Positions 1 through 50,925 of a stretch of 50,925 nt of DNA are shown piece after piece (position 1 is the stretch's first letter; each line of letters opens with the position of its first letter). The DNA comes from a virus, in IMG/VR virus record IMGVR_UViG_3300044739_000008, positions 1-50,925 of that record; one strand, written 5' to 3'. The position numbers were made by a program, and so were the translations under genes. The notes beneath the pieces were generated by a model. The model saw only the letters and a program-made list of their open reading frames with translations, made no database searches and was not told the origin of the DNA.

Positions 1-127
1 GGGCTCGTCTCGCCCCAGCGCTTGCGGCGCTCCTCCACCCAGGTCTTGCCCGTGAGCACGTGGTGTAGCTCGTCGGGGACCTTCTCACCCGTGAAGGCGG
101 GCAAGTCGAAGGCGCTGATGGCGATCT
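1..127. repeat. Terminal direct repeat, left copy (assembly overlap)
   Basis: Bases 1-127 are identical to 50799-50925. Both copies fall inside the terminase coding sequence, and joining them restores one uninterrupted reading frame. The length of exactly 127 is a common maximum k-mer in short-read assembly, so this most likely marks a circular or circularly permuted genome of 50,798 bp and not a biological terminal repeat. Confidence 0.95.
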
Positions 128-755
128 CGTTCCACCCAGAGCCGGGGCGGCAACACTTCTCAAACTCGGTGGCGGGATCGTCCGGGTTGCCGATGGCGAG
201 GACCCTGGCGTCATCGTTCGTGGCCAGGGACTCGACCGCCTCCCAGAGCCAGGTCGGTATCCCCGCTGCCTCGTCCAGGATCACGAGGATGTAGCGAGCG
301 TGGACGCCTTGGAAGGCCTGACGCGCCTTGTCCGGGTCCGAGTAGTCGGCGGGCTTGCGCCCGAAGGCAACAAGCTCGTCGTCCCCGAGGTACCAATGAC
401 AGTCGAGCGTCAGGCGTCCAGGTAGCCCTCCCTTACGATGGGCAGAGCGAATCTCACGCCACAGGATCGCCTCGACCTGAGGTTGAGTAGGGGCGGTCGT
501 GACGACAAACGCCGATCCAACCGGATGCGTATCAAGCCACCACGCCGCCAATCGAGACGCAGTGAAAGACTTCCCTGTTCCATGGGCACTCCTTACGGCT
601 GTATGTCGATGGTCCCTCACCGACTCGGCGACCTCGCGCTGCTTCGACCAGGTGAACTCGCCGAGCTTCCCGTGGATCCATCCTACCGGGTCCAGCACGT
701 ACTTGTCCGCCTCGAAGCGGCTGGCGATCCGCTCAGCGTCTAGGAGGAGGTTCAT
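1..755 (-). CDS. terL: Terminase large subunit, N-terminal ATPase part (gene crosses the contig junction)
   Basis: This is the motor that pumps DNA into the prohead, in complex with the portal and small terminase. Translating from the ATG at 755-753 gives an open frame to base 1 that continues into the 50102-50925 part; the joined gene is 1,452 nt (483 aa). Walker A SAHGTGKS is at residues 56-63 and the Walker B strand YILVILDE with D161/E162 follows. A strong Shine-Dalgarno (AAGGAGGG) lies just before the ATG, and the start overlaps the stop of the small Zn-ribbon gene upstream. The window cut splits the gene, so only the ATPase half is on this side. Family assignment rests on both ATPase motifs plus the nuclease residues in the other half. 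Confidence 0.95.
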   Translation of the reverse strand, partial: MNLLLDAERIASRFEADKYVLDPVGWIHGKLGEFTWSKQREVAESVRDHRHTAVRSAHGTGKSFTASRLAAWWLDTHPVGSAFVVTTAPTQPQVEAILWREIRSAHRKGGLPGRLTLDCHWYLGDDELVAFGRKPADYSDPDKARQAFQGVHARYILVILDEAAGIPTWLWEAVESLATNDDARVLAIGNPDDPATEFEKCCRPGSGWNEIAISAFDLPAFTGEKVPDELHHVLTGKTWVEERRKRWGETS

Positions 756-934
756 ACACCCTCCTTGAGACGGTGGGGATCGTTGAAGACCTTGGCGGGG
801 CGCGTCCCCTTCCCGCAGCTGGGGCAGAGGACCTGGTTGGTCACCTGGCGACAGGGGCGGCATACCCTGGCCTGGCGCCCGAGCGGGTAGGCGGGCTTCC
901 GCCCACCCCGGTTCGAGGGCGGACGCTCACGCAT
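752..934 (-). CDS. Small zinc-ribbon protein (60 aa)
   Basis: Unrecognised 60-residue basic protein with two CxxC pairs (CRPC and CPSC) about 11 residues apart, a typical zinc-ribbon layout. Its TGA overlaps the terminase ATG, and its own start (good GGGGAGGG Shine-Dalgarno) overlaps the stop of the membrane peptide upstream, so it is translationally coupled inside the packaging operon. HNH nucleases often sit beside terminase genes, but no HNH residues are seen here. A nucleic-acid-binding role is an inference. Confidence 0.75.
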   Translation of the reverse strand: MRERPPSNRGGRKPAYPLGRQARVCRPCRQVTNQVLCPSCGKGTRPAKVFNDPHRLKEGV

Positions 935-1112
935 CTCCGCGCCCTCCCCGTACTGGGGTGACCGGGATGATGGGGACTCGGGTGGGCCTCGCGGGCGAGG
1001 GAGCGGGCGGGCGATCGAGCGCGTCTATCCGGTCCGTATGCCGAGCCCAGATGGCGGCGGCGACCCACCACGCGCCTACGCCAGCGATGAACCCAAGGCC
1101 GAACCGGATCAT
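927..1112 (-). CDS. Small membrane protein (61 aa)
   Basis: One N-terminal hydrophobic segment, roughly residues 3-22 (FGLGFIAGVGAWWVAAAIWA), followed by a charged, proline-rich tail with two PxRP-type turns. The start overlaps the upstream stop as ATGA. The function is not recognisable; a single-pass inner-membrane peptide with a cytoplasmic tail is likely. Confidence 0.65.
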   Translation of the reverse strand: MIRFGLGFIAGVGAWWVAAAIWARHTDRIDALDRPPAPSPARPTRVPIIPVTPVRGGRGDA

Positions 1113-1315
1113 GAGCGCCTCGTCGCGGCGTGGTTGAGGTCCTTGTTCGCGTACCCAGGCTTGACCTTCCGGCCCGAGCGCTTCACCTCAAGGACCCGTC
1201 CGCCGTCCCCATGTCGAGGGCAGCCTGGGTTCGAGCAGGACAGGGTCGCGTCCGCCAGAAGCTCCTCCCCGCAGAGAGGGCACCCATCGACGCCGAGCCC
1301 GAGCGGGAAGGCCAT
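1109..1315 (-). CDS. Small zinc-ribbon protein (68 aa)
   Basis: Two cysteine pairs, CPLC near residue 12 and CSNPGC near residue 27, followed by a short basic tail. This reads as a zinc ribbon. A strong GAGGAGG Shine-Dalgarno lies upstream of the ATG at 1315, and the ends overlap both neighbours. It belongs to a run of three small cysteine-pair proteins between the small and large terminase genes. Function unknown; nucleic-acid or protein binding is the likely use of such a fold. Confidence 0.7.
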   Translation of the reverse strand: MAFPLGLGVDGCPLCGEELLADATLSCSNPGCPRHGDGGRVLEVKRSGRKVKPGYANKDLNHAATRRS

Positions 1316-1497
1316 CAGCGCGCCTCCTCACCGTTGGTGGTGATCAGCGCCAGCCGCTTCGCCCGAGGACCGGCATGCCGATGGATCTGCTTCCGAGTAA
1401 GGGGACCTCGGCAGTTGGGGCACTTGTCCGGGACGTTGCCGCCGACGAACCGCGTGAGAGGGCACTGGCCCTCGTTACACTGGTAGACGGTCAGCAC
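1315..1497 (-). CDS. Small zinc-binding protein (60 aa), GTG start
   Basis: Four cysteines in two groups (C7/C12 and a CPNC pair near residues 26-29), then a basic C-terminal half containing H-R-H. The start is the GTG at 1497-1495; the ribosome site is weak and translation may be coupled to the preceding gene, whose stop is at 1517. The end overlaps the next start by one base. Function unrecognised. Confidence 0.6.
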   Translation of the reverse strand: MLTVYQCNEGQCPLTRFVGGNVPDKCPNCRGPLTRKQIHRHAGPRAKRLALITTNGEEAR

Positions 1498-1516
1498 AGA
1501 TCATGGCGTAGAAGGG

Positions 1517-2101
1517 TCATTGATCTGTGGACATCGGTAGTGCGGCACGAACGGCGTCTGGGACCTTCGCACGCTGTTGCTTGGTGAGCCCGAGATGATG
1601 GATGACGGCTTCCAGCGCCACGGCGAAGTTGTCTGCCATCTGCTCCTTGGCGCGAGCCGATCGGTCCTCGATCCCGAGGGCGACCATCCGCGAGGACAAC
1701 CAGCCGACGCGCTCCCAGGCTCGTTGCTCCTCCTTCACCCAGTGGGTGAGCATCGCCTTGTAGGTGGCGATCTCCTCCCGCGTAACCTCGCCCCACTCGG
1801 TGATGATCTCCTCCTTGACAACCTCCTTGTCGCGGAGTACCCACAGCTGATCCTCGCGGAGCTTGGACGCCTCCTCGGTGGCGAAGCGCGCCCACTCGAC
1901 CGTCCGGGCGAGCGCTTCCTGTAGCGCGTCCTCCGGGGCGATTCGAGGGATGTCGATGCTGTTCAGATACGCCGACCGCCTGGCCTCTCCAAGGAGCCGT
2001 CGAGCGCCCTCTTGACGCTCCATCTCCTGCTTGTGGTCCTCCCGCTTCGCGCGGCGGCGCTGTACTCGGGGGCGGACCTTCGGTGAGGACGCGGCGGGCA
2101 A
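1517..2101 (-). CDS. Putative terminase small subunit (194 aa)
   Basis: A mostly helical, charged protein: a very basic N-terminus, a central heptad-like region, and a C-terminal segment HLGLTKQQRAKVPDAVRAAL, which resembles the C-terminus of proteins annotated as small terminases in actinobacterial phages. Its place upstream of the large terminase, separated only by small genes, fits DNA recognition for packaging. The first in-frame start is TTG at 2101 with no clear Shine-Dalgarno; the ATG at 2023 is an alternative. The terminase role is an inference from position and weak similarity. Confidence 0.5.
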   Translation of the reverse strand: MPAASSPKVRPRVQRRRAKREDHKQEMERQEGARRLLGEARRSAYLNSIDIPRIAPEDALQEALARTVEWARFATEEASKLREDQLWVLRDKEVVKEEIITEWGEVTREEIATYKAMLTHWVKEEQRAWERVGWLSSRMVALGIEDRSARAKEQMADNFAVALEAVIHHLGLTKQQRAKVPDAVRAALPMSTDQ

Positions 2102-2180
2102 TGGGAGCGGAGGCTACTCGCTCCGGTCGGACGGACTCGCGCGCGGGAGGCAAATCCCCCGCAAATCTATGGGAACGAGA

Positions 2181-2654
2181 TCAGGTCCCGAGGAGCCGGT
2201 TTAGCCGTAGGACGGCGTGCCTCACGGCATCACGGGTATGCGCCGATCCGACCTGCCAGAGCCCAAGTGACCGTAGCCGCTCGTTGGTCATCAGGTTCTT
2301 GGCGTCCGAGGGCTCCTGCCATCCGACAATCCCCGGTATCCCCGGACAACGGTGAGCGAGCCCGACCTCAAGACCTCCGAGCACCCAGGCCGGGGTTATG
2401 TCTGCGTGCTTGGTACGTAGGATGAAGTTCTCAACCACCAGGTGAATCTCGCTCCACGCAAACCCCTTGATGTTGCTCAACGCAAAGAAGTCCTGCCACG
2501 AGTCCGTCAGTTGATTCGACTGCTCAACGATCGAGCCTCGGACCTCCCACGAGTGAAGCTCCTCCATCTGCGACAGCGTCTCCCGTAGCGTCTGCCGGAA
2601 GCCGGGCACCGTCACCACGGCTACCCCGGTCACCTGCCCCGGATCGACCGCCAT
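2181..2654 (-). CDS. RuvC-like Holliday junction resolvase
   Basis: RNase H-fold endonuclease expected to resolve branched DNA before packaging. From the ATG at 2654 it is 157 aa and begins MAVDPGQVTG, the first acidic strand of RuvC-type enzymes (D4). It continues with VVEN (E75) and HTRDAVRHA (D142), giving the expected acidic cluster. A longer frame to 2762 exists, but it would overlap the small membrane gene and lacks sense before the DPG strand. The length matches phage RuvC-like proteins. It lies just ahead of the terminase genes, as is common in phages. Confidence 0.82.
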   Translation of the reverse strand: MAVDPGQVTGVAVVTVPGFRQTLRETLSQMEELHSWEVRGSIVEQSNQLTDSWQDFFALSNIKGFAWSEIHLVVENFILRTKHADITPAWVLGGLEVGLAHRCPGIPGIVGWQEPSDAKNLMTNERLRSLGLWQVGSAHTRDAVRHAVLRLNRLLGT

Positions 2655-2674
2655 CACCGCCGCTCGGGCCGGGA

Positions 2675-2857
2675 CTACGTGAGCCAACAGATCACCCCAA
2701 TCACGACGATGGTCCACGGGACCGCTAGCACAAAGCAGATGAGGCACCACCCGAAGATCCACCTACGCCGACTGATGTGGTAGCGCTCGCGCTCGCGCGC
2801 GGGTCCCGCGTACCCGCGCGAGGGCTCCCCGTTAGATCGAGACGAAAGAGACATCAT
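2675..2857 (-). CDS. Small membrane protein (60 aa)
   Basis: Basic N-terminal half rich in R and E, then one strong hydrophobic segment (IFGWCLICFVLAVPWTIVVI region) to the C-terminus, so probably an N-in single-pass protein. An AGAGAGGT ribosome site precedes the ATG at 2857; a second ATG follows directly. The coding region carries a GC-rich inverted repeat (2796-2820) that shares a 20-mer with the 19.1 kb intergenic region. Function unknown. Confidence 0.6.
   Translation of the reverse strand: MMSLSSRSNGEPSRGYAGPARERERYHISRRRWIFGWCLICFVLAVPWTIVVIGVICWLT
2805..2824. repeat. GC-rich 20-mer, copy 1
   Basis: CCCGCGTACCCGCGCGAGGG; it differs by two central bases from the copy at 19134-19153. 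Here it is part of a 9-bp inverted repeat (CGCGCGGGT and ACCCGCGCG) inside the small membrane gene. Confidence 0.7.
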
Positions 2858-2974
2858 CTCTACCTCTCTCAATTTTCTCCGCTAGCCCTCGCGCCGGTAG
2901 GCGGGACGGGCGCGCACGCGCGGGTCCCGCGCGATCCCGAGCGCGCGCGCCTACGCGCGGACGCGCGAGGCACG
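2858..2974. other. Intergenic region with GC-rich inverted repeats
   Basis: No gene with a ribosome site is seen here. The stretch consists largely of alternating CG/GC blocks, including self-complementary runs such as CGCGCGGGTCCCGCGCG-like segments, which could fold strongly in either strand. Together with the similar sequence inside the adjacent membrane gene it forms a repeat-rich patch of about 180 bp. A transcription terminator or recombination/replication site is possible; no clear -10/-35 was found. Confidence 0.5.
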
Positions 2975-3415
2975 TCACGTTCCCACTCGCCTAGCTAGCT
3001 CGCGCCGGAGCCGACGCACAGGAGCGTACATCACAGTCGCCTTGTTCGCGGCGAGGACGTGCTTGCGGACCTCCTCGGGCGACACAGCCTCGGCGCCCTC
3101 CCACGCAAGCTCGGTGGCGTCAAGGCTGTAGCGCTGAGGGATGGTCCCATCGAGATCGGGGTGGCGGACGTTGTGGCGCCGGACCGCGAGCGCGATCGCA
3201 TTCAGGAGGATCGCACAGACGCGGTTCGCCTCGGCGCGCTCCTCCTTGCTGAGGTCCGCGCTCATCCGGTAGGCGCGTACTCCCTTCGCCCAGTCCATGA
3301 TCCTCGACAACTCGCGCTCCATCTGCGCGTCTCCGATCGCGGGCACGCCTCCGGCGCCGATCGCCTGCGCCTCCTCGCGCTCGGGGCGCCTCCTCCTACG
3401 TCGCTTGCCTGGCAC
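2975..3415 (-). CDS. Hypothetical protein (146 aa), GTG start
   Basis: Not recognised. The frame is open further upstream, but that part is an arginine/serine-rich shadow of the RNase H gene. The GTG at 3415, preceded by AGGAGGT at good spacing, is the sensible start. The product begins with an Arg-rich stretch (GKRRRRRRPERE) and continues as a charged helical protein with a central RMSADLSKEERAEANRV segment. The basic N-terminus suggests nucleic-acid binding, but this is an inference. Confidence 0.7.
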   Translation of the reverse strand: MPGKRRRRRRPEREEAQAIGAGGVPAIGDAQMERELSRIMDWAKGVRAYRMSADLSKEERAEANRVCAILLNAIALAVRRHNVRHPDLDGTIPQRYSLDATELAWEGAEAVSPEEVRKHVLAANKATVMYAPVRRLRRELARRVGT

Positions 3416-3431
3416 TGACCTACCTCCTGGG

Positions 3432-3914
3432 TTAGACCCTCCGAGCCTCAGAGGGATTGAAAGGGGTGGCCGTTCTAAGCTCGCGGCGGGCTCGGCCCGC
3501 GAGGTAGTCACAGCGTTCGTTCTCGGGCATCCCCGAGTGGCCGGGGACGTGCTCGAAGCGGACGTGGTGGAACGTGACGGCGCGATCGAGCTTGATCCAG
3601 AGATCGCTGTTGGGGATCGGCTTGGTCCCTCGCTTCCAGCCCTTGCGCCTCCAGTTCTCCAACCAGCCCTGCTCGAAGGCGCCGACGACATAATTGCTGT
3701 CGGTGTACACCGTCACTTCGAGCCCGCCCATCTTGAGGGCGGCGAGCCCTTCGAGGACGGCGGTGATCTCCATCCGGTTGTTCGTGGTGTCGGTGTCGGC
3801 GCCCGTCCCCTCGCGCCGGAGCGAGCCCGCGATCAGGATGAAGGCCCAACCACCGAAGCCGTCGCCGTCCGCCGAGCCGTCCGCCCATAGCTCGACGGCT
3901 CGCCTACCCGGCAT
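3432..3914 (-). CDS. rnhA: Ribonuclease HI
   Basis: Cleaves RNA in RNA/DNA hybrids, for example primers. From the ATG at 3914 it is 160 aa, the usual length. All catalytic positions are present: D12 (WADGS), E49 (NNRMEI), D72 (YTDSNYV), H126 (VPGHSG) and D136 (ENERCDYLA). The basic loop ENWRRKGWKRG matches the handle region of bacterial RNase HI. A longer frame to 3998 lacks a good start. It overlaps the preceding gene by 11 bases and precedes the resolvase region, fitting a late-replication role. Confidence 0.95.
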   Translation of the reverse strand: MPGRRAVELWADGSADGDGFGGWAFILIAGSLRREGTGADTDTTNNRMEITAVLEGLAALKMGGLEVTVYTDSNYVVGAFEQGWLENWRRKGWKRGTKPIPNSDLWIKLDRAVTFHHVRFEHVPGHSGMPENERCDYLAGRARRELRTATPFNPSEARRV

Positions 3915-4194
3915 GTAGTGAGGACTCCCTGAACACCCGCCCGAGGACGTGAACGGGGACCCACCCCACCTGAGGCTTCTCATTCGGCGTATCGCCATAG
4001 CCCATCGAGCGGAGTAGATCGCGCTCGACCAGGAGCCGGTCGTACAGGGTGTAGGTCCGCTCGATCGCGGCGATCACGTTGAGCGCCTCGACCGCCTCGG
4101 GGTGAGATGGGTTCGTGAAGAAGTCCATCATGATCTCGTTGGCCCGCTGGTAGCGAGCCCGCATCGCGTAGAACTCCAGGACGCGGGCGCTCAC
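3904..4194 (-). CDS. Hypothetical protein (96 aa)
   Basis: A helical, charged small protein (MSARVLEFYAMRARYQRANE at its start) with no motif I recognise. It overlaps the upstream gene by four bases (ATGA) and RNase H by 11, so it is part of one coupled operon running from ThyX towards the resolvase. Function unknown. Confidence 0.7.
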   Translation of the reverse strand: MSARVLEFYAMRARYQRANEIMMDFFTNPSHPEAVEALNVIAAIERTYTLYDRLLVERDLLRSMGYGDTPNEKPQVGWVPVHVLGRVFRESSLHAG

Positions 4195-4367
4195 AGCCTG
4201 GCCTGACCCTCGGCCATCGGCTCGAACACGAGATGAAAGCGTTCGCCGATCGTCCGCGAGCCCGTCAGCGGTAGCTCAAGCTCGCCGATCATCCTGCCAT
4301 CGTTGTAGACCTTGGCTTCCATCGTGGACTTGTAGTGGTCCATGTCGGTGATCATCGCGTAGATCAC
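4191..4367 (-). CDS. Hypothetical small protein (58 aa), GTG start
   Basis: The GTG at 4367 has an AGGGAGG site five bases upstream and overlaps the TGA of the membrane peptide before it (GTGA). The product, VIYAMITDMDHYKST at its start, is a small mixed alpha/beta protein of unknown role. The longer frame to 4493 is rejected because its upstream part is the out-of-frame shadow of the 41-aa peptide gene. Confidence 0.65.
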   Translation of the reverse strand: MIYAMITDMDHYKSTMEAKVYNDGRMIGELELPLTGSRTIGERFHLVFEPMAEGQARL

Positions 4368-4489
4368 ATCCGCCTCCCTAGCTCGTTGACGATCTCCTTG
4401 AGCGCCTTCGCGCACGTGTCGAGCCCTGCGCCGATCATCGCGCCTCCGAGGATCGCCCCGAGTGCGATGATGGTTGCTTCCCAAATCAT
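4364..4489 (-). CDS. Membrane peptide (41 aa)
   Basis: A very short gene. The ATG at 4489 follows AAGGGAGCTTGA and overlaps the previous stop (ATGA); its TGA overlaps the next GTG. The product starts MIWEATIIALGAILGGAMIG, a single glycine-zipper-like transmembrane helix, followed by an amphipathic tail ending ELGRRM. Glycine-spaced helices of this type often oligomerise. Function unknown. Confidence 0.65.
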   Translation of the reverse strand: MIWEATIIALGAILGGAMIGAGLDTCAKALKEIVNELGRRM

Positions 4490-4761
4490 TCAAGCTCCCT
4501 TCCTGCGTCGATGAGTGCCTTCCTGAACTCGCGCCCGAACCGCTCGAACTGGACGCCCACGGCGCGCGCCGACTCCCCGAAGGCCTGGGAGATCGTCGTC
4601 ATGTCGCGTATCGCCTTCGAGACGCGGATCATCGCCCGCTTGTAGACCATCTTGCGGAAGTACGCTTGCGCCTCGCGCGCCTCCTGCTCCCAGTCCTCGT
4701 CCGAGGCCAGCTGGATGTCGTTGCGACGAGGCGCCCAGGCGACTACGCGCCGGTGAGTCAT
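4486..4761 (-). CDS. Hypothetical helical protein (91 aa)
   Basis: Charged and largely helical, with the stretch QEAREAQAYFRKMVYKRAMI in its middle. It starts at the ATG at 4761, overlapping the upstream stop as TGATG (a GTG one codon earlier is also possible), and ends overlapping the next ATG. No family recognised. Confidence 0.7.
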   Translation of the reverse strand: MTHRRVVAWAPRRNDIQLASDEDWEQEAREAQAYFRKMVYKRAMIRVSKAIRDMTTISQAFGESARAVGVQFERFGREFRKALIDAGRELE

Positions 4762-5066
4762 CACCCGCCGCCTTGGGCGTAGAACTCGACCAGGTCAAAC
4801 AGGCGGTCCCTGGTCTTGACCGCGTCCTGTAGGTGCCGCTCGACGGCGGGACCGGGTGGCGGAGCCTCGGACATCGCCGACGCTAGCTGGTCCCACTCCT
4901 CCTCCGACAGCGACAGAAACGCGGGCATCTCCTCGCCGGGTTGAGTTGGGACGAACCGGCGCGCGGCTCGCTCCTCGGGGACGCCGTACACGACCGCCCG
5001 GTTGTCCGCCGTCATGAGGTAGATATTGACGCGCTGGCGCGGCCAGTCGCGCTCGACCTTCATCAT
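4761..5066 (-). CDS. Hypothetical protein (101 aa)
   Basis: Begins MMKVERDWPRQRVNIYLMTA, a beta-rich N-terminal part followed by an acidic helix (SEEEWDQLASAM). The ATG pair at 5066/5063 follows GGAGGA and overlaps the thyX stop. The longer frame to 5114 is a shadow of the thyX end. Such proteins are common near thyX in actinobacterial phages, but I cannot assign a function. Confidence 0.7.
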   Translation of the reverse strand: MMKVERDWPRQRVNIYLMTADNRAVVYGVPEERAARRFVPTQPGEEMPAFLSLSEEEWDQLASAMSEAPPPGPAVERHLQDAVKTRDRLFDLVEFYAQGGG

Positions 5067-6193
5067 CGGCGGTCCTCCGCTCGGGTCCGTCCGGCGTCCG
5101 GGTCGGCCAGCCACTCAGCCGTGTCGATCTCCTCGAAGGCGCCGCGCTGGACGCGCTCGCGGATCGTACACCCACGGTCGAAGTCCGCCGTGAACGGGCA
5201 GTGCCCGAGCTTGTAGCAGACCGGCTTGAACAACTCGCTCCCGGCGATCCGCTCGAACTGCCAGGCCTGGGGAGCCTCAAACGTGAGGTCCTCCTTCATG
5301 TACGCGGGCGGCGTGTGGTACTGGATCGCCTGGACGATCTCGATGAATACCGCCCGCCAGATGAACTGCGCCTGCGTACAGAGCCGGTTCCCCGCGTGCT
5401 CCACGAGGTTGCGGAGGTTCGTCTTGTAGTTGAGCCGGGTCGGCGTGGCCTGGGGCAGGAGCCCGCGCGCGTCCTCGGCGGGGACGCCGTTGTTCACGAG
5501 GTAGTTGTAGCCGTCCTCGATCGCGTCCACCGTCCCGGTCCAGATGTCCGCCGCGTCCGAGTCCTCGCGGATCGTCGGCGGGAGGCTCACCTCATCGGCG
5601 AGGTTCCCCTTGACGGCGAACCGCAGGGACTCCTGCGCGTACACCGCCGTCCTCTGACGGACCAGCTGGTGGGTGAAGGCGCGGTCCACGTTCTCGATGA
5701 AGAAGTGAAACTCCACCGTCTCGTGCGGAGCCCGCAGATGCGTCTTGAGGGACTCGGCCCAGTAGTGCTCGCGCTCCTCGTCGGTGATCTCGGCGAGGCT
5801 GTAGGTCGGCTTCCCCTCGTACATCCGACAGAAGGCGGCGACCGCTCCGAGCGGGTCCGGCGTAGCCCAGAGCAGGCTCACCTTCGGCCCGCCGCGCTCG
5901 ATCGGCGCCGCCTCGAACTGAGCGGCGTCTCCCCACTTGGTCAGGTCGGTGCCGGGCTCGGGACCGGGCTCGATCGTGATGGGGTCCGGGCCAAGCGTGG
6001 ACGCGGTGGCTTCATCGATCATGCCCATCCTGTGAAGCTCCTCGTCGGGCACGTCCCAGTACACCATGTCGCGCTGGAAGTAGCGGCGCCACACCTGGTC
6101 TTGATCGAGCCGCAGATGCCCGTCCTGGTCGATGCCGCGCTCAACGGCGCGCTGGTACTCGATCTTTGCGTACTGCGCGTCAGTCGGGCTCAC
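5063..6193 (-). CDS. thyX: Flavin-dependent thymidylate synthase ThyX
   Basis: Makes dTMP from dUMP with methylene-tetrahydrofolate, FAD and NADPH. The GTG start at 6193 overlaps the upstream stop. The 376-aa product is longer than typical ThyX (about 220-250 aa) because of an extra N-terminal region of roughly 95 residues. The signature reads RQRTAVYAQESLRF (R179-Q180-R181, S189), so the canonical RHR histidine is glutamine while both arginines and the serine are kept. The core also has EFHFFIENVDRAFTHQLVRQ and a C-terminal cysteine-containing tail. The gene lies downstream of dnaE and supplies dTTP for replication. The family call is firm; activity with the H-to-Q change is likely but unproven. 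Confidence 0.9.
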   Translation of the reverse strand: MSPTDAQYAKIEYQRAVERGIDQDGHLRLDQDQVWRRYFQRDMVYWDVPDEELHRMGMIDEATASTLGPDPITIEPGPEPGTDLTKWGDAAQFEAAPIERGGPKVSLLWATPDPLGAVAAFCRMYEGKPTYSLAEITDEEREHYWAESLKTHLRAPHETVEFHFFIENVDRAFTHQLVRQRTAVYAQESLRFAVKGNLADEVSLPPTIREDSDAADIWTGTVDAIEDGYNYLVNNGVPAEDARGLLPQATPTRLNYKTNLRNLVEHAGNRLCTQAQFIWRAVFIEIVQAIQYHTPPAYMKEDLTFEAPQAWQFERIAGSELFKPVCYKLGHCPFTADFDRGCTIRERVQRGAFEEIDTAEWLADPDAGRTRAEDRR

Positions 6194-6420
6194 AGCCGCT
6201 TCCCTTCGACATCGTGCCGCGCGACGGCGGCGTTGCCCCAGAACATCGCCTCCTCTAGCGCCGTGATCATGAGAGACTTCTCACGGCACTCGAAGGGGAC
6301 GAGCGTGTTCAGTTCGACCGCCGCGACTAGGCAGCTATCGCGGATCGCCGAGTGAACCTCACCTTTGGCCGGGTCCGCCGGGTGGAAGGCGAACCTGTTT
6401 TGGATGTCGCCTGATTCCAT
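6190..6420 (-). CDS. acb2: Acb2-like anti-CBASS cyclic-nucleotide sponge (76 aa)
   Basis: Acb2-family proteins form small hexameric sponges that bind cyclic di- and trinucleotides made by CBASS (and related) immunity and block effector activation. The protein shows the family pattern: NRFAFHP near the N-terminus, a helix starting with IRDSC, then CREKSLMITALEEAMFWGNA and AVAR, matching the REKSLALTxLEEAxMWANAAIAR core. The length (76 aa) is typical. The ATG at 6420 has a near-perfect GAGGAGGT ribosome site that lies inside the end of dnaE, giving a 94-base out-of-frame overlap. The stop overlaps the thyX GTG. The call is by motif memory only; ligand binding is inferred. Confidence 0.8.
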   Translation of the reverse strand: MESGDIQNRFAFHPADPAKGEVHSAIRDSCLVAAVELNTLVPFECREKSLMITALEEAMFWGNAAVARHDVEGKRL

Positions 6421-9400
6421 TGTGCTACCTCCTCGTCAGTGACAGAGATGACCGCGAAGTCGGTGACGTATATCTCGCGGGCGGCTCGCCACGATGGCTT
6501 GTACCCTTGTACCCACACCACGTCCTTTTCGAGCGTGGTGCCCCAGATCGGCCGCTTGAACTGCGGGTAACGCCAGCGGTCGAATCGAAGTCTCAGAAGC
6601 TCCTTGCCGTCATCGCCGAGCATGAGCAGGAACTCGCGCAGATGCGGGTCTTTCATCGTCGCCTCGTCTAGCTCGGTGCCATGCGCGCGGTTCGTCTCGA
6701 AGATGTCGCGCAGGTTCCGGTTGAGGGCGACTCCTACCCAGGTGACCGTCTCCTTCAAGCCCTCGCCGTAGGGGACATCGAGAGAGGAGTGCGTCGGCGC
6801 GGTCATCGTCTCGCTCGCCTCGATCGCCTCGCGCGCGATGGCGATGCGCTTGTCGATCTCGAAGATGCCGAGCGGGTCGTCTGAGGCGCCGAACTCCTTG
6901 ATGCCCTCGATCGTCTTGGGGCCGATCCCCTTGACCTCGATCATGTCCTCCCAGGCGGTCCAGCGGCGCCGTCCCGGCGTCCTGACGATCTCCTCGGCGA
7001 GCGCGTCACCGACCTTCGGCAGCTGCTTGTAGCCCATGCGGACCTTCCCGCCGTCGCGCACCGGCGTCCAGTCGAGCGCCTTGCCTCCGAGCTTCGGCGG
7101 CGTGGCCTTGATGGCGTGCGCGTCGGCGTCTCGGAGGAGCGGGACGCGGGCGCCGTCGCCCATCGCTCGAAGCGCAGCCGCGTAGAACACCTCAGGGTGG
7201 TGCTGCTTGATCCACTGGCACTGGTAGCTGATCATCCCGTAGGCGAGCGAGTGCGCCAGGTTGAAGGAGTAGGCGCCCGCCGTTATGAGGCTCATCCAGA
7301 GCGCGTAGACCTTGTCGGGCTCGAAGTCCGGGTGCCGCCTCGCGGCGCCGTCTAGGAACTCCTGCCGCTTGCGGTTGAACGCCTGCTCGCCTTCCTTCTT
7401 GGCGATGATCTTGCGGATCGCGGCTGCGGCGGTCCAGTCGAAGTCGCCGACCTCCCGGACAATCCTGAGTATCTGTTCCTGGTAGACGATCTGGTGGTTG
7501 GTGAACCCGAGGATCGGCTCAAGGGACGGGTGCCAGCGCTCCGGCTCGACGTCACCGCGCTTGACCTGGACATACGCCTCGGCGGCGCCGTTGTGGAGCG
7601 GTCCCGGTCGTGCGATCGCGGGGACGAGGCACACCTCATCGAAGTTGTCGGGCTTGAGTTCGTTGTTGATGAGCCGGGTCGCCTGCCCCTCATACTGGAA
7701 GATGCCGATCACGTCGCCTCGGCGGAAGCCGTCGAGCGTCGTCTGGTCGTCCAGCGGGAGATCGTACATGTCCTGTAGTTCGAGCCCGAGCCACGTACAG
7801 GCGTAGTTGATCAGCGTCATCGTGTTGAGTCCGAGGTAGTCCATCTTCAGGAGCCCCAGGCGCTCGGCGTCCTTGAGATCGACGGACACAACCTCGATCT
7901 CGTGCCCCTTGATCGTCCGCTGGTACACCGGCGCGACCTTCCGCACGTCCCCGAGGACGAGCCCGGCAGCGTGTACGCCGAAGCCCTTGACGTTGCCTTC
8001 GAGATCGGCGGCGCGGCGTAGCTCGGGATAGCGCTCCATGACCTCGCGCGACTCCTCGAACTGCTCCACCGTGTCCTCGATCGTCGCCGACGCGCGCAGG
8101 TCGCCGGACGAGCGCTCGATGAGTTGGTCTTTGATCACCTTCACGTCCCAGTCCGGGACGTTGTAGACGCGGGCGACGTCATCCAGGCTGTTCTTGGATC
8201 GGTAGTAGGTGAAGGTCCCGAGGTTGTACACCCGGCCCTCGCCGTACTTGCGCACCAGGTACTCGCGGAGCTTCCAGCGCGTCTCCGAGTCGAAGTCGAG
8301 ATCAATGTCGGGTAGGTCGTGCCGGTTCGCATCAATGAATCGCTCGAACACCAACTGGTGGAACACGATCGGATCGACCTCCGTGATGCGCAGGAGGTAG
8401 GCGACGAGGGACGCCGCAGCCGAGCCTCGCCCCGGCCCGACCGCGACACCGTGATCCTTGGCCCAGACAACGGAGTCGGCGACCACGACGAAGTACCACT
8501 CAAAGCCCTTGGACTCGATCATCTCCATCTCATACAGCAGGCGCTTCCGGTACTCCTCGCGCTTCGCCGGAGCGAGCTTGTGGATGCCCCGATAGCGCCA
8601 GCCGTCCTTGATCCAGTCGCGCCAGAGGCTCCGCAGGTCCGAGTAGCCGGGAGGCAGCGGGTACTCGATCATGGGCAGTTGCGGGAGCGTCACGTTGCAA
8701 TCCTGGGCGATCGTCTCGGTGTTGAGGATCGCCTCGCGCGCGGCCTCGCGGCTCATCCCAGTCGCCACGAGTCGGCGGAACAGGACGTTGTCGTTGATCG
8801 GCGGGCAGAGCGGCGCGTCATAGCCCCAGTCGCGCTCAAGCTCCTCCAACGACCGCTTCTCACCCGGTCGGGTGTTGTGGAGTATCTTCTGAACCTCGGA
8901 TTCCTCAGGCGCCGTGTAGTGGCAATCAAGATCGGCGACGAGCGGGATGCCGGTGGCGCGGCTGATCCGCTCGATCATCGGATTAGCCTGGCGTGTCTTC
9001 TCAAGCTCGGGGAAGGCCTGAACCTCCAGGAAGTAGCGGTCACCGAAGTTCGAGCGGAAGCGCTCGGCGACTCCGAGCCCGCGCTTGTAGCTCGCGTCCT
9101 CGGGCTCGACCAGCTTGCCGCCGACGAGGGACGTGAACAGGAGCGAGCCCTGACAACCGCTCATGACGATGAGCCCGCTCCCCTCCTCCGCCAGCATCTC
9201 CTCGCTGACGGTCGGCTCGCTGTAGAACCCCTCGGAGTAGGAGCGCGAGACGAGGCTGATGAGGTTGCCGTAGCCCTCCTGGTCCTTGGCGAGGATCGTC
9301 AGGTGATTCTTCTTGCGGGTCCGGTTCGTCTCGTCCACGGCGCCGGTGTACAACTCGCATCCGAAGATCGGCTTGATGCCCTCGGCCTTCGCCGCCTTTT

Positions 9401-9779
9401 CGAGCTTGACGTGCGACGCCATGTTGCCGTGCTCGGTGAGCGCGAGCGCCGACATCCCTAGCTCGGCGGCTCGCCGCACGTGCGCCTCGGGTAGCTGGTA
9501 GCCATCGAGGTAGCTGAAGGTGGAGTGGTGGTGGAGCGAGACGAACCGCTGCGGCTTCAGGTTCCCGTTCTTGTCCCGCCGCACGCCCACCGGCGTCTTG
9601 TGCTCGTGAGCGTGCGGCTCCTCCTTGACCTCGCCTCGGAAGCCGAGCTTGCCGGCGCCGACCTGCGCGCCGGAGGAGCCCTGTCGATGGCTGTGGGTCG
9701 TGTCCTCGTCGGGATCACGCCACGAGCCCGAGGAGCCCTTGCCGGCGCGAGGGATGCGGACGTTCCGGCTCACCACCAC
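6327..9779 (-). CDS. dnaE: DNA polymerase III alpha subunit (DnaE-type) with PHP domain
   Basis: Replicative C-family polymerase, 1,150 aa. A 75-residue charged linker precedes the PHP domain. PHP metal residues all appear present: H83/H85 and D92 (LHHHSTFSYLDG), H117 (LTEHGNM), E in IFGCELY, C in MSGCQG and the D-C-H of VADLDCHYT, so an active PHP proofreading nuclease is plausible. The palm motif PDIDLDFD is near residues 489-496, followed by DxFQYEGQ-type fingers and an HhH segment (IEVKGIGPKTIEGIKEF). No separate epsilon or beta clamp is seen in the window. Three tandem GTG codons (9779, 9776, 9773) overlap the upstream stop; 9773 (GTGA) may be the true start. The last 31 codons overlap the Acb2-like gene. 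Confidence 0.95.
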   Translation of the reverse strand: MVVSRNVRIPRAGKGSSGSWRDPDEDTTHSHRQGSSGAQVGAGKLGFRGEVKEEPHAHEHKTPVGVRRDKNGNLKPQRFVSLHHHSTFSYLDGYQLPEAHVRRAAELGMSALALTEHGNMASHVKLEKAAKAEGIKPIFGCELYTGAVDETNRTRKKNHLTILAKDQEGYGNLISLVSRSYSEGFYSEPTVSEEMLAEEGSGLIVMSGCQGSLLFTSLVGGKLVEPEDASYKRGLGVAERFRSNFGDRYFLEVQAFPELEKTRQANPMIERISRATGIPLVADLDCHYTAPEESEVQKILHNTRPGEKRSLEELERDWGYDAPLCPPINDNVLFRRLVATGMSREAAREAILNTETIAQDCNVTLPQLPMIEYPLPPGYSDLRSLWRDWIKDGWRYRGIHKLAPAKREEYRKRLLYEMEMIESKGFEWYFVVVADSVVWAKDHGVAVGPGRGSAAASLVAYLLRITEVDPIVFHQLVFERFIDANRHDLPDIDLDFDSETRWKLREYLVRKYGEGRVYNLGTFTYYRSKNSLDDVARVYNVPDWDVKVIKDQLIERSSGDLRASATIEDTVEQFEESREVMERYPELRRAADLEGNVKGFGVHAAGLVLGDVRKVAPVYQRTIKGHEIEVVSVDLKDAERLGLLKMDYLGLNTMTLINYACTWLGLELQDMYDLPLDDQTTLDGFRRGDVIGIFQYEGQATRLINNELKPDNFDEVCLVPAIARPGPLHNGAAEAYVQVKRGDVEPERWHPSLEPILGFTNHQIVYQEQILRIVREVGDFDWTAAAAIRKIIAKKEGEQAFNRKRQEFLDGAARRHPDFEPDKVYALWMSLITAGAYSFNLAHSLAYGMISYQCQWIKQHHPEVFYAAALRAMGDGARVPLLRDADAHAIKATPPKLGGKALDWTPVRDGGKVRMGYKQLPKVGDALAEEIVRTPGRRRWTAWEDMIEVKGIGPKTIEGIKEFGASDDPLGIFEIDKRIAIAREAIEASETMTAPTHSSLDVPYGEGLKETVTWVGVALNRNLRDIFETNRAHGTELDEATMKDPHLREFLLMLGDDGKELLRLRFDRWRYPQFKRPIWGTTLEKDVVWVQGYKPSWRAAREIYVTDFAVISVTDEEVAQWNQATSKTGSPSTRRTRPKVRFTRRSAIAA

Positions 9780-10135
9780 CCGCCTTCGCCGTCGCGGTTC
9801 TTGCCCTGGACGGCGCGGACGGCGAACACGACGAAGTTGATCATGTCGATCAGGTCGTCAATCTTGTACTCCATCGACTCGACGTCATCTGGATCGTAGT
9901 CCCAGAGATCGTCCCACGCTCGCTCGACGCGCTCCCGGATACGGAACAGGCAGCCGCGCCATCCGAACCGGCGCCAGTTGTCCTTGTAGCGGACGTTGCG
10001 CTGGTCATAGACCTTGAGCGCCTTGAGCATGATCTCGTGCTGGAGTCTCAGCGCCTCGTTCCCGTTGAAGTAGACCGTCACGCCGTCCGTCTCGGCGTTG
10101 TCCTCCCAACGCAGCTGGTTGCCCTCCTCGATCAC
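9770..10135 (-). CDS. Nmad1/DUF1599-like nucleotide-associated protein (121 aa)
   Basis: From the GTG at 10135 (GGAGGT site; GTGA overlap with the upstream stop) the product is 121 aa. The core YKDNWRRFGWRGCLFRI, then an acidic stretch and DDLIDMINFVVFAV, resembles the all-alpha Nucleotide modification associated domain 1 (DUF1599), related in fold to MazG-type NTP pyrophosphatases. Acidic residues of the DDLxDxxN motif could bind magnesium. It is the last gene of the metabolic cluster, directly before dnaE, which fits nucleotide-pool work. The assignment is tentative. Confidence 0.55.
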   Translation of the reverse strand: MIEEGNQLRWEDNAETDGVTVYFNGNEALRLQHEIMLKALKVYDQRNVRYKDNWRRFGWRGCLFRIRERVERAWDDLWDYDPDDVESMEYKIDDLIDMINFVVFAVRAVQGKNRDGEGGWW

Positions 10136-10491
10136 GGGCGGACCTCCACGCGGATCGCGTTGGCTGCGAACTCCAGCCAACAGCGGTTGCTCTCGGGCGA
10201 GTCGCGCACGCAGAAGTCGGACGCGGCGCACGTGACGTATCGACCGGCGCCGACGCGGACGGCGAGATGGGCGAGCCCGATGTCCCGGACCGGCCACCGG
10301 CCCTCCTCCGTCGCCACGACGTGGATGGCCGGATCGGTCGCCACCCCTCCGTCAAACCAGCGGACACGCCAACCCTTCGGCACCGCCTCCTCCGGCGCGA
10401 TCTCCTCGAAGCCGATCAGCTTGAAGAACTCCGTCAGGTCGCCGTCCCCTATGCGGAACATCGGCACCTGGAACGTGATGTGGTCGATCAT
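10132..10491 (-). CDS. VOC/glyoxalase-fold protein (119 aa)
   Basis: Begins MIDHITFQVPMFRIGDGDLT, the opening beta strand of a vicinal-oxygen-chelate half-barrel, then FFKLIGFEEI, GWRVRWFDGG and IGLAHLAVRVG, with a late WLEFAANAIRVEV strand carrying the usual acidic metal ligand. Possible metal ligands are H4, H81-type (LAHLAV) and the E of WLEF. One VOC module in 119 aa would dimerise. ATGA overlaps link it to the SDR before and the Nmad1-like gene after. The substrate is unknown. Confidence 0.7.
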   Translation of the reverse strand: MIDHITFQVPMFRIGDGDLTEFFKLIGFEEIAPEEAVPKGWRVRWFDGGVATDPAIHVVATEEGRWPVRDIGLAHLAVRVGAGRYVTCAASDFCVRDSPESNRCWLEFAANAIRVEVRP

Positions 10492-11297
10492 CGGCTACCT
10501 CCGTACAGGTTGAGCCCTTGCCCGCTGAGCCACCGCATCGGTAGCTCCTCCACGAGGATGCGGACCACCTGGCCGATCTCGCGGGGTGTCAAGGCGTCGG
10601 GCATCTTCAGGTCCTTGCGCGCGTAGTCGTCCGCCTCCTCGCGGGTCCAGCCTCGCGCCTCCATCACACCGGCCTGGACTACCTCCCACATGGGCGTCCC
10701 CTCCACGTGGTAGGGGTGAACTACGTGGACGTAGTAGCCCATGTCGGTTAGCTCCCACCCGAGCGTCCGGGCGGCCATCGCCAGTCCGGCCTTCGCCGCG
10801 CAGTACGCCGTCCCGTTTGTGAACGGGTGATCGTGGGCGTAGCTCCCGACGAAGATGATGTGACGCGCGAGCGCGGCGGACCGCTCGCGGTCCTGCCAGT
10901 GGGTGTGCTCGGCGGCTTGGACGAACCTCCGAGCGCACTCCAGCGGAAGCTCCAAGCACCCGCGTAGGATGCGTCGCATCTCATAGTCCTTCATCTCGGC
11001 GAACGCCGTCTTGCCGGTCGTCCCGAGCGTGATGATGAGCGCGTCCGCCTCCCACTTCTGAAACTCCTGGTAGCTGGGCGCGTCATAGAAGGCGTAGGTG
11101 CCCGCCTCATAGCCGAACTCCTCGGCGGTGTCGCCGTGCATCTGGGCGGCGCCCTTCGGCCTCGTCGGCGAGCCGCGCAGGCAGTCATCCATCGTCACCG
11201 CCCAGTTCCACAGGTCCAGTTCGTCGGCAATCGCCTCGCCGATGTTCCCCGAGTCGGGCTTGGCGCCGAGAATGACGGCGCGGTTCCTACCTTCCAT
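10488..11297 (-). CDS. Short-chain dehydrogenase/reductase (269 aa)
   Basis: Classical SDR layout: an N-terminal nucleotide-binding turn ILGAKPDSGNIGEAIA (a variant of TGxxxGIG), a serine in IIFVGSYAHD (S152), and the YCAAK catalytic pair Y165/K169, followed by VHVVHPYHVEGTP and a substrate lid. The length is normal for SDRs. A good GGAGAG ribosome site precedes the ATG. The neighbours are a HAD phosphatase and an FAD/NAD-binding protein upstream and a VOC protein downstream, so it probably belongs to a short biosynthetic or redox pathway. The substrate cannot be read from sequence. Confidence 0.85.
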   Translation of the reverse strand: MEGRNRAVILGAKPDSGNIGEAIADELDLWNWAVTMDDCLRGSPTRPKGAAQMHGDTAEEFGYEAGTYAFYDAPSYQEFQKWEADALIITLGTTGKTAFAEMKDYEMRRILRGCLELPLECARRFVQAAEHTHWQDRERSAALARHIIFVGSYAHDHPFTNGTAYCAAKAGLAMAARTLGWELTDMGYYVHVVHPYHVEGTPMWEVVQAGVMEARGWTREEADDYARKDLKMPDALTPREIGQVVRILVEELPMRWLSGQGLNLYGGSR

Positions 11298-11946
11298 GTT
11301 GCTCTCTCCATTCGCTTAGACGAGCCTTGAGCAGGGCGGTCCCGGCTCGAAGGTCATCGATGTTCCTGTGCCAGGTGTTCTCGCGGTTCCAGATCGTCGC
11401 GCGCTTGATCGTCACGTCGCCGAACAGGTGGTGAGCCTCGTCCAGCTTCCAGACGAGGTCATCGACCACGGCCACGACGCGCTCGGGCTCGACGCGCTCC
11501 CGTAGGTCCCGGTACTTGTCCGGTCCATACAGCAGGTAGTTGTAGCCGATGCTGTGACGATCGAGCCAGGCGCGCGTGTCCGGGTCGATGCTGTCGTGCT
11601 TGAGGTAGGGGCGCGTCGTCGTGAGCCAGACCTCCGCGCCGTCGAACATCGTGTGGTTGACGAACTCGGCGGCGCCGGGGTAGGCGGGCATCGAGCGCTT
11701 CTGGGCGCCCTGTCGGTAGGCGAGCTTGATGTCCCGGAAGGTCCGGTCATCGACGCCAAACGTCCCGGTGAACCAGGCGCGGAAGGGCTCGCCGCCGCCG
11801 TACAGCATGCGGCCAGCGGGAAGGTACTCCACGTTGAGGTAGCCCGTGGCGAACCTGATGAAGTGCGCGTGGTAGTCGCCGAGCGTCCCGTCGATGTCCA
11901 CGGCGACTACCGGCTTGATCGGTTGTCCACAGCCGCTACAGAGCAC
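11287..11946 (-). CDS. HAD-family phosphatase, 5'-nucleotidase-like (219 aa)
   Basis: The HAD motif I VAVDIDGTLGD gives nucleophile D17 and D19 (numbering from the GTG at 11946). Motif II is the threonine run AEVWLTTTRPY, and motif IV is VVAVVDDLVWKL. A cap insertion with YGGGEPFRAWF lies between motifs I and II. It resembles the NT5C-type deoxynucleotidase branch used by phages in nucleotide salvage. The GTG start has AGGGAGG at six bases and gives an N-terminal CSGCG pair; an ATG at 11970 is the alternative. It overlaps both neighbours. Confidence 0.78.
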   Translation of the reverse strand: MLCSGCGQPIKPVVAVDIDGTLGDYHAHFIRFATGYLNVEYLPAGRMLYGGGEPFRAWFTGTFGVDDRTFRDIKLAYRQGAQKRSMPAYPGAAEFVNHTMFDGAEVWLTTTRPYLKHDSIDPDTRAWLDRHSIGYNYLLYGPDKYRDLRERVEPERVVAVVDDLVWKLDEAHHLFGDVTIKRATIWNRENTWHRNIDDLRAGTALLKARLSEWREQHGR

Positions 11947-12700
11947 GCAGTGCCTCCCTCGCTCGGTCATACGCCTCGTGGACGAGCACGCCGCGCTTCC
12001 ATTGGCCGAAGCGCCCGACGCGGAGGACGCCGGGGTGGCAGTCGCAGTTCGTGTAGAGAGGCTTGAACCCCTCGTACACCGTCCGGTTATGCGGCAGGTC
12101 CGCGTGCTCCGTCGAGCCGTGCCCGAACAGGAGGCTGGTCCGGTAGTAGGCGTCGGACTCCTGACCGTTGTAGATCACGCACGGGTCGCCGAGCATCTCA
12201 CAGATGTCGCGGTGCTCGCGCTCGATCCAGACGCGCTTCGCCTTGAAGCGATGATGAGGGCTCGGGCAGTACGCGGTCGGCGGGATCGAGGAGATGACGC
12301 AGCCGTCCTCCTCCGCGAGCGCCGCCATCGCCTGTACGTCGATGAGCCGCTCCTCGATGTACGGCGAGTAGGCGCCCCACAAGCCCTCATAGGCTCGCTT
12401 CATGTCCCAGGCGGGCCGGAGCCCGACCGGAAACGAATCCCACGAGCAGTCGGCGTCCGCCGCGCCGTACAGCTTCAGCGCGTAGCCCTCCCGCGTCCCG
12501 AGCTTCTCAAACTTGATGTGAGCCTCGGGCTCGTCGTCGGTCACGCCGGGGATCGGCTCGTGGATGTAGATCGCTCCGGGCATATCGCTCATCTGGCGCC
12601 GGGTCGCCAGGATACGAACCTGGTGCCCGGCGCCCTTCGCCGCGTGGGCCGCGAGGAGCCCTGCCGGTCCGCATCCGAGGATGGTGACCTTACTCGCCAT
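11936..12700 (-). CDS. FAD/NAD(P)-binding oxidoreductase-like protein (254 aa)
   Basis: Starts MASKVTILGCGPAGLLAAHA, a textbook GxGxxG dinucleotide-binding Rossmann motif, followed by IRILATRR-like second strand positions. Later parts contain several cysteines and histidines (CDCHPGVLRVGRFGQW) near the C-terminus. The length is short for a complete two-domain flavoprotein. The ATG at 12700 with a GGGGAGAGG site is chosen; the frame upstream to 12874 is low-complexity shadow. It leads the HAD-SDR-VOC cluster, so a redox step acting with them is inferred. Confidence 0.75.
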   Translation of the reverse strand: MASKVTILGCGPAGLLAAHAAKGAGHQVRILATRRQMSDMPGAIYIHEPIPGVTDDEPEAHIKFEKLGTREGYALKLYGAADADCSWDSFPVGLRPAWDMKRAYEGLWGAYSPYIEERLIDVQAMAALAEEDGCVISSIPPTAYCPSPHHRFKAKRVWIEREHRDICEMLGDPCVIYNGQESDAYYRTSLLFGHGSTEHADLPHNRTVYEGFKPLYTNCDCHPGVLRVGRFGQWKRGVLVHEAYDRAREALRAL

Positions 12701-12953
12701 GGATCGCCTCTCCCCTCCCGCAGTGAACGCCGACCAGAAAGGCGTGCGCGAGGAGCGTGTTGATCGACGGCTGGGCTCGTGGGTCCAGGTCCGGGACCGT
12801 CTGAGGTAGCCGCTGCTCAACGCAGAACTTGACGAAGTCGGCCATGGCGGCGGGATCGACCTGAGCCGACTCATAGACAGCGATCATCCCACCGGCCTCG
12901 CCTCGGACCTTCATGACTTTCTCGGCCCGCTCGATGTGCTCGCCCGAGATCAT
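12690..12953 (-). CDS. Hypothetical protein (87 aa)
   Basis: Begins MISGEHIERAEKVMKVRGEA, helical, with a later FVKFCVEQRLPQTVPDLD segment and C-terminal AFLVGVHCGRGEAIHG. No family recognised. The ATG at 12953 (GGTGGAGTC site) overlaps the stop of the 44-aa zinc-ribbon gene. The longer frame to 13079 is that gene's shadow. Confidence 0.7.
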   Translation of the reverse strand: MISGEHIERAEKVMKVRGEAGGMIAVYESAQVDPAAMADFVKFCVEQRLPQTVPDLDPRAQPSINTLLAHAFLVGVHCGRGEAIHGE

Positions 12954-13084
12954 GACTCCACCACGACCGGCTCCGTGCGGCGCTCGCCGCAGCGTGGGCA
13001 CTGACCCTTCCAGACGTGCATCGCGCCCGGATCGTCGTGCTCGGGGAACATCAGCGAACAGACCAGACAACGGAACCACTTCAT
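12950..13084 (-). CDS. Zinc-ribbon peptide (44 aa)
   Basis: A very short gene. The ATG at 13084 sits behind CAAGGAGGTCCC and overlaps the primase stop (ATGA); its TGA overlaps the next ATG. The product starts MKWFRCLVCSLMFPEHDDPG and has a second pair CPRCG, so C6xxC9 and C29xxC32 form a complete zinc ribbon. It may bind the primase-helicase or DNA, but this is an inference. Confidence 0.7.
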   Translation of the reverse strand: MKWFRCLVCSLMFPEHDDPGAMHVWKGQCPRCGERRTEPVVVES

Positions 13085-15900
13085 GGGACCTCCTTGAGTA
13101 GGGTGTGGAACTCCGGCGTGGGCTTGTGAACCCCGTACTCGCCGCGCTTCAACATCCCGTAGTTGTACAGGACGCTCGTGAAGTTGTTAGCCATGTCCAG
13201 GTCCATCCCGGTCACCTGGACAAGGTCCTGCGCGCGGAACTCGTTGACGCCTCGCAGGAAGTGAGTGAGTCCGGCGTACTGATCCGCCGACCGCTTGAGC
13301 GCCTTGCGCGCCTCGGGCATCGACCCGCGCGCTCGCGTCCGTAGCTCGCGCTCGTCCTCGGACTTGCGGAGGTAGCCCGCGTCGGCGTACAGGCCATCCA
13401 GGAACCTCGCCGCGTCTCGCGCGTGCTCCTTGGTGACGACGATCCGTTGACCATCGTCGGTGCTGAACAGCCGAGCGGCGAGCGCGACGGTGAGCCGCGC
13501 GAGCTTGTGGTGTTGGTCCGCCCGGATGAGCGGCGGCTCCTCGGTGTAGCGCTCGCGGAGCTTCGAGGCTGCTCTCACAACGGCGCGCTCGGCGCCCTCC
13601 TCCCAGACCACCTGCTCGGGCTTCCGGGACCACACCCAACGGATCAGGTCTTGACAATCCTCGGCGGTGTACTCGGGTTGGCCCTCGGGGAGTTGGTACA
13701 TCTCGGCGGTGGAGACATCGTCACGGACGATCACAGCCATGTCGAAGCGCGCCACGTCCTCGCTCGCGCCGATCAGCGGGCGGATCGCGTCGATGCCGTG
13801 GAGGTGAGTGATCGTGTCGCCCTCCCGAGGGTTGCTGATCCAGATCGCCCGCGTCCGCGCGAGCGCCGACTCATGCCGGACCTTCTGGATGTTGACGATG
13901 CCGGAGGACCGGACCTCGGACAGCTTGCTGATCTCGTCGGTGCTCAGGCCTTTGACCTCGTCTAGGATGACCAGGCGCCGGTCGTTCATCGGGAGCGCTC
14001 CCCACGAGACGTACATGCGGTCGCCGCTCACTCGATCGAGCCCGCCCATGATGCCGACGATCGTGGCCGACTCGCACGAGACGAACGAGCCCGCACCATA
14101 GTGCTGCGACAGCTGGCGTGCCGTCTCGGACTTGCCGGTGCGGGTGTCGCCCACGACGAGTAGCTCAAGCCAGCCTCGCTCGATCCGCTTGCGGCGGAAG
14201 TCGAAGGCGAGCGCGGAGTGGAACACCAGGTCCATCGCGGCGGTTAGGTCCCGTCGCCCGTGGATTCCCGTCACGGATGCCATGCTCTCTGCCATGCTCT
14301 GCAGATGCTCCAGGGGAGTCTGGCCCGGAGCCGGGGCGAAGGTACGCAGCCGCGCTACGTCCTCCGGCGTGGGCTCGAACTCGTCGGTGCGGACGGCGAC
14401 CGGCTGGACCTCGCCCGCCAGGAACTCGGACTTGCCCCGGTAGGGGTTGACGGTGACGCGCCCGGAGATGCGGGCCGTGGAGTTGGTCGGCGTGTTCGTG
14501 TAGTCGCCGACCGCCGTGATCACCAGGTTGCGGTCGGGCCGGAAGGTACTCGCGCCGGAGTCGATCGCTTGTTGAGCGATGAATCGGCTCACCGGCGTCT
14601 CCGTCTCCGTCTCCTCAAGCCGGAGCTTCGAGCACTTGCCGTCCGGTATGCCGTAGTCGAAGGCGAACGCCTTGGCCAACTCCTTGAGGACGGTGAGGCG
14701 CGGCTTGTCGATGAAGAGGAGGTTGCGCGGGTCGGTCGGCTCGATCGTCTCGACGGCGCGACCCTGCGCGAGCATCGGGCAGTCCTCGCACTTCGAGCCC
14801 GCGTCTCGCGTACACCTGAAGACAAGCTCGCCGGGAGCCCACCACGTCTCGTCGGCCATCCCTCGGATCGTCACGCGCGCCGTGAGCACCTCATCGAAGT
14901 GCTCGCCCTTGATCAGGCTATCGACCTCGACCAACGCGGGCTCGGACTCCTCGGGCTCGGGCTCGCGCTCGCCGTACAGGGGCGCGTCGGCGAGCAGGCT
15001 GCGGAGGACCGTCTTGCCGTCCTTGGGGTGGTCTTCAAAGAAGTCGGTGATGTCCTTCCCGCCCTTGTCGCGGACGGGGTACGGGAGCCGGACCACGCGG
15101 ACCTCGGCGATGTCCTTCAACTCCTCGGCCACGCGCTCGTTCGCCCTCTGCCCCTTCACGTCCATGTCATGGCAGACGTAGACGCGCTTGCCCTCGAAGT
15201 GCCTGTTCCACTCCGAGCGCCAGGTGTCCGCGCTCGCCGTCCGAGTCACGGCGGGGAAGCCGAACTGGTTGGCGATGATCGCGTCCCACTCACCCTCGCA
15301 GATGATGATCTCCTCCGGCCCGGAGGCGAGCGTGGAGTGCGGGTACAGCGTGACGCGGCTCCCGGTGATCTGCCACATCTTCCGCTCGCGCCCGCCGCTC
15401 GGGTAGGGGTTGTAGAACCGGACGCCGACGAGGGCGCCCGAGGAGCCGTACACGGGGATCGTGAACGCCTGTCGGCGCGAGTCCCAGCCGATCTCGAAGC
15501 GCGCGAGCGTGCGCCTCCAGATGCCCCGCTCGTCCTCCATGTAGCTCAGCTGCGGGTCCTCGGGAGGCTCCTGGCTGATCAGCGTCTCCACCCACGCCTC
15601 GATGTACTCGCGGTTCGGTAGCTCCCCAGCCTCCCGACCCGCCGCCGCCTTCCCGTTCACGCGCCCTCGGGAGGACGGCGGCGGCTCCCAGGTGTCAGAG
15701 AGATCGACCAACTGTTCGACCGGCCCGCCCGCTCCGCACGCGTGACAGAACCACATCCCCTTATCGACCTCCAAGCTCGCGCTCCGGTTCCTGTCTCCGT
15801 GGAGCGGGCAGTACATGTCGATCTCGCCCTTGGCGTTAGGGCGAGCGTTGAGGAGGTAGGGCCGAAGCTCAGCTAGCTGCTCTGGCGTGACGGGAGGCAC
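13081..15900 (-). CDS. Primase-helicase: CHC2 zinc finger and TOPRIM primase fused to MCM-like AAA+ helicase (939 aa)
   Basis: Combines primer synthesis and DNA unwinding. Residues 31-55 form a CHC2 finger (C31, H34, C52, C55). The TOPRIM part has IICEGEWDAI near 199-208 and CHDMDVKG near 241-248. A middle region carries a cysteine group (FRCTRD...CEDCPM) and an OB-like segment. The C-terminal ATPase has Walker A GDTRTGKS near 584, Walker B RLVILDEVKG near 641, a sensor-1-like WISNPREG and a SRF-like DVARFDMAV, which fits MCM and not a RecA-type DnaB helicase. A winged-helix-like tail follows. The GTG start at 15900 overlaps the upstream gene by 32 bases. The MCM reading is by motif order and should be checked by profile search. 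Confidence 0.88.
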   Translation of the reverse strand: MPPVTPEQLAELRPYLLNARPNAKGEIDMYCPLHGDRNRSASLEVDKGMWFCHACGAGGPVEQLVDLSDTWEPPPSSRGRVNGKAAAGREAGELPNREYIEAWVETLISQEPPEDPQLSYMEDERGIWRRTLARFEIGWDSRRQAFTIPVYGSSGALVGVRFYNPYPSGGRERKMWQITGSRVTLYPHSTLASGPEEIIICEGEWDAIIANQFGFPAVTRTASADTWRSEWNRHFEGKRVYVCHDMDVKGQRANERVAEELKDIAEVRVVRLPYPVRDKGGKDITDFFEDHPKDGKTVLRSLLADAPLYGEREPEPEESEPALVEVDSLIKGEHFDEVLTARVTIRGMADETWWAPGELVFRCTRDAGSKCEDCPMLAQGRAVETIEPTDPRNLLFIDKPRLTVLKELAKAFAFDYGIPDGKCSKLRLEETETETPVSRFIAQQAIDSGASTFRPDRNLVITAVGDYTNTPTNSTARISGRVTVNPYRGKSEFLAGEVQPVAVRTDEFEPTPEDVARLRTFAPAPGQTPLEHLQSMAESMASVTGIHGRRDLTAAMDLVFHSALAFDFRRKRIERGWLELLVVGDTRTGKSETARQLSQHYGAGSFVSCESATIVGIMGGLDRVSGDRMYVSWGALPMNDRRLVILDEVKGLSTDEISKLSEVRSSGIVNIQKVRHESALARTRAIWISNPREGDTITHLHGIDAIRPLIGASEDVARFDMAVIVRDDVSTAEMYQLPEGQPEYTAEDCQDLIRWVWSRKPEQVVWEEGAERAVVRAASKLRERYTEEPPLIRADQHHKLARLTVALAARLFSTDDGQRIVVTKEHARDAARFLDGLYADAGYLRKSEDERELRTRARGSMPEARKALKRSADQYAGLTHFLRGVNEFRAQDLVQVTGMDLDMANNFTSVLYNYGMLKRGEYGVHKPTPEFHTLLKEVP

Positions 15901-16147
15901 GGTGCTCGCGGAGGTACTCCATCATTCGGCGCTTGACGCCCTGGTGAGCCCGGTTGTAGCTAAAGGGCTCGACCAGAGCGTCACCGCCGTTGAGAGTCGT
16001 CCGGGCGGCGAGGATGTCCTCACTCCACTCGAACACCCACACCACCGTCTCGTCCCCGTCAAGCTCCATGCGCAGCGGGGAGATGCCCCGCCAGACAAGG
16101 TAGCTCGTGAGGACGAGCGAGTGAGTAGGGAACTCGCGTGCCGTCAT
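15869..16147 (-). CDS. DUF5659-like protein (92 aa)
   Basis: The opening MTAREFPTHSLVLTSYLVWR, then a WVFEWSED strand and a C-terminal helix with YNRAHQGVKRRMMEYL, matches the general pattern of DUF5659 proteins found beside phage replication genes. The ATG at 16147 lies just before the acidic OB/SAP gene's stop. It overlaps the primase start by 32 bases. Function unknown. Confidence 0.6.
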   Translation of the reverse strand: MTAREFPTHSLVLTSYLVWRGISPLRMELDGDETVVWVFEWSEDILAARTTLNGGDALVEPFSYNRAHQGVKRRMMEYLREHRASRHARAAS

Positions 16148-16150
16148 GAC

Positions 16151-16981
16151 CTAGAAGGGCTCCTCCTCATCGTCCTTGCGGAGCCGTGCGATGAGCTTCG
16201 CTTGCACCCCGCCAACGGGTAGCTCGCGTGCCTTCAGTTCCTTCTTGAGTTCGGCGACCGACAGCTCATCGTAGCCGTCGCCGTCCTCGGAGCCGGACGC
16301 CTCGGCCTCGGGCTCGCCTTCCGCCTCGGGCTCGCCCTCGTTGAGCGTCTCGGCGATCTTGACCCGCACGTCGTCGTCGGACATGTTCTTGTAGACGGTG
16401 ATCCCAAGCTCGTTCTCCTTGATGAACGCCTTGAGTGCGGCCCGGTCCAGTTCGTCCAGGTCCACCGTCTCCTCGTCCTCGGCCTCGGGCTCCTCGGCTT
16501 CGGGCTCCTCTGCCTCCGGCTCCTCGCCCTCTGCCTCCGGCTCGTCCGGCTCGTCGGGCTCGGGCTCGTCCGGGTCCTCGACAGCGCCGTTGTCGTCGGC
16601 GAGCGACATGATCTTGCGGACGTTCTCGCGGTCGTTGCCCTCGCGGTCCTTGCGGATACCGGAGAGCACGTTGACCTCCTCGCCCGCGAGCGCGTCCGTG
16701 TCGAGCGTCCCGGCGTCCTTGAGCCCGACCGCCTTGACCAGCTGCGTGAGGCGGCGCTGGCCCATCTCGTCGCCCTCCTCGGTGACGATGTAGTGCCACA
16801 TCTTCCGGCCCTTGAAGTCGCCCTTGTTCTGGACGACCAGGACCAGTTCGATCATCTGGTTGTTGTTCGAGGACTCCCTGACGTTCGCCTCGTCGATCTT
16901 GCAGCGGTACACCCCTGGCTTGACGGGCTTGAAGTCCGTCTCGGGATCGACGCCCTTGACGTTGTACTTGATCTTCGGCAC
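16151..16981 (-). CDS. Putative ssDNA-binding protein: DUF669-like OB fold, acidic linker, SAP domain, SSB-like tip (276 aa)
   Basis: Residues 1-130 resemble DUF669/phage ssDNA-binding OB proteins (VKPGVYRCKIDEANVRESSN and RKMWHYIVTEEG). An acidic, near-tandem EPEAEE linker follows, then a helical LDRAALKAFIKENELG segment and a SAP-type helix pair (LSVAELKKELKARELPVGG). The last residues, DDEEEPF, imitate the acidic SSB tip ending in Pro-Phe that recruits replication partners. The GTG at 16981 has an AGGAGGT site. It sits between the primase and the Sak4-like ATPase, as expected of a phage SSB in a recombination module. Confidence 0.72.
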   Translation of the reverse strand: MPKIKYNVKGVDPETDFKPVKPGVYRCKIDEANVRESSNNNQMIELVLVVQNKGDFKGRKMWHYIVTEEGDEMGQRRLTQLVKAVGLKDAGTLDTDALAGEEVNVLSGIRKDREGNDRENVRKIMSLADDNGAVEDPDEPEPDEPDEPEAEGEEPEAEEPEAEEPEAEDEETVDLDELDRAALKAFIKENELGITVYKNMSDDDVRVKIAETLNEGEPEAEGEPEAEASGSEDGDGYDELSVAELKKELKARELPVGGVQAKLIARLRKDDEEEPF

Positions 16982-16987
16982 GGCTGG

Positions 16988-17803
16988 CTACCTCCTGGTA
17001 GTCGCGCGCGGCTTGACCCGCGCTTTGGTCTGACGCTTTGCGGGCGCCCTTTTCGGCTTCGCCTTCGGGCGAGCGGCCTCGATTGCTTCGATGATCTTCG
17101 GCATCGAGGGGTTGAACATCTTCCCCTCCGAGTCGTCCAGCGCGCCGATCTGATCACGAGCGTGAAAGTCGTCGGACTCCCTCGTGTAGATCACGGGTGT
17201 CCCCTTCTTGGTCTTGGTCATGTACGCGACGATGTGCATGTAGCCGCATATCTTCGAGGCCATCCCCTTGCCCTGGACGTAGGGCATGAGCTTCTCATCG
17301 GCGTCCTCGGTGTCCTCGATCGGGAGGTCAGCCGGGTGCGCCGTGATCCCGAAGTTGAAGAGCCCGTCATCGGCCATCCCAGCCATATGCCGGACCCAGC
17401 GCGAGAGGCGCTGCATGTTGATGAAGTAGTCGCCCTTGTCGAGCCCGAAGCGAGCGCGGTGCGGCTTCTCAGTGATGATCGTCTGCCACAGGTCGTCTAG
17501 CCCTACGTCCTGCCAGAGCGAGATCGAATCGAACCAGACCCAGTCATACTCCTCGTGCCCGCCGTGGCGCAGGTACTCGAACGCCTCCCACATCTCGTCC
17601 CAGTCCTTGATGACCCACTCCTTGGAGTCGCCGGACTTGATGGAGTCGGTGTTCTCGGTCGGCGCCCGGAGAATGAGCGCGCGCGGGCTCGTCCCCGCGA
17701 GCGGCGTCTTGCCGATGCCCCACGGTCCGTACACGAGAATCTTGACGCACTTCGAGCGTCCGTCCGCGACGGGTCGAATGGGCGGTGGTCCGTTGACTGA
17801 CAT
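16988..17803 (-). CDS. Sak4-like RecA-fold ATPase, single-strand annealing/recombination (271 aa)
   Basis: Walker A GPWGIGKT at residues 26-33 and Walker B YDWVWFDSISLW are clear, in the short RecA-like arrangement of phage Sak4/AAA_24 proteins. The later ITAHPADLPIEDTEDADEKL and GYMHIVAYMTK strands fit the same family. The C-terminal 30 residues are strongly basic (KPKRAPAKRQTKARVK) and probably bind DNA. The ATG at 17803 has AGGAGG. It lies between the SSB-like and nuclease genes, a common recombination trio. Confidence 0.8.
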   Translation of the reverse strand: MSVNGPPPIRPVADGRSKCVKILVYGPWGIGKTPLAGTSPRALILRAPTENTDSIKSGDSKEWVIKDWDEMWEAFEYLRHGGHEEYDWVWFDSISLWQDVGLDDLWQTIITEKPHRARFGLDKGDYFINMQRLSRWVRHMAGMADDGLFNFGITAHPADLPIEDTEDADEKLMPYVQGKGMASKICGYMHIVAYMTKTKKGTPVIYTRESDDFHARDQIGALDDSEGKMFNPSMPKIIEAIEAARPKAKPKRAPAKRQTKARVKPRATTRR

Positions 17804-17810
17804 AGTCCTC

Positions 17811-18800
17811 CTAGTGACGTTCGGCTAGCTCGTGTGCGGCGTAGGGCGACCACTCGACGTACTCCGTGCGGAGGTACGTCTTGAAGTCGCTGCCCGTCTC
17901 GTGAAGCTCGCACGGGTCCTTGAACGCACAGCCAGCGCAATTCGGCATGTACAACGGGCCGGGGTTCTTGTACACCCGGCTCGGGTCCTCCTCACACTCC
18001 ATGATGTCGCGGACCTCGGCCAGGACGCGCTCGTGAAGCATGCGCCGGTCCTCGGTGTCCCTGTAGACCGGCTCGCGGTGGAAGTAGGGAGCGGGTTGCG
18101 TCTTGCTGATCGAGCCGTCCTTGTTGAGGACCCGCCCTAGCTCGTCATAGGTCTTGTCGGGGTTCCGTCGCGCCTTCCGAAGGAACGTGTAGAGGATGTG
18201 ATCGATGGTCGCGCCCTCGGGGAGGATGCCCTGCTTGGCGAGCCAGCGCGGTCCATAGCACCAGTACCTCCCGGCTTGCTCGTCCATGGCGAGCCCGACC
18301 GTGTTGATCGCCGTCGCCGTCTTGTACTCCTTGAAGATGATGATCCCGTTCGAGCGGTTCTCCCAGACACCGTCGAGCGTCCCTACGTAGTTGAAGCGCC
18401 GACCGTCCGGGAGCCGGAGCGGGACCTGGAACACCTGCTCGCTGGAGAGCACCTTCCACTCCTGGTCCGCGTCCTGGTACGTCTCGACGTAGCCGTTGAG
18501 CATGGCGATCCCTAGCTCAAGCGCGTCCTCCCACGTCTCATCGACGTAGACGTTGAAGCCCTTGTCCTCGTGTTCCTTCGCCTGCTCGTGGTACAACTGA
18601 ACGAAGGTCTCAGCCGGGTCGGGACCGCGCTTGATCCCCGGCTTGTAGTAGGGCGCGAGCGCTCGGTGAACGAGATCGCCGAAGCGGAGCGCCGGTGTAG
18701 CCATCTGCGGTTCGAGCCGGTCCCGGTAGGACCAGGCCCAGCGCCATCGACAGGTCTTGAAGCTCCCTAGCTCTGAGCCTCGAACTAGGCGCTTAGACAT
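17811..18800 (-). CDS. Cas4/RecB-like PD-(D/E)XK exonuclease with Fe-S cysteines (329 aa)
   Basis: Single-strand exonuclease family that makes recombinogenic ends. FGDLVHRAL supplies the leading histidine, YVGTLDGVW the D, and IIIFKEYKTA the E-x-K of the PD-(D/E)XK core. One cysteine near residue 17 (TCRWRW) and three in NCAGCAFKDPC form the four-cysteine Fe-S cluster typical of Cas4/AddB. The ATG at 18800 follows a GTG one codon earlier; the ribosome site is weak, and a GATGAGTTCACC element lies about 20 bases upstream. It pairs with the Sak4-like ATPase. Confidence 0.85.
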   Translation of the reverse strand: MSKRLVRGSELGSFKTCRWRWAWSYRDRLEPQMATPALRFGDLVHRALAPYYKPGIKRGPDPAETFVQLYHEQAKEHEDKGFNVYVDETWEDALELGIAMLNGYVETYQDADQEWKVLSSEQVFQVPLRLPDGRRFNYVGTLDGVWENRSNGIIIFKEYKTATAINTVGLAMDEQAGRYWCYGPRWLAKQGILPEGATIDHILYTFLRKARRNPDKTYDELGRVLNKDGSISKTQPAPYFHREPVYRDTEDRRMLHERVLAEVRDIMECEEDPSRVYKNPGPLYMPNCAGCAFKDPCELHETGSDFKTYLRTEYVEWSPYAAHELAERH

Positions 18801-18860
18801 CACTGCTGGAACGGGCGGGTGGTGAACTCATCCGTAGGAACTCCTCTGATGGTTGCTGTA

Positions 18861-18909
18861 GCCGTCGAGCGGACCGGCGAGAGTCGGCGACCCTACCGGC
18901 TCGATCGGC
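18861..18909. repeat. Long imperfect inverted repeat
   Basis: Arms GCCGTCGAGC and GCTCGATCGGC pair with one bulged base, enclosing about 28 bases that contain further short GC-rich complements. This would fold into a stable stem-loop in RNA or extrude as a cruciform. It lies in the non-coding interval before the nuclease gene. Confidence 0.6.
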
Positions 18910-19082
18910 GGACGCCGAGCCCTCGCCGCGTTTACCCCGCATCTTCCGTAAGAAGGGCGCAGGGCTCCCAGCCCGAGCCGGAACCCATCGGGCGGGTCCG
19001 CCCGGTCGTCCGGTATCGTCCCCGCCGTGCGGGCCAGAACGCTCGCGCCACACGGTGAACTCATCCTCTCGTGTTGCTGGTG

Positions 19083-19108
19083 AAGGGCGCTCCGGGCGGG
19101 GCGCCCTT
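19083..19108 (-). terminator. GC-rich hairpin, terminator-like
   Basis: Perfect 8-bp arms AAGGGCGC and GCGCCCTT around a 10-base GC-rich loop that can extend the stem with a T-G wobble. No T-tract follows on the minus strand, so it is a candidate terminator of the GC-rich type. It lies downstream of the SNF2 gene. Confidence 0.5.
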
Positions 19109-19133
19109 CGCTCATCCGGGCTCGCGCGTCCGT

Positions 19134-19153
19134 CCCGCGTAGGCGCGCGAGGG
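19134..19153. repeat. GC-rich 20-mer, copy 2
   Basis: CCCGCGTAGGCGCGCGAGGG; 18 of 20 bases match the copy at 2805-2824. A related CCCGCGTAGGCG core occurs again near 19222-19233. Flanking CTCGCGCG and CGCGCGAG form an inverted repeat. Confidence 0.7.
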
Positions 19154-19167
19154 GCACCCGTAGTCGT

Positions 19168-19205
19168 GAGAGGAGGCGAGGTTCAACCTAACCCCTCCTC
19201 CTCTC
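19168..19205 (-). terminator. Hairpin after the SNF2 gene
   Basis: Arms GAGAGGAGG (19168-19176) and CCTCCTCTC (19197-19205) are perfectly complementary, with a smaller AGGTTcAACCT palindrome in the loop. It is the first strong hairpin downstream of the SNF2 stop at 19249 and may end that transcript. Confidence 0.5.
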
Positions 19206-19248
19206 GCGTCGGGTCGTGTCGCCCGCGTAGGCGGGACGCGCGCGAGGG

Positions 19249-21129
19249 TCAGGCGGCGAGCGAGCGGAGCCCGCGCTGGCGCAGATCGAGGAGCGAGGAG
19301 TTGGTGATCTTCTTGCCCTCGCCGACCTCGGCGATGTACTCCTGGATCGTCCCCGCCGTCCGGTACGTGTAGACGACGAGGGCTGTGGTGCGCTCGCCCC
19401 GGTCGCCCCGGTCGATCAGCTGCTCTTGGTCGTCGGGGTTCCACGTCTCATCGAGGATGTGAACGCTCCCGGTGATCTCTAGGTTGAGCGAGACGCCGCC
19501 CGTTTGGGTCGTCATCACGATCACTCGCGGCTCCTCGGCGGTCCCGTCCTTGTACCACTCGATGACGGCGTTGCGGTCGGCGCCGGTGACGGTCCCATCG
19601 AGCCTCCTCGCGGCGATCCCGGCCTGGCCCAGGTACTCCTCCACGACCTCAACGAACAGCTGAGAGGCAGACGCGACGATGGCCCTCGTGCGCGGCTCCG
19701 GCTCCTCGACGCGAACACCCTGCTCGGCGAGGCGATCGAGGAGGAGCGGGAGCTTGCCGGAGTCGGTGGTGGGGTAGGGCGAGCCGTCCCGAAGCTCCTG
19801 GCGCGAGTTAGCGAACTGCTTCAGGCGCGTGTACTCGGTGAGGACGTTGGTCGCGGCGATCCGGCCCTCATCAATCGCAAGCTCGGCCTCCTTGGCGAAC
19901 TCGCTGTACTGGGCGCGCTGCTTCGGCGTCATCGGGCACTCGACCAGGTTCCACTGAACCTCGGGGAGTCCGGGGAGGGCTTCGCGCTTCATCCGGCGCA
20001 CCATGATCCGCGCGTGGGCGCGGTAGAACTCGTCCACCACGTCGCCTCGGAGCCCGCCGACGCTCTTGTAGCCCAGATCGTTCTCCGTGATGTGGAGCCA
20101 CTTCTCAGCCCAGGTCCAGAAGCTCGTGTATTCACTCGGCTGGAGCCACTGGAGCGTCGGGAACAGCCGCCTTGGCTTTCCACCCATCGGCGTCCCGCTC
20201 ATCGCTCCGCGCTTCGCCGCGTCGAGCCGCGCGGCTCCTCGGGCGAACAGGGACTTCTGGTTGGGCAGGCCGCTCTTGTGGAACTCGTCTATGAGAACGG
20301 ACTCCCAGGCGATCTTGAAGAGATCGGGGTGGCGCTCGGCGAAGGGGTGCTGGAGCTTCCCTTCGATCATCTTCTTGGGTTGCTCCTTGTCGCGGTAGAG
20401 ACGCACGTCATCGTAGCCGACGACCAGCCAGAAGGGCTCGCCCGCCTCGTCCATCCGCTTCGCCTCGCGGATCGCGTCGGCGCGTCCCTCGGGCGAGTCG
20501 CCCCAGAGCACCGGGTGGTCCGTGTAGCGGGTCAACTCGACCACCCACGGGTCCCAGTGGGCCGTGACGAGGTTGATGATCAGGTGAGAGCCGTTCCACT
20601 CGACCTCCGGCGTCTCGGCGACGGCGCCGATCCACTCCAGCGTCTTGCCGGTCCCCGGCTGATTCGCGTTGAGCGGGTTGCACTGGGCCATCATGGCGAT
20701 GTCGGCGCGCTGGTACGGACGCGGGCTGCGGTCGCGCATCAGCGGGTGGGGCTCGCCGTTCGGGAGCGGCGGGAGCCCGAGCCACGTCTGGGGCTTGCCG
20801 TCGATGACCTCGCAAAGCTCGGGGACGAGCGCCGGAGCGCGCGTCAACTCGGCGTCCTCGGCGACGGCGAGCGAGGCTAGGTTGCGCTCGCGCTGGACCT
20901 GATCCCGGCCCCAGGCGCGGAGCCCGTCACCGAGGACCAGATCGGGGAAGTGCCGCCGAAGCTCGCGCGCCGTCTCTAGATCGAGCGGGCAGCGCCAGAA
21001 GGGACCGCCCTTGTCCTTGCCGATGAAGCGGCGTCCGGCGACGAGCTTGATCTTGGCGACTGCGATCGGATCGTAGGGGAAGTGAACGTCAATCCGGTCC
21101 TGGCGCTCGCTGAGTTCGGCGAAGATCAT
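19249..21129 (-). CDS. SNF2-family DEAD/DEAH-type ATPase (626 aa)
   Basis: Two RecA-like lobes: Walker A NQPGTGKT near residues 156-163, the DEAH-equivalent DEFH near 281, motif III SGTPMGGKPRRL, lobe-2 motif V TQTGGVSLNLE and motif VI QLIDRGDRGERT. About 135 residues precede the ATPase, as in HARP-like/SMARCAL1 phage proteins. It probably remodels replication forks or D-loops. The ATG at 21129 overlaps the upstream stop (TAATG) and sits six bases after a promoter -10 (21136-21164), so it may be made from a leaderless mRNA. Hairpins follow the stop. Confidence 0.9.
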   Translation of the reverse strand: MIFAELSERQDRIDVHFPYDPIAVAKIKLVAGRRFIGKDKGGPFWRCPLDLETARELRRHFPDLVLGDGLRAWGRDQVQRERNLASLAVAEDAELTRAPALVPELCEVIDGKPQTWLGLPPLPNGEPHPLMRDRSPRPYQRADIAMMAQCNPLNANQPGTGKTLEWIGAVAETPEVEWNGSHLIINLVTAHWDPWVVELTRYTDHPVLWGDSPEGRADAIREAKRMDEAGEPFWLVVGYDDVRLYRDKEQPKKMIEGKLQHPFAERHPDLFKIAWESVLIDEFHKSGLPNQKSLFARGAARLDAAKRGAMSGTPMGGKPRRLFPTLQWLQPSEYTSFWTWAEKWLHITENDLGYKSVGGLRGDVVDEFYRAHARIMVRRMKREALPGLPEVQWNLVECPMTPKQRAQYSEFAKEAELAIDEGRIAATNVLTEYTRLKQFANSRQELRDGSPYPTTDSGKLPLLLDRLAEQGVRVEEPEPRTRAIVASASQLFVEVVEEYLGQAGIAARRLDGTVTGADRNAVIEWYKDGTAEEPRVIVMTTQTGGVSLNLEITGSVHILDETWNPDDQEQLIDRGDRGERTTALVVYTYRTAGTIQEYIAEVGEGKKITNSSLLDLRQRGLRSLAA

Positions 21130-21395
21130 TATTCGACCATACCGTCAGATGCCGCCGCCCACAAGAGGAGACCACACAGCCGGTCCTCCGACACGACGAC
21201 ATCCGCCTCAAGCTCGGAGCCCTCGAAGCTCTCAACGCGGAAGGTCCCCTTGCCCTTGGGCCGGTATCTGATGACGCGGAGCCCGCTCTGGAACTCGCGC
21301 GCGCTGGGGTGGCCGGGGACCTTGGCCACCTCAACGCCGAGCGCCCGCGCGTGGCGGGCGACTCGGGTTGCGGGGAGGTTGACGCGACGGCTCAC
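21129..21395 (-). CDS. Hypothetical protein (88 aa), GTG start
   Basis: A beta-rich protein with a basic N-terminus (VNLPATRVARHARALGVEVA) and the segment LRVIRYRPKGKGTFRVESFE; no family recognised. The GTG at 21395 overlaps the previous stop (GTGA). Its last codons double as a promoter-like sequence for the SNF2 gene. Confidence 0.65.
   Translation of the reverse strand: MSRRVNLPATRVARHARALGVEVAKVPGHPSAREFQSGLRVIRYRPKGKGTFRVESFEGSELEADVVVSEDRLCGLLLWAAASDGMVE
21136..21164 (-). promoter_or_regulatory. Promoter P4 (family TTGnnn-N7-CATCTG-N4-TATGRT), SNF2 gene
   Basis: -35 TTGTGG and -10 TATGGT are separated by 17 bases; the spacer holds CATCTG at the same place as in P2 and P3. The SNF2 ATG begins six bases after the -10, so transcription could start at or next to the start codon. 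The element lies inside the end of the preceding gene, so coding constraint could explain part of the match. Confidence 0.55.
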
Positions 21396-21649
21396 GCGAG
21401 CCCGTCGCAGCAGGGGAAGAAGTGGCAGTCGTCGGCGCCTTCGCCGGGGCGCATCGAGCCCTCGGCGATGTGGTCGGCGTAAATCTCGTCGCCAACCTCG
21501 TCGCGGGACGCGGCCTCGATCGTCCAGCCGTGCCGGTACTCCGGCTCACGCTGGGCGTTGCGCTTCAGGTCCGCGCAACCCTCGGCGTGGACGTGGAACG
21601 TACCCTTGCTCTGGTCGTTCAGGTTGGGGCCGCAGATCGTCACCTTCAT
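21392..21649 (-). CDS. Hypothetical protein (85 aa)
   Basis: Begins MKVTICGPNLNDQSKGTFHV and is rich in H and C (HVHAEGCADL, CHFFPCCDG), so metal binding is possible; no family recognised. The ATG at 21649 has a GAGGAG site. An in-frame ATG at 21679, seven bases after the P1 -10, would give an MSSTDPRGAT extension from a leaderless transcript. Confidence 0.7.
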   Translation of the reverse strand: MKVTICGPNLNDQSKGTFHVHAEGCADLKRNAQREPEYRHGWTIEAASRDEVGDEIYADHIAEGSMRPGEGADDCHFFPCCDGLA

Positions 21650-21667
21650 GGTAGCTCCTCTTGGGTC

Positions 21668-21681
21668 GGTTGAACTCATCT
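21668..21681 (-). promoter_or_regulatory. GATGAGTTCAACC leader element, copy 3
   Basis: GATGAGTTCAACC directly downstream of the P1 -10. The ATG inside it is in frame with the gene at 21649. The same 12-mer (last bases A/C variable) occurs near 18832, 19064 and 25229. Confidence 0.6.
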
Positions 21682-21686
21682 AGACG

Positions 21687-21715
21687 ATCATAAGGGCTAA
21701 TGAACGAACGTACAA
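21687..21715 (-). promoter_or_regulatory. Promoter P1
   Basis: -35 TTGTAC (21710-21715), 17-base spacer with CATTAG at the position where P2-P4 carry CATCTG, and -10 TATGAT (21687-21692). It follows directly after the hairpin 21718-21760. The downstream sequence CG...GATGAGTTCAACC matches that of P2. Confidence 0.75.
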
Positions 21716-21717
21716 GT

Positions 21718-21760
21718 GGGAGGGGCGGCGGCCAGCCGGTTGAAGACCGCCACCCCTCCC
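21718..21760 (-). terminator. Hairpin terminator upstream of P1
   Basis: Arms GGGAGGGGCGGCGG (21718-21731) and CCGCCACCCCTCCC (21747-21760) pair over 14 bases with one mismatch around a 15-base loop. It separates the operon ending with the 48-aa gene from promoter P1. No T-tract is present. Confidence 0.65.
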
Positions 21761-21813
21761 TACCTCGGGTCCGGCGAGGGAGACGCCGGTGGGCTCAGCG
21801 CCCGAGGCAAGTG

Positions 21814-21960
21814 TTACCGGCGCCCGCTCCCTTCGCGGAAGCCGTCGCGGAGCGCCTTGCCGAGGACGCCGAGATGCTGCTTGGCCTCCTCCTTGCGGCG
21901 AGCGTTCGTGGTCTCCACGCGCTCCATGAAGCTCGGTTTGTCGGGCTTCCGGCGCTTCAT
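21814..21960 (-). CDS. Small basic protein (48 aa)
   Basis: A very short gene. The ATG at 21960 has AGGGAGG upstream and overlaps the previous stop (ATGA). The product starts MKRRKPDKPSFMERVETTNA and is helical, highly basic and ends GRR. It closes an operon and is followed by a hairpin. Function unknown; nucleic-acid binding is possible from charge alone. Confidence 0.65.
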   Translation of the reverse strand: MKRRKPDKPSFMERVETTNARRKEEAKQHLGVLGKALRDGFREGSGRR

Positions 21961-22463
21961 GCGGCCTCCCTCACGCCCTCACCCGCAACGATCGTCGCGG
22001 CGTAGTGCTCGCCTCGCGGACGGTACACGTAGCCCGCCCGACCGTTCCGGCCTCTGTCCAGCAAGCCCTCCTTGCGGCAGGACGTGATCGCCTTCCAGAG
22101 GAGCGTGTCGCTGAACCGGGAGCCGAAGTGCTGCGGCTCCTTGAGGTCGCCGAACCTGAAGGACTCCGGCGCCTCGCCCTTCTGGATCCAGTCGCGCATC
22201 GTCTGCCACGCGGTGTAGGAGCCCGAGCCCTCCCTTGGGTACGGGTCCGCCAGGACCTCCTCGTCACTCCGGTTGGACGCTCCGGCGCGCGTACCTCGCC
22301 GCTCCGGCGCGTCACCGTTCGAGCTTGGCCGGGTCCTCGGCTGGATCGTGTCGAGGTAGCGCTCAGCCTCCTCGATCTCTCGTTCCAGCGCCCTGATCTC
22401 GATCCGAGCTTCGCGGATGCGAGCCTTCACGCCCTTGGCGAGCGTTGTCTTGAGGTCACTCAT
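21957..22463 (-). CDS. Coiled-coil plus winged-helix-like protein (168 aa)
   Basis: From the ATG at 22463 (GGAGGATGAG site). Residues 10-45 form a charged coiled coil (RIREARIEIRALEREIEEAE); a flexible middle follows, and the C-terminal 70 residues look like a winged helix (WKAITSCRKEGLLDRGRNGR, then a VYRPRG wing). This suggests a DNA-binding regulator that dimerises through the coil. The frame to 22604 is a shadow of the upstream gene. Confidence 0.65.
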   Translation of the reverse strand: MSDLKTTLAKGVKARIREARIEIRALEREIEEAERYLDTIQPRTRPSSNGDAPERRGTRAGASNRSDEEVLADPYPREGSGSYTAWQTMRDWIQKGEAPESFRFGDLKEPQHFGSRFSDTLLWKAITSCRKEGLLDRGRNGRAGYVYRPRGEHYAATIVAGEGVREAA

Positions 22464-22747
22464 TTGCTCATCCTCCTCTTGACCCTCCTGCCGGGTATCC
22501 GGGCGGTCCCGAAGCACCACGGGCAGGAGGCTGTTTCGTAGGTCCGCCCGTTCACCTTGTGCGGGCGCTTCCATCCGACCGAAGCCCAGAAGCTCCGGCC
22601 ACACCGCTTACGCGGGCACGTCACCTTCAACATGGCGCCCTCCTCGGCGCCCTCGAACTCGAACCGCTCGACGGCGAATGCCGGGAGCGCGGAGGGAGGA
22701 GGCATGACCTCCTCCATCCTGGTCTGAAGTGCCGACTCTCTCGGCAT
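22460..22747 (-). CDS. Zinc-ribbon protein (95 aa)
   Basis: Two cysteine pairs, CPRKRC and CPWC, about 27 residues apart with a basic loop (FWASVGWKRPHKVNGR) between them, and an Arg/Lys-rich end (RIPGRRVKRRMSK). It reads as a zinc ribbon for nucleic acid. TGATG and ATGA overlaps couple it to both neighbours. Confidence 0.7.
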   Translation of the reverse strand: MPRESALQTRMEEVMPPPSALPAFAVERFEFEGAEEGAMLKVTCPRKRCGRSFWASVGWKRPHKVNGRTYETASCPWCFGTARIPGRRVKRRMSK

Positions 22748-23091
22748 CAGAACGTCACGAGGTTGATTGACACGCTCGTCCCGTACTCGGGCTCGAACGG
22801 TAGGTTGGCGTCCTGAAGGAGCCCGCTGATCTCATCGACCTCGATCATCTCAACCCACTGACGCGACTCCCACACGACCTCGGCGGGCCACCGCTCGGGA
22901 TCGCTCCCCGGTCGGTGGCAGTTGATTCGATTGCCCATGATGTCCGTCGCCGACCGCTTGTCCGGCCACTGGCCGTCGAAGCGAGCCTTGATGTAGCCTC
23001 GGACGATCCTGAATGCGGCGGTTAGCTCCGCGTTCGGGTACGGGCGCGGCTGCGGGTCCGGCGTCGAGAGGCGCCGTCGCACCGGCGTCAT
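22747..23091 (-). CDS. Hypothetical protein (114 aa)
   Basis: Not recognised. A Pro/Arg-rich N-terminus is followed by a helix (AAFRIVRGYIKARFDGQWPD) and an acidic C-terminal half. It lies inside a coupled early operon (23435 to 21814). The start overlaps the upstream TGA as ATGA. Confidence 0.65.
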   Translation of the reverse strand: MTPVRRRLSTPDPQPRPYPNAELTAAFRIVRGYIKARFDGQWPDKRSATDIMGNRINCHRPGSDPERWPAEVVWESRQWVEMIEVDEISGLLQDANLPFEPEYGTSVSINLVTF

Positions 23092-23435
23092 CGAACTAGC
23101 TCCACGTGCGGACGAGCGTAGTAGCGGTCGATGTAGACCGCCACGGCTTCCCGCTGCGTCCGGCAGATGGCTAGCTCGGGCGCCAGGATCGTCGGGCGGT
23201 GCGTGAAGCCGTCCGCCTCCCGAACCTCGGTGCCCTCCTTAGCTCGCTCGAACCGCAACACGTACTTGCTGCGGAAGCTCGCCGAGTCGCAGTTCAGTCC
23301 GTGCGTCTCGATCACAGCAACCTCGCGCTCGTCCTTCACGAGGGCGATGCCCCAGACGGGCGGCCAGCTGCCTACGTAGTAGCGCTCGATCGTGATGCCG
23401 ATCTTCCCGAGCGCTTCCTGGTGTCTCTTGTTCAT
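23088..23435 (-). CDS. Hypothetical protein (115 aa)
   Basis: First gene of the small-gene operon. Alternating strands (IGITIERYYVGSWPPVWGIA) and a final helix suggest a small mixed alpha/beta fold of unknown role. The leader before the ATG (CCAACGAGAGGATGAG) closely resembles the leader of the DUF2786 gene, so the two may share control. Confidence 0.65.
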   Translation of the reverse strand: MNKRHQEALGKIGITIERYYVGSWPPVWGIALVKDEREVAVIETHGLNCDSASFRSKYVLRFERAKEGTEVREADGFTHRPTILAPELAICRTQREAVAVYIDRYYARPHVELVR

Positions 23436-23492
23436 CTCGTGCTCATCCTCTCGTTGGTCCTCTGGTTGTACACTTCGGGCGGGTGGACCGTA

Positions 23493-23529
23493 CCCCAGCC
23501 CTCTCGCGGACCGGCGCGGAGGGCTGGGG
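23493..23529 (-). terminator. Hairpin after the DUF2786 gene
   Basis: Perfect 11-bp arms CCCCAGCCCTC and GAGGGCTGGGG around a 15-base GC-rich loop, lying between the DUF2786 stop (23546) and the next start (23435). A likely terminator; the rest of the 110-bp gap shows no clear promoter. Confidence 0.65.
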
Positions 23530-23545
23530 AGACGGTGGGGAGACT

Positions 23546-24571
23546 CTAACCCCTTTCGATCTCCCGGCGCGCTCCCACGCGACGGCTCGGGGACGTGCCC
23601 AGGTCCGCGCGGGCGCCCGCTGCGCTCCCGGCGTAGTAGGCGGACATGTCGGTCGCAAGCTCGCGGGAGACGGCGCCGCCGCCCTTCGACTTCTTGCCGT
23701 CATCCTCGGGCGGCGGAAACATCTCCTGGTACATGTCGTCGGCGACCTGGCGGATGTCCCGGAGCGCGAGCGCGGCGGGGTTGTCGCCGGTGCCCTCGGC
23801 GCGAGCGCGCAGCTGGCGCATCCGCTTGCGGACCTCCGAGACGAAGCCCATCGCGTAGGAGCGCTGGAACACGCCGGGGTGAACGTAGTTGCGCTCCAGC
23901 CCGTTGTCTCTCGCGTGCTTCCGGTTCAGCTGGGCGAGCCGGTTCTTGATCACCTTCCAGTACGCCTCGGGGAGCCGGTCGAACGGCGTGGCCGCCTCGA
24001 TCGTCTCGCCGTCCCGGCTCATGTGCTCGCCGCGCGACGGCTTGACCATCCCGGCCTCCCAGAGGAGCTTGGTGATCCGCTCCCAGTTCATCCCGGCCAT
24101 CCGCATGTCGTAGACGTTCTCCGCGAGCGTCTTGTCGGCGGTCGGCTGACGCTCAAGCTCGCGCCCCATCTGGAGCATGAGGCTCGTGAACATCAGGTCG
24201 AAGTAGTCCAGGTCACTCGGGAGCCCGATCAGCGGCATCTGCGAGTAGCCGCCCGGACCGGAGCCCTGGCCCCGGTACGCGACGACGCAGCGGCAGTGCC
24301 GCGCGCACGCGGTGAACAAGCCCCAAAGCTCGTCGCCGCGCGAGTGCCCCCACCACCAATTGATATCGACGTAGCGCGCCTCCGGCTTCGGGCGGGCCGT
24401 GACGCCGTCCTGGGCCTGATCGACCTGCCACTGCTCGATCGCGTAGGCGGTCATCAACTCGTCCGCCTTCGCCCGGAAGGTCTCAGCCTCCTCGGGGAAG
24501 TTCGTGCTGTCGGCCTTCGCTAGGAGCGCTCGCACCCGCTCCAGCATCTTCGCGTTCCGGTCCTCGTTCAT
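23546..24571 (-). CDS. DUF2786-domain protein (341 aa)
   Basis: The N-terminal 45 residues (KMLERVRALLAKADSTNFPE, then EAETFRAKADELM) are the DUF2786 signature, found in phage and bacterial proteins of unknown function. The middle holds a cysteine/histidine patch (ACARHCRCVVAYRG) and a DYFDLMFTSLMLQM helix. The C-terminus is basic and rich in Ala/Arg. The ATG at 24571 is nine bases after GAGGAGG; the ATG at 24580 is an alternative. Confidence 0.8.
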   Translation of the reverse strand: MNEDRNAKMLERVRALLAKADSTNFPEEAETFRAKADELMTAYAIEQWQVDQAQDGVTARPKPEARYVDINWWWGHSRGDELWGLFTACARHCRCVVAYRGQGSGPGGYSQMPLIGLPSDLDYFDLMFTSLMLQMGRELERQPTADKTLAENVYDMRMAGMNWERITKLLWEAGMVKPSRGEHMSRDGETIEAATPFDRLPEAYWKVIKNRLAQLNRKHARDNGLERNYVHPGVFQRSYAMGFVSEVRKRMRQLRARAEGTGDNPAALALRDIRQVADDMYQEMFPPPEDDGKKSKGGGAVSRELATDMSAYYAGSAAGARADLGTSPSRRVGARREIERG

Positions 24572-24599
24572 CTCGTTCATCCTCCTCGTTGGTCTCGTG

Positions 24600-25202
24600 T
24601 TACCAGCCACGCTCGCCGCGACAGACCGGCCCGATGCCGACCGCGCGACTTGTCTCGTCCGTGAGCGTCCGTCCGCACACGCCGCACTCGCCTAGCTCGA
24701 CGCCGTAGCGCATCGTCGCCGCCTTCGGGTCCTCGGCGATCTGCTCCAGGATCGAGCGCTTCAGGTCCGGGCGCTTGATCGCTCCCTCGGCGGGCTCGCC
24801 GTGCGGTCCGCCTCGGAGGCTCTTGAGGAACGTGAAGCCCTCCCACCGGCCCTTGTCGGGGCGATCGACCTTGTAGAACTTCAGCACGCCGTCGCGCTCG
24901 ATCGCGTAACGGCCCTCGGGGACCTCGGGCCACTCGCCCGGACCCTGGCGCAGCTTCGCGTCGAGCACTCGGGTCGGCTCATCGACGCGGTGGGGCTGCG
25001 CCTTGAGCCGCGTGATGAAGTCCGAGGCGCGGAACTTGCTGATGTCGCCCGAGGCGATCCGAGCGTTCATCGCCTCGCGGGCGGCGTCGGGGACCTGCCG
25101 CTGCTTCAGCAGATCGGCGAGGTAGGACAGCTGCCGCTCGGTGGCGGGCGGTCCGCCTTCGCTCGCGGGCGGCGGGGTGGTGGGGTACTCGTTGCGGGGC
25201 AT
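24600..25202 (-). CDS. DUF6011-like protein with C-terminal zinc ribbon (200 aa)
   Basis: The C-terminal end CGVCGRTLTDETSRAVGIGP followed by VCRGE is the conserved end of DUF6011-type phage proteins and holds three to four zinc-ligand cysteines. The N-terminal part contains a helical ATERQLSYLADLLKQR segment, and the middle a YAIERDGVLKFYKVDRP strand pair. The ATG at 25202 has GAGGAG; the in-frame ATG at 25229, seven bases after the P2 -10, could give a leaderless MSSTTRGAG-extended form. Confidence 0.75.
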   Translation of the reverse strand: MPRNEYPTTPPPASEGGPPATERQLSYLADLLKQRQVPDAAREAMNARIASGDISKFRASDFITRLKAQPHRVDEPTRVLDAKLRQGPGEWPEVPEGRYAIERDGVLKFYKVDRPDKGRWEGFTFLKSLRGGPHGEPAEGAIKRPDLKRSILEQIAEDPKAATMRYGVELGECGVCGRTLTDETSRAVGIGPVCRGERGW

Positions 25203-25217
25203 ACCGGCTCCTCTGGT

Positions 25218-25230
25218 GGTTGAACTCATC
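25218..25230 (-). promoter_or_regulatory. GATGAGTTCAACC leader element, copy 4
   Basis: Same 13 bases as at the P1 gene, again immediately downstream of the promoter and in frame with the gene. Conservation of this leader in two operons suggests a shared control or start function. Confidence 0.6.
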
Positions 25231-25236
25231 GGGTCG

Positions 25237-25265
25237 ATCATAACGCCAGATGCCCCGCCGTTCAA
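25237..25265 (-). promoter_or_regulatory. Promoter P2
   Basis: -35 TTGAAC (25260-25265), 17-base spacer with CATCTG, and -10 TATGAT (25237-25242). The -35 lies inside the hairpin 25252-25286, so terminator and promoter are fused. Confidence 0.78.
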
Positions 25266-25286
25266 CTCCCTCGTGAACGGCGGGGC
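25252..25286 (-). terminator. Perfect hairpin overlapping promoter P2
   Basis: Thirteen-base perfect arms GCCCCGCCGTTCA (25252-25264) and TGAACGGCGGGGC (25274-25286) with a 9-base loop. It starts ten bases after the preceding stop (25297) and ends inside the P2 spacer. Confidence 0.7.
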
Positions 25287-25296
25287 GGGCGGCTGG

Positions 25297-25494
25297 CTAC
25301 TTGATCCCTACGATGTCGCCTTCGGCGACGGTGCGGCAGCCGCCCTCGGCGGCGATGAATTGGATCAACGGCTTCTGTCGGTTCCCGCCCGGAGCGCCAG
25401 CGGGGAGGTAGCGGCGGAAGTGCGTGACGCGGTGCGTGTCTTCGAGGATGGTGTACTTCCCCTCGCCGATCCGTACCTTGCTCATCGTCTCCAT
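25297..25494 (-). CDS. Hypothetical protein (65 aa or longer)
   Basis: From the ATG at 25494 (GAAGG site) the product begins METMSKVRIGEGKYTILEDT and ends VAEGDIVGIK, a small beta-rich protein. The same frame stays open and protein-like back to 25622 (LFDEHTLPEDRAALIEGK), but I find no ATG, GTG or TTG with a ribosome site there, so the true start is unclear. It follows the HTH gene. Function unknown. Confidence 0.55.
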   Translation of the reverse strand: METMSKVRIGEGKYTILEDTHRVTHFRRYLPAGAPGGNRQKPLIQFIAAEGGCRTVAEGDIVGIK

Positions 25495-25622
25495 CCGCTT
25501 GCCTTCTATCAGAGCCGCGCGGTCCTCGGGGAGCGTGTGCTCATCGAACAACAGAGCGAGCGCGGTGGCGAGTCCTTCCGCCTCCCGCGCTCGCTTGCTT
25601 CCCGAGCGATGCTGGGCTCCGC

Positions 25623-25955
25623 TTACTGAGGGTCCGAAGCGGTCTTGACGCGGACCGTGCGCTTGGCCTTGCCGGCCTTCGACGTGGACGTGGTGCCCTT
25701 GGCCTTCGCGCTCGACGCCTTCTTGGCGGCGGGCTTCGGGCCGGAGCCGTTGCGGACGATCGCCTTGGTGGTCTCGCCGGGCTTGACGCCTCCGGCGTTG
25801 AGACCGGCCTCCGCCATGATCGCGGTCATCGGTCCCGAGCCGAGCTTGACGCCCAGCGCCTCGCGGACCTCGTTCCACGTCTTGCCCTGCTTGCGCAGCT
25901 TGGCGATGGCCGTGGCGCTCGGGCGCTTCGGGGCGGTCTTGGTCTGTGCGGGCAT
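25623..25955 (-). CDS. HTH protein with histone H1-like basic tail (110 aa)
   Basis: The N-terminal half (TAIAKLRKQGKTWNEVREAL, then GVKLGSGPMTAIMAEAG) has the spacing of a helix-turn-helix. The C-terminal half is a low-complexity Lys/Ala/Ser tail (PAAKKASSAKAKGTT and SKAGKAKR), as in histone H1-like bacterial and phage nucleoid proteins. The ATG at 25955 has GGAGGTAG, and promoter P3 lies 54 bases upstream. It is the first gene of its operon, so an early DNA-binding regulator or nucleoid protein is a good guess. Confidence 0.72.
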   Translation of the reverse strand: MPAQTKTAPKRPSATAIAKLRKQGKTWNEVREALGVKLGSGPMTAIMAEAGLNAGGVKPGETTKAIVRNGSGPKPAAKKASSAKAKGTTSTSKAGKAKRTVRVKTASDPQ

Positions 25956-26008
25956 TTCAGCTACCTCCGGTGTCTCGCGGAGGGCCATTCCCTCCGTCGC
26001 TTCGGCGA

Positions 26009-26037
26009 ACCATACTACCAGATGAACCGGAGCACAA
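26009..26037 (-). promoter_or_regulatory. Promoter P3
   Basis: -35 TTGTGC (26032-26037), 17-base spacer with CATCTG, and -10 TATGGT (26009-26014), in the intergenic gap before the HTH gene. Unlike P1, P2 and P4 it has a conventional leader with a ribosome site. Confidence 0.75.
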
Positions 26038-26047
26038 CCAGGAACTG

Positions 26048-26470
26048 CTAGGGGATCGGGACGGGTGGCTTGGTGCCGACCACGCGCCGGTCCTCGACCA
26101 CCGGGAGCCGGGGAGGGATCGCCGCGACGATCCTGATGTACTTGATCTCCTCGGGGTGAGGGAGCCGGACACCGCGCTCGGCGGGACGATCAACCGTCAG
26201 CACGCAGTCGAGAATCGCGTACAGCCTGATCGACCGCTCGCGCTCGGCTGCTTTGTCCTCGCGCTGACGTGAGTCGATCCGTTCGAGGGCGCGGACTACG
26301 TTGCCGCGCTCGCACCCGGTGATTGCGGCTTGGCGGACCGTCTCAGCAAGCTCGCGGGCGGTTGCGGCATTGTCATCGGCTTTGTCCGCCGTAGTGAGCG
26401 TGGTCCCGGCGACGACACCGAAGGCGCCGAGCCCGAGGACGATGCCGATTGCGAGTAGCCAACGGCCCAT
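26048..26470 (-). CDS. Membrane-anchored protein with Cys pair (140 aa)
   Basis: N-terminal transmembrane segment (WLLAIGIVLGLGAFGVVAGT), then an exported helical part with GCERGNVVRALERIDSRQ and YAILDCVLT, giving two cysteines that could form a disulfide. The same C...R...ILDC pattern occurs in the upstream protein. The ATG at 26470 follows GAGGAGG. It lies next to holin-like genes, so a spanin-like or envelope role is possible but unproven. Confidence 0.6.
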   Translation of the reverse strand: MGRWLLAIGIVLGLGAFGVVAGTTLTTADKADDNAATARELAETVRQAAITGCERGNVVRALERIDSRQREDKAAERERSIRLYAILDCVLTVDRPAERGVRLPHPEEIKYIRIVAAIPPRLPVVEDRRVVGTKPPVPIP

Positions 26471-26472
26471 GA

Positions 26473-27381
26473 TCAACCTCCTCCTGTACAGATGATCGGT
26501 AGCGGCAGGTTGTTGCAGACTCCCTCGATCACGTCTGGTAGGAGCCCTTGACCGGGATCAGGAGTCTCGGGGACCGGCACGGGCGGTAGCTCCGGCGTGG
26601 TCGGCGTCGGCGGGGTGGTTGGCGTCGTCGGCGTCGGGCTCGGGTCCCCGCCGCCACCGCCGTTCCCGTCGCCGCCGCCGTCGCCGCCTCCTCCGTCCCC
26701 ATTGCCTCTGGGTGCCTCCCTGGGCCTCTGCGGCTGCCCCGTACCGGGCTGGGGTCTACCCTGGGTAGGGTCCGGGGCGACCTGCGCGCGTGGGGAGGCG
26801 AGCTTGCGCGGCGGCGGGTCGCTCAGCCGGTCCAGTTGACGCTCGATCCGGTCGTCTCGGCGCCGCGCCTCCGGGTCCAGTTGATCGTCTCCCGGCGTAG
26901 GGTCCAGGAGCCCTTGAAGGTACTTGGCGACGAACGAGCGCTGCCCCTTCGGCCCGAGCGGGTCGGCGGGGTTGCCTTCGAGGTTCGGCTTGCAGTCGAG
27001 AATCGGGAGGTTGGCGCGCACTCGCCGGAGGCTCACCTTGCGTTGCGCCTCGGCGGACGACAGTAGCTGAATGACGATCGGATCGGCGCTCTGCGGGATG
27101 ATGATCGGTGTCGCGTAGGCGGCGTGGATCTCGGCGCGGTCCAGCTGATCCCTCGCGCAGATTCTGAACGCCGCCGTGCGCAAGCTCGCCGTGTCCTTGG
27201 CCTCCAGTTTCTCTACCCGGTCGATCCACGTGACGATCGTGTAGCCGCCGACCGCGAGCCCGACCGTAAGGATCACGATGAAAGCGATCATGATCCCCTT
27301 GAGCTGGTTGAACTCGTCGTGGGTGAGCAGCTGCGGCTCCTCCTTAGCCACCTGTCGAATGTCTCGCTTATCCGTCTCCAT
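26473..27381 (-). CDS. Membrane protein with Cys pair and Gly/Pro/Thr-rich linker (302 aa)
   Basis: A cytoplasmic N-terminus of about 28 residues, one transmembrane helix (GIMIAFIVILTVGLAVGGYT), then an external domain with FRICARDQLDRAE and LPILDCKPNLEG cysteines. A long low-complexity linker follows (GDGGGGDGGGDGNGGGGG, then PTPTTPTTPP). The C-terminus ends with two cysteines (CNNLPLPIICTGGG). This looks like a wall-spanning surface or lysis-accessory protein. AAAGGA precedes the ATG. Confidence 0.65.
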   Translation of the reverse strand: METDKRDIRQVAKEEPQLLTHDEFNQLKGIMIAFIVILTVGLAVGGYTIVTWIDRVEKLEAKDTASLRTAAFRICARDQLDRAEIHAAYATPIIIPQSADPIVIQLLSSAEAQRKVSLRRVRANLPILDCKPNLEGNPADPLGPKGQRSFVAKYLQGLLDPTPGDDQLDPEARRRDDRIERQLDRLSDPPPRKLASPRAQVAPDPTQGRPQPGTGQPQRPREAPRGNGDGGGGDGGGDGNGGGGGDPSPTPTTPTTPPTPTTPELPPVPVPETPDPGQGLLPDVIEGVCNNLPLPIICTGGG

Positions 27382-27568
27382 TTGCTTTGTCCTTTCCGCC
27401 TCCTCCGATTGAGATGACCTTCGAGCCGAGTAGGAAGCCGACCGCGATTAGCACGACCGGGATGACCTCGGGAGGCGCCTTGAACTCCGGGTCGAAGAAT
27501 GCCCGGAGATACAACGCAGTCCAGACGGCGAAGGCGACCAGCGCGACGATGGTCCGTATGTGTTGCAT
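27368..27568 (-). CDS. Holin-like membrane protein (66 aa)
   Basis: Two hydrophobic helices (TIVALVAFAVWTALYLRAFF and VIPVVLIAVGFLLGSKVI) with a short charged, Gly-rich C-terminus (GGGGKDKANGDG), the usual class II holin layout. The ATG at 27568 lies two bases after the stop of the preceding membrane peptide; an ATG at 27589 is also in frame, and neither has a clear ribosome site, so coupling is likely. Holin function is inferred. Confidence 0.6.
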   Translation of the reverse strand: MQHIRTIVALVAFAVWTALYLRAFFDPEFKAPPEVIPVVLIAVGFLLGSKVISIGGGGKDKANGDG

Positions 27569-27570
27569 GC

Positions 27571-27729
27571 TCAGCGGAGGAGTATCCATATCGAGGCGAT
27601 CAGGAGGACCGCTGAGGCAACGTACACGCCGACCGCGTTGGCGGCGATTACCGTGACCAGGGCGCAGATCGCTAGGACGATCCCAGCGCTCAACTCGTCC
27701 CGCTCGCGCTGTCGGCTATGCCCGTTCAC
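27571..27729 (-). CDS. Small two-helix membrane protein (52 aa), GTG start
   Basis: The GTG at 27729 follows AAGGGGTAGC and overlaps the stop of the fibre gene. A charged N-terminus (NGHSRQRERDELSA) is followed by two closely spaced hydrophobic segments ending WILLR. It may be a holin or antiholin partner of the next gene. Function inferred from topology only. Confidence 0.6.
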   Translation of the reverse strand: MNGHSRQRERDELSAGIVLAICALVTVIAANAVGVYVASAVLLIASIWILLR

Positions 27730-27730
27730 G

Positions 27731-28447
27731 CTACCCCTTGACGGCGATCACGATCAGTCGGGCGACTCCTCGCGGCTGCCAACGCACCGGCGAGTTTCCG
27801 ATGCTGACTCCGAAGTGACAGGATGCCGCGTCACCCTCGTTGAGCGCGAGCCCTTGGATCAGGTGGAAGCTGCAGTCCTTGCCGCCCGTGATGTCGATCG
27901 GGACGGACGCGCCGGTGCCGCCGATCTGCGTGTAGCCGAACGCCGAGCCCGCGCCACCGCGCGTATCGACGCCATGCTGATCGGCGATGGCGATCATCGT
28001 CCCGTCGAAGGGCATCGTTGCGGCTCCCAGGCTGATGTACGTGACCTGCGAGTTGTCGTTGACCGGCGTCTGGTTGGTCGAGATACCCGAGGTCAGGTAC
28101 ACGAGCGTCCCCGCCGCGAGCTTCGAGAGGGCGATGCCCGCGTCGTCAACGATCTTGGCGTTGGTGACGCTCGCGTCAGTCGGCGTCCGCTGGTTGGCCA
28201 GGCGTGCGTCGCCTTCGAGGATGACGCTGAGCCACTCGTCCCCGTCATCGACGTAGACCGCCGCGCCGTCCGTCCTGCGGTACCAGCGCCCGGACTTTGA
28301 GGCAGCCGGTCGATCGGCCAGAGCACCCTCCGTCCAGACCGACATCTTGGCGTCCACGACCTCGGCGGCGGCCTGGATGTCGGCGGGGACATCGACGTCA
28401 TCCACGTCGGCGGGGTACGGGATTTGGTGCTTGGTAGTCGTGGCCAT
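27731..28447 (-). CDS. Putative tail fibre/receptor-binding protein (238 aa)
   Basis: Begins MATTTKHQIPYPADVDDVDV with a helical ADIQAAAEVVDAK segment, a WYRRTDGAAVYVDDGDEW beta module, and a C-terminal domain of strands with one Cys pair (KDCSFHLI and ASCHFGV). This build, N-terminal attachment followed by a beta-rich tip, is typical of short fibre or tip proteins at the end of a tail operon. It follows the gpI-like gene directly. The receptor is unknown. Confidence 0.65.
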   Translation of the reverse strand: MATTTKHQIPYPADVDDVDVPADIQAAAEVVDAKMSVWTEGALADRPAASKSGRWYRRTDGAAVYVDDGDEWLSVILEGDARLANQRTPTDASVTNAKIVDDAGIALSKLAAGTLVYLTSGISTNQTPVNDNSQVTYISLGAATMPFDGTMIAIADQHGVDTRGGAGSAFGYTQIGGTGASVPIDITGGKDCSFHLIQGLALNEGDAASCHFGVSIGNSPVRWQPRGVARLIVIAVKG

Positions 28448-29140
28448 CTAGGACTCCTTGATCTGTTCGTAGGTCTGGCTGGTGGCCTCCAGGTCGCCAT
28501 AGGTCGCGTAGGCGGCGGCAAGCTCGGCGTAGGTCACGTGCTCCACATCGAGGTAGTCCAGGATGATCCCGGCAGGCTTCTGCGACCTGAGCGCCCGGTC
28601 CACGGCATTCGCGTCCGGCGTCTCGGCGTCGATCGTCGCCGCAGCCGCTTGCCAGGCGTTGCCGCCGACGCGCTCTGTGATGATGACGCTCTTGGTCCCG
28701 GTGAGGAACAGCTTGGCAGCCGCGATCATCGCGGCGGGGCGCCCTCGCTCGAAGCCGACGCGAGCCTCCACGAGGCTCTTGACCCGAGCGTGGTAGTCCT
28801 CGTCCGTCTCATCGAGGAGGCGCGGAGGAGAGACGATCCCGATGAACTGAGCGAGGTACAGGAGCGCGTCGAGCGACACGGTGTCGAGATTGAGCAGCAC
28901 GGAGTAGTCCGGCTGTCGCGCAAGCTCGTCCACGAACTCGAACGGCTGCATGAGAGCGCCGCAGAGCTTGAACAGGACGTAGTTCTGCTCCACGTCGTCC
29001 GGGTGGTACGGCTTGAGCCGGTTGTACAACTCGTTCTGGAGAGGGGTTGCGTCATCGAACGGCCCTGGCGCGGTATCGGCGAGCGGGTCGCCGAAGGTGC
29101 CTGAGCCGAACGTGCCTGATCCGAAGCCGCCTGGGGTCAT
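28448..29140 (-). CDS. Baseplate/tail protein, P2 gpI-like (230 aa)
   Basis: From the ATG at 29140; the frame upstream to 29656 is a shadow. It starts with a glycine repeat (GGFGSGTFGSGTFG), then NELYNRLKPYHPDDVEQNYV and a conserved-looking RLLDETDEDYHARVKSLVEA helix and an AGIILDYL strand, resembling phage tail protein I / DUF2313-type baseplate proteins that sit after baseplate J and link fibres. The order J, spike, adhesin, gpI, fibre fits. Assignment is moderate. Confidence 0.6.
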   Translation of the reverse strand: MTPGGFGSGTFGSGTFGDPLADTAPGPFDDATPLQNELYNRLKPYHPDDVEQNYVLFKLCGALMQPFEFVDELARQPDYSVLLNLDTVSLDALLYLAQFIGIVSPPRLLDETDEDYHARVKSLVEARVGFERGRPAAMIAAAKLFLTGTKSVIITERVGGNAWQAAAATIDAETPDANAVDRALRSQKPAGIILDYLDVEHVTYAELAAAYATYGDLEATSQTYEQIKES

Positions 29141-29898
29141 ATGATGTCCTGTAGGGTTCCGCCGACCTTGACTTGTAGCGCGTCCGGCGTCTGTACGGTT
29201 CCGCCGATCTTCACCTTGACCGGCTTGGTCACGACCGCTCCGGCGAGCTTCATCTTGACGGAGGGGACGGCGCCTGCGGGTACGGGCGGCTGGATGGCGA
29301 TGACGGAGCCGTTGTTGATCTGAGCCGTCCCGAGCACGCCTGTCTTCGGCCCGTAGGGAGTCCCAGCGCCTCCGCTGAGCAGCTGATCCGCCGCGAACAC
29401 CGAGTTGGCGATATTGTCGAAGGCGGTCATCCCAGCCGGAGCGGTCCACGAGGCGCACGGCCCGTCCGGGCTGAAGAACCCGAGCATGAAGCAGTCGGGG
29501 TTCGTCGGCGTGATCTGCGGCGCGACGCAGTTGGCGCTCGACGCGACTGCGTTCTGGTTGCCGCTCGTCAGGATCGGCGTCGTGGGGTCCGCGCCCGAGA
29601 GGGCGACGCATCTCCACCAGCGGAAGGTATTGGTGCCGCCGTAGGTGAAGACCCACGGACCCGCTGCGCCGTCATCGAACCGCCAGAAGGCGGCATAGCG
29701 GCGGGCGCCGTTCGTGACGTTGTAGATCGTGTTCCACCCGGCTCCTGCCGGTGCGGCGATGATCGTGGCGACCTCGACGGCGATGTGGACCACGAGGATG
29801 TTCCCGCCGCCCGAGCCCGCGCCAGCGGGTCGCGTGACGCTCGCGGTGGTCCCGCTCGCGGCGGCGAACCGACTCGTGCCTGTTCGTGCGACGGCCAT
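29137..29898 (-). CDS. Beta-rich tail surface protein (253 aa)
   Basis: A Ser/Gly/Ala-rich beta protein with FWRFDDGAAGPWVFTYGG and WWRCVALSGADP strands. The C-terminal 45 residues contain two short repeats (KVKIGGTVQ and QVKVGGTLQ), a pattern common at the ends of phage tail-tip proteins. It overlaps both neighbours (TGATG, ATGA). Probably an adhesin or fibre component; no enzymatic motif is seen. Confidence 0.6.
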   Translation of the reverse strand: MAVARTGTSRFAAASGTTASVTRPAGAGSGGGNILVVHIAVEVATIIAAPAGAGWNTIYNVTNGARRYAAFWRFDDGAAGPWVFTYGGTNTFRWWRCVALSGADPTTPILTSGNQNAVASSANCVAPQITPTNPDCFMLGFFSPDGPCASWTAPAGMTAFDNIANSVFAADQLLSGGAGTPYGPKTGVLGTAQINNGSVIAIQPPVPAGAVPSVKMKLAGAVVTKPVKVKIGGTVQTPDALQVKVGGTLQDII

Positions 29899-31610
29899 CA
29901 GGCGGTGTTGACCCAGATGTCGCCGTTAGCGAGGTTCGTAGGCTCCACGGTACAGAGCCAGATGTACTGCGCGAACTCGCCGACCGGGCGAGCCGTCGCC
30001 GCCGTCGAGCCCGCGTCGATGATCCCGAGCCCGCGCGTCTCAACGAGCGCGTTGGTCCCGTAGTTGCCTCGGGAGAGGTACGTGGCGGGTGCCGCCGTCT
30101 GCGTGAAGCTCGCTCCGGCGACCTGGTTGAACTCGCAGCCGATCACCCGCCAGATCGCCGTGGCGTCCGCGTTGCGGAGGCAGGCGCCCGCCGTCGAGCG
30201 GAAGCGCTCGCCCTCGCACGTGACATCGGCGGCTCCGACAGCGGCGGGGACGTACACCCACTCCGTCGCCGTCCCGAGGTACTTGTTCCCTCGGAGCTTG
30301 TACACGCCGTTGTCCTCGATGCGGATGGCGTTGGTGATCGCCGCGTTGGGCTTGAACACGTTGTCGTAGATGTCCCACTCGCCGAGCCCGCCCCAGATGA
30401 ACCTCGTCTTGAATCCTCGGAACAAGTTGCGACCGATCCGCACGCCCTTTGTCCCGCCGTCGCTCTGGGGCTCGATCCCGGTGGTGGCGCCCTCTCCGCA
30501 GAAGTCGTTGTCGAGGATGTCCGCGCCGCCGCCGTCATCGAAGCCGATCCAGATGGTGTCGGCCGCGAAGGTGTTGGCCTGAATCAACGGGATCGCGCCG
30601 CGAGCCGCGACCACGCAGCCGACCGTGAGGTCAGGGCCGAAGTAGTTGCCGACGATCTTCTGGTGCTTGCCGGCGTCGGCGTCGGTTGTGCCCTCGTCGT
30701 AGATGTGACAGCAGTACCCGGTCCCGACGCTCGACAGGAAGCGGTTGAACGCGATCTCGAAGCACCAGTCGGTGTAGATGTACAGGCCGTGGAAGTGGTT
30801 GTCCGCGCTCTGGCCGAAGTCGCGGAAGGTACAGAACATCACGCGGCAGAGCTTCTCACCGCCGGTCCCGTCCGAGTTGAGCATGACCGGCGTACAGAAC
30901 TCCTGCTCATCGCCGGTCGCGTAGCCGATGAACTCGCACCAGTACGCCTCGACGTTCCCGAGCCAGTTGCCCGCCGACGAGACGCGGAGCATCGACTGCG
31001 CCTTGTTGAACACGCAGTGCTCGGCTCGCATGTAGCCGGTGTCGCCGTCCGCGTAGATGACGTCGAAGATTCCCGGCACCCCGATGTTCGCCGGTCCGTT
31101 GATGACCAGGTCCTTGAGGATCACCGAGCCGCCGTCGCCGACCTTGAACAAGTAGGTGTCGCCGATCAGCGGGTCATTCGAGATGGTGATGGTCGTCGCG
31201 CCCTCGACTCCGGCGAACGTGATCTTGCGGTCCTCCACGTCGATCCCGCCGACCGCCTCGACATCGAACGAGTAGTCACCCCGAGGGACGAAGATCGTTG
31301 CGATGGCCTCGGCGGCGAGCCCGTCCACGATGTCTCGCAGCGTCTCGATCTGCTCGTCAGGGTCGGCGGCGTCATCGATGTCGGCGGTGATGAACATCCC
31401 GCCTGCGCCGCCGCCGATCCCCGCGAGCGCTTCGGCGATCTTGTCCTTCAGCGTCTCGCCGGGGAAGGCGTCGGCGCCGATCTTCTCCTGGATGGCGACG
31501 AGGGTGTCACCGATCTTGGTGTGGAGCGCCGGGTGAAGATCGACCTGGAACAACTCGTTGTCGATCGCCTCGTCAAACGGCTGGATCTCTTCAGGGAATA
31601 CAGTGGCCAT
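29898..31610 (-). CDS. Right-handed beta-helix tail spike (570 aa)
   Basis: The N-terminal 60 residues are helical (LHPALHTKIGDTLVAIQEKI) and probably attach to the baseplate. From about residue 90 the sequence turns into repeated short strands with N-, D- and G-rich turns (FVPRGDYSF, VEDRKITFAGVEGATTI, ILDNDFCGEG), the pattern of a pectate-lyase-like beta-helix. Such spikes bind or cut surface polysaccharide. The ATG at 31610 has AAGGAGA. No catalytic triad can be named by eye. Confidence 0.75.
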   Translation of the reverse strand: MATVFPEEIQPFDEAIDNELFQVDLHPALHTKIGDTLVAIQEKIGADAFPGETLKDKIAEALAGIGGGAGGMFITADIDDAADPDEQIETLRDIVDGLAAEAIATIFVPRGDYSFDVEAVGGIDVEDRKITFAGVEGATTITISNDPLIGDTYLFKVGDGGSVILKDLVINGPANIGVPGIFDVIYADGDTGYMRAEHCVFNKAQSMLRVSSAGNWLGNVEAYWCEFIGYATGDEQEFCTPVMLNSDGTGGEKLCRVMFCTFRDFGQSADNHFHGLYIYTDWCFEIAFNRFLSSVGTGYCCHIYDEGTTDADAGKHQKIVGNYFGPDLTVGCVVAARGAIPLIQANTFAADTIWIGFDDGGGADILDNDFCGEGATTGIEPQSDGGTKGVRIGRNLFRGFKTRFIWGGLGEWDIYDNVFKPNAAITNAIRIEDNGVYKLRGNKYLGTATEWVYVPAAVGAADVTCEGERFRSTAGACLRNADATAIWRVIGCEFNQVAGASFTQTAAPATYLSRGNYGTNALVETRGLGIIDAGSTAATARPVGEFAQYIWLCTVEPTNLANGDIWVNTA

Positions 31611-31620
31611 GGTCGTCTCC

Positions 31621-32760
31621 TTATGTGACCGTGCTCGTGATCGTCCCGGCTGACGGGAGCGCCGCCACACCGTCCATTGTGACGTCCACCGCCGCGAGGG
31701 CGCCGCCTTCGACGCCGATCGTGAGGGATGTCAGGTGTCCGAAGCCCGCAACGTTGTTGATGAGCGTCGCAACCTCCAGGTAGCGAATCTTGTTGTCCAC
31801 GTCCGGGTCGAAGTTCGCCGGTGACAGGAACTCGGCCAGGGCCGCGTCCACAGCCGCCTCGACCGTCGCCGGGTCGGCACCCGGTGCCGCCGTCCCTACA
31901 TATGTAGCAGCGATCTCCGTGTACTCGAAGTCGATGACGTGGACGACGAAGTTCAGTTCACGGAGGCTCTCAAGGTACGCCTTGGCAGCCGCGAGCGCGG
32001 GCGCTCCTACTACCTCGCCCGCCTCGTCGGCGGCGGCGACCGTCACCATCTTCTCATTGTCCTCCGTCTCGGCAACGGGGTCATAGCCGTCGATGGCGAC
32101 CGTGCGGACGATCGGCGGGATGCGACGCGCGAGGACCGCAAAGTCATTCGGGAGGATCGGCGTGGGCGTGAGCAGCGTCAACTCCTCGCGGAGCCGGTTG
32201 AGATAGTCCTCGTCCTCCTCCGCGTCGGTGCCGCCCGCCGTGTCTGCGATCAGGGTGGTGTTCGAGATGAAGCCCGCGTCGGTGTCGAGCAGTTCCGGGT
32301 CGCTCAGTCCGTTGTACTGGGCTCCGGGCTCGGCGCTCACGAGGACCGCCGCGCCGGCAACGGTCGAAGTCGAGCCCGCAGGGATCGTGATGTCGGTCGC
32401 AAGCTCGAAGATCGCTGTCTGGACGGTTCCGGGGATGCCCATCGTGAAGCGCGTCCCCTGCTCCACGATGTAGCCCGCGTCGTCCTCCGTCTCGATCGTC
32501 GCGTTGCCCGTCGCATACGCCTCGCTCACCGGCATGATGCCCATGATGGACGCGCCGAAGCTCCTGAAGATTGCCTCGGTGACGTCGCTCGCTACCTCGC
32601 GCGTCTCGGCGGCGACCTGGCACGCGGCCTCGATGAGTCGCACGAGCAGTTCGCTGTCCTGAGGCTCCCACTCGGGGAAGTGAGCCTCAATCCAGTCGTA
32701 CACCTGCTCGATTAGCTCCTCAGGGTCTTGCTCGATCGGAAAGGCGACAAAATCAGCCAT
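31621..32760 (-). CDS. Baseplate J-like wedge protein (379 aa)
   Basis: Mu gp47/P2 gpJ family. It opens with DPEELIEQVYDWIEAHFPEW, then QVAAETREVASDVTEAIF and the EQGTRFTMGIPGTVQ beta module, and a middle TDAEEDEDYLNRLREEL segment that is characteristic of baseplate J. It lies next to the gp25-like gene as in P2 and Mu-type contractile tails. The length and domain order are normal. Confidence 0.88.
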   Translation of the reverse strand: MADFVAFPIEQDPEELIEQVYDWIEAHFPEWEPQDSELLVRLIEAACQVAAETREVASDVTEAIFRSFGASIMGIMPVSEAYATGNATIETEDDAGYIVEQGTRFTMGIPGTVQTAIFELATDITIPAGSTSTVAGAAVLVSAEPGAQYNGLSDPELLDTDAGFISNTTLIADTAGGTDAEEDEDYLNRLREELTLLTPTPILPNDFAVLARRIPPIVRTVAIDGYDPVAETEDNEKMVTVAAADEAGEVVGAPALAAAKAYLESLRELNFVVHVIDFEYTEIAATYVGTAAPGADPATVEAAVDAALAEFLSPANFDPDVDNKIRYLEVATLINNVAGFGHLTSLTIGVEGGALAAVDVTMDGVAALPSAGTITSTVT

Positions 32761-33076
32761 GCGGTCCTCCCACTCCGATCGCTATGTTGGCGATGCGGTT
32801 CATAAGGTCAGGTTGCTGGGACATGAGAAGGTCGGCGCGAGGCTCCCACTCGATGATCTCCTCTCGAAGCCGGTCCATGTCCACCAGGTGTACCTCGGCG
32901 AACTCGGGCGGCGTGATGCCGAAGGTCGGCGCGTCCGGGAGCGAGCCGCGCGGCGTCGTCACGATGCAGTGGACGCACGCCAAGATGTCGTCGTCGCTCC
33001 CCTGCTCGACGTACACGGGCTGGCCGCCGTCGAAGCGCAGCGGGAAGTCAAGGTGAGGTGTCGTCGGGCTAGGCAT
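32753..33076 (-). CDS. Baseplate wedge protein, gp25/gpW-like (107 aa)
   Basis: Small protein with LDFPLRFDGGQPVYVEQGSD at its start, an ILACVHCIVTTPRGSLPDAP segment and an FGITPPEF turn, the arrangement of T4 gp25-like wedge subunits (start of lattice, then a PxxG-rich hairpin). It joins baseplate J in the wedge and helps set the sheath. It overlaps both neighbours. Confidence 0.85.
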   Translation of the reverse strand: MPSPTTPHLDFPLRFDGGQPVYVEQGSDDDILACVHCIVTTPRGSLPDAPTFGITPPEFAEVHLVDMDRLREEIIEWEPRADLLMSQQPDLMNRIANIAIGVGGPHG

Positions 33077-33326
33077 ATCGCGTCCAGCAGACCACCCAGT
33101 GGTCCTCCTCCGTCTCGATGATCAGTGCCTTGTCATCCTGGCTGGGCCACATCACCTGAACCTCCTCCTCAACCAGTTGAGTCTGAGCCATCCACAGGCA
33201 CTCGAACTCCTGGTCACCGACCTTGACGCGCAGCCGCTCATCTTCCGCCTCGACGTTGGCCATGACCCGGCCTTCGAGGACGGCGAAGCGCGGCGGCGTC
33301 TCGGTGAAGAACTCGTCGGAAGGCAT
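33069..33326 (-). CDS. Small beta-barrel baseplate protein (85 aa)
   Basis: The ATG at 33326 overlaps the hub stop (TGATG). The product (FAVLEGRVMANVEAEDERLR, then EFECLWMAQTQLVEEEVQVM) is almost entirely beta, like an OB or SH3-type baseplate insert. Position between the hub and gp25 suits a spike or hub accessory. No firm family. The longer frame to 33566 is a shadow of the hub's C-terminus. Confidence 0.6.
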   Translation of the reverse strand: MPSDEFFTETPPRFAVLEGRVMANVEAEDERLRVKVGDQEFECLWMAQTQLVEEEVQVMWPSQDDKALIIETEEDHWVVCWTRYA

Positions 33327-35248
33327 CAGTGACCTGGCCAGTGTCTCTCGGTGAAGCCCGAGTGGTCGCGGTGAGTCGAGCGGACGTGCGGGCCGGAAGG
33401 CGGTCCGCCGCCTGTGTCGGCGCGCTTGTGCTCGCGCCCGTAGAACTCCATGAACACGTGCCCCTCGTTCGAGCAGACGGTGAAGTGCTTCCCCGGTCCG
33501 GGCTCGCCCCAAGACATGTACTGGGAGGAGTGCGCCACGTTCCCGATCTTCGCGGCGAGCAGGCACAGGCCAACGTAGCCGGAGCAGTCGATGCCGCGTG
33601 ACGTCGCTCCCTCGCCGCCGTGCCCGCCGCCGTACAGGTACGGGATGTTCATGTTCGAGATGCGGACCGCCTCGTCATAGACGAGATCGTACACGCCGCC
33701 GTCGCCGCCGCCCGTGTCATCGTTCGGGTGGCGTGAACCGCCGCTCTCATTCTTGAGTTCGGCCAACGGCTCGGGGAGGACCGGCTGACGGCGCCGGAGG
33801 GTGATCGTCGCCTCGCGGCGGAACAGGTTGCGCTGGACCTCGCCGACGAGCCAACGCCCGTCGATCGGCTCGCCCTCGTCCTCGATCTCCACGATGGCTC
33901 CGGGCGGGACCTCCCAGCGCTCGATCCGGCAGTTCACGACGCACGTGGCGACCCGCTTGCCGGTGTTCCACTCCCAGTCGATCCAGTTGACTCCGGGCGC
34001 GTCCTCGGAGATCACGGCGCGCGGCGTCGAGCGCATCAGCTGACCGTCGCTCAGGAAGTAGATCGTGTTGAGGAACTCGAAGCGGCGCCAGCGGACCTCC
34101 TCTGCCATTCTCCCGAGGCAGTCCCAGCTGTTCTCCCTACTCCCAGCGTCCCCTCGGCGGAAGGCGTAGCGCTTGCGCTCGCCACCGCCTCCACTGCCAG
34201 ACTCGATCGAGCCGCCGTGGTAGGCGGCGACGATCTTCTGCGCATAGGGGACGTAGGGACCGTACATGTAGGTCCCGATGTTGTTCATCACCGAGCCCGC
34301 GATCACAGCCGGAGCCGAGCCGCGCCGAGCCATGTCGATCGCGTTGCCCGGAGAGGCGCCGGTGAATCCGCCCTTCTTGGTGAGGAACAGATGCGTGGAC
34401 TTGGAGATCGAGCGCGCGTTGGCGAGCCCGTGGAAGCCGATCCGCAGCTGGAGGATGCCGATGGAGTCGAGATCGGTGACCGCTTGATCGGTGATGTTCT
34501 GGATCAGCGTCTCGTTGATCGTCGCGGCGATGACGGCGACCTGCGCGGCCTCCGGCGCTCCGTCCTCCATACACTGGTCGAGCACGACGCTCGCGTTGTG
34601 CTTCTGGACGTTGTTCATCGGGACCACGTTGCCCTGGTGATCCCGGATCATGAGCTTCTTGGAGTTGGGCACGCCCTTCTTGCGGCCCGCATCCTTCTTG
34701 TCCTTGTCAGCCTCGCGCCGAGCCTTGCCCTTGCCCTCTCCCTTGATCGGCTGTTCCTTGTGAAGGTCCGGGGAGACGTACTTGATCTTGGGCTTCTTGA
34801 TCTCGCGGACGAGGGCTAGCCCGAACTCGGCGCGCGTGACCTGATCACGGTACGCCTTCTTGGGCTTGTCCTTCTGCATCAGCTGCCAGACCGCCTCGGG
34901 GATGAAGGTGACGGTGTAGTCGTCGCCTCCCTTCGAGATGGCGACCAGGCGCCACTTCGACCTCGGGCTCAACTCCAGCTGGACCGCCTTCGCCCAGATG
35001 CCGGACTTGCGGAGCTTCCGGCCCTCGTCGTGGATGACCAGGAACAGGCTCGACGCGCCGGTGCAGGTGAACGTCAACTCGCCGTCCACGATCGCCTCGG
35101 AGACTTCCGCGCGGACTCGAACGCCGTCCAGCTTCAACTCCTCGACCGACGTGTCAAGCTCGGTGAGCCGGTCGCCCCGCTTGAGCACCTTCAGGTCCTC
35201 GCGCTTCGCGCCCTTCGGCGGGAGGAGGACGTCAGCAGCCGGACTCAA
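33326..35248 (-). CDS. Tail hub protein with transglycosylase-like and NlpC/P60 domains (640 aa)
   Basis: The first 150 residues resemble a late-control gpD-type hub (beta strands around VSEAIVDGELTFTCTGASSL). A basic linker (KGEGKGKARREADKDKKDAG) leads to a lytic-transglycosylase-like part with INETLIQNI (candidate catalytic E) and DLDSIGILQLR. The C-terminus is an NlpC/P60 peptidase with GIDCSGYVGL (Cys near residue 553) and the His of SNEGHVFMEFYG. Together these would open glycan and peptide bonds during DNA entry. TTG start at 35248 overlapping the upstream stop. Confidence 0.8.
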   Translation of the reverse strand: MSPAADVLLPPKGAKREDLKVLKRGDRLTELDTSVEELKLDGVRVRAEVSEAIVDGELTFTCTGASSLFLVIHDEGRKLRKSGIWAKAVQLELSPRSKWRLVAISKGGDDYTVTFIPEAVWQLMQKDKPKKAYRDQVTRAEFGLALVREIKKPKIKYVSPDLHKEQPIKGEGKGKARREADKDKKDAGRKKGVPNSKKLMIRDHQGNVVPMNNVQKHNASVVLDQCMEDGAPEAAQVAVIAATINETLIQNITDQAVTDLDSIGILQLRIGFHGLANARSISKSTHLFLTKKGGFTGASPGNAIDMARRGSAPAVIAGSVMNNIGTYMYGPYVPYAQKIVAAYHGGSIESGSGGGGERKRYAFRRGDAGSRENSWDCLGRMAEEVRWRRFEFLNTIYFLSDGQLMRSTPRAVISEDAPGVNWIDWEWNTGKRVATCVVNCRIERWEVPPGAIVEIEDEGEPIDGRWLVGEVQRNLFRREATITLRRRQPVLPEPLAELKNESGGSRHPNDDTGGGDGGVYDLVYDEAVRISNMNIPYLYGGGHGGEGATSRGIDCSGYVGLCLLAAKIGNVAHSSQYMSWGEPGPGKHFTVCSNEGHVFMEFYGREHKRADTGGGPPSGPHVRSTHRDHSGFTERHWPGH

Positions 35249-35922
35249 GGCATCCTCAGTTCTTGACCCTTGCGGATGTTACGCGGGTCGCGGATGTTGT
35301 TGAGCTTTGCGATCTCGCGCCAGCGCTTCGCTGACCCAAGCTCGCGTGCGGCAATCTCGGAGAGGGTGTCGCCCGCCTTCACCTTGTAGGTCTTGTTCGC
35401 GGCGCCCTTCTTGCCCGAGCCCTTCTTGCCGCCCTTGCCCTTTTTCTTGCGGCGCTTCCGGGCGAGCGTGATGATCGTCTCGTCGCCGATGTACTGCCAG
35501 ACCTCCACGGTGGCGATCTGCCGCGTGCGGAGTCCGGCTGCGTTGTAGATCGCGTCACCCCAGGCGATGTCGGCGATGACCCAGTCCACGCTCGGCGTCC
35601 GAGGGCGCGAGCCGACCGTCACCACGTGGACCACGGGCGGCTCCTCGTTCCCGCCCTGCTGGCGCGCCATCCGTTCGAGCGCGGCGATTTGCGGCTCAAC
35701 GGTCGTGCCCGAGGCGAAGCCGTCGAACAGGACCGGGATCGACAGCTTGTAGCCCTTCGAGCCCGCCCACTCGGTGATCGAGATGCGCTTGGGTCGATCG
35801 ACCTCTGTCCAGCCGCCGTAGCCGCCGCTCGGCGTGATGGGTCCGTCGCCGATCCAACCGGCGCTCGACAGCGGCGGGTCCTCGCAGACGAACTCAACCT
35901 GACCGGCGATAACCGGGCTCAT
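35245..35922 (-). CDS. LysM tail protein (225 aa)
   Basis: A N-terminal domain of about 145 residues (beta-rich, VEFVCEDPPLSSAGWIGD) is joined by a Lys/Gly linker (RKRRKKKGKGGKKGSGKKG) to a LysM module (KTYKVKAGDTLSEIAARELG, then LNNIRDPRNIRKGQELRMP). This is the gpX/gp53-like tube-to-baseplate connector that binds peptidoglycan or the tape-measure end. It directly follows the tape measure, as expected. Confidence 0.82.
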   Translation of the reverse strand: MSPVIAGQVEFVCEDPPLSSAGWIGDGPITPSGGYGGWTEVDRPKRISITEWAGSKGYKLSIPVLFDGFASGTTVEPQIAALERMARQQGGNEEPPVVHVVTVGSRPRTPSVDWVIADIAWGDAIYNAAGLRTRQIATVEVWQYIGDETIITLARKRRKKKGKGGKKGSGKKGAANKTYKVKAGDTLSEIAARELGSAKRWREIAKLNNIRDPRNIRKGQELRMP

Positions 35923-37892
35923 GTCAGTGCCTTCCGATCCTCGAAGTCGTCAATCACGGCGTCGGCGAGGACGCGGCGCCCGACGACCAGCTGGATGACC
36001 TTCTTGCCGCCGCCGCCTCCGCGCGACATCTCGCTCAAGTCGATCGGTCCGGGAGGGCTGACGAGCGGCGTCACCTTCGCGCCGGTCGGCAAGTTGAGTA
36101 GCTCCGGCCCGAACTCGTTCATGATCGTCGGACCGCTGCGCGTGATGGTGCCTCCCATCCCGAGGAGCGGGATGTTGGGCGTGTCGATGTTGATGTCGGG
36201 GAGCGGTCCCGGTCCCTTGACGTGGAAGCCGAGATTGTTCCAGGCGCCGATGACGAAGTTGATCGCCGAGCGGAACGCCTCTTTGATCCCGTCGAACATC
36301 CCGCTGGCTGCGTTCTTGATCTTGGCCGGCATCCCGGCGATGGCGAGCACGACGCCCACGGCGCCCTTCTTGATGACCTCCCAGACCTTCCCCGCGATGG
36401 CGCCCGCTCGCTGGAACGGCGCCGGGAGGAGCCGGAGCACCGGCATGAGCTTCCCGCCGATCATCGCGCCGACTCTCAGCACAGCCTGCCCGACACCGGC
36501 ATAGATGCGAGTGACGAACTGGAACACGCGCCCGACCGTCCGCCCGATGAACGAGAGTCCTCGGAGCAGGAACCCGAGCTTGGTGGCGTTGCGGATCAGG
36601 AACAGGAACGGCCCGCCCGCGACGAACATGATGATCTTGGCGACCGCCTGAACGGGTCCGGGGAGCATCCCGAAGTATTTGCCGAGCGTCCCCATCGTCT
36701 GTCCGGCGATCGAGAGTGGCCGAGCGAGGACGCGGAGGAGCGCGACGAATCCGGCGACTCCCTTGATCACAGCCTTGATGATCGCGCCGCCGAAGAAGAA
36801 TGAGAGCAGGTAGCCGATGACCTCGAAGGCGGGCTTGAGCGGCGCAAGGAACTCGCCGATGAAGCCGAGCGCCTTGGCGAGTATGCCGATCCCGAAGATG
36901 GCAATCTTGATCGCGCCGACGAGCATGGAACCGATCCCGATGGCGAAGCCCTTGAGGAGGGGTAGCACGACGTTCTCGATGAAGGGAGCCATAGGCTTGA
37001 GAGCGTTCATCAGGTCCTCGAACAGCGGGAGGGCGCCCTGGATCATCTGGTTGAGGAACGGGAACACGTCGCTCTTGAGGATGTTGAAGAGCGGCTTGGT
37101 AACGTCGCCCATGAACTTGTTGAAGTTGTCCTTGATCGTGGACCACTGACCCTGGAAGGTCTTGGCCTGGGCGGCGGACGAGCCCTTGAACCGCTCGTCC
37201 ATCCCCTTGGTGAGGGCGGCGATGCCCTTGTCGGCTCCGATCGCGCCGGTGCGGAGCGCCTTCTCAAGCTCCTTGCCGGTCATGTCGAACTCCTTACGCA
37301 GGATGCCGAAGGCGGGGATGCCTAGCTCGGCCATCTGCATAAGCTCCTCGGTGCTGAGCTTGCCCTTCGCCTGGATCTGCCCGAGGGACATGACCAGTCG
37401 CTGAATCTCCTCCGTCCCGCCGCCGATCCCGGCGACCGCGTCACCGACCGTGTTGAGTGTCTTCTTGGTCTCGTCCGCCGTGAAGCCGAAGGCCAGGAAC
37501 TTGCGCGCGGCTCCGGCTAGCTCGGGGAACTCGAACGGCGTCTTGGCGGCCATCTGGTACAGGTCATCCAAGAACACCGTCGCCCTCTTGGTGGAGCCCA
37601 GGAAGTTCGTGAAGGCCACGGTGTTCGACTCCATCGTGGCGTTGAAGTTGAGGCCCATCTTCCCGGACACGGCGCCCATGGCGACGAATCCGGCGCCAGC
37701 GACCTTGGTAGCGGTTCCGATGCCAGCCAGCTGCTGGCGGGCTCCCTGGAGTCCGGTGTTGAACCGTCCCCACACTCGGGAGCCCGCCGCGCTGCTGATC
37801 GAGCGGAGGGCGGATGCGGAGCCCTTGGCGTCACTTTGGAAGCGGCGCGCATCGCGCATCCGCAGCCAGACCTCGATCCGCTCGGGGGCCAT
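35919..37892 (-). CDS. Tape measure protein (657 aa)
   Basis: The N-terminal 190 residues are typical of phage tape measures (VAGAGFVAMGAVSGKMGLNF, then DLYQMAAKTPFEFPELAGAA and LSTEELMQMAELGIPAFGIL). Several long hydrophobic segments follow (IGSMLVGAIKIAIFGIGILA, VIGYLLSFFFGGAIIKAVIK), matching the membrane-inserting part. The length implies a tail of roughly 100 nm by the usual per-residue rule. Its ATG overlaps the TAA of the frameshift ORF as TAATG. Confidence 0.92.
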   Translation of the reverse strand: MAPERIEVWLRMRDARRFQSDAKGSASALRSISSAAGSRVWGRFNTGLQGARQQLAGIGTATKVAGAGFVAMGAVSGKMGLNFNATMESNTVAFTNFLGSTKRATVFLDDLYQMAAKTPFEFPELAGAARKFLAFGFTADETKKTLNTVGDAVAGIGGGTEEIQRLVMSLGQIQAKGKLSTEELMQMAELGIPAFGILRKEFDMTGKELEKALRTGAIGADKGIAALTKGMDERFKGSSAAQAKTFQGQWSTIKDNFNKFMGDVTKPLFNILKSDVFPFLNQMIQGALPLFEDLMNALKPMAPFIENVVLPLLKGFAIGIGSMLVGAIKIAIFGIGILAKALGFIGEFLAPLKPAFEVIGYLLSFFFGGAIIKAVIKGVAGFVALLRVLARPLSIAGQTMGTLGKYFGMLPGPVQAVAKIIMFVAGGPFLFLIRNATKLGFLLRGLSFIGRTVGRVFQFVTRIYAGVGQAVLRVGAMIGGKLMPVLRLLPAPFQRAGAIAGKVWEVIKKGAVGVVLAIAGMPAKIKNAASGMFDGIKEAFRSAINFVIGAWNNLGFHVKGPGPLPDINIDTPNIPLLGMGGTITRSGPTIMNEFGPELLNLPTGAKVTPLVSPPGPIDLSEMSRGGGGGKKVIQLVVGRRVLADAVIDDFEDRKALT

Positions 37893-38095
37893 TACTTCTT
37901 GATCGCCTTACTGAGGGTGCCGACAATCCGATGCGCCAACGCCTCGTCCCGCTCGCCCGCCCACTTGATGGCGCGCTCGGCGACGGCGCGGAGCAAGACA
38001 AGCTCCTCCCCGCTCGCCCGAGCGATGGCGAGAGGGTCCACCCCGGCGTTGGCAGCAGCGGCGATCAACTCAACGGCGCTGCCGGCTCGGATTCC
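37892..38095 (-). CDS. Tail assembly chaperone -1 frameshift extension (67 aa)
   Basis: An open frame in the -1 phase of the chaperone gene, from the slippery site to a TAA that overlaps the tape measure ATG. It reads GIRAGSAVELIAAAANAGVD, then a charged helix (AVAERAIKWAGERDEALAHR), and has no good start of its own. Position, phase and size match gpT-type extensions that bind the tape measure during tail assembly. A separate TTG- or GTG-started gene is the alternative. Confidence 0.7.
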   Translation of the reverse strand, partial: GIRAGSAVELIAAAANAGVDPLAIARASGEELVLLRAVAERAIKWAGERDEALAHRIVGTLSKAIKK

Positions 38096-38625
38096 CCCAG
38101 GATGGCCTCATCTATCTCCTGAGACGTGTCCTGCATCCAGGTGGCGATCTTCATCGCGTGCGAGGCGATGGCGACCGCGTTGGACTTGAACAGGTACAGC
38201 ACGACATCCGTCGCCGACTCAGCCTCGACGCCGAGCAGGGCGGCCAGGTCGTGGTCGAAGCGGACCTGGACGCCGTGACCGTTGAGAACCGGCTCGATCG
38301 CGCCGGTGTCCGGGTCCCTCATCAGGACTCCCTCGCAAGCTCGCGCGAGAAAGTTGATGTCGGCTCCCGAGTCCGTGTTCTTGCCCTGGCGGGCTCGCTT
38401 CGCAAGCTCCTCCAGCTGACTCCGGTCAACCACCCGGTAGCGCGCGACAAGGTCGCCGCCCCAGGTGGGGATCGGAAGGGTCAGGGACTCGTTGGCGACA
38501 CGGATGTCCCGTGCCGCCTTGATGCGCCCGAGGAGGGAGCCGTTGGCGCTCGATGCGACCTCTGCGGCCGACACCGGCGTGTCCGGGCTTCCCTCCTCCT
38601 GCGGCGTCTCTACCTCTGTACTCAT
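38065..38625 (-). CDS. Tail assembly chaperone (186 aa)
   Basis: Acidic N-terminus, then a central domain (PIPTWGGDLVARYRVVDRSQ and GHGVQVRFDHDLAALLGVEA) like XkdN/gp14-type tail assembly chaperones of contractile and long tails. It sits between the tube and tape measure genes. The ATG at 38625 has GAGGAGGTAG. The 0-frame stops at TGA 38065; a -1 slip at 38092-38098 would give a 244-aa fusion. Confidence 0.8.
   Translation of the reverse strand: MSTEVETPQEEGSPDTPVSAAEVASSANGSLLGRIKAARDIRVANESLTLPIPTWGGDLVARYRVVDRSQLEELAKRARQGKNTDSGADINFLARACEGVLMRDPDTGAIEPVLNGHGVQVRFDHDLAALLGVEAESATDVVLYLFKSNAVAIASHAMKIATWMQDTSQEIDEAILGESEPAAPLS
38092..38098 (-). promoter_or_regulatory. Candidate -1 ribosomal slippery site GGGGGAA
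   Basis: On the coding strand the zero frame reads CTG-GGG-GAA. A -1 slip moves the P-site glycine tRNA from GGG onto GGG and continues into the downstream open frame that ends at the tape measure start. This is the standard place for tail-chaperone frameshifting. Confidence 0.65.
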
Positions 38626-38654
38626 CGCTACCTCCTCTTGATACGGGTTGTGAA

Positions 38655-39038
38655 CTAGACCTGTGACGCCGTCGCGGCGGACATCTCCAGTTCGATCTTG
38701 GCCGGGTCCGAGGACTCGCTGTCGTGCTCAGGCAGAGTGACCTGCTTGAGCTTGCCCCGGTACACCGTGGGCTTCCCGAAGGCGACCCCATCGACGCCGA
38801 GCGGCTGCTTGGTGACGATGAAGTCGCCCTTGCCGACCTGGCCGAGCAGAAACGGGACCAGCTGGTGATCCCGTTCGAGCAGGTACAGGCGCCCGACCGT
38901 CACGTTGTTGACGGTCACGGACCCGCCCAGGCTGATCTGAGCCGCGAGTCCTCCCGGCCTGTACTTGGACTCCTCGCTGTCGATCTCGCCGCCGGTGTGC
39001 GAGTCCCAGATGCCCAGGTCCCGCTCGCCGATGGTCAC
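38655..39038 (-). CDS. Tail tube protein (127 aa, start uncertain)
   Basis: Downstream of the sheath. TIGERDLGIWDSHTGGEIDS and the strands NVTVGRLYLLERD and PTVYRGKLKQVTLPEHD fit a contractile-tail tube subunit. The first in-frame GTG at 39038 has no ribosome site, yet the frame looks coding back to about 39065 (SREDQYAVGV). The good AAAGGGGTG-ATG lies in another phase, one base off. Either an ATT start is used or one base is wrong in a T-run. Confidence 0.75.
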   Translation of the reverse strand: MTIGERDLGIWDSHTGGEIDSEESKYRPGGLAAQISLGGSVTVNNVTVGRLYLLERDHQLVPFLLGQVGKGDFIVTKQPLGVDGVAFGKPTVYRGKLKQVTLPEHDSESSDPAKIELEMSAATASQV

Positions 39039-39084
39039 GCCGACTGCGTACTGATCTTCGCGTGAAATACGCCATCACCCCTTT

Positions 39085-40548
39085 CTAGATGACCGCTTCG
39101 GAGGAGCGGACCTTGGACAGCTGGAGCACGACCAGTTCCGCGAAGGGACTCATCCGCAGCGCGACGGCGGCGTTGAGTTCGCGGTTGGCGATCGACTCCG
39201 GCGTGTTGACCTGCTCCCCGACATCGACGTTGAACGCCTCCTGAGGCGTGGCGCCGTAGAGGCTGTTCCACTTGGCCCAGTCCTCCGTGAGGAGGGCGAT
39301 GATGTCGCCGCCCGCCTTGTTGACGAGGATTCGCCGCCCGTCCAGTTCGCCGAACAGGTAGCGCTCCAGCACAGCCTCTCCGCGAGCGATCACGCTCATG
39401 AAGTACCTCGCGTTGCTGAAGTCCAACCAGTTGTCGTCGGTGGACGGGTCGGTGAGCGTCCTCCATCCGTAGGTACGGACCTGCCCGTACTTCATGATGG
39501 AGATGTTGACCCCAGCCGCGTTGAGGTCCTGACGGTCAGCGTCGCTGAACGTCTGCCGGACCTCCGTGGCGAACTGGGCGATGCCGTTCTCGCCCGCTGC
39601 GGGCTTGTTCGGCGAGTTGCCGGCGCCTTCCGAGCGCGCGATGTGAGCGCACACCCGAGCCGACGAGGGCACGACGCGATCCGTCCCCGAGACGATGCCG
39701 GGAACCGTGTCCCAGGGCGCGAACAGGGCGCCCTCGCGGCGCCTCGTCGTCTGGGCGCGGATCAGCGCGGACGCGGCGAGCAGCTGGGCCTTGGTCGAGC
39801 CCTCGGGCGCGTCCAGGACCGCCTTGCGGTTGTGAGTCCTCGCGTGGTCCAGCAACTGCTCGTGTCCGGCCTGGGTCGTCCGTCCGGGCGCGACCACCTG
39901 ACCGGGTCCGAGATCGCGCGGGAGCGCTTCGAGCGCCGCCGCCCACTCGGTGTTCGTGATGTTGAGGCGATCGTCCGTGCCTCCGGTCAGGCCGGTCGCC
40001 GCCGCAACCTCGGGATCGAGGCTCGTGCCCGCATCCGTGAGCGTGATGTACTCGCGGACGCCGAGCGTGTCGGCCCACGCGAGCGCGGCGGTCTTGTCGA
40101 CCAGGCTCGGGCTCGTGAGGGCGAAGTCCGTGTCGTCGTCGTGCGTCACGACGATCTTGAACTCACCCGCCTGATCACCGGCTGTGATCTCGACGTTGAA
40201 GCCGTTCCCGAACTCGCCCGGATCGACCGCAGCGACGATGAGCGCCGGGTCATCCGCCGAGTCCACCAGCGTGATGTCCGCCGTCTCCGGGTCCGGCCCG
40301 ACCACTCGCACGAAGTGAGCCTGACGGCCTCCCTCGCGGAAGTAGGTGTCGAGCCAGTCCCACACGAGCGAGTAGGTCTGGCGTGACCCCACGTAGTCCT
40401 CGACCTGCGACATCGAAGTCAGCTTCACCGGAGCCTCCGGCGAGCCCTTCGAGCTTGTACCGACGATGAACACCGGACCCGTCGCCGTGGGCGCGGACCG
40501 GGGCGGTGCGTTCTCCAGCACCAGCGTTTCGACTCCTGGGCGTGCCAT
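39085..40548 (-). CDS. Tail sheath protein (487 aa)
   Basis: The contractile sleeve. It starts MARPGVETLVLENAPPRSAP, then GPVFIVGTSSKGSPEAPVKL and MSQVEDYVGSRQTYSLVWDW, the classic sheath N-terminus; the C-terminus has ELNAAVALRMSPFAELVVLQ. Length is normal. This gene is the main evidence that the virion is a myovirus. TGATG overlap with the gene before it. Confidence 0.93.
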   Translation of the reverse strand: MARPGVETLVLENAPPRSAPTATGPVFIVGTSSKGSPEAPVKLTSMSQVEDYVGSRQTYSLVWDWLDTYFREGGRQAHFVRVVGPDPETADITLVDSADDPALIVAAVDPGEFGNGFNVEITAGDQAGEFKIVVTHDDDTDFALTSPSLVDKTAALAWADTLGVREYITLTDAGTSLDPEVAAATGLTGGTDDRLNITNTEWAAALEALPRDLGPGQVVAPGRTTQAGHEQLLDHARTHNRKAVLDAPEGSTKAQLLAASALIRAQTTRRREGALFAPWDTVPGIVSGTDRVVPSSARVCAHIARSEGAGNSPNKPAAGENGIAQFATEVRQTFSDADRQDLNAAGVNISIMKYGQVRTYGWRTLTDPSTDDNWLDFSNARYFMSVIARGEAVLERYLFGELDGRRILVNKAGGDIIALLTEDWAKWNSLYGATPQEAFNVDVGEQVNTPESIANRELNAAVALRMSPFAELVVLQLSKVRSSEAVI

Positions 40549-40757
40549 CAGTCGTCATCTCCCTTCTTGCCGCCGCTCCCGATCGTCTTGGGCGGGGCGC
40601 CCTTGGACTTGTCCTCACGGAGCAGACCGCGCTCGATGAGGCTTGCGTTGTGCGGTGTGGACCGATCGAGCTTGTCGGACTCGATCTGGTCGCCTGGCGC
40701 GAGCGGGCGCCCGTCGTCTAGCACGTCGGGCACCTTCCCGGTGTAAGTGAAGCCCAT
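40548..40757 (-). CDS. Small protein before the sheath (69 aa)
   Basis: Begins MGFTYTGKVPDVLDDGRPLA with a short beta part and ends in a charged Lys/Asp tail (GSGGKKGDDD). Genes of this size in this place are common upstream of sheath genes; the role is unknown. Overlaps both neighbours by TGATG. Confidence 0.7.
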   Translation of the reverse strand: MGFTYTGKVPDVLDDGRPLAPGDQIESDKLDRSTPHNASLIERGLLREDKSKGAPPKTIGSGGKKGDDD

Positions 40758-41413
40758 CAGTCCTCCTTGGGTTCGGCTTCAACATGGACAGTCTCTACCT
40801 CAGGCCGGTCGCCTGGGTCCTCATACGGGTCCGCCTCGGGTACGGCATCCGGGCTCGGGTCCACGGGACCGTCGCGCGTGCTGACCACGTCGCCGACCTC
40901 GATGTTGAAGTCCAGGCGGCAGATCGCAGTCGAGCGCTCCGTCTCGATCGGCAGTTCATCGTACTGCTCGTTGATCCACTCGACGCCTCGGACCCGTCCG
41001 TTGAAGGCGTTGTCGAGCGAGGGGCGCTGAAGGAGGAGCATCCTGAACGCTTGCCCGTACATGTTGACGAGCGCCTGGGTGTTCTCCTCCGTGTCGGCTC
41101 CGGCGATCACGGCGAGCGAGACGCGCCACTTGGCGCGGTAGCGCCCGCGTCCCTCCTTGGCGGGCTCGTCGGCGAGTCCGGGGCAGACGACGAGGAGCAG
41201 CGGCAGCGACTCCTCCGGCCAGACCTCCAGCTTGTTGCGCTTGGTCCAGGTATGGATCTGCGGGAGGCTCCGCACGATCGCGTCCCCGTACATGTCCTCC
41301 CACCGGCGCTCGATCTCGGCGAGGTAGGTGACCTCCCACTTCTGGAGCGTCCAGGTGACGGCCTGCTCGATGTCGTACTTGCCGAGCGAGGGGCCAAAGA
41401 GATTCTCACTCAT
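40757..41413 (-). CDS. Putative tail terminator/neck protein (218 aa)
   Basis: Helical N-terminal part (YDIEQAVTWTLQKWEVTYLA), a central RAKWRVSLAVIAGADTEENT strand-helix segment and an acidic C-terminal tail. The core resembles tail terminator or neck proteins that cap the tube and sheath. Position directly before the sheath supports this; no firm family match. Confidence 0.55.
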   Translation of the reverse strand: MSENLFGPSLGKYDIEQAVTWTLQKWEVTYLAEIERRWEDMYGDAIVRSLPQIHTWTKRNKLEVWPEESLPLLLVVCPGLADEPAKEGRGRYRAKWRVSLAVIAGADTEENTQALVNMYGQAFRMLLLQRPSLDNAFNGRVRGVEWINEQYDELPIETERSTAICRLDFNIEVGDVVSTRDGPVDPSPDAVPEADPYEDPGDRPEVETVHVEAEPKED

Positions 41414-41892
41414 CAGAAGCTCACCCGCCCGGTCATGATGAAGTTCTGGAGCGTGCGGACGAGCCCTCGGCGGTCCTGCTCCGTGAAGTTGATCGGTCGG
41501 CGGACCGGGAGCGGGACGGCTGGCGCGCCGGTCTGGTGAGGCGCGATGTAGGGGAGATCGGAGCCGAACACCATGTACTCGGGCTCGATGATGAGGTTCT
41601 GGTTGGCGTCCCCTCGGCGGGTCAGGCTGTTGCGGAGATCGAGCGTGGCGTGGAGGATTCGAGGGTCAAGCCCGAGCCGCCGCTTGCGAGCGGAAGTGCT
41701 CTCCTTGAGAGGCGCCCAAGCGGCTCCTCCGCGAGCGCCCTGCGAGTCAAACTGCTCCTCCTCGATTTCCATGATGTCGTCGGCGATCTGGTCGAAGGCG
41801 GGCGACATATCGCCCGCGCGGTCGCCGACGCGGAGGATGTTCCGACTGACCTGTACGTCGCCTGCGACGGAGATGTCGATGCGAGCGGGCAT
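41413..41892 (-). CDS. Phage virion morphogenesis/tail completion protein (159 aa)
   Basis: Mu gpG/P2 gpS-like layout: DIMEIEEEQFDSQGARGGAA, then WAPLKESTSARKRRLGLDPR, ILHATLDLRNSLT and HQTGAPAVPLPVRRPINF. The xQF(D/x)SqG...W.pLk..T pattern is the family signature. It is needed to complete the tail or head-tail joint. Confidence 0.8.
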   Translation of the reverse strand: MPARIDISVAGDVQVSRNILRVGDRAGDMSPAFDQIADDIMEIEEEQFDSQGARGGAAWAPLKESTSARKRRLGLDPRILHATLDLRNSLTRRGDANQNLIIEPEYMVFGSDLPYIAPHQTGAPAVPLPVRRPINFTEQDRRGLVRTLQNFIMTGRVSF

Positions 41893-42617
41893 CAGAACAT
41901 CTCCGTGACGGAGCCCTCGTCATCGAAGCGGTAGCGAGCGCCGCCAGCCGTCATGACGCTCTCACCGTCGCCACCTTGCTCGTTCGCCTCGGCGATTGCC
42001 TCCTTGGTGCTCTTGACGAGCCGGTCGAAACGGCGCTCCAGCAGCTGGTAGGCGCTCCGGTCGGCGCGCGTCTGCTGCTCGGGGAAGTAGGAAAGCTCGA
42101 CGTTCATCGAGGCGAGGAGCGCGGCAGCCGAGCGCGCGGCGGCTCGGATCGCGTCAGGGTCGTCGCCAGGCGCGTCCGGGAGCCGGGTGCCCCAGACGCC
42201 GGCAAGCTCGGTGACAGCCTCGTTGATCAGAAGCTCGACGTCATAGTTGGTCGGCGTCGTGTCCTCCGTGAACTCGCCCGAGTTGCCGAAGCGGTCGCGC
42301 GTCCGGGCGCGTAGCAGCGCCTCGATCTCGCTCTTGTCCGGCGTCCAGGTCCCGACGATCCCGGTGACCGTGAACTGCTCGTCTGACGAGCCCTCGCCGG
42401 GGACCGTCCAGACGGCGAGATAGTTGCCGGCGCTCGTCGGGAAGGTGATGAGGCTCCGGTACTTGCCCGTGGACCACTCCTCGATCTGCTGGATGGTCTC
42501 CTCGATGACCTCGTCCAGCGTGTCCTCGTTCAGGAGCTTGAAGGTGATCGTGCCAACCAGGCCGGTCTCACCCCAATCGAGGTAGATGTAGCGGGTAGCT
42601 CCGGGGAGGACGCTCAT
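41892..42617 (-). CDS. Head-tail connector protein with N-terminal Ig-like domain (241 aa)
   Basis: The first 95 residues form a beta domain (TGLVGTITFKLLNEDTLDEV and GNYLAVWTVPGEG); from there a helical domain (VELLINEAVTELAGVWGTRL, AARSAAALLASMNVELSYFP) resembles gp6/adaptor-type connectors. AGGAGACC precedes the ATG. A hairpin upstream (42630-42682) separates it from the capsid genes. Confidence 0.65.
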   Translation of the reverse strand: MSVLPGATRYIYLDWGETGLVGTITFKLLNEDTLDEVIEETIQQIEEWSTGKYRSLITFPTSAGNYLAVWTVPGEGSSDEQFTVTGIVGTWTPDKSEIEALLRARTRDRFGNSGEFTEDTTPTNYDVELLINEAVTELAGVWGTRLPDAPGDDPDAIRAAARSAAALLASMNVELSYFPEQQTRADRSAYQLLERRFDRLVKSTKEAIAEANEQGGDGESVMTAGGARYRFDDEGSVTEMF

Positions 42618-42629
42618 GTTGGTCTCCTA

Positions 42630-42682
42630 GACGGAGGGGCGGGCGGCCAGAGCGGGAGGAGCCCTGGCCGCCCTCCACCGTC
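42630..42682 (-). terminator. Hairpin between capsid and connector genes
   Basis: Perfect 10-bp core arms GGGCGGCCAG (42641-42650) and CTGGCCGCCC (42664-42673), extended by outer GACGG/CCGTC with a small internal loop. It overlaps the stop of the 146-aa gene. A partial terminator after the abundant capsid genes would lower tail gene expression. Confidence 0.65.
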
Positions 42683-43121
42683 AGTCGTTGCCTCCGGCGA
42701 TCTTCGCCAGACCCTCGATGAGGGACGAGCGCGGGTCGCCGTCCGTCGCCAGGTTCTCTGCCTCGACAAGGCGCGTGGCCAGGTCGGGGTTCCCCTTGGC
42801 GGCGTTGAGCACCTGGTTGACCGTGGGCTTCTGATCGCCCTCGAACTCGCCGTCTGAGTTGAGCCAGTCGCTCAACTCCTCGGTGTCGAGATCGTTGAGG
42901 GCCACTTCCTGCTCCTCAACGGCCTGCTCCTCCTCCTCCGTGTAGAAGGAACCGAAGCGCTCGCCCTTGGCGACATCGTAGGGCAGTAGCTCCACGGTGT
43001 CGCCTCGACGTGCCAGCCGCTCCACGAACACCGTCTTGTCGGGTTCGTAGGGGTGCGGCTGCTCCACCAGGTAGGCGAAGGCCAGGTGCTTGATCTTGCG
43101 TGACTCTGTCTTCTGTGCCAT
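42681..43121 (-). CDS. Capsid-region hypothetical protein (146 aa)
   Basis: N-terminal half beta (KIKHLAFAYLVEQPHPYEPD and FVERLARRGDTVELLPYDVA), C-terminal half acidic and helical (LNDLDTEELSDWLNSDGEFE, VNQVLNAAKGNPDLATRLVE). It directly follows the major capsid gene. A capsid-associated or head-completion role is inferred from place only. AAAGGAGG precedes the ATG. Confidence 0.65.
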   Translation of the reverse strand: MAQKTESRKIKHLAFAYLVEQPHPYEPDKTVFVERLARRGDTVELLPYDVAKGERFGSFYTEEEEQAVEEQEVALNDLDTEELSDWLNSDGEFEGDQKPTVNQVLNAAKGNPDLATRLVEAENLATDGDPRSSLIEGLAKIAGGND

Positions 43122-43139
43122 GCTGATCAGTCCTCCTTT

Positions 43140-44048
43140 CTAGCCTGCCAGGCCGGTGAACTTGATGACCGCGAAGTCGTTGGTCACGTAGTGGACGGGG
43201 CGCACGTCGGTCTGAACGGCGGTCCTCTGCCGTCCCTCCTCGCGCCACGTCGCCGTGCCCAGCGCCTTTTCGATCCTCATCTCGCCGACCTGCTGCGCGG
43301 CGAGCGCGTAGGCGGTCCCAGCGGTCACGCGGTTCGACACGTAGACCTGCTGGTTGGTCTCGCTGAGGACTTCCCTCAGGTTCGAGACGCCGCCGTGGCC
43401 GATGATGAGGTTGGTGAACTCCTGGGGGTTGAGCAGCCACAGGCCGACCTCGATCCCCAGTTCGTCCTCCTCCATCATCTGGTTGGCCAGAGCGAAGTCG
43501 CGCAGCGGCATGTTCTGCGCGGTCGTCTGGCCGGCATCCGGGCCGGTCGGCGTTGCCGTGGCCCAGTTGCGCCCGGTGACCGTCCGTCCGCTCGCCGCGA
43601 TGCTGGCCTCCAGGAGGCTGATCGCAATCGCGTTGAGCTTCCGCACGATCGTGTTGGACAGGCGACGGACGCGGTTGGTGAACTGAGCAGAGTTGTTCCG
43701 CTCACGCGCCTCGTCGGTGATGTAGACCTTGCCGCCCCACTTGCGGACGGTGGCCACGAACGGCGCCAGGCGCTCGTCGGTGATCTCCGGGAACTCGGCA
43801 CCCGGTGCGACCTCCTCGACGTCACGAGCCGCGTACAACTCGTTGGCCTGGGTCTTGTCGTAGACCACGGCCCCACCCGTGACGCCTCCCGCCGACGCGA
43901 AGATGCGATCGGCGATGAAGCGCTGGAGCGTGAGGTCCATGATCATCTTGGTCACGCGCGTCGGCTGGTTCAGCATGGTGTCCACGGTGATCGTGGTCCC
44001 GCTGACGGTCGGCGGCGCGTAAGGGTGATACACGCTTGATGCAGGCAC
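43140..44048 (-). CDS. Major capsid protein, HK97-fold (302 aa)
   Basis: Residues about 25-75 (LNQPTRVTKMIMDLTLQRFI and ADRIFASAGGVTGGAVVYDK) and VEEVAPGAEFPEITDERLAP mark the N-arm and E-loop; a long spine-helix region and a P-domain follow, ending VHYVTNDFAVIKFTGLAG. It lies after the protease/scaffold and decoration genes. The GTG at 44048 is preceded by AAAGGAG. Length is normal. Confidence 0.9.
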   Translation of the reverse strand: MPASSVYHPYAPPTVSGTTITVDTMLNQPTRVTKMIMDLTLQRFIADRIFASAGGVTGGAVVYDKTQANELYAARDVEEVAPGAEFPEITDERLAPFVATVRKWGGKVYITDEARERNNSAQFTNRVRRLSNTIVRKLNAIAISLLEASIAASGRTVTGRNWATATPTGPDAGQTTAQNMPLRDFALANQMMEEDELGIEVGLWLLNPQEFTNLIIGHGGVSNLREVLSETNQQVYVSNRVTAGTAYALAAQQVGEMRIEKALGTATWREEGRQRTAVQTDVRPVHYVTNDFAVIKFTGLAG

Positions 44049-44070
44049 TTACATCAACTCCTTTCTGAAC

Positions 44071-44481
44071 TCAGTGGAGCCGGACGAAGACATCTTCGCC
44101 CGCCGCCGCCGTGTTGATTGCGATTCCCGCCGAGACGCCGGCATCGAGCGGCAGAGCCTGCCCGGTCCCGTCCGACTCGACCTCGTCACCGGCGGTGACC
44201 CCGCCCGTCCCCGCGCGGACCGGCACGGTGTGGCCCGGTCCGAGCACGACGAACTTGGCGTTGATCGCCGCGTCCCGGTCGGCGACTCCGAAGGCACGCA
44301 GGCCTGCTCCGCACGGCGAGCAGACGATGTTGCCTCCGAGGACGCTCTCACCCGGCACCGCGTCGGCGCCAGGGTCCTTGTCGTGGCTGATGGCCACGAA
44401 CCTCTTGCCGGTGACGGCGGCTTCGGCCTTCGCCGTGATCGCCTGACCGGGCTGGTAGATCGGGATGCACTCGTTGGCCAT
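44071..44481 (-). CDS. Capsid decoration/cement protein, DUF2190-like (136 aa)
   Basis: All-beta protein (ECIPIYQPGQAITAKAEAAV, FVAISHDKDPGADAVPG, VPVRAGTGGVTAGDEVESDG) with the short strands and glycine turns of DUF2190-type capsid cement proteins. It sits between the scaffold and the major capsid gene, the usual place. It stabilises the expanded head. Confidence 0.78.
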   Translation of the reverse strand: MANECIPIYQPGQAITAKAEAAVTGKRFVAISHDKDPGADAVPGESVLGGNIVCSPCGAGLRAFGVADRDAAINAKFVVLGPGHTVPVRAGTGGVTAGDEVESDGTGQALPLDAGVSAGIAINTAAAGEDVFVRLH

Positions 44482-44487
44482 CCTGGA

Positions 44488-45135
44488 TCACGCTCCTCTC
44501 GGGTCGCGCTCGTGGGTGATCGGGCTCGGAGCCGCGCCGCCTGACGCGCGGGCGGCGACCTCCGGCAGCCAGTGCTCCGGGTACGCCTCGGCGGACCCGA
44601 ACTCACCTTCGCTGCTGCCCGCCTCGCCGCGCTCGGTGACCGGGATGACCCCGGTTGCGAGGGAGGCGAGGAGGTTCTTGGTGCCCTCGGGATCGGCGTC
44701 CCAGAGCTTGGTGTAGTGCTCGACCCGCGAGGGCGGGAACTTGCCCTCACCGACCGCCGCCTTGATCGCCTCGTCGCGCGCTGAGGTGCGGTAGCGAGCG
44801 TTGGCGGCGATGCCCTCCTCGGCACCGTGCTTCAGCTGCTCCAGCGTCTCGTTGTCGATGAGGGTCATGCCGTCCGGCGTGCTGGTCCGCTCCTCGTCCG
44901 TCTGCGGACCGCTCGGCGTGGTCGCAGGCGCGCTCGGCGCCTCCGGCGTCTGCCCCGGCTCCGGCGCGGGCTGCTTCGGCTCGCCGGACTCGCCGGTGCC
45001 GTCGCCCTCGCCGCCGTTCTCCTCGTTGTGCTCCGCGAGGATGACGGTGACCTGCTCGTCCGTGGCGTCGTCGGGCAGCTGCTCCTCAGTCAGCCCGAGC
45101 GCTCCACGGAGCCCTTGGATCATCGTGGGATCCAT
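44488..45135 (-). CDS. Nested scaffold protein by internal start (215 aa)
   Basis: The ATG at 45135, codon 315 of the protease gene, is preceded by AGAAAGGAGTACCAGC, a strong ribosome site inside coding sequence. The product, MDPTMIQGLRGALGLTEEQL at its start, carries the whole acidic scaffold part. This matches the lambda C/Nu3 and Mu I/Z nested gene arrangement. Confidence 0.65.
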   Translation of the reverse strand: MDPTMIQGLRGALGLTEEQLPDDATDEQVTVILAEHNEENGGEGDGTGESGEPKQPAPEPGQTPEAPSAPATTPSGPQTDEERTSTPDGMTLIDNETLEQLKHGAEEGIAANARYRTSARDEAIKAAVGEGKFPPSRVEHYTKLWDADPEGTKNLLASLATGVIPVTERGEAGSSEGEFGSAEAYPEHWLPEVAARASGGAAPSPITHERDPRGA

Positions 45136-46077
45136 GCTGGTACTCCTTTCTCTGGTCCGTCTCGGACCGTGGTTGACTGCGAGGACCCGTCCTGCCTTGG
45201 GCAGTTGGGCGCTCACGAGGGGTGTGGCTTCGGTCTTGTCGTCCTCCTTGGCCTTGGTGTCGGGGACGTACTTGATCTTGATCGCTTCGGGGTCACCGAA
45301 CTCGACCGTGTCAGCATCGTCCCCGCCGTCCTTCAGCGTGAAGGGAACTCTCCACAGCTGATTCTCGTCCGGGTCCTCCGCTATGAACTCGTCAGGGTTG
45401 ACCAGTAGCTCGCGGTCCCACCACCAGTACCGATCGCCCTGCGCGAAGTCCTCATAGAAAGCCCGACGAATGTCGCCCACGTTGATCTGGGCCGCCACTC
45501 GGGGCACGTGACCTCCTCTCGGGGTTGACATCTCGATGACCGTGACCTTCGGACCGGCCTCACTGAACAGGTCCTGCAGATCGGCCAGCGAGGTACAGCC
45601 TGGTCCGATCACTCCGAGGAGGGCCACCGCGTCGATCATGAAGTTGTATTGCTTGTTGTTGGCCGGGTTGGTCCACGGCCCGCCCTCGATCGAGCGCGCG
45701 GGGTACGCGGTCTCAAGGATCGCCGCGAGCCACGCCGGGAGCCCGACCGCGTCACCGATCAGCGTCCCTCCGTCCTCCGAGGCTCGGAGGTTCTGCCAGG
45801 TGCCGAAGTTGGGGAGGGCGAACTGCTCGCCTGCGGCCTCCTCGCCCTCCTTCATCGTCTCCCAGAGGGTCTGAAGATCGTCGTTGATCGGGTTCTCCCC
45901 GTGACTGATCTTGATCTTGGGCGAGTCGATGTGAGGATCGTCCTGCTGCTCGACTACCTCGGCGATCATCTCGCTCGTCACCGTGAACGGGCCGGTGCTC
46001 GCGGGGTACTCGATCCCCGTCTCAAGCACCGGGATGTCGTGGACGGTGACGAACTCGGCTAGGTCGATCGTGGGCAT
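44488..46077 (-). CDS. Prohead protease with C-terminal scaffold, Mu gpI-like (529 aa)
   Basis: The N-terminal 200 residues (IEYPASTGPFTVTSEMIAEV, PKIKISHGE, NFGTWQNLRASEDGGTLIGD, PAYPARSIEGG-like YPARSIEGGPW) follow the phage-Mu I-like protease family; the His of KISHGE and the Ser of ARSIEG are catalytic candidates. The rest is an acidic, Pro/Glu-rich and helical scaffold ending GGAAPSPITHERDPRGA. An internal start at 45135 should make the free scaffold. It lies between portal and decoration genes. Confidence 0.8.
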   Translation of the reverse strand: MPTIDLAEFVTVHDIPVLETGIEYPASTGPFTVTSEMIAEVVEQQDDPHIDSPKIKISHGENPINDDLQTLWETMKEGEEAAGEQFALPNFGTWQNLRASEDGGTLIGDAVGLPAWLAAILETAYPARSIEGGPWTNPANNKQYNFMIDAVALLGVIGPGCTSLADLQDLFSEAGPKVTVIEMSTPRGGHVPRVAAQINVGDIRRAFYEDFAQGDRYWWWDRELLVNPDEFIAEDPDENQLWRVPFTLKDGGDDADTVEFGDPEAIKIKYVPDTKAKEDDKTEATPLVSAQLPKAGRVLAVNHGPRRTRERSTSMDPTMIQGLRGALGLTEEQLPDDATDEQVTVILAEHNEENGGEGDGTGESGEPKQPAPEPGQTPEAPSAPATTPSGPQTDEERTSTPDGMTLIDNETLEQLKHGAEEGIAANARYRTSARDEAIKAAVGEGKFPPSRVEHYTKLWDADPEGTKNLLASLATGVIPVTERGEAGSSEGEFGSAEAYPEHWLPEVAARASGGAAPSPITHERDPRGA

Positions 46078-48233
46078 CAGATCACTCCTCCGAAGGGCTC
46101 ATCCGCGTCGGGCTCGGACTCCTCATAGATCGCCACGAGCGTACACCTGTCGCGCGGTCCTCCCTCGCAGTCCTTGTAGCCGCCTGTCGGGAAGTCCGCT
46201 TCGGCGTCGGCGAGCGACAGATACTGCGTCCCGTCACGCGAGACGCACTTGGCGCAGGTGTTCGTGTCGAGCAGGGCGCTCGCGTAGTAGCGGTCCGGCT
46301 GGTTGACCCGCATCGTGAGCTTCCGGCCCGTGTTGGTCGCCTGAACGATCGTCTCGCCCAGCTGATCCTCTAGGTATTTGGTAGACAAAGAGGACAAGCC
46401 CGTTCTGACCTCGGCGGCGACCTCAGCCGGGGTGAGCGAGCCTCCTGTCAGCCGGATCGCCCGCCGAGCCGCCGTCTCCGAGATCGAGCGCGCGAGGAGG
46501 GCCGACACGGCGGCGGCGCGAGCTTCGAGGGACGTGAGCGCCTCATCGATGTCCCCGAGCTTGGGCACCTTGACGTTCTGCTCGGTGGCCTCCTTGAGCG
46601 CCTGGGTAGCGCCCTGGGCTCCGGCGATCACCATCCGGTCGAAGATCGGCCCGCTGGCGTTCGGAGTCGCGGCGATCGACGCGAGCTTGCCCACGTCCTC
46701 TCCGGCGCCCACGATCGCGTCGTGTAGCTCCTCGATCTGCTCGGCCTGCTTGTTGCGGACCTGGGTGACAAGCGTGTCGCGGTTGAAGAAGAACTGGCTG
46801 TCCATCTCCGCGAAGTCGGTGGCCGCTCGGACCTCGTGGTCATACGGCTGACGGCGCAAGTCGCGGGCCGGGAGGTTGAGCGGGGAGGTAGCCGCTACCG
46901 CGCTCACCCCTCGCCGACCCGCGCTCTCACGCCTCGCCTCGGTGGGCGAAGGCTCGGGCGGCTCGTCGTCATCCTCCTCGTCGGGGATGAGCGGAGCCTC
47001 GATCCGTGGCGTGGTGCGCGCCGGGAGCTTGTGCCGCTCGCGGATCGTGTTCTCAAGCTCCTCGTCCACCTGGATGAGCCCGGTCGTGACCAGCTGGCCG
47101 AGATCGGTGATGCTCAACTCCGGGTCGGTGGAGTCATAGGTCAGGAGCGGGGCGGGCTCGTCCTCGCCGAAGTTCCAGTCAACATCGTCCTCGATCACGT
47201 GCTCGTTGAAGATGTCCTTGAACCACTCGGCGACGGTCAGCTGGGCGAGGCTGAATAGCTCGATGAAGGAGTCTCCGAGGGCGCGTGAGCCCGTCTCCGT
47301 CTGCCCGAGTTGCATGAACATCTCAAGGGCAGACCGTGCCATCTCCTCGTTCTGGAGTCGGATCCAGCCTGCTGCGTCCGGCAGCGCGCCGCGTACTCCC
47401 TCGAAGGTCAGTGACGCCTGGTTGGGGAGGGAGCCGCCCGCGTTCGTGCCCGCCCGAGCGGCCTGGGCGAACTTGTTGATGCGCTCGATGTCGGCAGGGG
47501 TAGCTCCGGGCGGTGCGACGCCGACCGGCACCCCGGCGCCGTTCCGCTCGATGCTCACGGTCCCCACCCTGAGCGTCCGGTCCTTGACGAGCCAGTTCTT
47601 GTACGCCTCTCTGAACATGGATCGTCCGGCCCAGTTGGCGCCTTCCCTGTCCCACACGTAGGCGACGAGCCTCTTGATGTCGATCGGCGGGACGTTCGGG
47701 CCGGTGTTGAACTGACGAATCGACTCCAGCATCCCGTCCTGGGCGATGTTGATCTCGGAGAGGGAGTGGGGCACCCGCTCGCTGAGCTTCTTACACCACC
47801 ACTGGCCGTCCCTGATCTCGCCGACCTGCTCGAAGTAGTAGTGCCCGTACATGAGCCCGAGGAGCGCGAGCCGCAGGTGATCCCCGAAGGCGAACCGGCC
47901 CTTGGTCCGGCCCTTGGGCTTCTCCTCCTGCCCACGGACGCGGAGCCCGTAGTTGTCGGCCACCTTGGTCACGACCTCGGGCTTGGCGCCGTTCGGATCG
48001 AGCCACCAGGCGTAGCGGCGGATCGGGAGCGTGGCCCCGAGGTACAAGCCCTTGACCTGGCTGTCGCTCCGCATCTGATGAAGCACCGACACCGACTGCG
48101 GCCACATCAACTCGGGTACGTGCTCCAGATCGTCCCCGTAGAAGGCGGTCCATCCGGGGATGCCTGGGAGCGGCGTCTGCCTCCCGGAGACAGAGCCGCG
48201 TTCGGTGGTCGGTGCTTCTTTCAGAGCGGACAT
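46077..48233 (-). CDS. Portal protein (Mu gp29/DUF935-like) fused to a MuF-like domain (718 aa)
   Basis: Portal part: VLHQMRSDSQVKGLYLGATL, then LLGLMYGHYYFEQVGEIRDG, VGVAPPGATPADIERINKFA, EMFMQLGQTETGSRALGDSF and the clip/crown region, as in DUF935 portals. After an acidic Pro-rich hinge (IPDEEDDDEPPEPSPTEA), the last 230 residues are a helical segment and a MuF-like head-morphogenesis end (LLDTNTCAKCVSRDGTQYLS, then GGYKDCEGGPRDRCTLV). The two are usually separate genes. ATG has GAGGTAG. Confidence 0.88.
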   Translation of the reverse strand: MSALKEAPTTERGSVSGRQTPLPGIPGWTAFYGDDLEHVPELMWPQSVSVLHQMRSDSQVKGLYLGATLPIRRYAWWLDPNGAKPEVVTKVADNYGLRVRGQEEKPKGRTKGRFAFGDHLRLALLGLMYGHYYFEQVGEIRDGQWWCKKLSERVPHSLSEINIAQDGMLESIRQFNTGPNVPPIDIKRLVAYVWDREGANWAGRSMFREAYKNWLVKDRTLRVGTVSIERNGAGVPVGVAPPGATPADIERINKFAQAARAGTNAGGSLPNQASLTFEGVRGALPDAAGWIRLQNEEMARSALEMFMQLGQTETGSRALGDSFIELFSLAQLTVAEWFKDIFNEHVIEDDVDWNFGEDEPAPLLTYDSTDPELSITDLGQLVTTGLIQVDEELENTIRERHKLPARTTPRIEAPLIPDEEDDDEPPEPSPTEARRESAGRRGVSAVAATSPLNLPARDLRRQPYDHEVRAATDFAEMDSQFFFNRDTLVTQVRNKQAEQIEELHDAIVGAGEDVGKLASIAATPNASGPIFDRMVIAGAQGATQALKEATEQNVKVPKLGDIDEALTSLEARAAAVSALLARSISETAARRAIRLTGGSLTPAEVAAEVRTGLSSLSTKYLEDQLGETIVQATNTGRKLTMRVNQPDRYYASALLDTNTCAKCVSRDGTQYLSLADAEADFPTGGYKDCEGGPRDRCTLVAIYEESEPDADEPFGGVI

Positions 48234-48237
48234 GCGG

Positions 48238-48369
48238 CTACCTCGCTAGGGCCATGACGGTCGTCGCCGACTCGGCTGCCTCGTCGTCCAGCGTGTTGAG
48301 AGCGATGATGACCAGGATCAGGGCGATGGCCCCGAGGATCACCAGCACCAGGATGCGCTCGGCGCTCAT
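48238..48369 (-). CDS. Single-pass membrane peptide (43 aa)
   Basis: A very short gene. The ATG at 48369 overlaps the stop of the holin-like gene. Product: MSAERILVLVILGAIALILV as a transmembrane helix, then a short acidic tail (NTLDDEAAESATTV). It ends four bases before the portal ATG. It may be an antiholin or spanin partner in the lysis block; function inferred. Confidence 0.65.
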   Translation of the reverse strand: MSAERILVLVILGAIALILVIIALNTLDDEAAESATTVMALAR

Positions 48370-48707
48370 CGCTCCGTCACCGGCGCGGCCTCGTCCAGCG
48401 CCTCGTCGGGCTCGGGCGGCTCCTGCCCTGAGCGCCGGTAGAAGTCGATCAGCGCCTTGAGCCGGAGATCGCTCTTGAGGTAGCCGACGCCGAAGTTGAC
48501 GAGGGCGAACACGGGTGGCCCGATCAGGAACACGAGCAGGGCGATGTCGAGGTCATAGCCGTACTTGGCCGCCGCCGCTACCGCCCAGCCGCCCAGGGCG
48601 GTGGTAACGGTCGTGGCGATGACCTTGGAGTCCAGCATGTCCTCGATCGGCTTGTCAAACGTCTCTCGACGCAAGACCCTATTGATGAACTCTTGGATGA
48701 CGAGCAT
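48366..48707 (-). CDS. Putative holin (113 aa)
   Basis: From the ATG at 48707 with a perfect AGGAGGT site. Two hydrophobic segments (VIATTVTTALGGWAVAAAAK and IALLVFLIGPPVFALVNFGV) lie between a charged N-terminus and an acidic C-terminal tail (EPPEPDEALDEAAPVTER). It directly follows the endolysin, so it is the best holin candidate for this lysis block. Confidence 0.68.
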   Translation of the reverse strand: MLVIQEFINRVLRRETFDKPIEDMLDSKVIATTVTTALGGWAVAAAAKYGYDLDIALLVFLIGPPVFALVNFGVGYLKSDLRLKALIDFYRRSGQEPPEPDEALDEAAPVTER

Positions 48708-48715
48708 GAGACCTC

Positions 48716-49879
48716 CTAGCCCCACCAGTCGGAGTTGTACGTGCGGGTGTCGTTGTGAACGAAGCGAGACGAGGGATAGGTGCCCACGCCTCCTCCCCGT
48801 CCGGCCCGAGCGCGTAGGCGCTTGGACTCAGCGCCCCAGTCGTTCGCGTTGCCACGGCTGAACGTGGCGTCGGCGGCGGGCTGGGACTTGCGGACGTCAT
48901 AGATGTGAAAGCTGTTCGGCTCCCCTCCGATGCTCGCGTTGTAGCGCGTGTGCCGGTAGCCCGAGTTGATCGAGCCCGGTCCGTACTTCTCACGGAGCGG
49001 GTCCAGGATGCGCTCGCAGAGCACCTTGAGGTCGTCCTTCATGTAGCTCGGGAAGGGCGTGCCGTCGTTGCAGTCGAACTCGTGCTCACCGAAGTATTTG
49101 CTGATCTGCGGCTTGGGCTTCGGGCGCCGCTCCTCGGCCTGCTTCTTGAGGCGCTTGTCGCGGCGGAAGGGCTGGCGGACGAGCAGCTGGCTCTTCTGCG
49201 TCGGCATCGTGTGATCGAGCCCCAGCCGATGGGCCACCTTTCGGTACTGCTTCAACGTCTGGGCGCCGAACTCGCCGTCCACGGCGACCCGAGCCTTGGC
49301 GCCCATCTTGCGAAGCTCGCGGTTGATAGCGATCTGAAGCTGCTTGACGTCCGCGCCGCGCTCGCCGGTGTTGAGCTTCCGGTGCGGCTTCTTGGTCTTG
49401 TGGTACTCGGCCTTGGGCAAGGGGAACTCCTTGTGTACGGGCTTGCGGAACAGCGCGGCCTCGGCAGCCCTCCGGCGCCTCAGGCCTTCGAGCGGCTGGC
49501 CGCCCGCGTTGATCCACTTCCCGAACTCGCGGGCGGCGCTGGCGCGCTTCCCTGTGTTGAGTAGGTCCAGAAGCGTCGAGCCTCGCAGCGCTCCGATCCC
49601 GAGGTTGAACGTGAAGGAGACGAGCGCGTCAAACTCGTTCTGGTTGAGGCTCACGATGACGTAGTCCTCGACGGCGATCTCCACCTGGGTGAGGTCCTGC
49701 TTGAGGAGCGCGAGCGCCTGGCCTCGGGTGACGCGGTAGCTCGCGTCGATCGGCGTTGGCGGACCCAGGTGGACGGTGTGCCCGAAGCCGATGGCTGTGT
49801 TGCCGAAGTCGTTGTAGGGATGATCCACGAACCCCTCGAACTCGGCGATCATCTCGATGGTGGCCTCGCTAGTTCTCAT
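48716..49879 (-). CDS. Endolysin: GH24 lysozyme, peptidoglycan-binding domain, M15-type peptidase (387 aa)
   Basis: Residues 1-145 are a T4-type lysozyme: IAEFEGFVDHPYNDFGNTAI carries E15, D24 and T28, followed by VSLNQNEFDALVSFTFNLGI. Residues about 170-225 form a PG_binding_1 domain (GERGADVKQLQIAINRELRK, then VDGEFGAQTLKQYRK). A basic linker leads to a C-terminal peptidase M15 domain (HEFDCNDGTPFPS, INSGYRHTRYNASIGG, NSFHIYD and FVHNDTR give the metal ligands). It should cut both glycan and peptide bonds of the wall. Confidence 0.88.
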   Translation of the reverse strand: MRTSEATIEMIAEFEGFVDHPYNDFGNTAIGFGHTVHLGPPTPIDASYRVTRGQALALLKQDLTQVEIAVEDYVIVSLNQNEFDALVSFTFNLGIGALRGSTLLDLLNTGKRASAAREFGKWINAGGQPLEGLRRRRAAEAALFRKPVHKEFPLPKAEYHKTKKPHRKLNTGERGADVKQLQIAINRELRKMGAKARVAVDGEFGAQTLKQYRKVAHRLGLDHTMPTQKSQLLVRQPFRRDKRLKKQAEERRPKPKPQISKYFGEHEFDCNDGTPFPSYMKDDLKVLCERILDPLREKYGPGSINSGYRHTRYNASIGGEPNSFHIYDVRKSQPAADATFSRGNANDWGAESKRLRARAGRGGGVGTYPSSRFVHNDTRTYNSDWWG

Positions 49880-50105
49880 CGGCCTGTACCACCACCCTCG
49901 CCGAGCGCTTGATGCCGTCCACGATCCCGAGCGCGGTCAGGACGTTGTCGGAGGTATCGACCACTGCCCTCATGGCGTGGTTGGGGCTGCTGAAGCCGTC
50001 CACCGACGCGGCGACGATCTCGTGGTTGGCCGCCTTGAGGCGCCAGCGCCACTCGTTGTCTGCGCTGGGGTAGACCTCGAAGCGGGGATATGGGGTGTTG
50101 TTCAC
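49869..50105 (-). CDS. DUF1508 (YegP-like) protein (78 aa), GTG start
   Basis: RFEVYPSADNEWRWRLKAAN, then HEIVAASVDGFSSPNHAMRA is the DUF1508 beta-beta-beta-alpha repeat, here once. GTG at 50105 overlaps the terminase stop (GTGA), and its end overlaps the endolysin ATG. DUF1508 proteins are small and of unknown function, often in phages. Confidence 0.8.
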   Translation of the reverse strand: MNNTPYPRFEVYPSADNEWRWRLKAANHEIVAASVDGFSSPNHAMRAVVDTSDNVLTALGIVDGIKRSARVVVQADEN

Positions 50106-50925
50106 ATTGGCCTCGTGAGTAGGTCGCCGGTTATGGACTCCTCGCCGTACTGCTCGTTGCTCGCCTCGAAGTCCTCCATGGAGGCGCCCGTGAAGGTCGC
50201 CATCATGGCTCCGTCCGCGTGGTCCGGCGAGACGCCAGCGCGCTTGACGATGTCCTCCTTGGCCTCGATCTGGATGCGACCCGAGGAGTCCAGCTTGTAC
50301 TTCATGTTGCCTAGTTGGGCCGCTAGGTCCTGGTCCTCGGTGTCCAGGTCGAACAGGCCATCCTCGAAGCCCTCGCGCAGGTGCCAGTACTGCTCGGCGC
50401 GGCGGTTCTTGAACTTGTCGGGCTCGAAGGCGCGCTGGCCTCCGTGGAAGTCAATGACCGCGTACCCCTGCTCACGCAGCCGGTCGGCGGTCCCGGCGCC
50501 GAGCCCGTCCGCGTCGATCACGATGGGGACGCGCTTGCGCCCGCCGAGCGCCTTGGCGAACTGGCCCGCCGTCTCCATGGTGTCGCCGTAGGGCATCTCC
50601 ACGACCTTGCGGAGGACGCCGCCTCGATTGCGGTACAGGGTGGAGCGGTCCTTGCCGAAGCGCGCCACGTCGCCGCCGAACCGGCCGATGCCGATGCCAT
50701 CAAGCTCGCGCTCCAGCGCCTCGCGGATCATCTTGGGCGAGATCAGCATGTCGTCGCTGACCTCGGGGAACTCGCCCAGGACCTTCGAGATGTACAGCGG
50801 GCTCGTCTCGCCCCAGCGCTTGCGGCGCTCCTCCACCCAGGTCTTGCCCGTGAGCACGTGGTGTAGCTCGTCGGGGACCTTCTCACCCGTGAAGGCGGGC
50901 AAGTCGAAGGCGCTGATGGCGATCT
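50102..50925 (-). CDS. terL: Terminase large subunit, C-terminal nuclease part (continues at base 755)
   Basis: Continuation of the frame that starts at 755 and passes base 1; after removing the repeated 127 bases this part adds 697 nt and ends at TGA 50102. The RNase H-like nuclease residues are in FGGDVARFGKDRSTL, VIDADGLGAG and SPDHADGAM. The complete 483-aa protein has normal terminase length. The last coding codon overlaps the next GTG. Confidence 0.95.
   Translation of the reverse strand, partial: IAISAFDLPAFTGEKVPDELHHVLTGKTWVEERRKRWGETSPLYISKVLGEFPEVSDDMLISPKMIREALERELDGIGIGRFGGDVARFGKDRSTLYRNRGGVLRKVVEMPYGDTMETAGQFAKALGGRKRVPIVIDADGLGAGTADRLREQGYAVIDFHGGQRAFEPDKFKNRRAEQYWHLREGFEDGLFDLDTEDQDLAAQLGNMKYKLDSSGRIQIEAKEDIVKRAGVSPDHADGAMMATFTGASMEDFEASNEQYGEESITGDLLTRPM
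50799..50925. repeat. Terminal direct repeat, right copy (assembly overlap)
   Basis: Exact copy of bases 1-127. Removing one copy and joining the ends gives the circular molecule. The repeat lies within coding sequence, which argues against a defined packaging terminus here. Confidence 0.95.

Follow-up and report, generated by a model that had tools for sequence, protein, structure and literature searches.

The question raised by this locus is whether a short block repeated inside the spacers of four early phage promoters is a regulatory site of the phage, and which protein might read it. The window (the whole stretch of DNA analysed, from an uncultured, actinophage-like virus; IMG/VR record IMGVR_UViG_3300044739_000008, 50,925 bases, 66% GC, classed linear) codes on the minus strand for nearly all its recognised genes and for the entire early region. 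Genes for endolysin, portal, maturation protease, tail sheath, tape measure and baseplate lie in the right part of the record, and the early/replication block encodes a helicase, an exonuclease, a Sak4-like annealing protein, an SSB-like protein, a primase/helicase, a DnaE-type polymerase and ThyX. Among isolates, actinobacterial phages give the top protein matches, and from these gene relatives we infer an actinobacterial host. A DNA-level search of phage records returned no close relatives of the window, and no bacterial genome carrying the helicase family, sought as a clue to the host, was confirmed.

Re-reading of the four promoters gave an exact match to TTGnnn-N7-CAT(C/T)(T/A)G-N4-TATGRT with 17-base spacers, as the sequence-only reading had described them, except that it had implied the plus strand for all but P4, whereas every one of them lies on the minus strand. 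P1 (21,687–21,715; TTGTAC GTTCGTT CATTAG CCCT TATGAT) is upstream of an ORF without known function (21,392–21,649, minus strand), the first gene past this promoter, and P2 (25,237–25,265; TTGAAC GGCGGGG CATCTG GCGT TATGAT) is upstream of a DUF6011 gene (phrog_636; 24,600–25,202, minus strand), likewise the first gene past it. P3 (26,009–26,037; TTGTGC TCCGGTT CATCTG GTAG TATGGT) precedes a gene for a small helix-turn-helix (HTH) protein, and P4 (21,136–21,164; TTGTGG GCGGCGG CATCTG ACGG TATGGT) is within the 3′ end of an ORF at 21,129–21,395. The block is thus CATTAG in P1 and CATCTG in P2, P3 and P4, and CATNNG occupies positions −22 to −17 if the −10 element is taken as −12 to −7 relative to a standard start site.

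A search for TTG-N20-TANNNT, blind to the spacer, over all 50,925 bases found four minus-strand matches, namely P1 to P4, and none on the plus strand, with ~0.4 per strand expected from first-order shuffles (~0 for TTG-N20-TATGRT). The full pattern with CATNNG, at up to two mismatches, returned the same four sites alone (0.29 expected); the equally good matches in random coding sequence that had been named as counter-evidence did not appear on either strand. The probability of a hexamer in register in three of four random 20-mers is ~4.5e-5, and that of three adjacent columns identical in all four is 3.5e-4; the sites had been picked without spacer information, and the block is non-random. All four sites have a −10 TANNNT, a −35 TTG and a spacer within 16–18 nt, the features of sigma-A/sigma-70-type promoters, and P2 was also picked up by a consensus promoter scan, making a strong in silico case for promoters used by the host sigma-A polymerase. 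CATCTG was rejected as an extended −10 because of its position, and TGn just before the −10 is absent (final spacer bases CCCT, GCGT, GTAG and ACGG in P1 to P4). Nothing resembling a symmetric operator was seen at the sites beyond a weak CAT-N8-ATG. All sites stand immediately in front of early genes and are confined to the early/replication region, and late genes lack a site of this type in this record, which is classed linear and may be a fragment. The proposal that all four head operons does not extend to P4, which lies wholly within the last codons of ORF 21,129–21,395 and is therefore an internal promoter.

An ATG begins 7, 7 and 6 bases past the −10 of P1, P2 and P4, respectively, in agreement with the sequence-only reading, which had predicted leaderless mRNAs for these three. 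This prediction is most plausible for the DNA helicase gene (19,249–21,129, minus strand), the ATG of which is 6 nt past the P4 −10, overlaps the upstream stop codon (TAATG) and has no Shine-Dalgarno sequence. The helicase start in the window, MIFAELSE, aligns with KIFAELNE in relatives, backing the P4-proximal ATG. Taken together, the P4 spacing, the missing Shine-Dalgarno sequence and the aligned ATG make a leaderless helicase start a good prediction, and a leaderless mRNA from P4 is plausible. Mycobacteria commonly make leaderless transcripts (PMC4633059, PMC3898074). For P1 and P2 a leaderless start would be just an option, as a second in-frame ATG with a good Shine-Dalgarno sequence is found 10 (P1) and 9 (P2) codons downstream. 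A leader element, GATGAGTTCAACC, is present in both (P2 copy 25,218–25,230, including the upstream in-frame ATG; P1 copy 21,668–21,680, its ATG in frame with the second; both minus strand), and P1 and P2 are 73% identical across 48 nt, leader included. The P3 leader is ~50 nt, with two Shine-Dalgarno/ATG options before the HTH gene. Strong GC-rich, terminator-like hairpins were identified on the minus strand at 25,245–25,290 (z −3.85; no U tract), with the P2 −35 in its 3′ arm, and at 21,715–21,765 (z −4.31), just upstream of P1.

Conservation of CATCTG in related phages was not found, which by the criterion of the sequence-only reading itself weighs against a conserved element. A helicase search yielded 30 related phage loci and a later profile search 76 distinct loci, mostly new; CAT(C/T)(T/A)G-N4-TATGRT was present in 0 of ~80 related loci. 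In a viral collection the full motif had at least 120 matches vs 111 for a scrambled control, no clear excess; those listed were mostly single sites in AT-rich contigs, and among them repeated sites were not seen in any high-GC contig. With the motif core missing from relatives and a flat viral scan, this phage is so far the only one in which the block is seen as a repeated promoter element, and since no other phage examined has a CATCTG promoter set, its function cannot be checked through conservation. Relatives instead carry replacement elements, which indicates lineage-specific turnover and not refutation of the block.

These elements were identified by per-genome comparison of the surroundings of all TANNNT, blind to any motif, followed by position weight matrix refinement. 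Five relatives (L004, L005, L006, L007 and L023) have the early gene order of the window, with helicases 46–48% identical, and when window genes were mapped onto them a promoter was found immediately upstream of the DUF6011 gene, with a second one either preceding the helicase gene or lying no more than ~450 nt from it, as in the window. L004, L007 and L023, with helicase DNA 87–88% identical, share one element at orthologous sites, GCGTAACC-N17-TATACT (GTAACC..TATACT), except at one L007 copy, which has lost it. The repeated promoter of L006 is ATCAACGAAAGTTGTCA..TACGAT. L005 has four TTG-N17-TANNNT sites and a common leader motif, a set that rests on pattern and position, its pairwise score not being above that of the opposite strand. 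Repetition within a genome and replacement between relatives at syntenic sites were found for these five closest syntenic relatives, and of the four element families three (those of the window, L004/L007/L023 and L006) are clearly conserved within and different between genomes. Further repeated promoters are TTTAGGTT-N3-TTTATGA..TAGACT (L013/L016/L017), AGAACT.. (L029) and TTGACACTTCACAGTC..TAATGT (L034/L036). Repeats of L012 and L014 were rejected as promoters, being hairpin-like with matches on both strands. The pattern does not extend generally to more distant relatives: across 83 loci of the wider family repeated promoters showed no excess on the coding over the opposite strand (p=0.45). 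A start-centred palindrome is strong in L004/L007/L023 and L006, and not significant in the window. A stronger point than the motif itself is that, in the five closest syntenic relatives, elements turn over while promoter positions stay fixed. Positions kept while motifs are replaced would fit sites of a co-evolving phage-encoded regulator, and suggest a viral switch that changes quickly, of a type for which other actinobacterial viruses have already given hints.

The best candidate for such a regulator in this genome, as a plausible guess, is the small Lys/Ala-rich HTH protein encoded downstream of P3 (25,623–25,955, minus strand; Shine-Dalgarno-led). Positional orthologs, 24–34% identical, sit at the corresponding syntenic position in six relatives, the closest found (L004–L007, L023 and L033). 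AlphaFold predicts a three-helix unit at residues 25–60, with pLDDT ~70–77 in the core and 56 overall, the latter too weak for a fold search. Third-helix sequences are nearly alike in L004, L007 and L023, which share an element, and differ where elements differ, a suggestive pairing that is confounded by ancestry. Five relatives have a gene for a winged-helix plus HTH protein (MarR/TrmB-like) that is headed by their first early promoter; this winged-helix regulator was searched for in the window and is absent.

The reading that we favour, with a probability of about 0.5, is that these are host sigma-A promoters in which CATCTG serves as a phage-specific regulatory site for a trans-acting, likely phage-encoded factor; repetition of the block within this genome and replacement of the whole set in relatives are the grounds for inferring a regulator that reads it. 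The earlier proposal of an activator or repressor site stays plausible for an early-restricted, promoter-embedded block, but not as an element conserved in relatives. The host main (sigma-A/sigma-70-type) RNA polymerase would read the TTG −35 and TATGRT −10 across the 17-base spacer, and a factor bound at −22 to −17 would tune or shut off the early set together; as both promoter elements are intact, modulation or shut-off would be favoured over strict dependence on an activator. Helicase would probably be translated from a leaderless or near-leaderless mRNA from P4, plus read-through from P1 with TAATG stop-start coupling, and P1 and P2 mRNAs mainly from the Shine-Dalgarno-led second ATG. The more specific version, in which the HTH factor from the first early promoter reads the block and gates or redirects the sigma-A polymerase, its specificity and sites being replaced in concert, is tentative and rather doubtful.

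RNA polymerase contacts promoter DNA in the spacer around −22 to −17, where the block lies, and the block could instead reflect a preference of the host enzyme (sigma region 3 or the beta′ zipper touching the spacer, or DNA shape), shared by all strong promoters of this phage, with no separate regulator. Intact −35 and −10 elements need no activator, and different hosts of related phages may explain the different elements too. However, elements in relatives are long (ATCAACGAAAGTTGTCA; TTTAGGTT-N3-TTTATGA) and some replace the −35, and a general preference sits poorly with the lack of clear excess of this spacer over scrambled controls in the viral collection; we regard this explanation as rather unlikely. 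An operator for a lysogeny-type, stoperator-like repressor controlling four early lytic promoters would likewise account for repeated asymmetric sites in a single orientation, and cluster A stoperator motifs vary by subcluster along with their repressors (PMC6550527). Against this, the sites are confined to promoters, no clear L5-type stoperator set is present and no integrase or repressor was recognised among the genes scanned (part of the ORFs), leaving it improbable.

Two further explanations dispense with selection on the block. Recent duplication of a promoter module would explain the likeness of P1 and P2, which extends through the leader, but P3 and P4 are alike in promoter letters only, P4 is embedded in coding sequence, and the variable parts of the spacer have diverged between sites while CAT..G has not; as the source of the four-site likeness, duplication is very unlikely. 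That ordinary promoters match in their spacers by coincidence might be argued from the small number of sites, four, and from the CATTAG in one of these, yet the low probability of the hexamer match at sites picked blind to the spacer makes chance the most remote of these explanations.

Cluster-specific repeats near actinobacteriophage early genes have been noted for years, with no function assigned. Here, the motif keeps one place within the promoter spacer, is swapped at retained promoter positions in the closest syntenic relatives and lies beside a small HTH gene, so that a site and a candidate regulator can be paired concretely and put to the test. If correct, this would provide promoter parts for high-GC bacteria, and if concerted replacement is true, this phage group would offer a naturally occurring series of phage transcription switches with altered specificity.

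Comparison with known systems places the window nearest to repeats of this kind. In cluster K mycobacteriophages, extended start-associated sequences (ESAS) lie upstream of genes, with orthologous positions kept and a consensus varying by subcluster, and their authors propose DNA-binding proteins of different specificity, possibly at promoters (PMC3203893). The window set is similar in having repeated elements near gene starts, with positions kept and consensus changing between relatives, but ESAS are imperfect inverted repeats of 17 bp, associated with a 13-bp SAS at the ribosome site, whereas the block is 6 bp, asymmetric and in a spacer; the start-codon SAS, GGGATAGGAGCCC, is not enriched in the window (28 vs 22.6 expected). 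Short cluster-specific repeats that sit in the gaps ahead of genes are described for Microbacterium clusters EC, EG, EI and EF (PMC7302621) and for phage CaiB of Gordonia cluster DR (PMC9302106), and several such phages have no repressor or integrase (PMC7302621, PMC9302106); these repeats differ in sequence and are not reported to lie as a block in a promoter spacer. Cluster A stoperators are asymmetric, oriented with transcription and phage-specific, varying with the cognate repressor (PMC6550527, PMC9283540), but are many and mostly outside promoters, unlike the four sites here, all in promoters. The best match to the 13-bp GGTGGMTGTCAAG-like stoperator had 2 mismatches (37 sites at ≤3 mismatches vs 23 expected), and no syntenic immunity repressor was recognised among the part of the window ORFs scanned. 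T4 middle promoters, which act by sigma appropriation, resemble the window set in combining a phage-specific box with a good −10 and in serving replication genes, but there the MotA box takes the place of the −35, at about −30 (PMC6755090), whereas the window keeps TTG and has the centre of its block near −19.5; the geometry of some relatives (L006) is nearer to the MotA type. On these comparisons the window falls outside the stoperator, SAS and MotA systems, and is best filed with a loose kind, the phage-specific early promoter/operator elements of actinobacteriophages.

No promoter of the form TTG-N20-TANNNT, the pattern free of spacer information that finds the four early promoters (P1 to P4), lies 5′ of any gene in the window's late region (26,048–50,902); judged from sequence, late promoters must differ in type or be located beyond the ends of the record. 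Two of the early promoters, P2 and P1, are each adjoined by a GC-rich hairpin of very high stability that has no U tract (25,245–25,290 and 21,715–21,765, respectively; both minus strand, z about −4). The P2 hairpin includes the −35 of its promoter, so upstream transcription and use of P2 may interfere.

In four related phage loci gathered via the helicase, perfect inverted repeats (arms of 5–9 bp, 3-nt loop) immediately follow a −10-like hexamer (e.g. L004, 6,774–6,795; L007, 7,156–7,177; L023, 9,559–9,580; L006, at 6,615, 9,614 and 3,866), approximately at the expected transcription start. Both arms vary together among orthologous copies (CGCAC-GTA-GTGCG, CCAAC-GGA-GTTGG, CACAC-GTA-GTGTG), hence the hairpin appears to be under selection. 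In these loci and L005, the five relatives sharing the window's early gene order, the first early promoter heads a regulator with a winged helix (MarR/TrmB-like) and a C-terminal HTH (L004, 4,257–4,784; L005, 5,619–6,140; L006, 3,939–4,397; L007, 4,852–5,364; L023, 4,688–5,200), which was sought in the window and is absent there.

Two further helicase loci, L012 and L014, carry several copies of a double hairpin (GAGTCT..AGGCTC followed by another stem) immediately 5′ of GAAGGAGGG ribosome sites at several genes; these match on both strands and therefore resemble RNA elements or terminators. Both loci, ~65 kb apart, belong to a single 129,757-base record (IMGVR_UViG_3300046533_000294), perhaps two phage genomes joined.

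In another phage group, represented by L034 (2,258, 6,902, 7,515 and 9,999) and L036 (2,165 and 4,469), a conserved block immediately follows a canonical −35 (TTGACACTTCACAGTC..TAATGT), a close parallel of the window's spacer block, CAT(C/T)(T/A)G.
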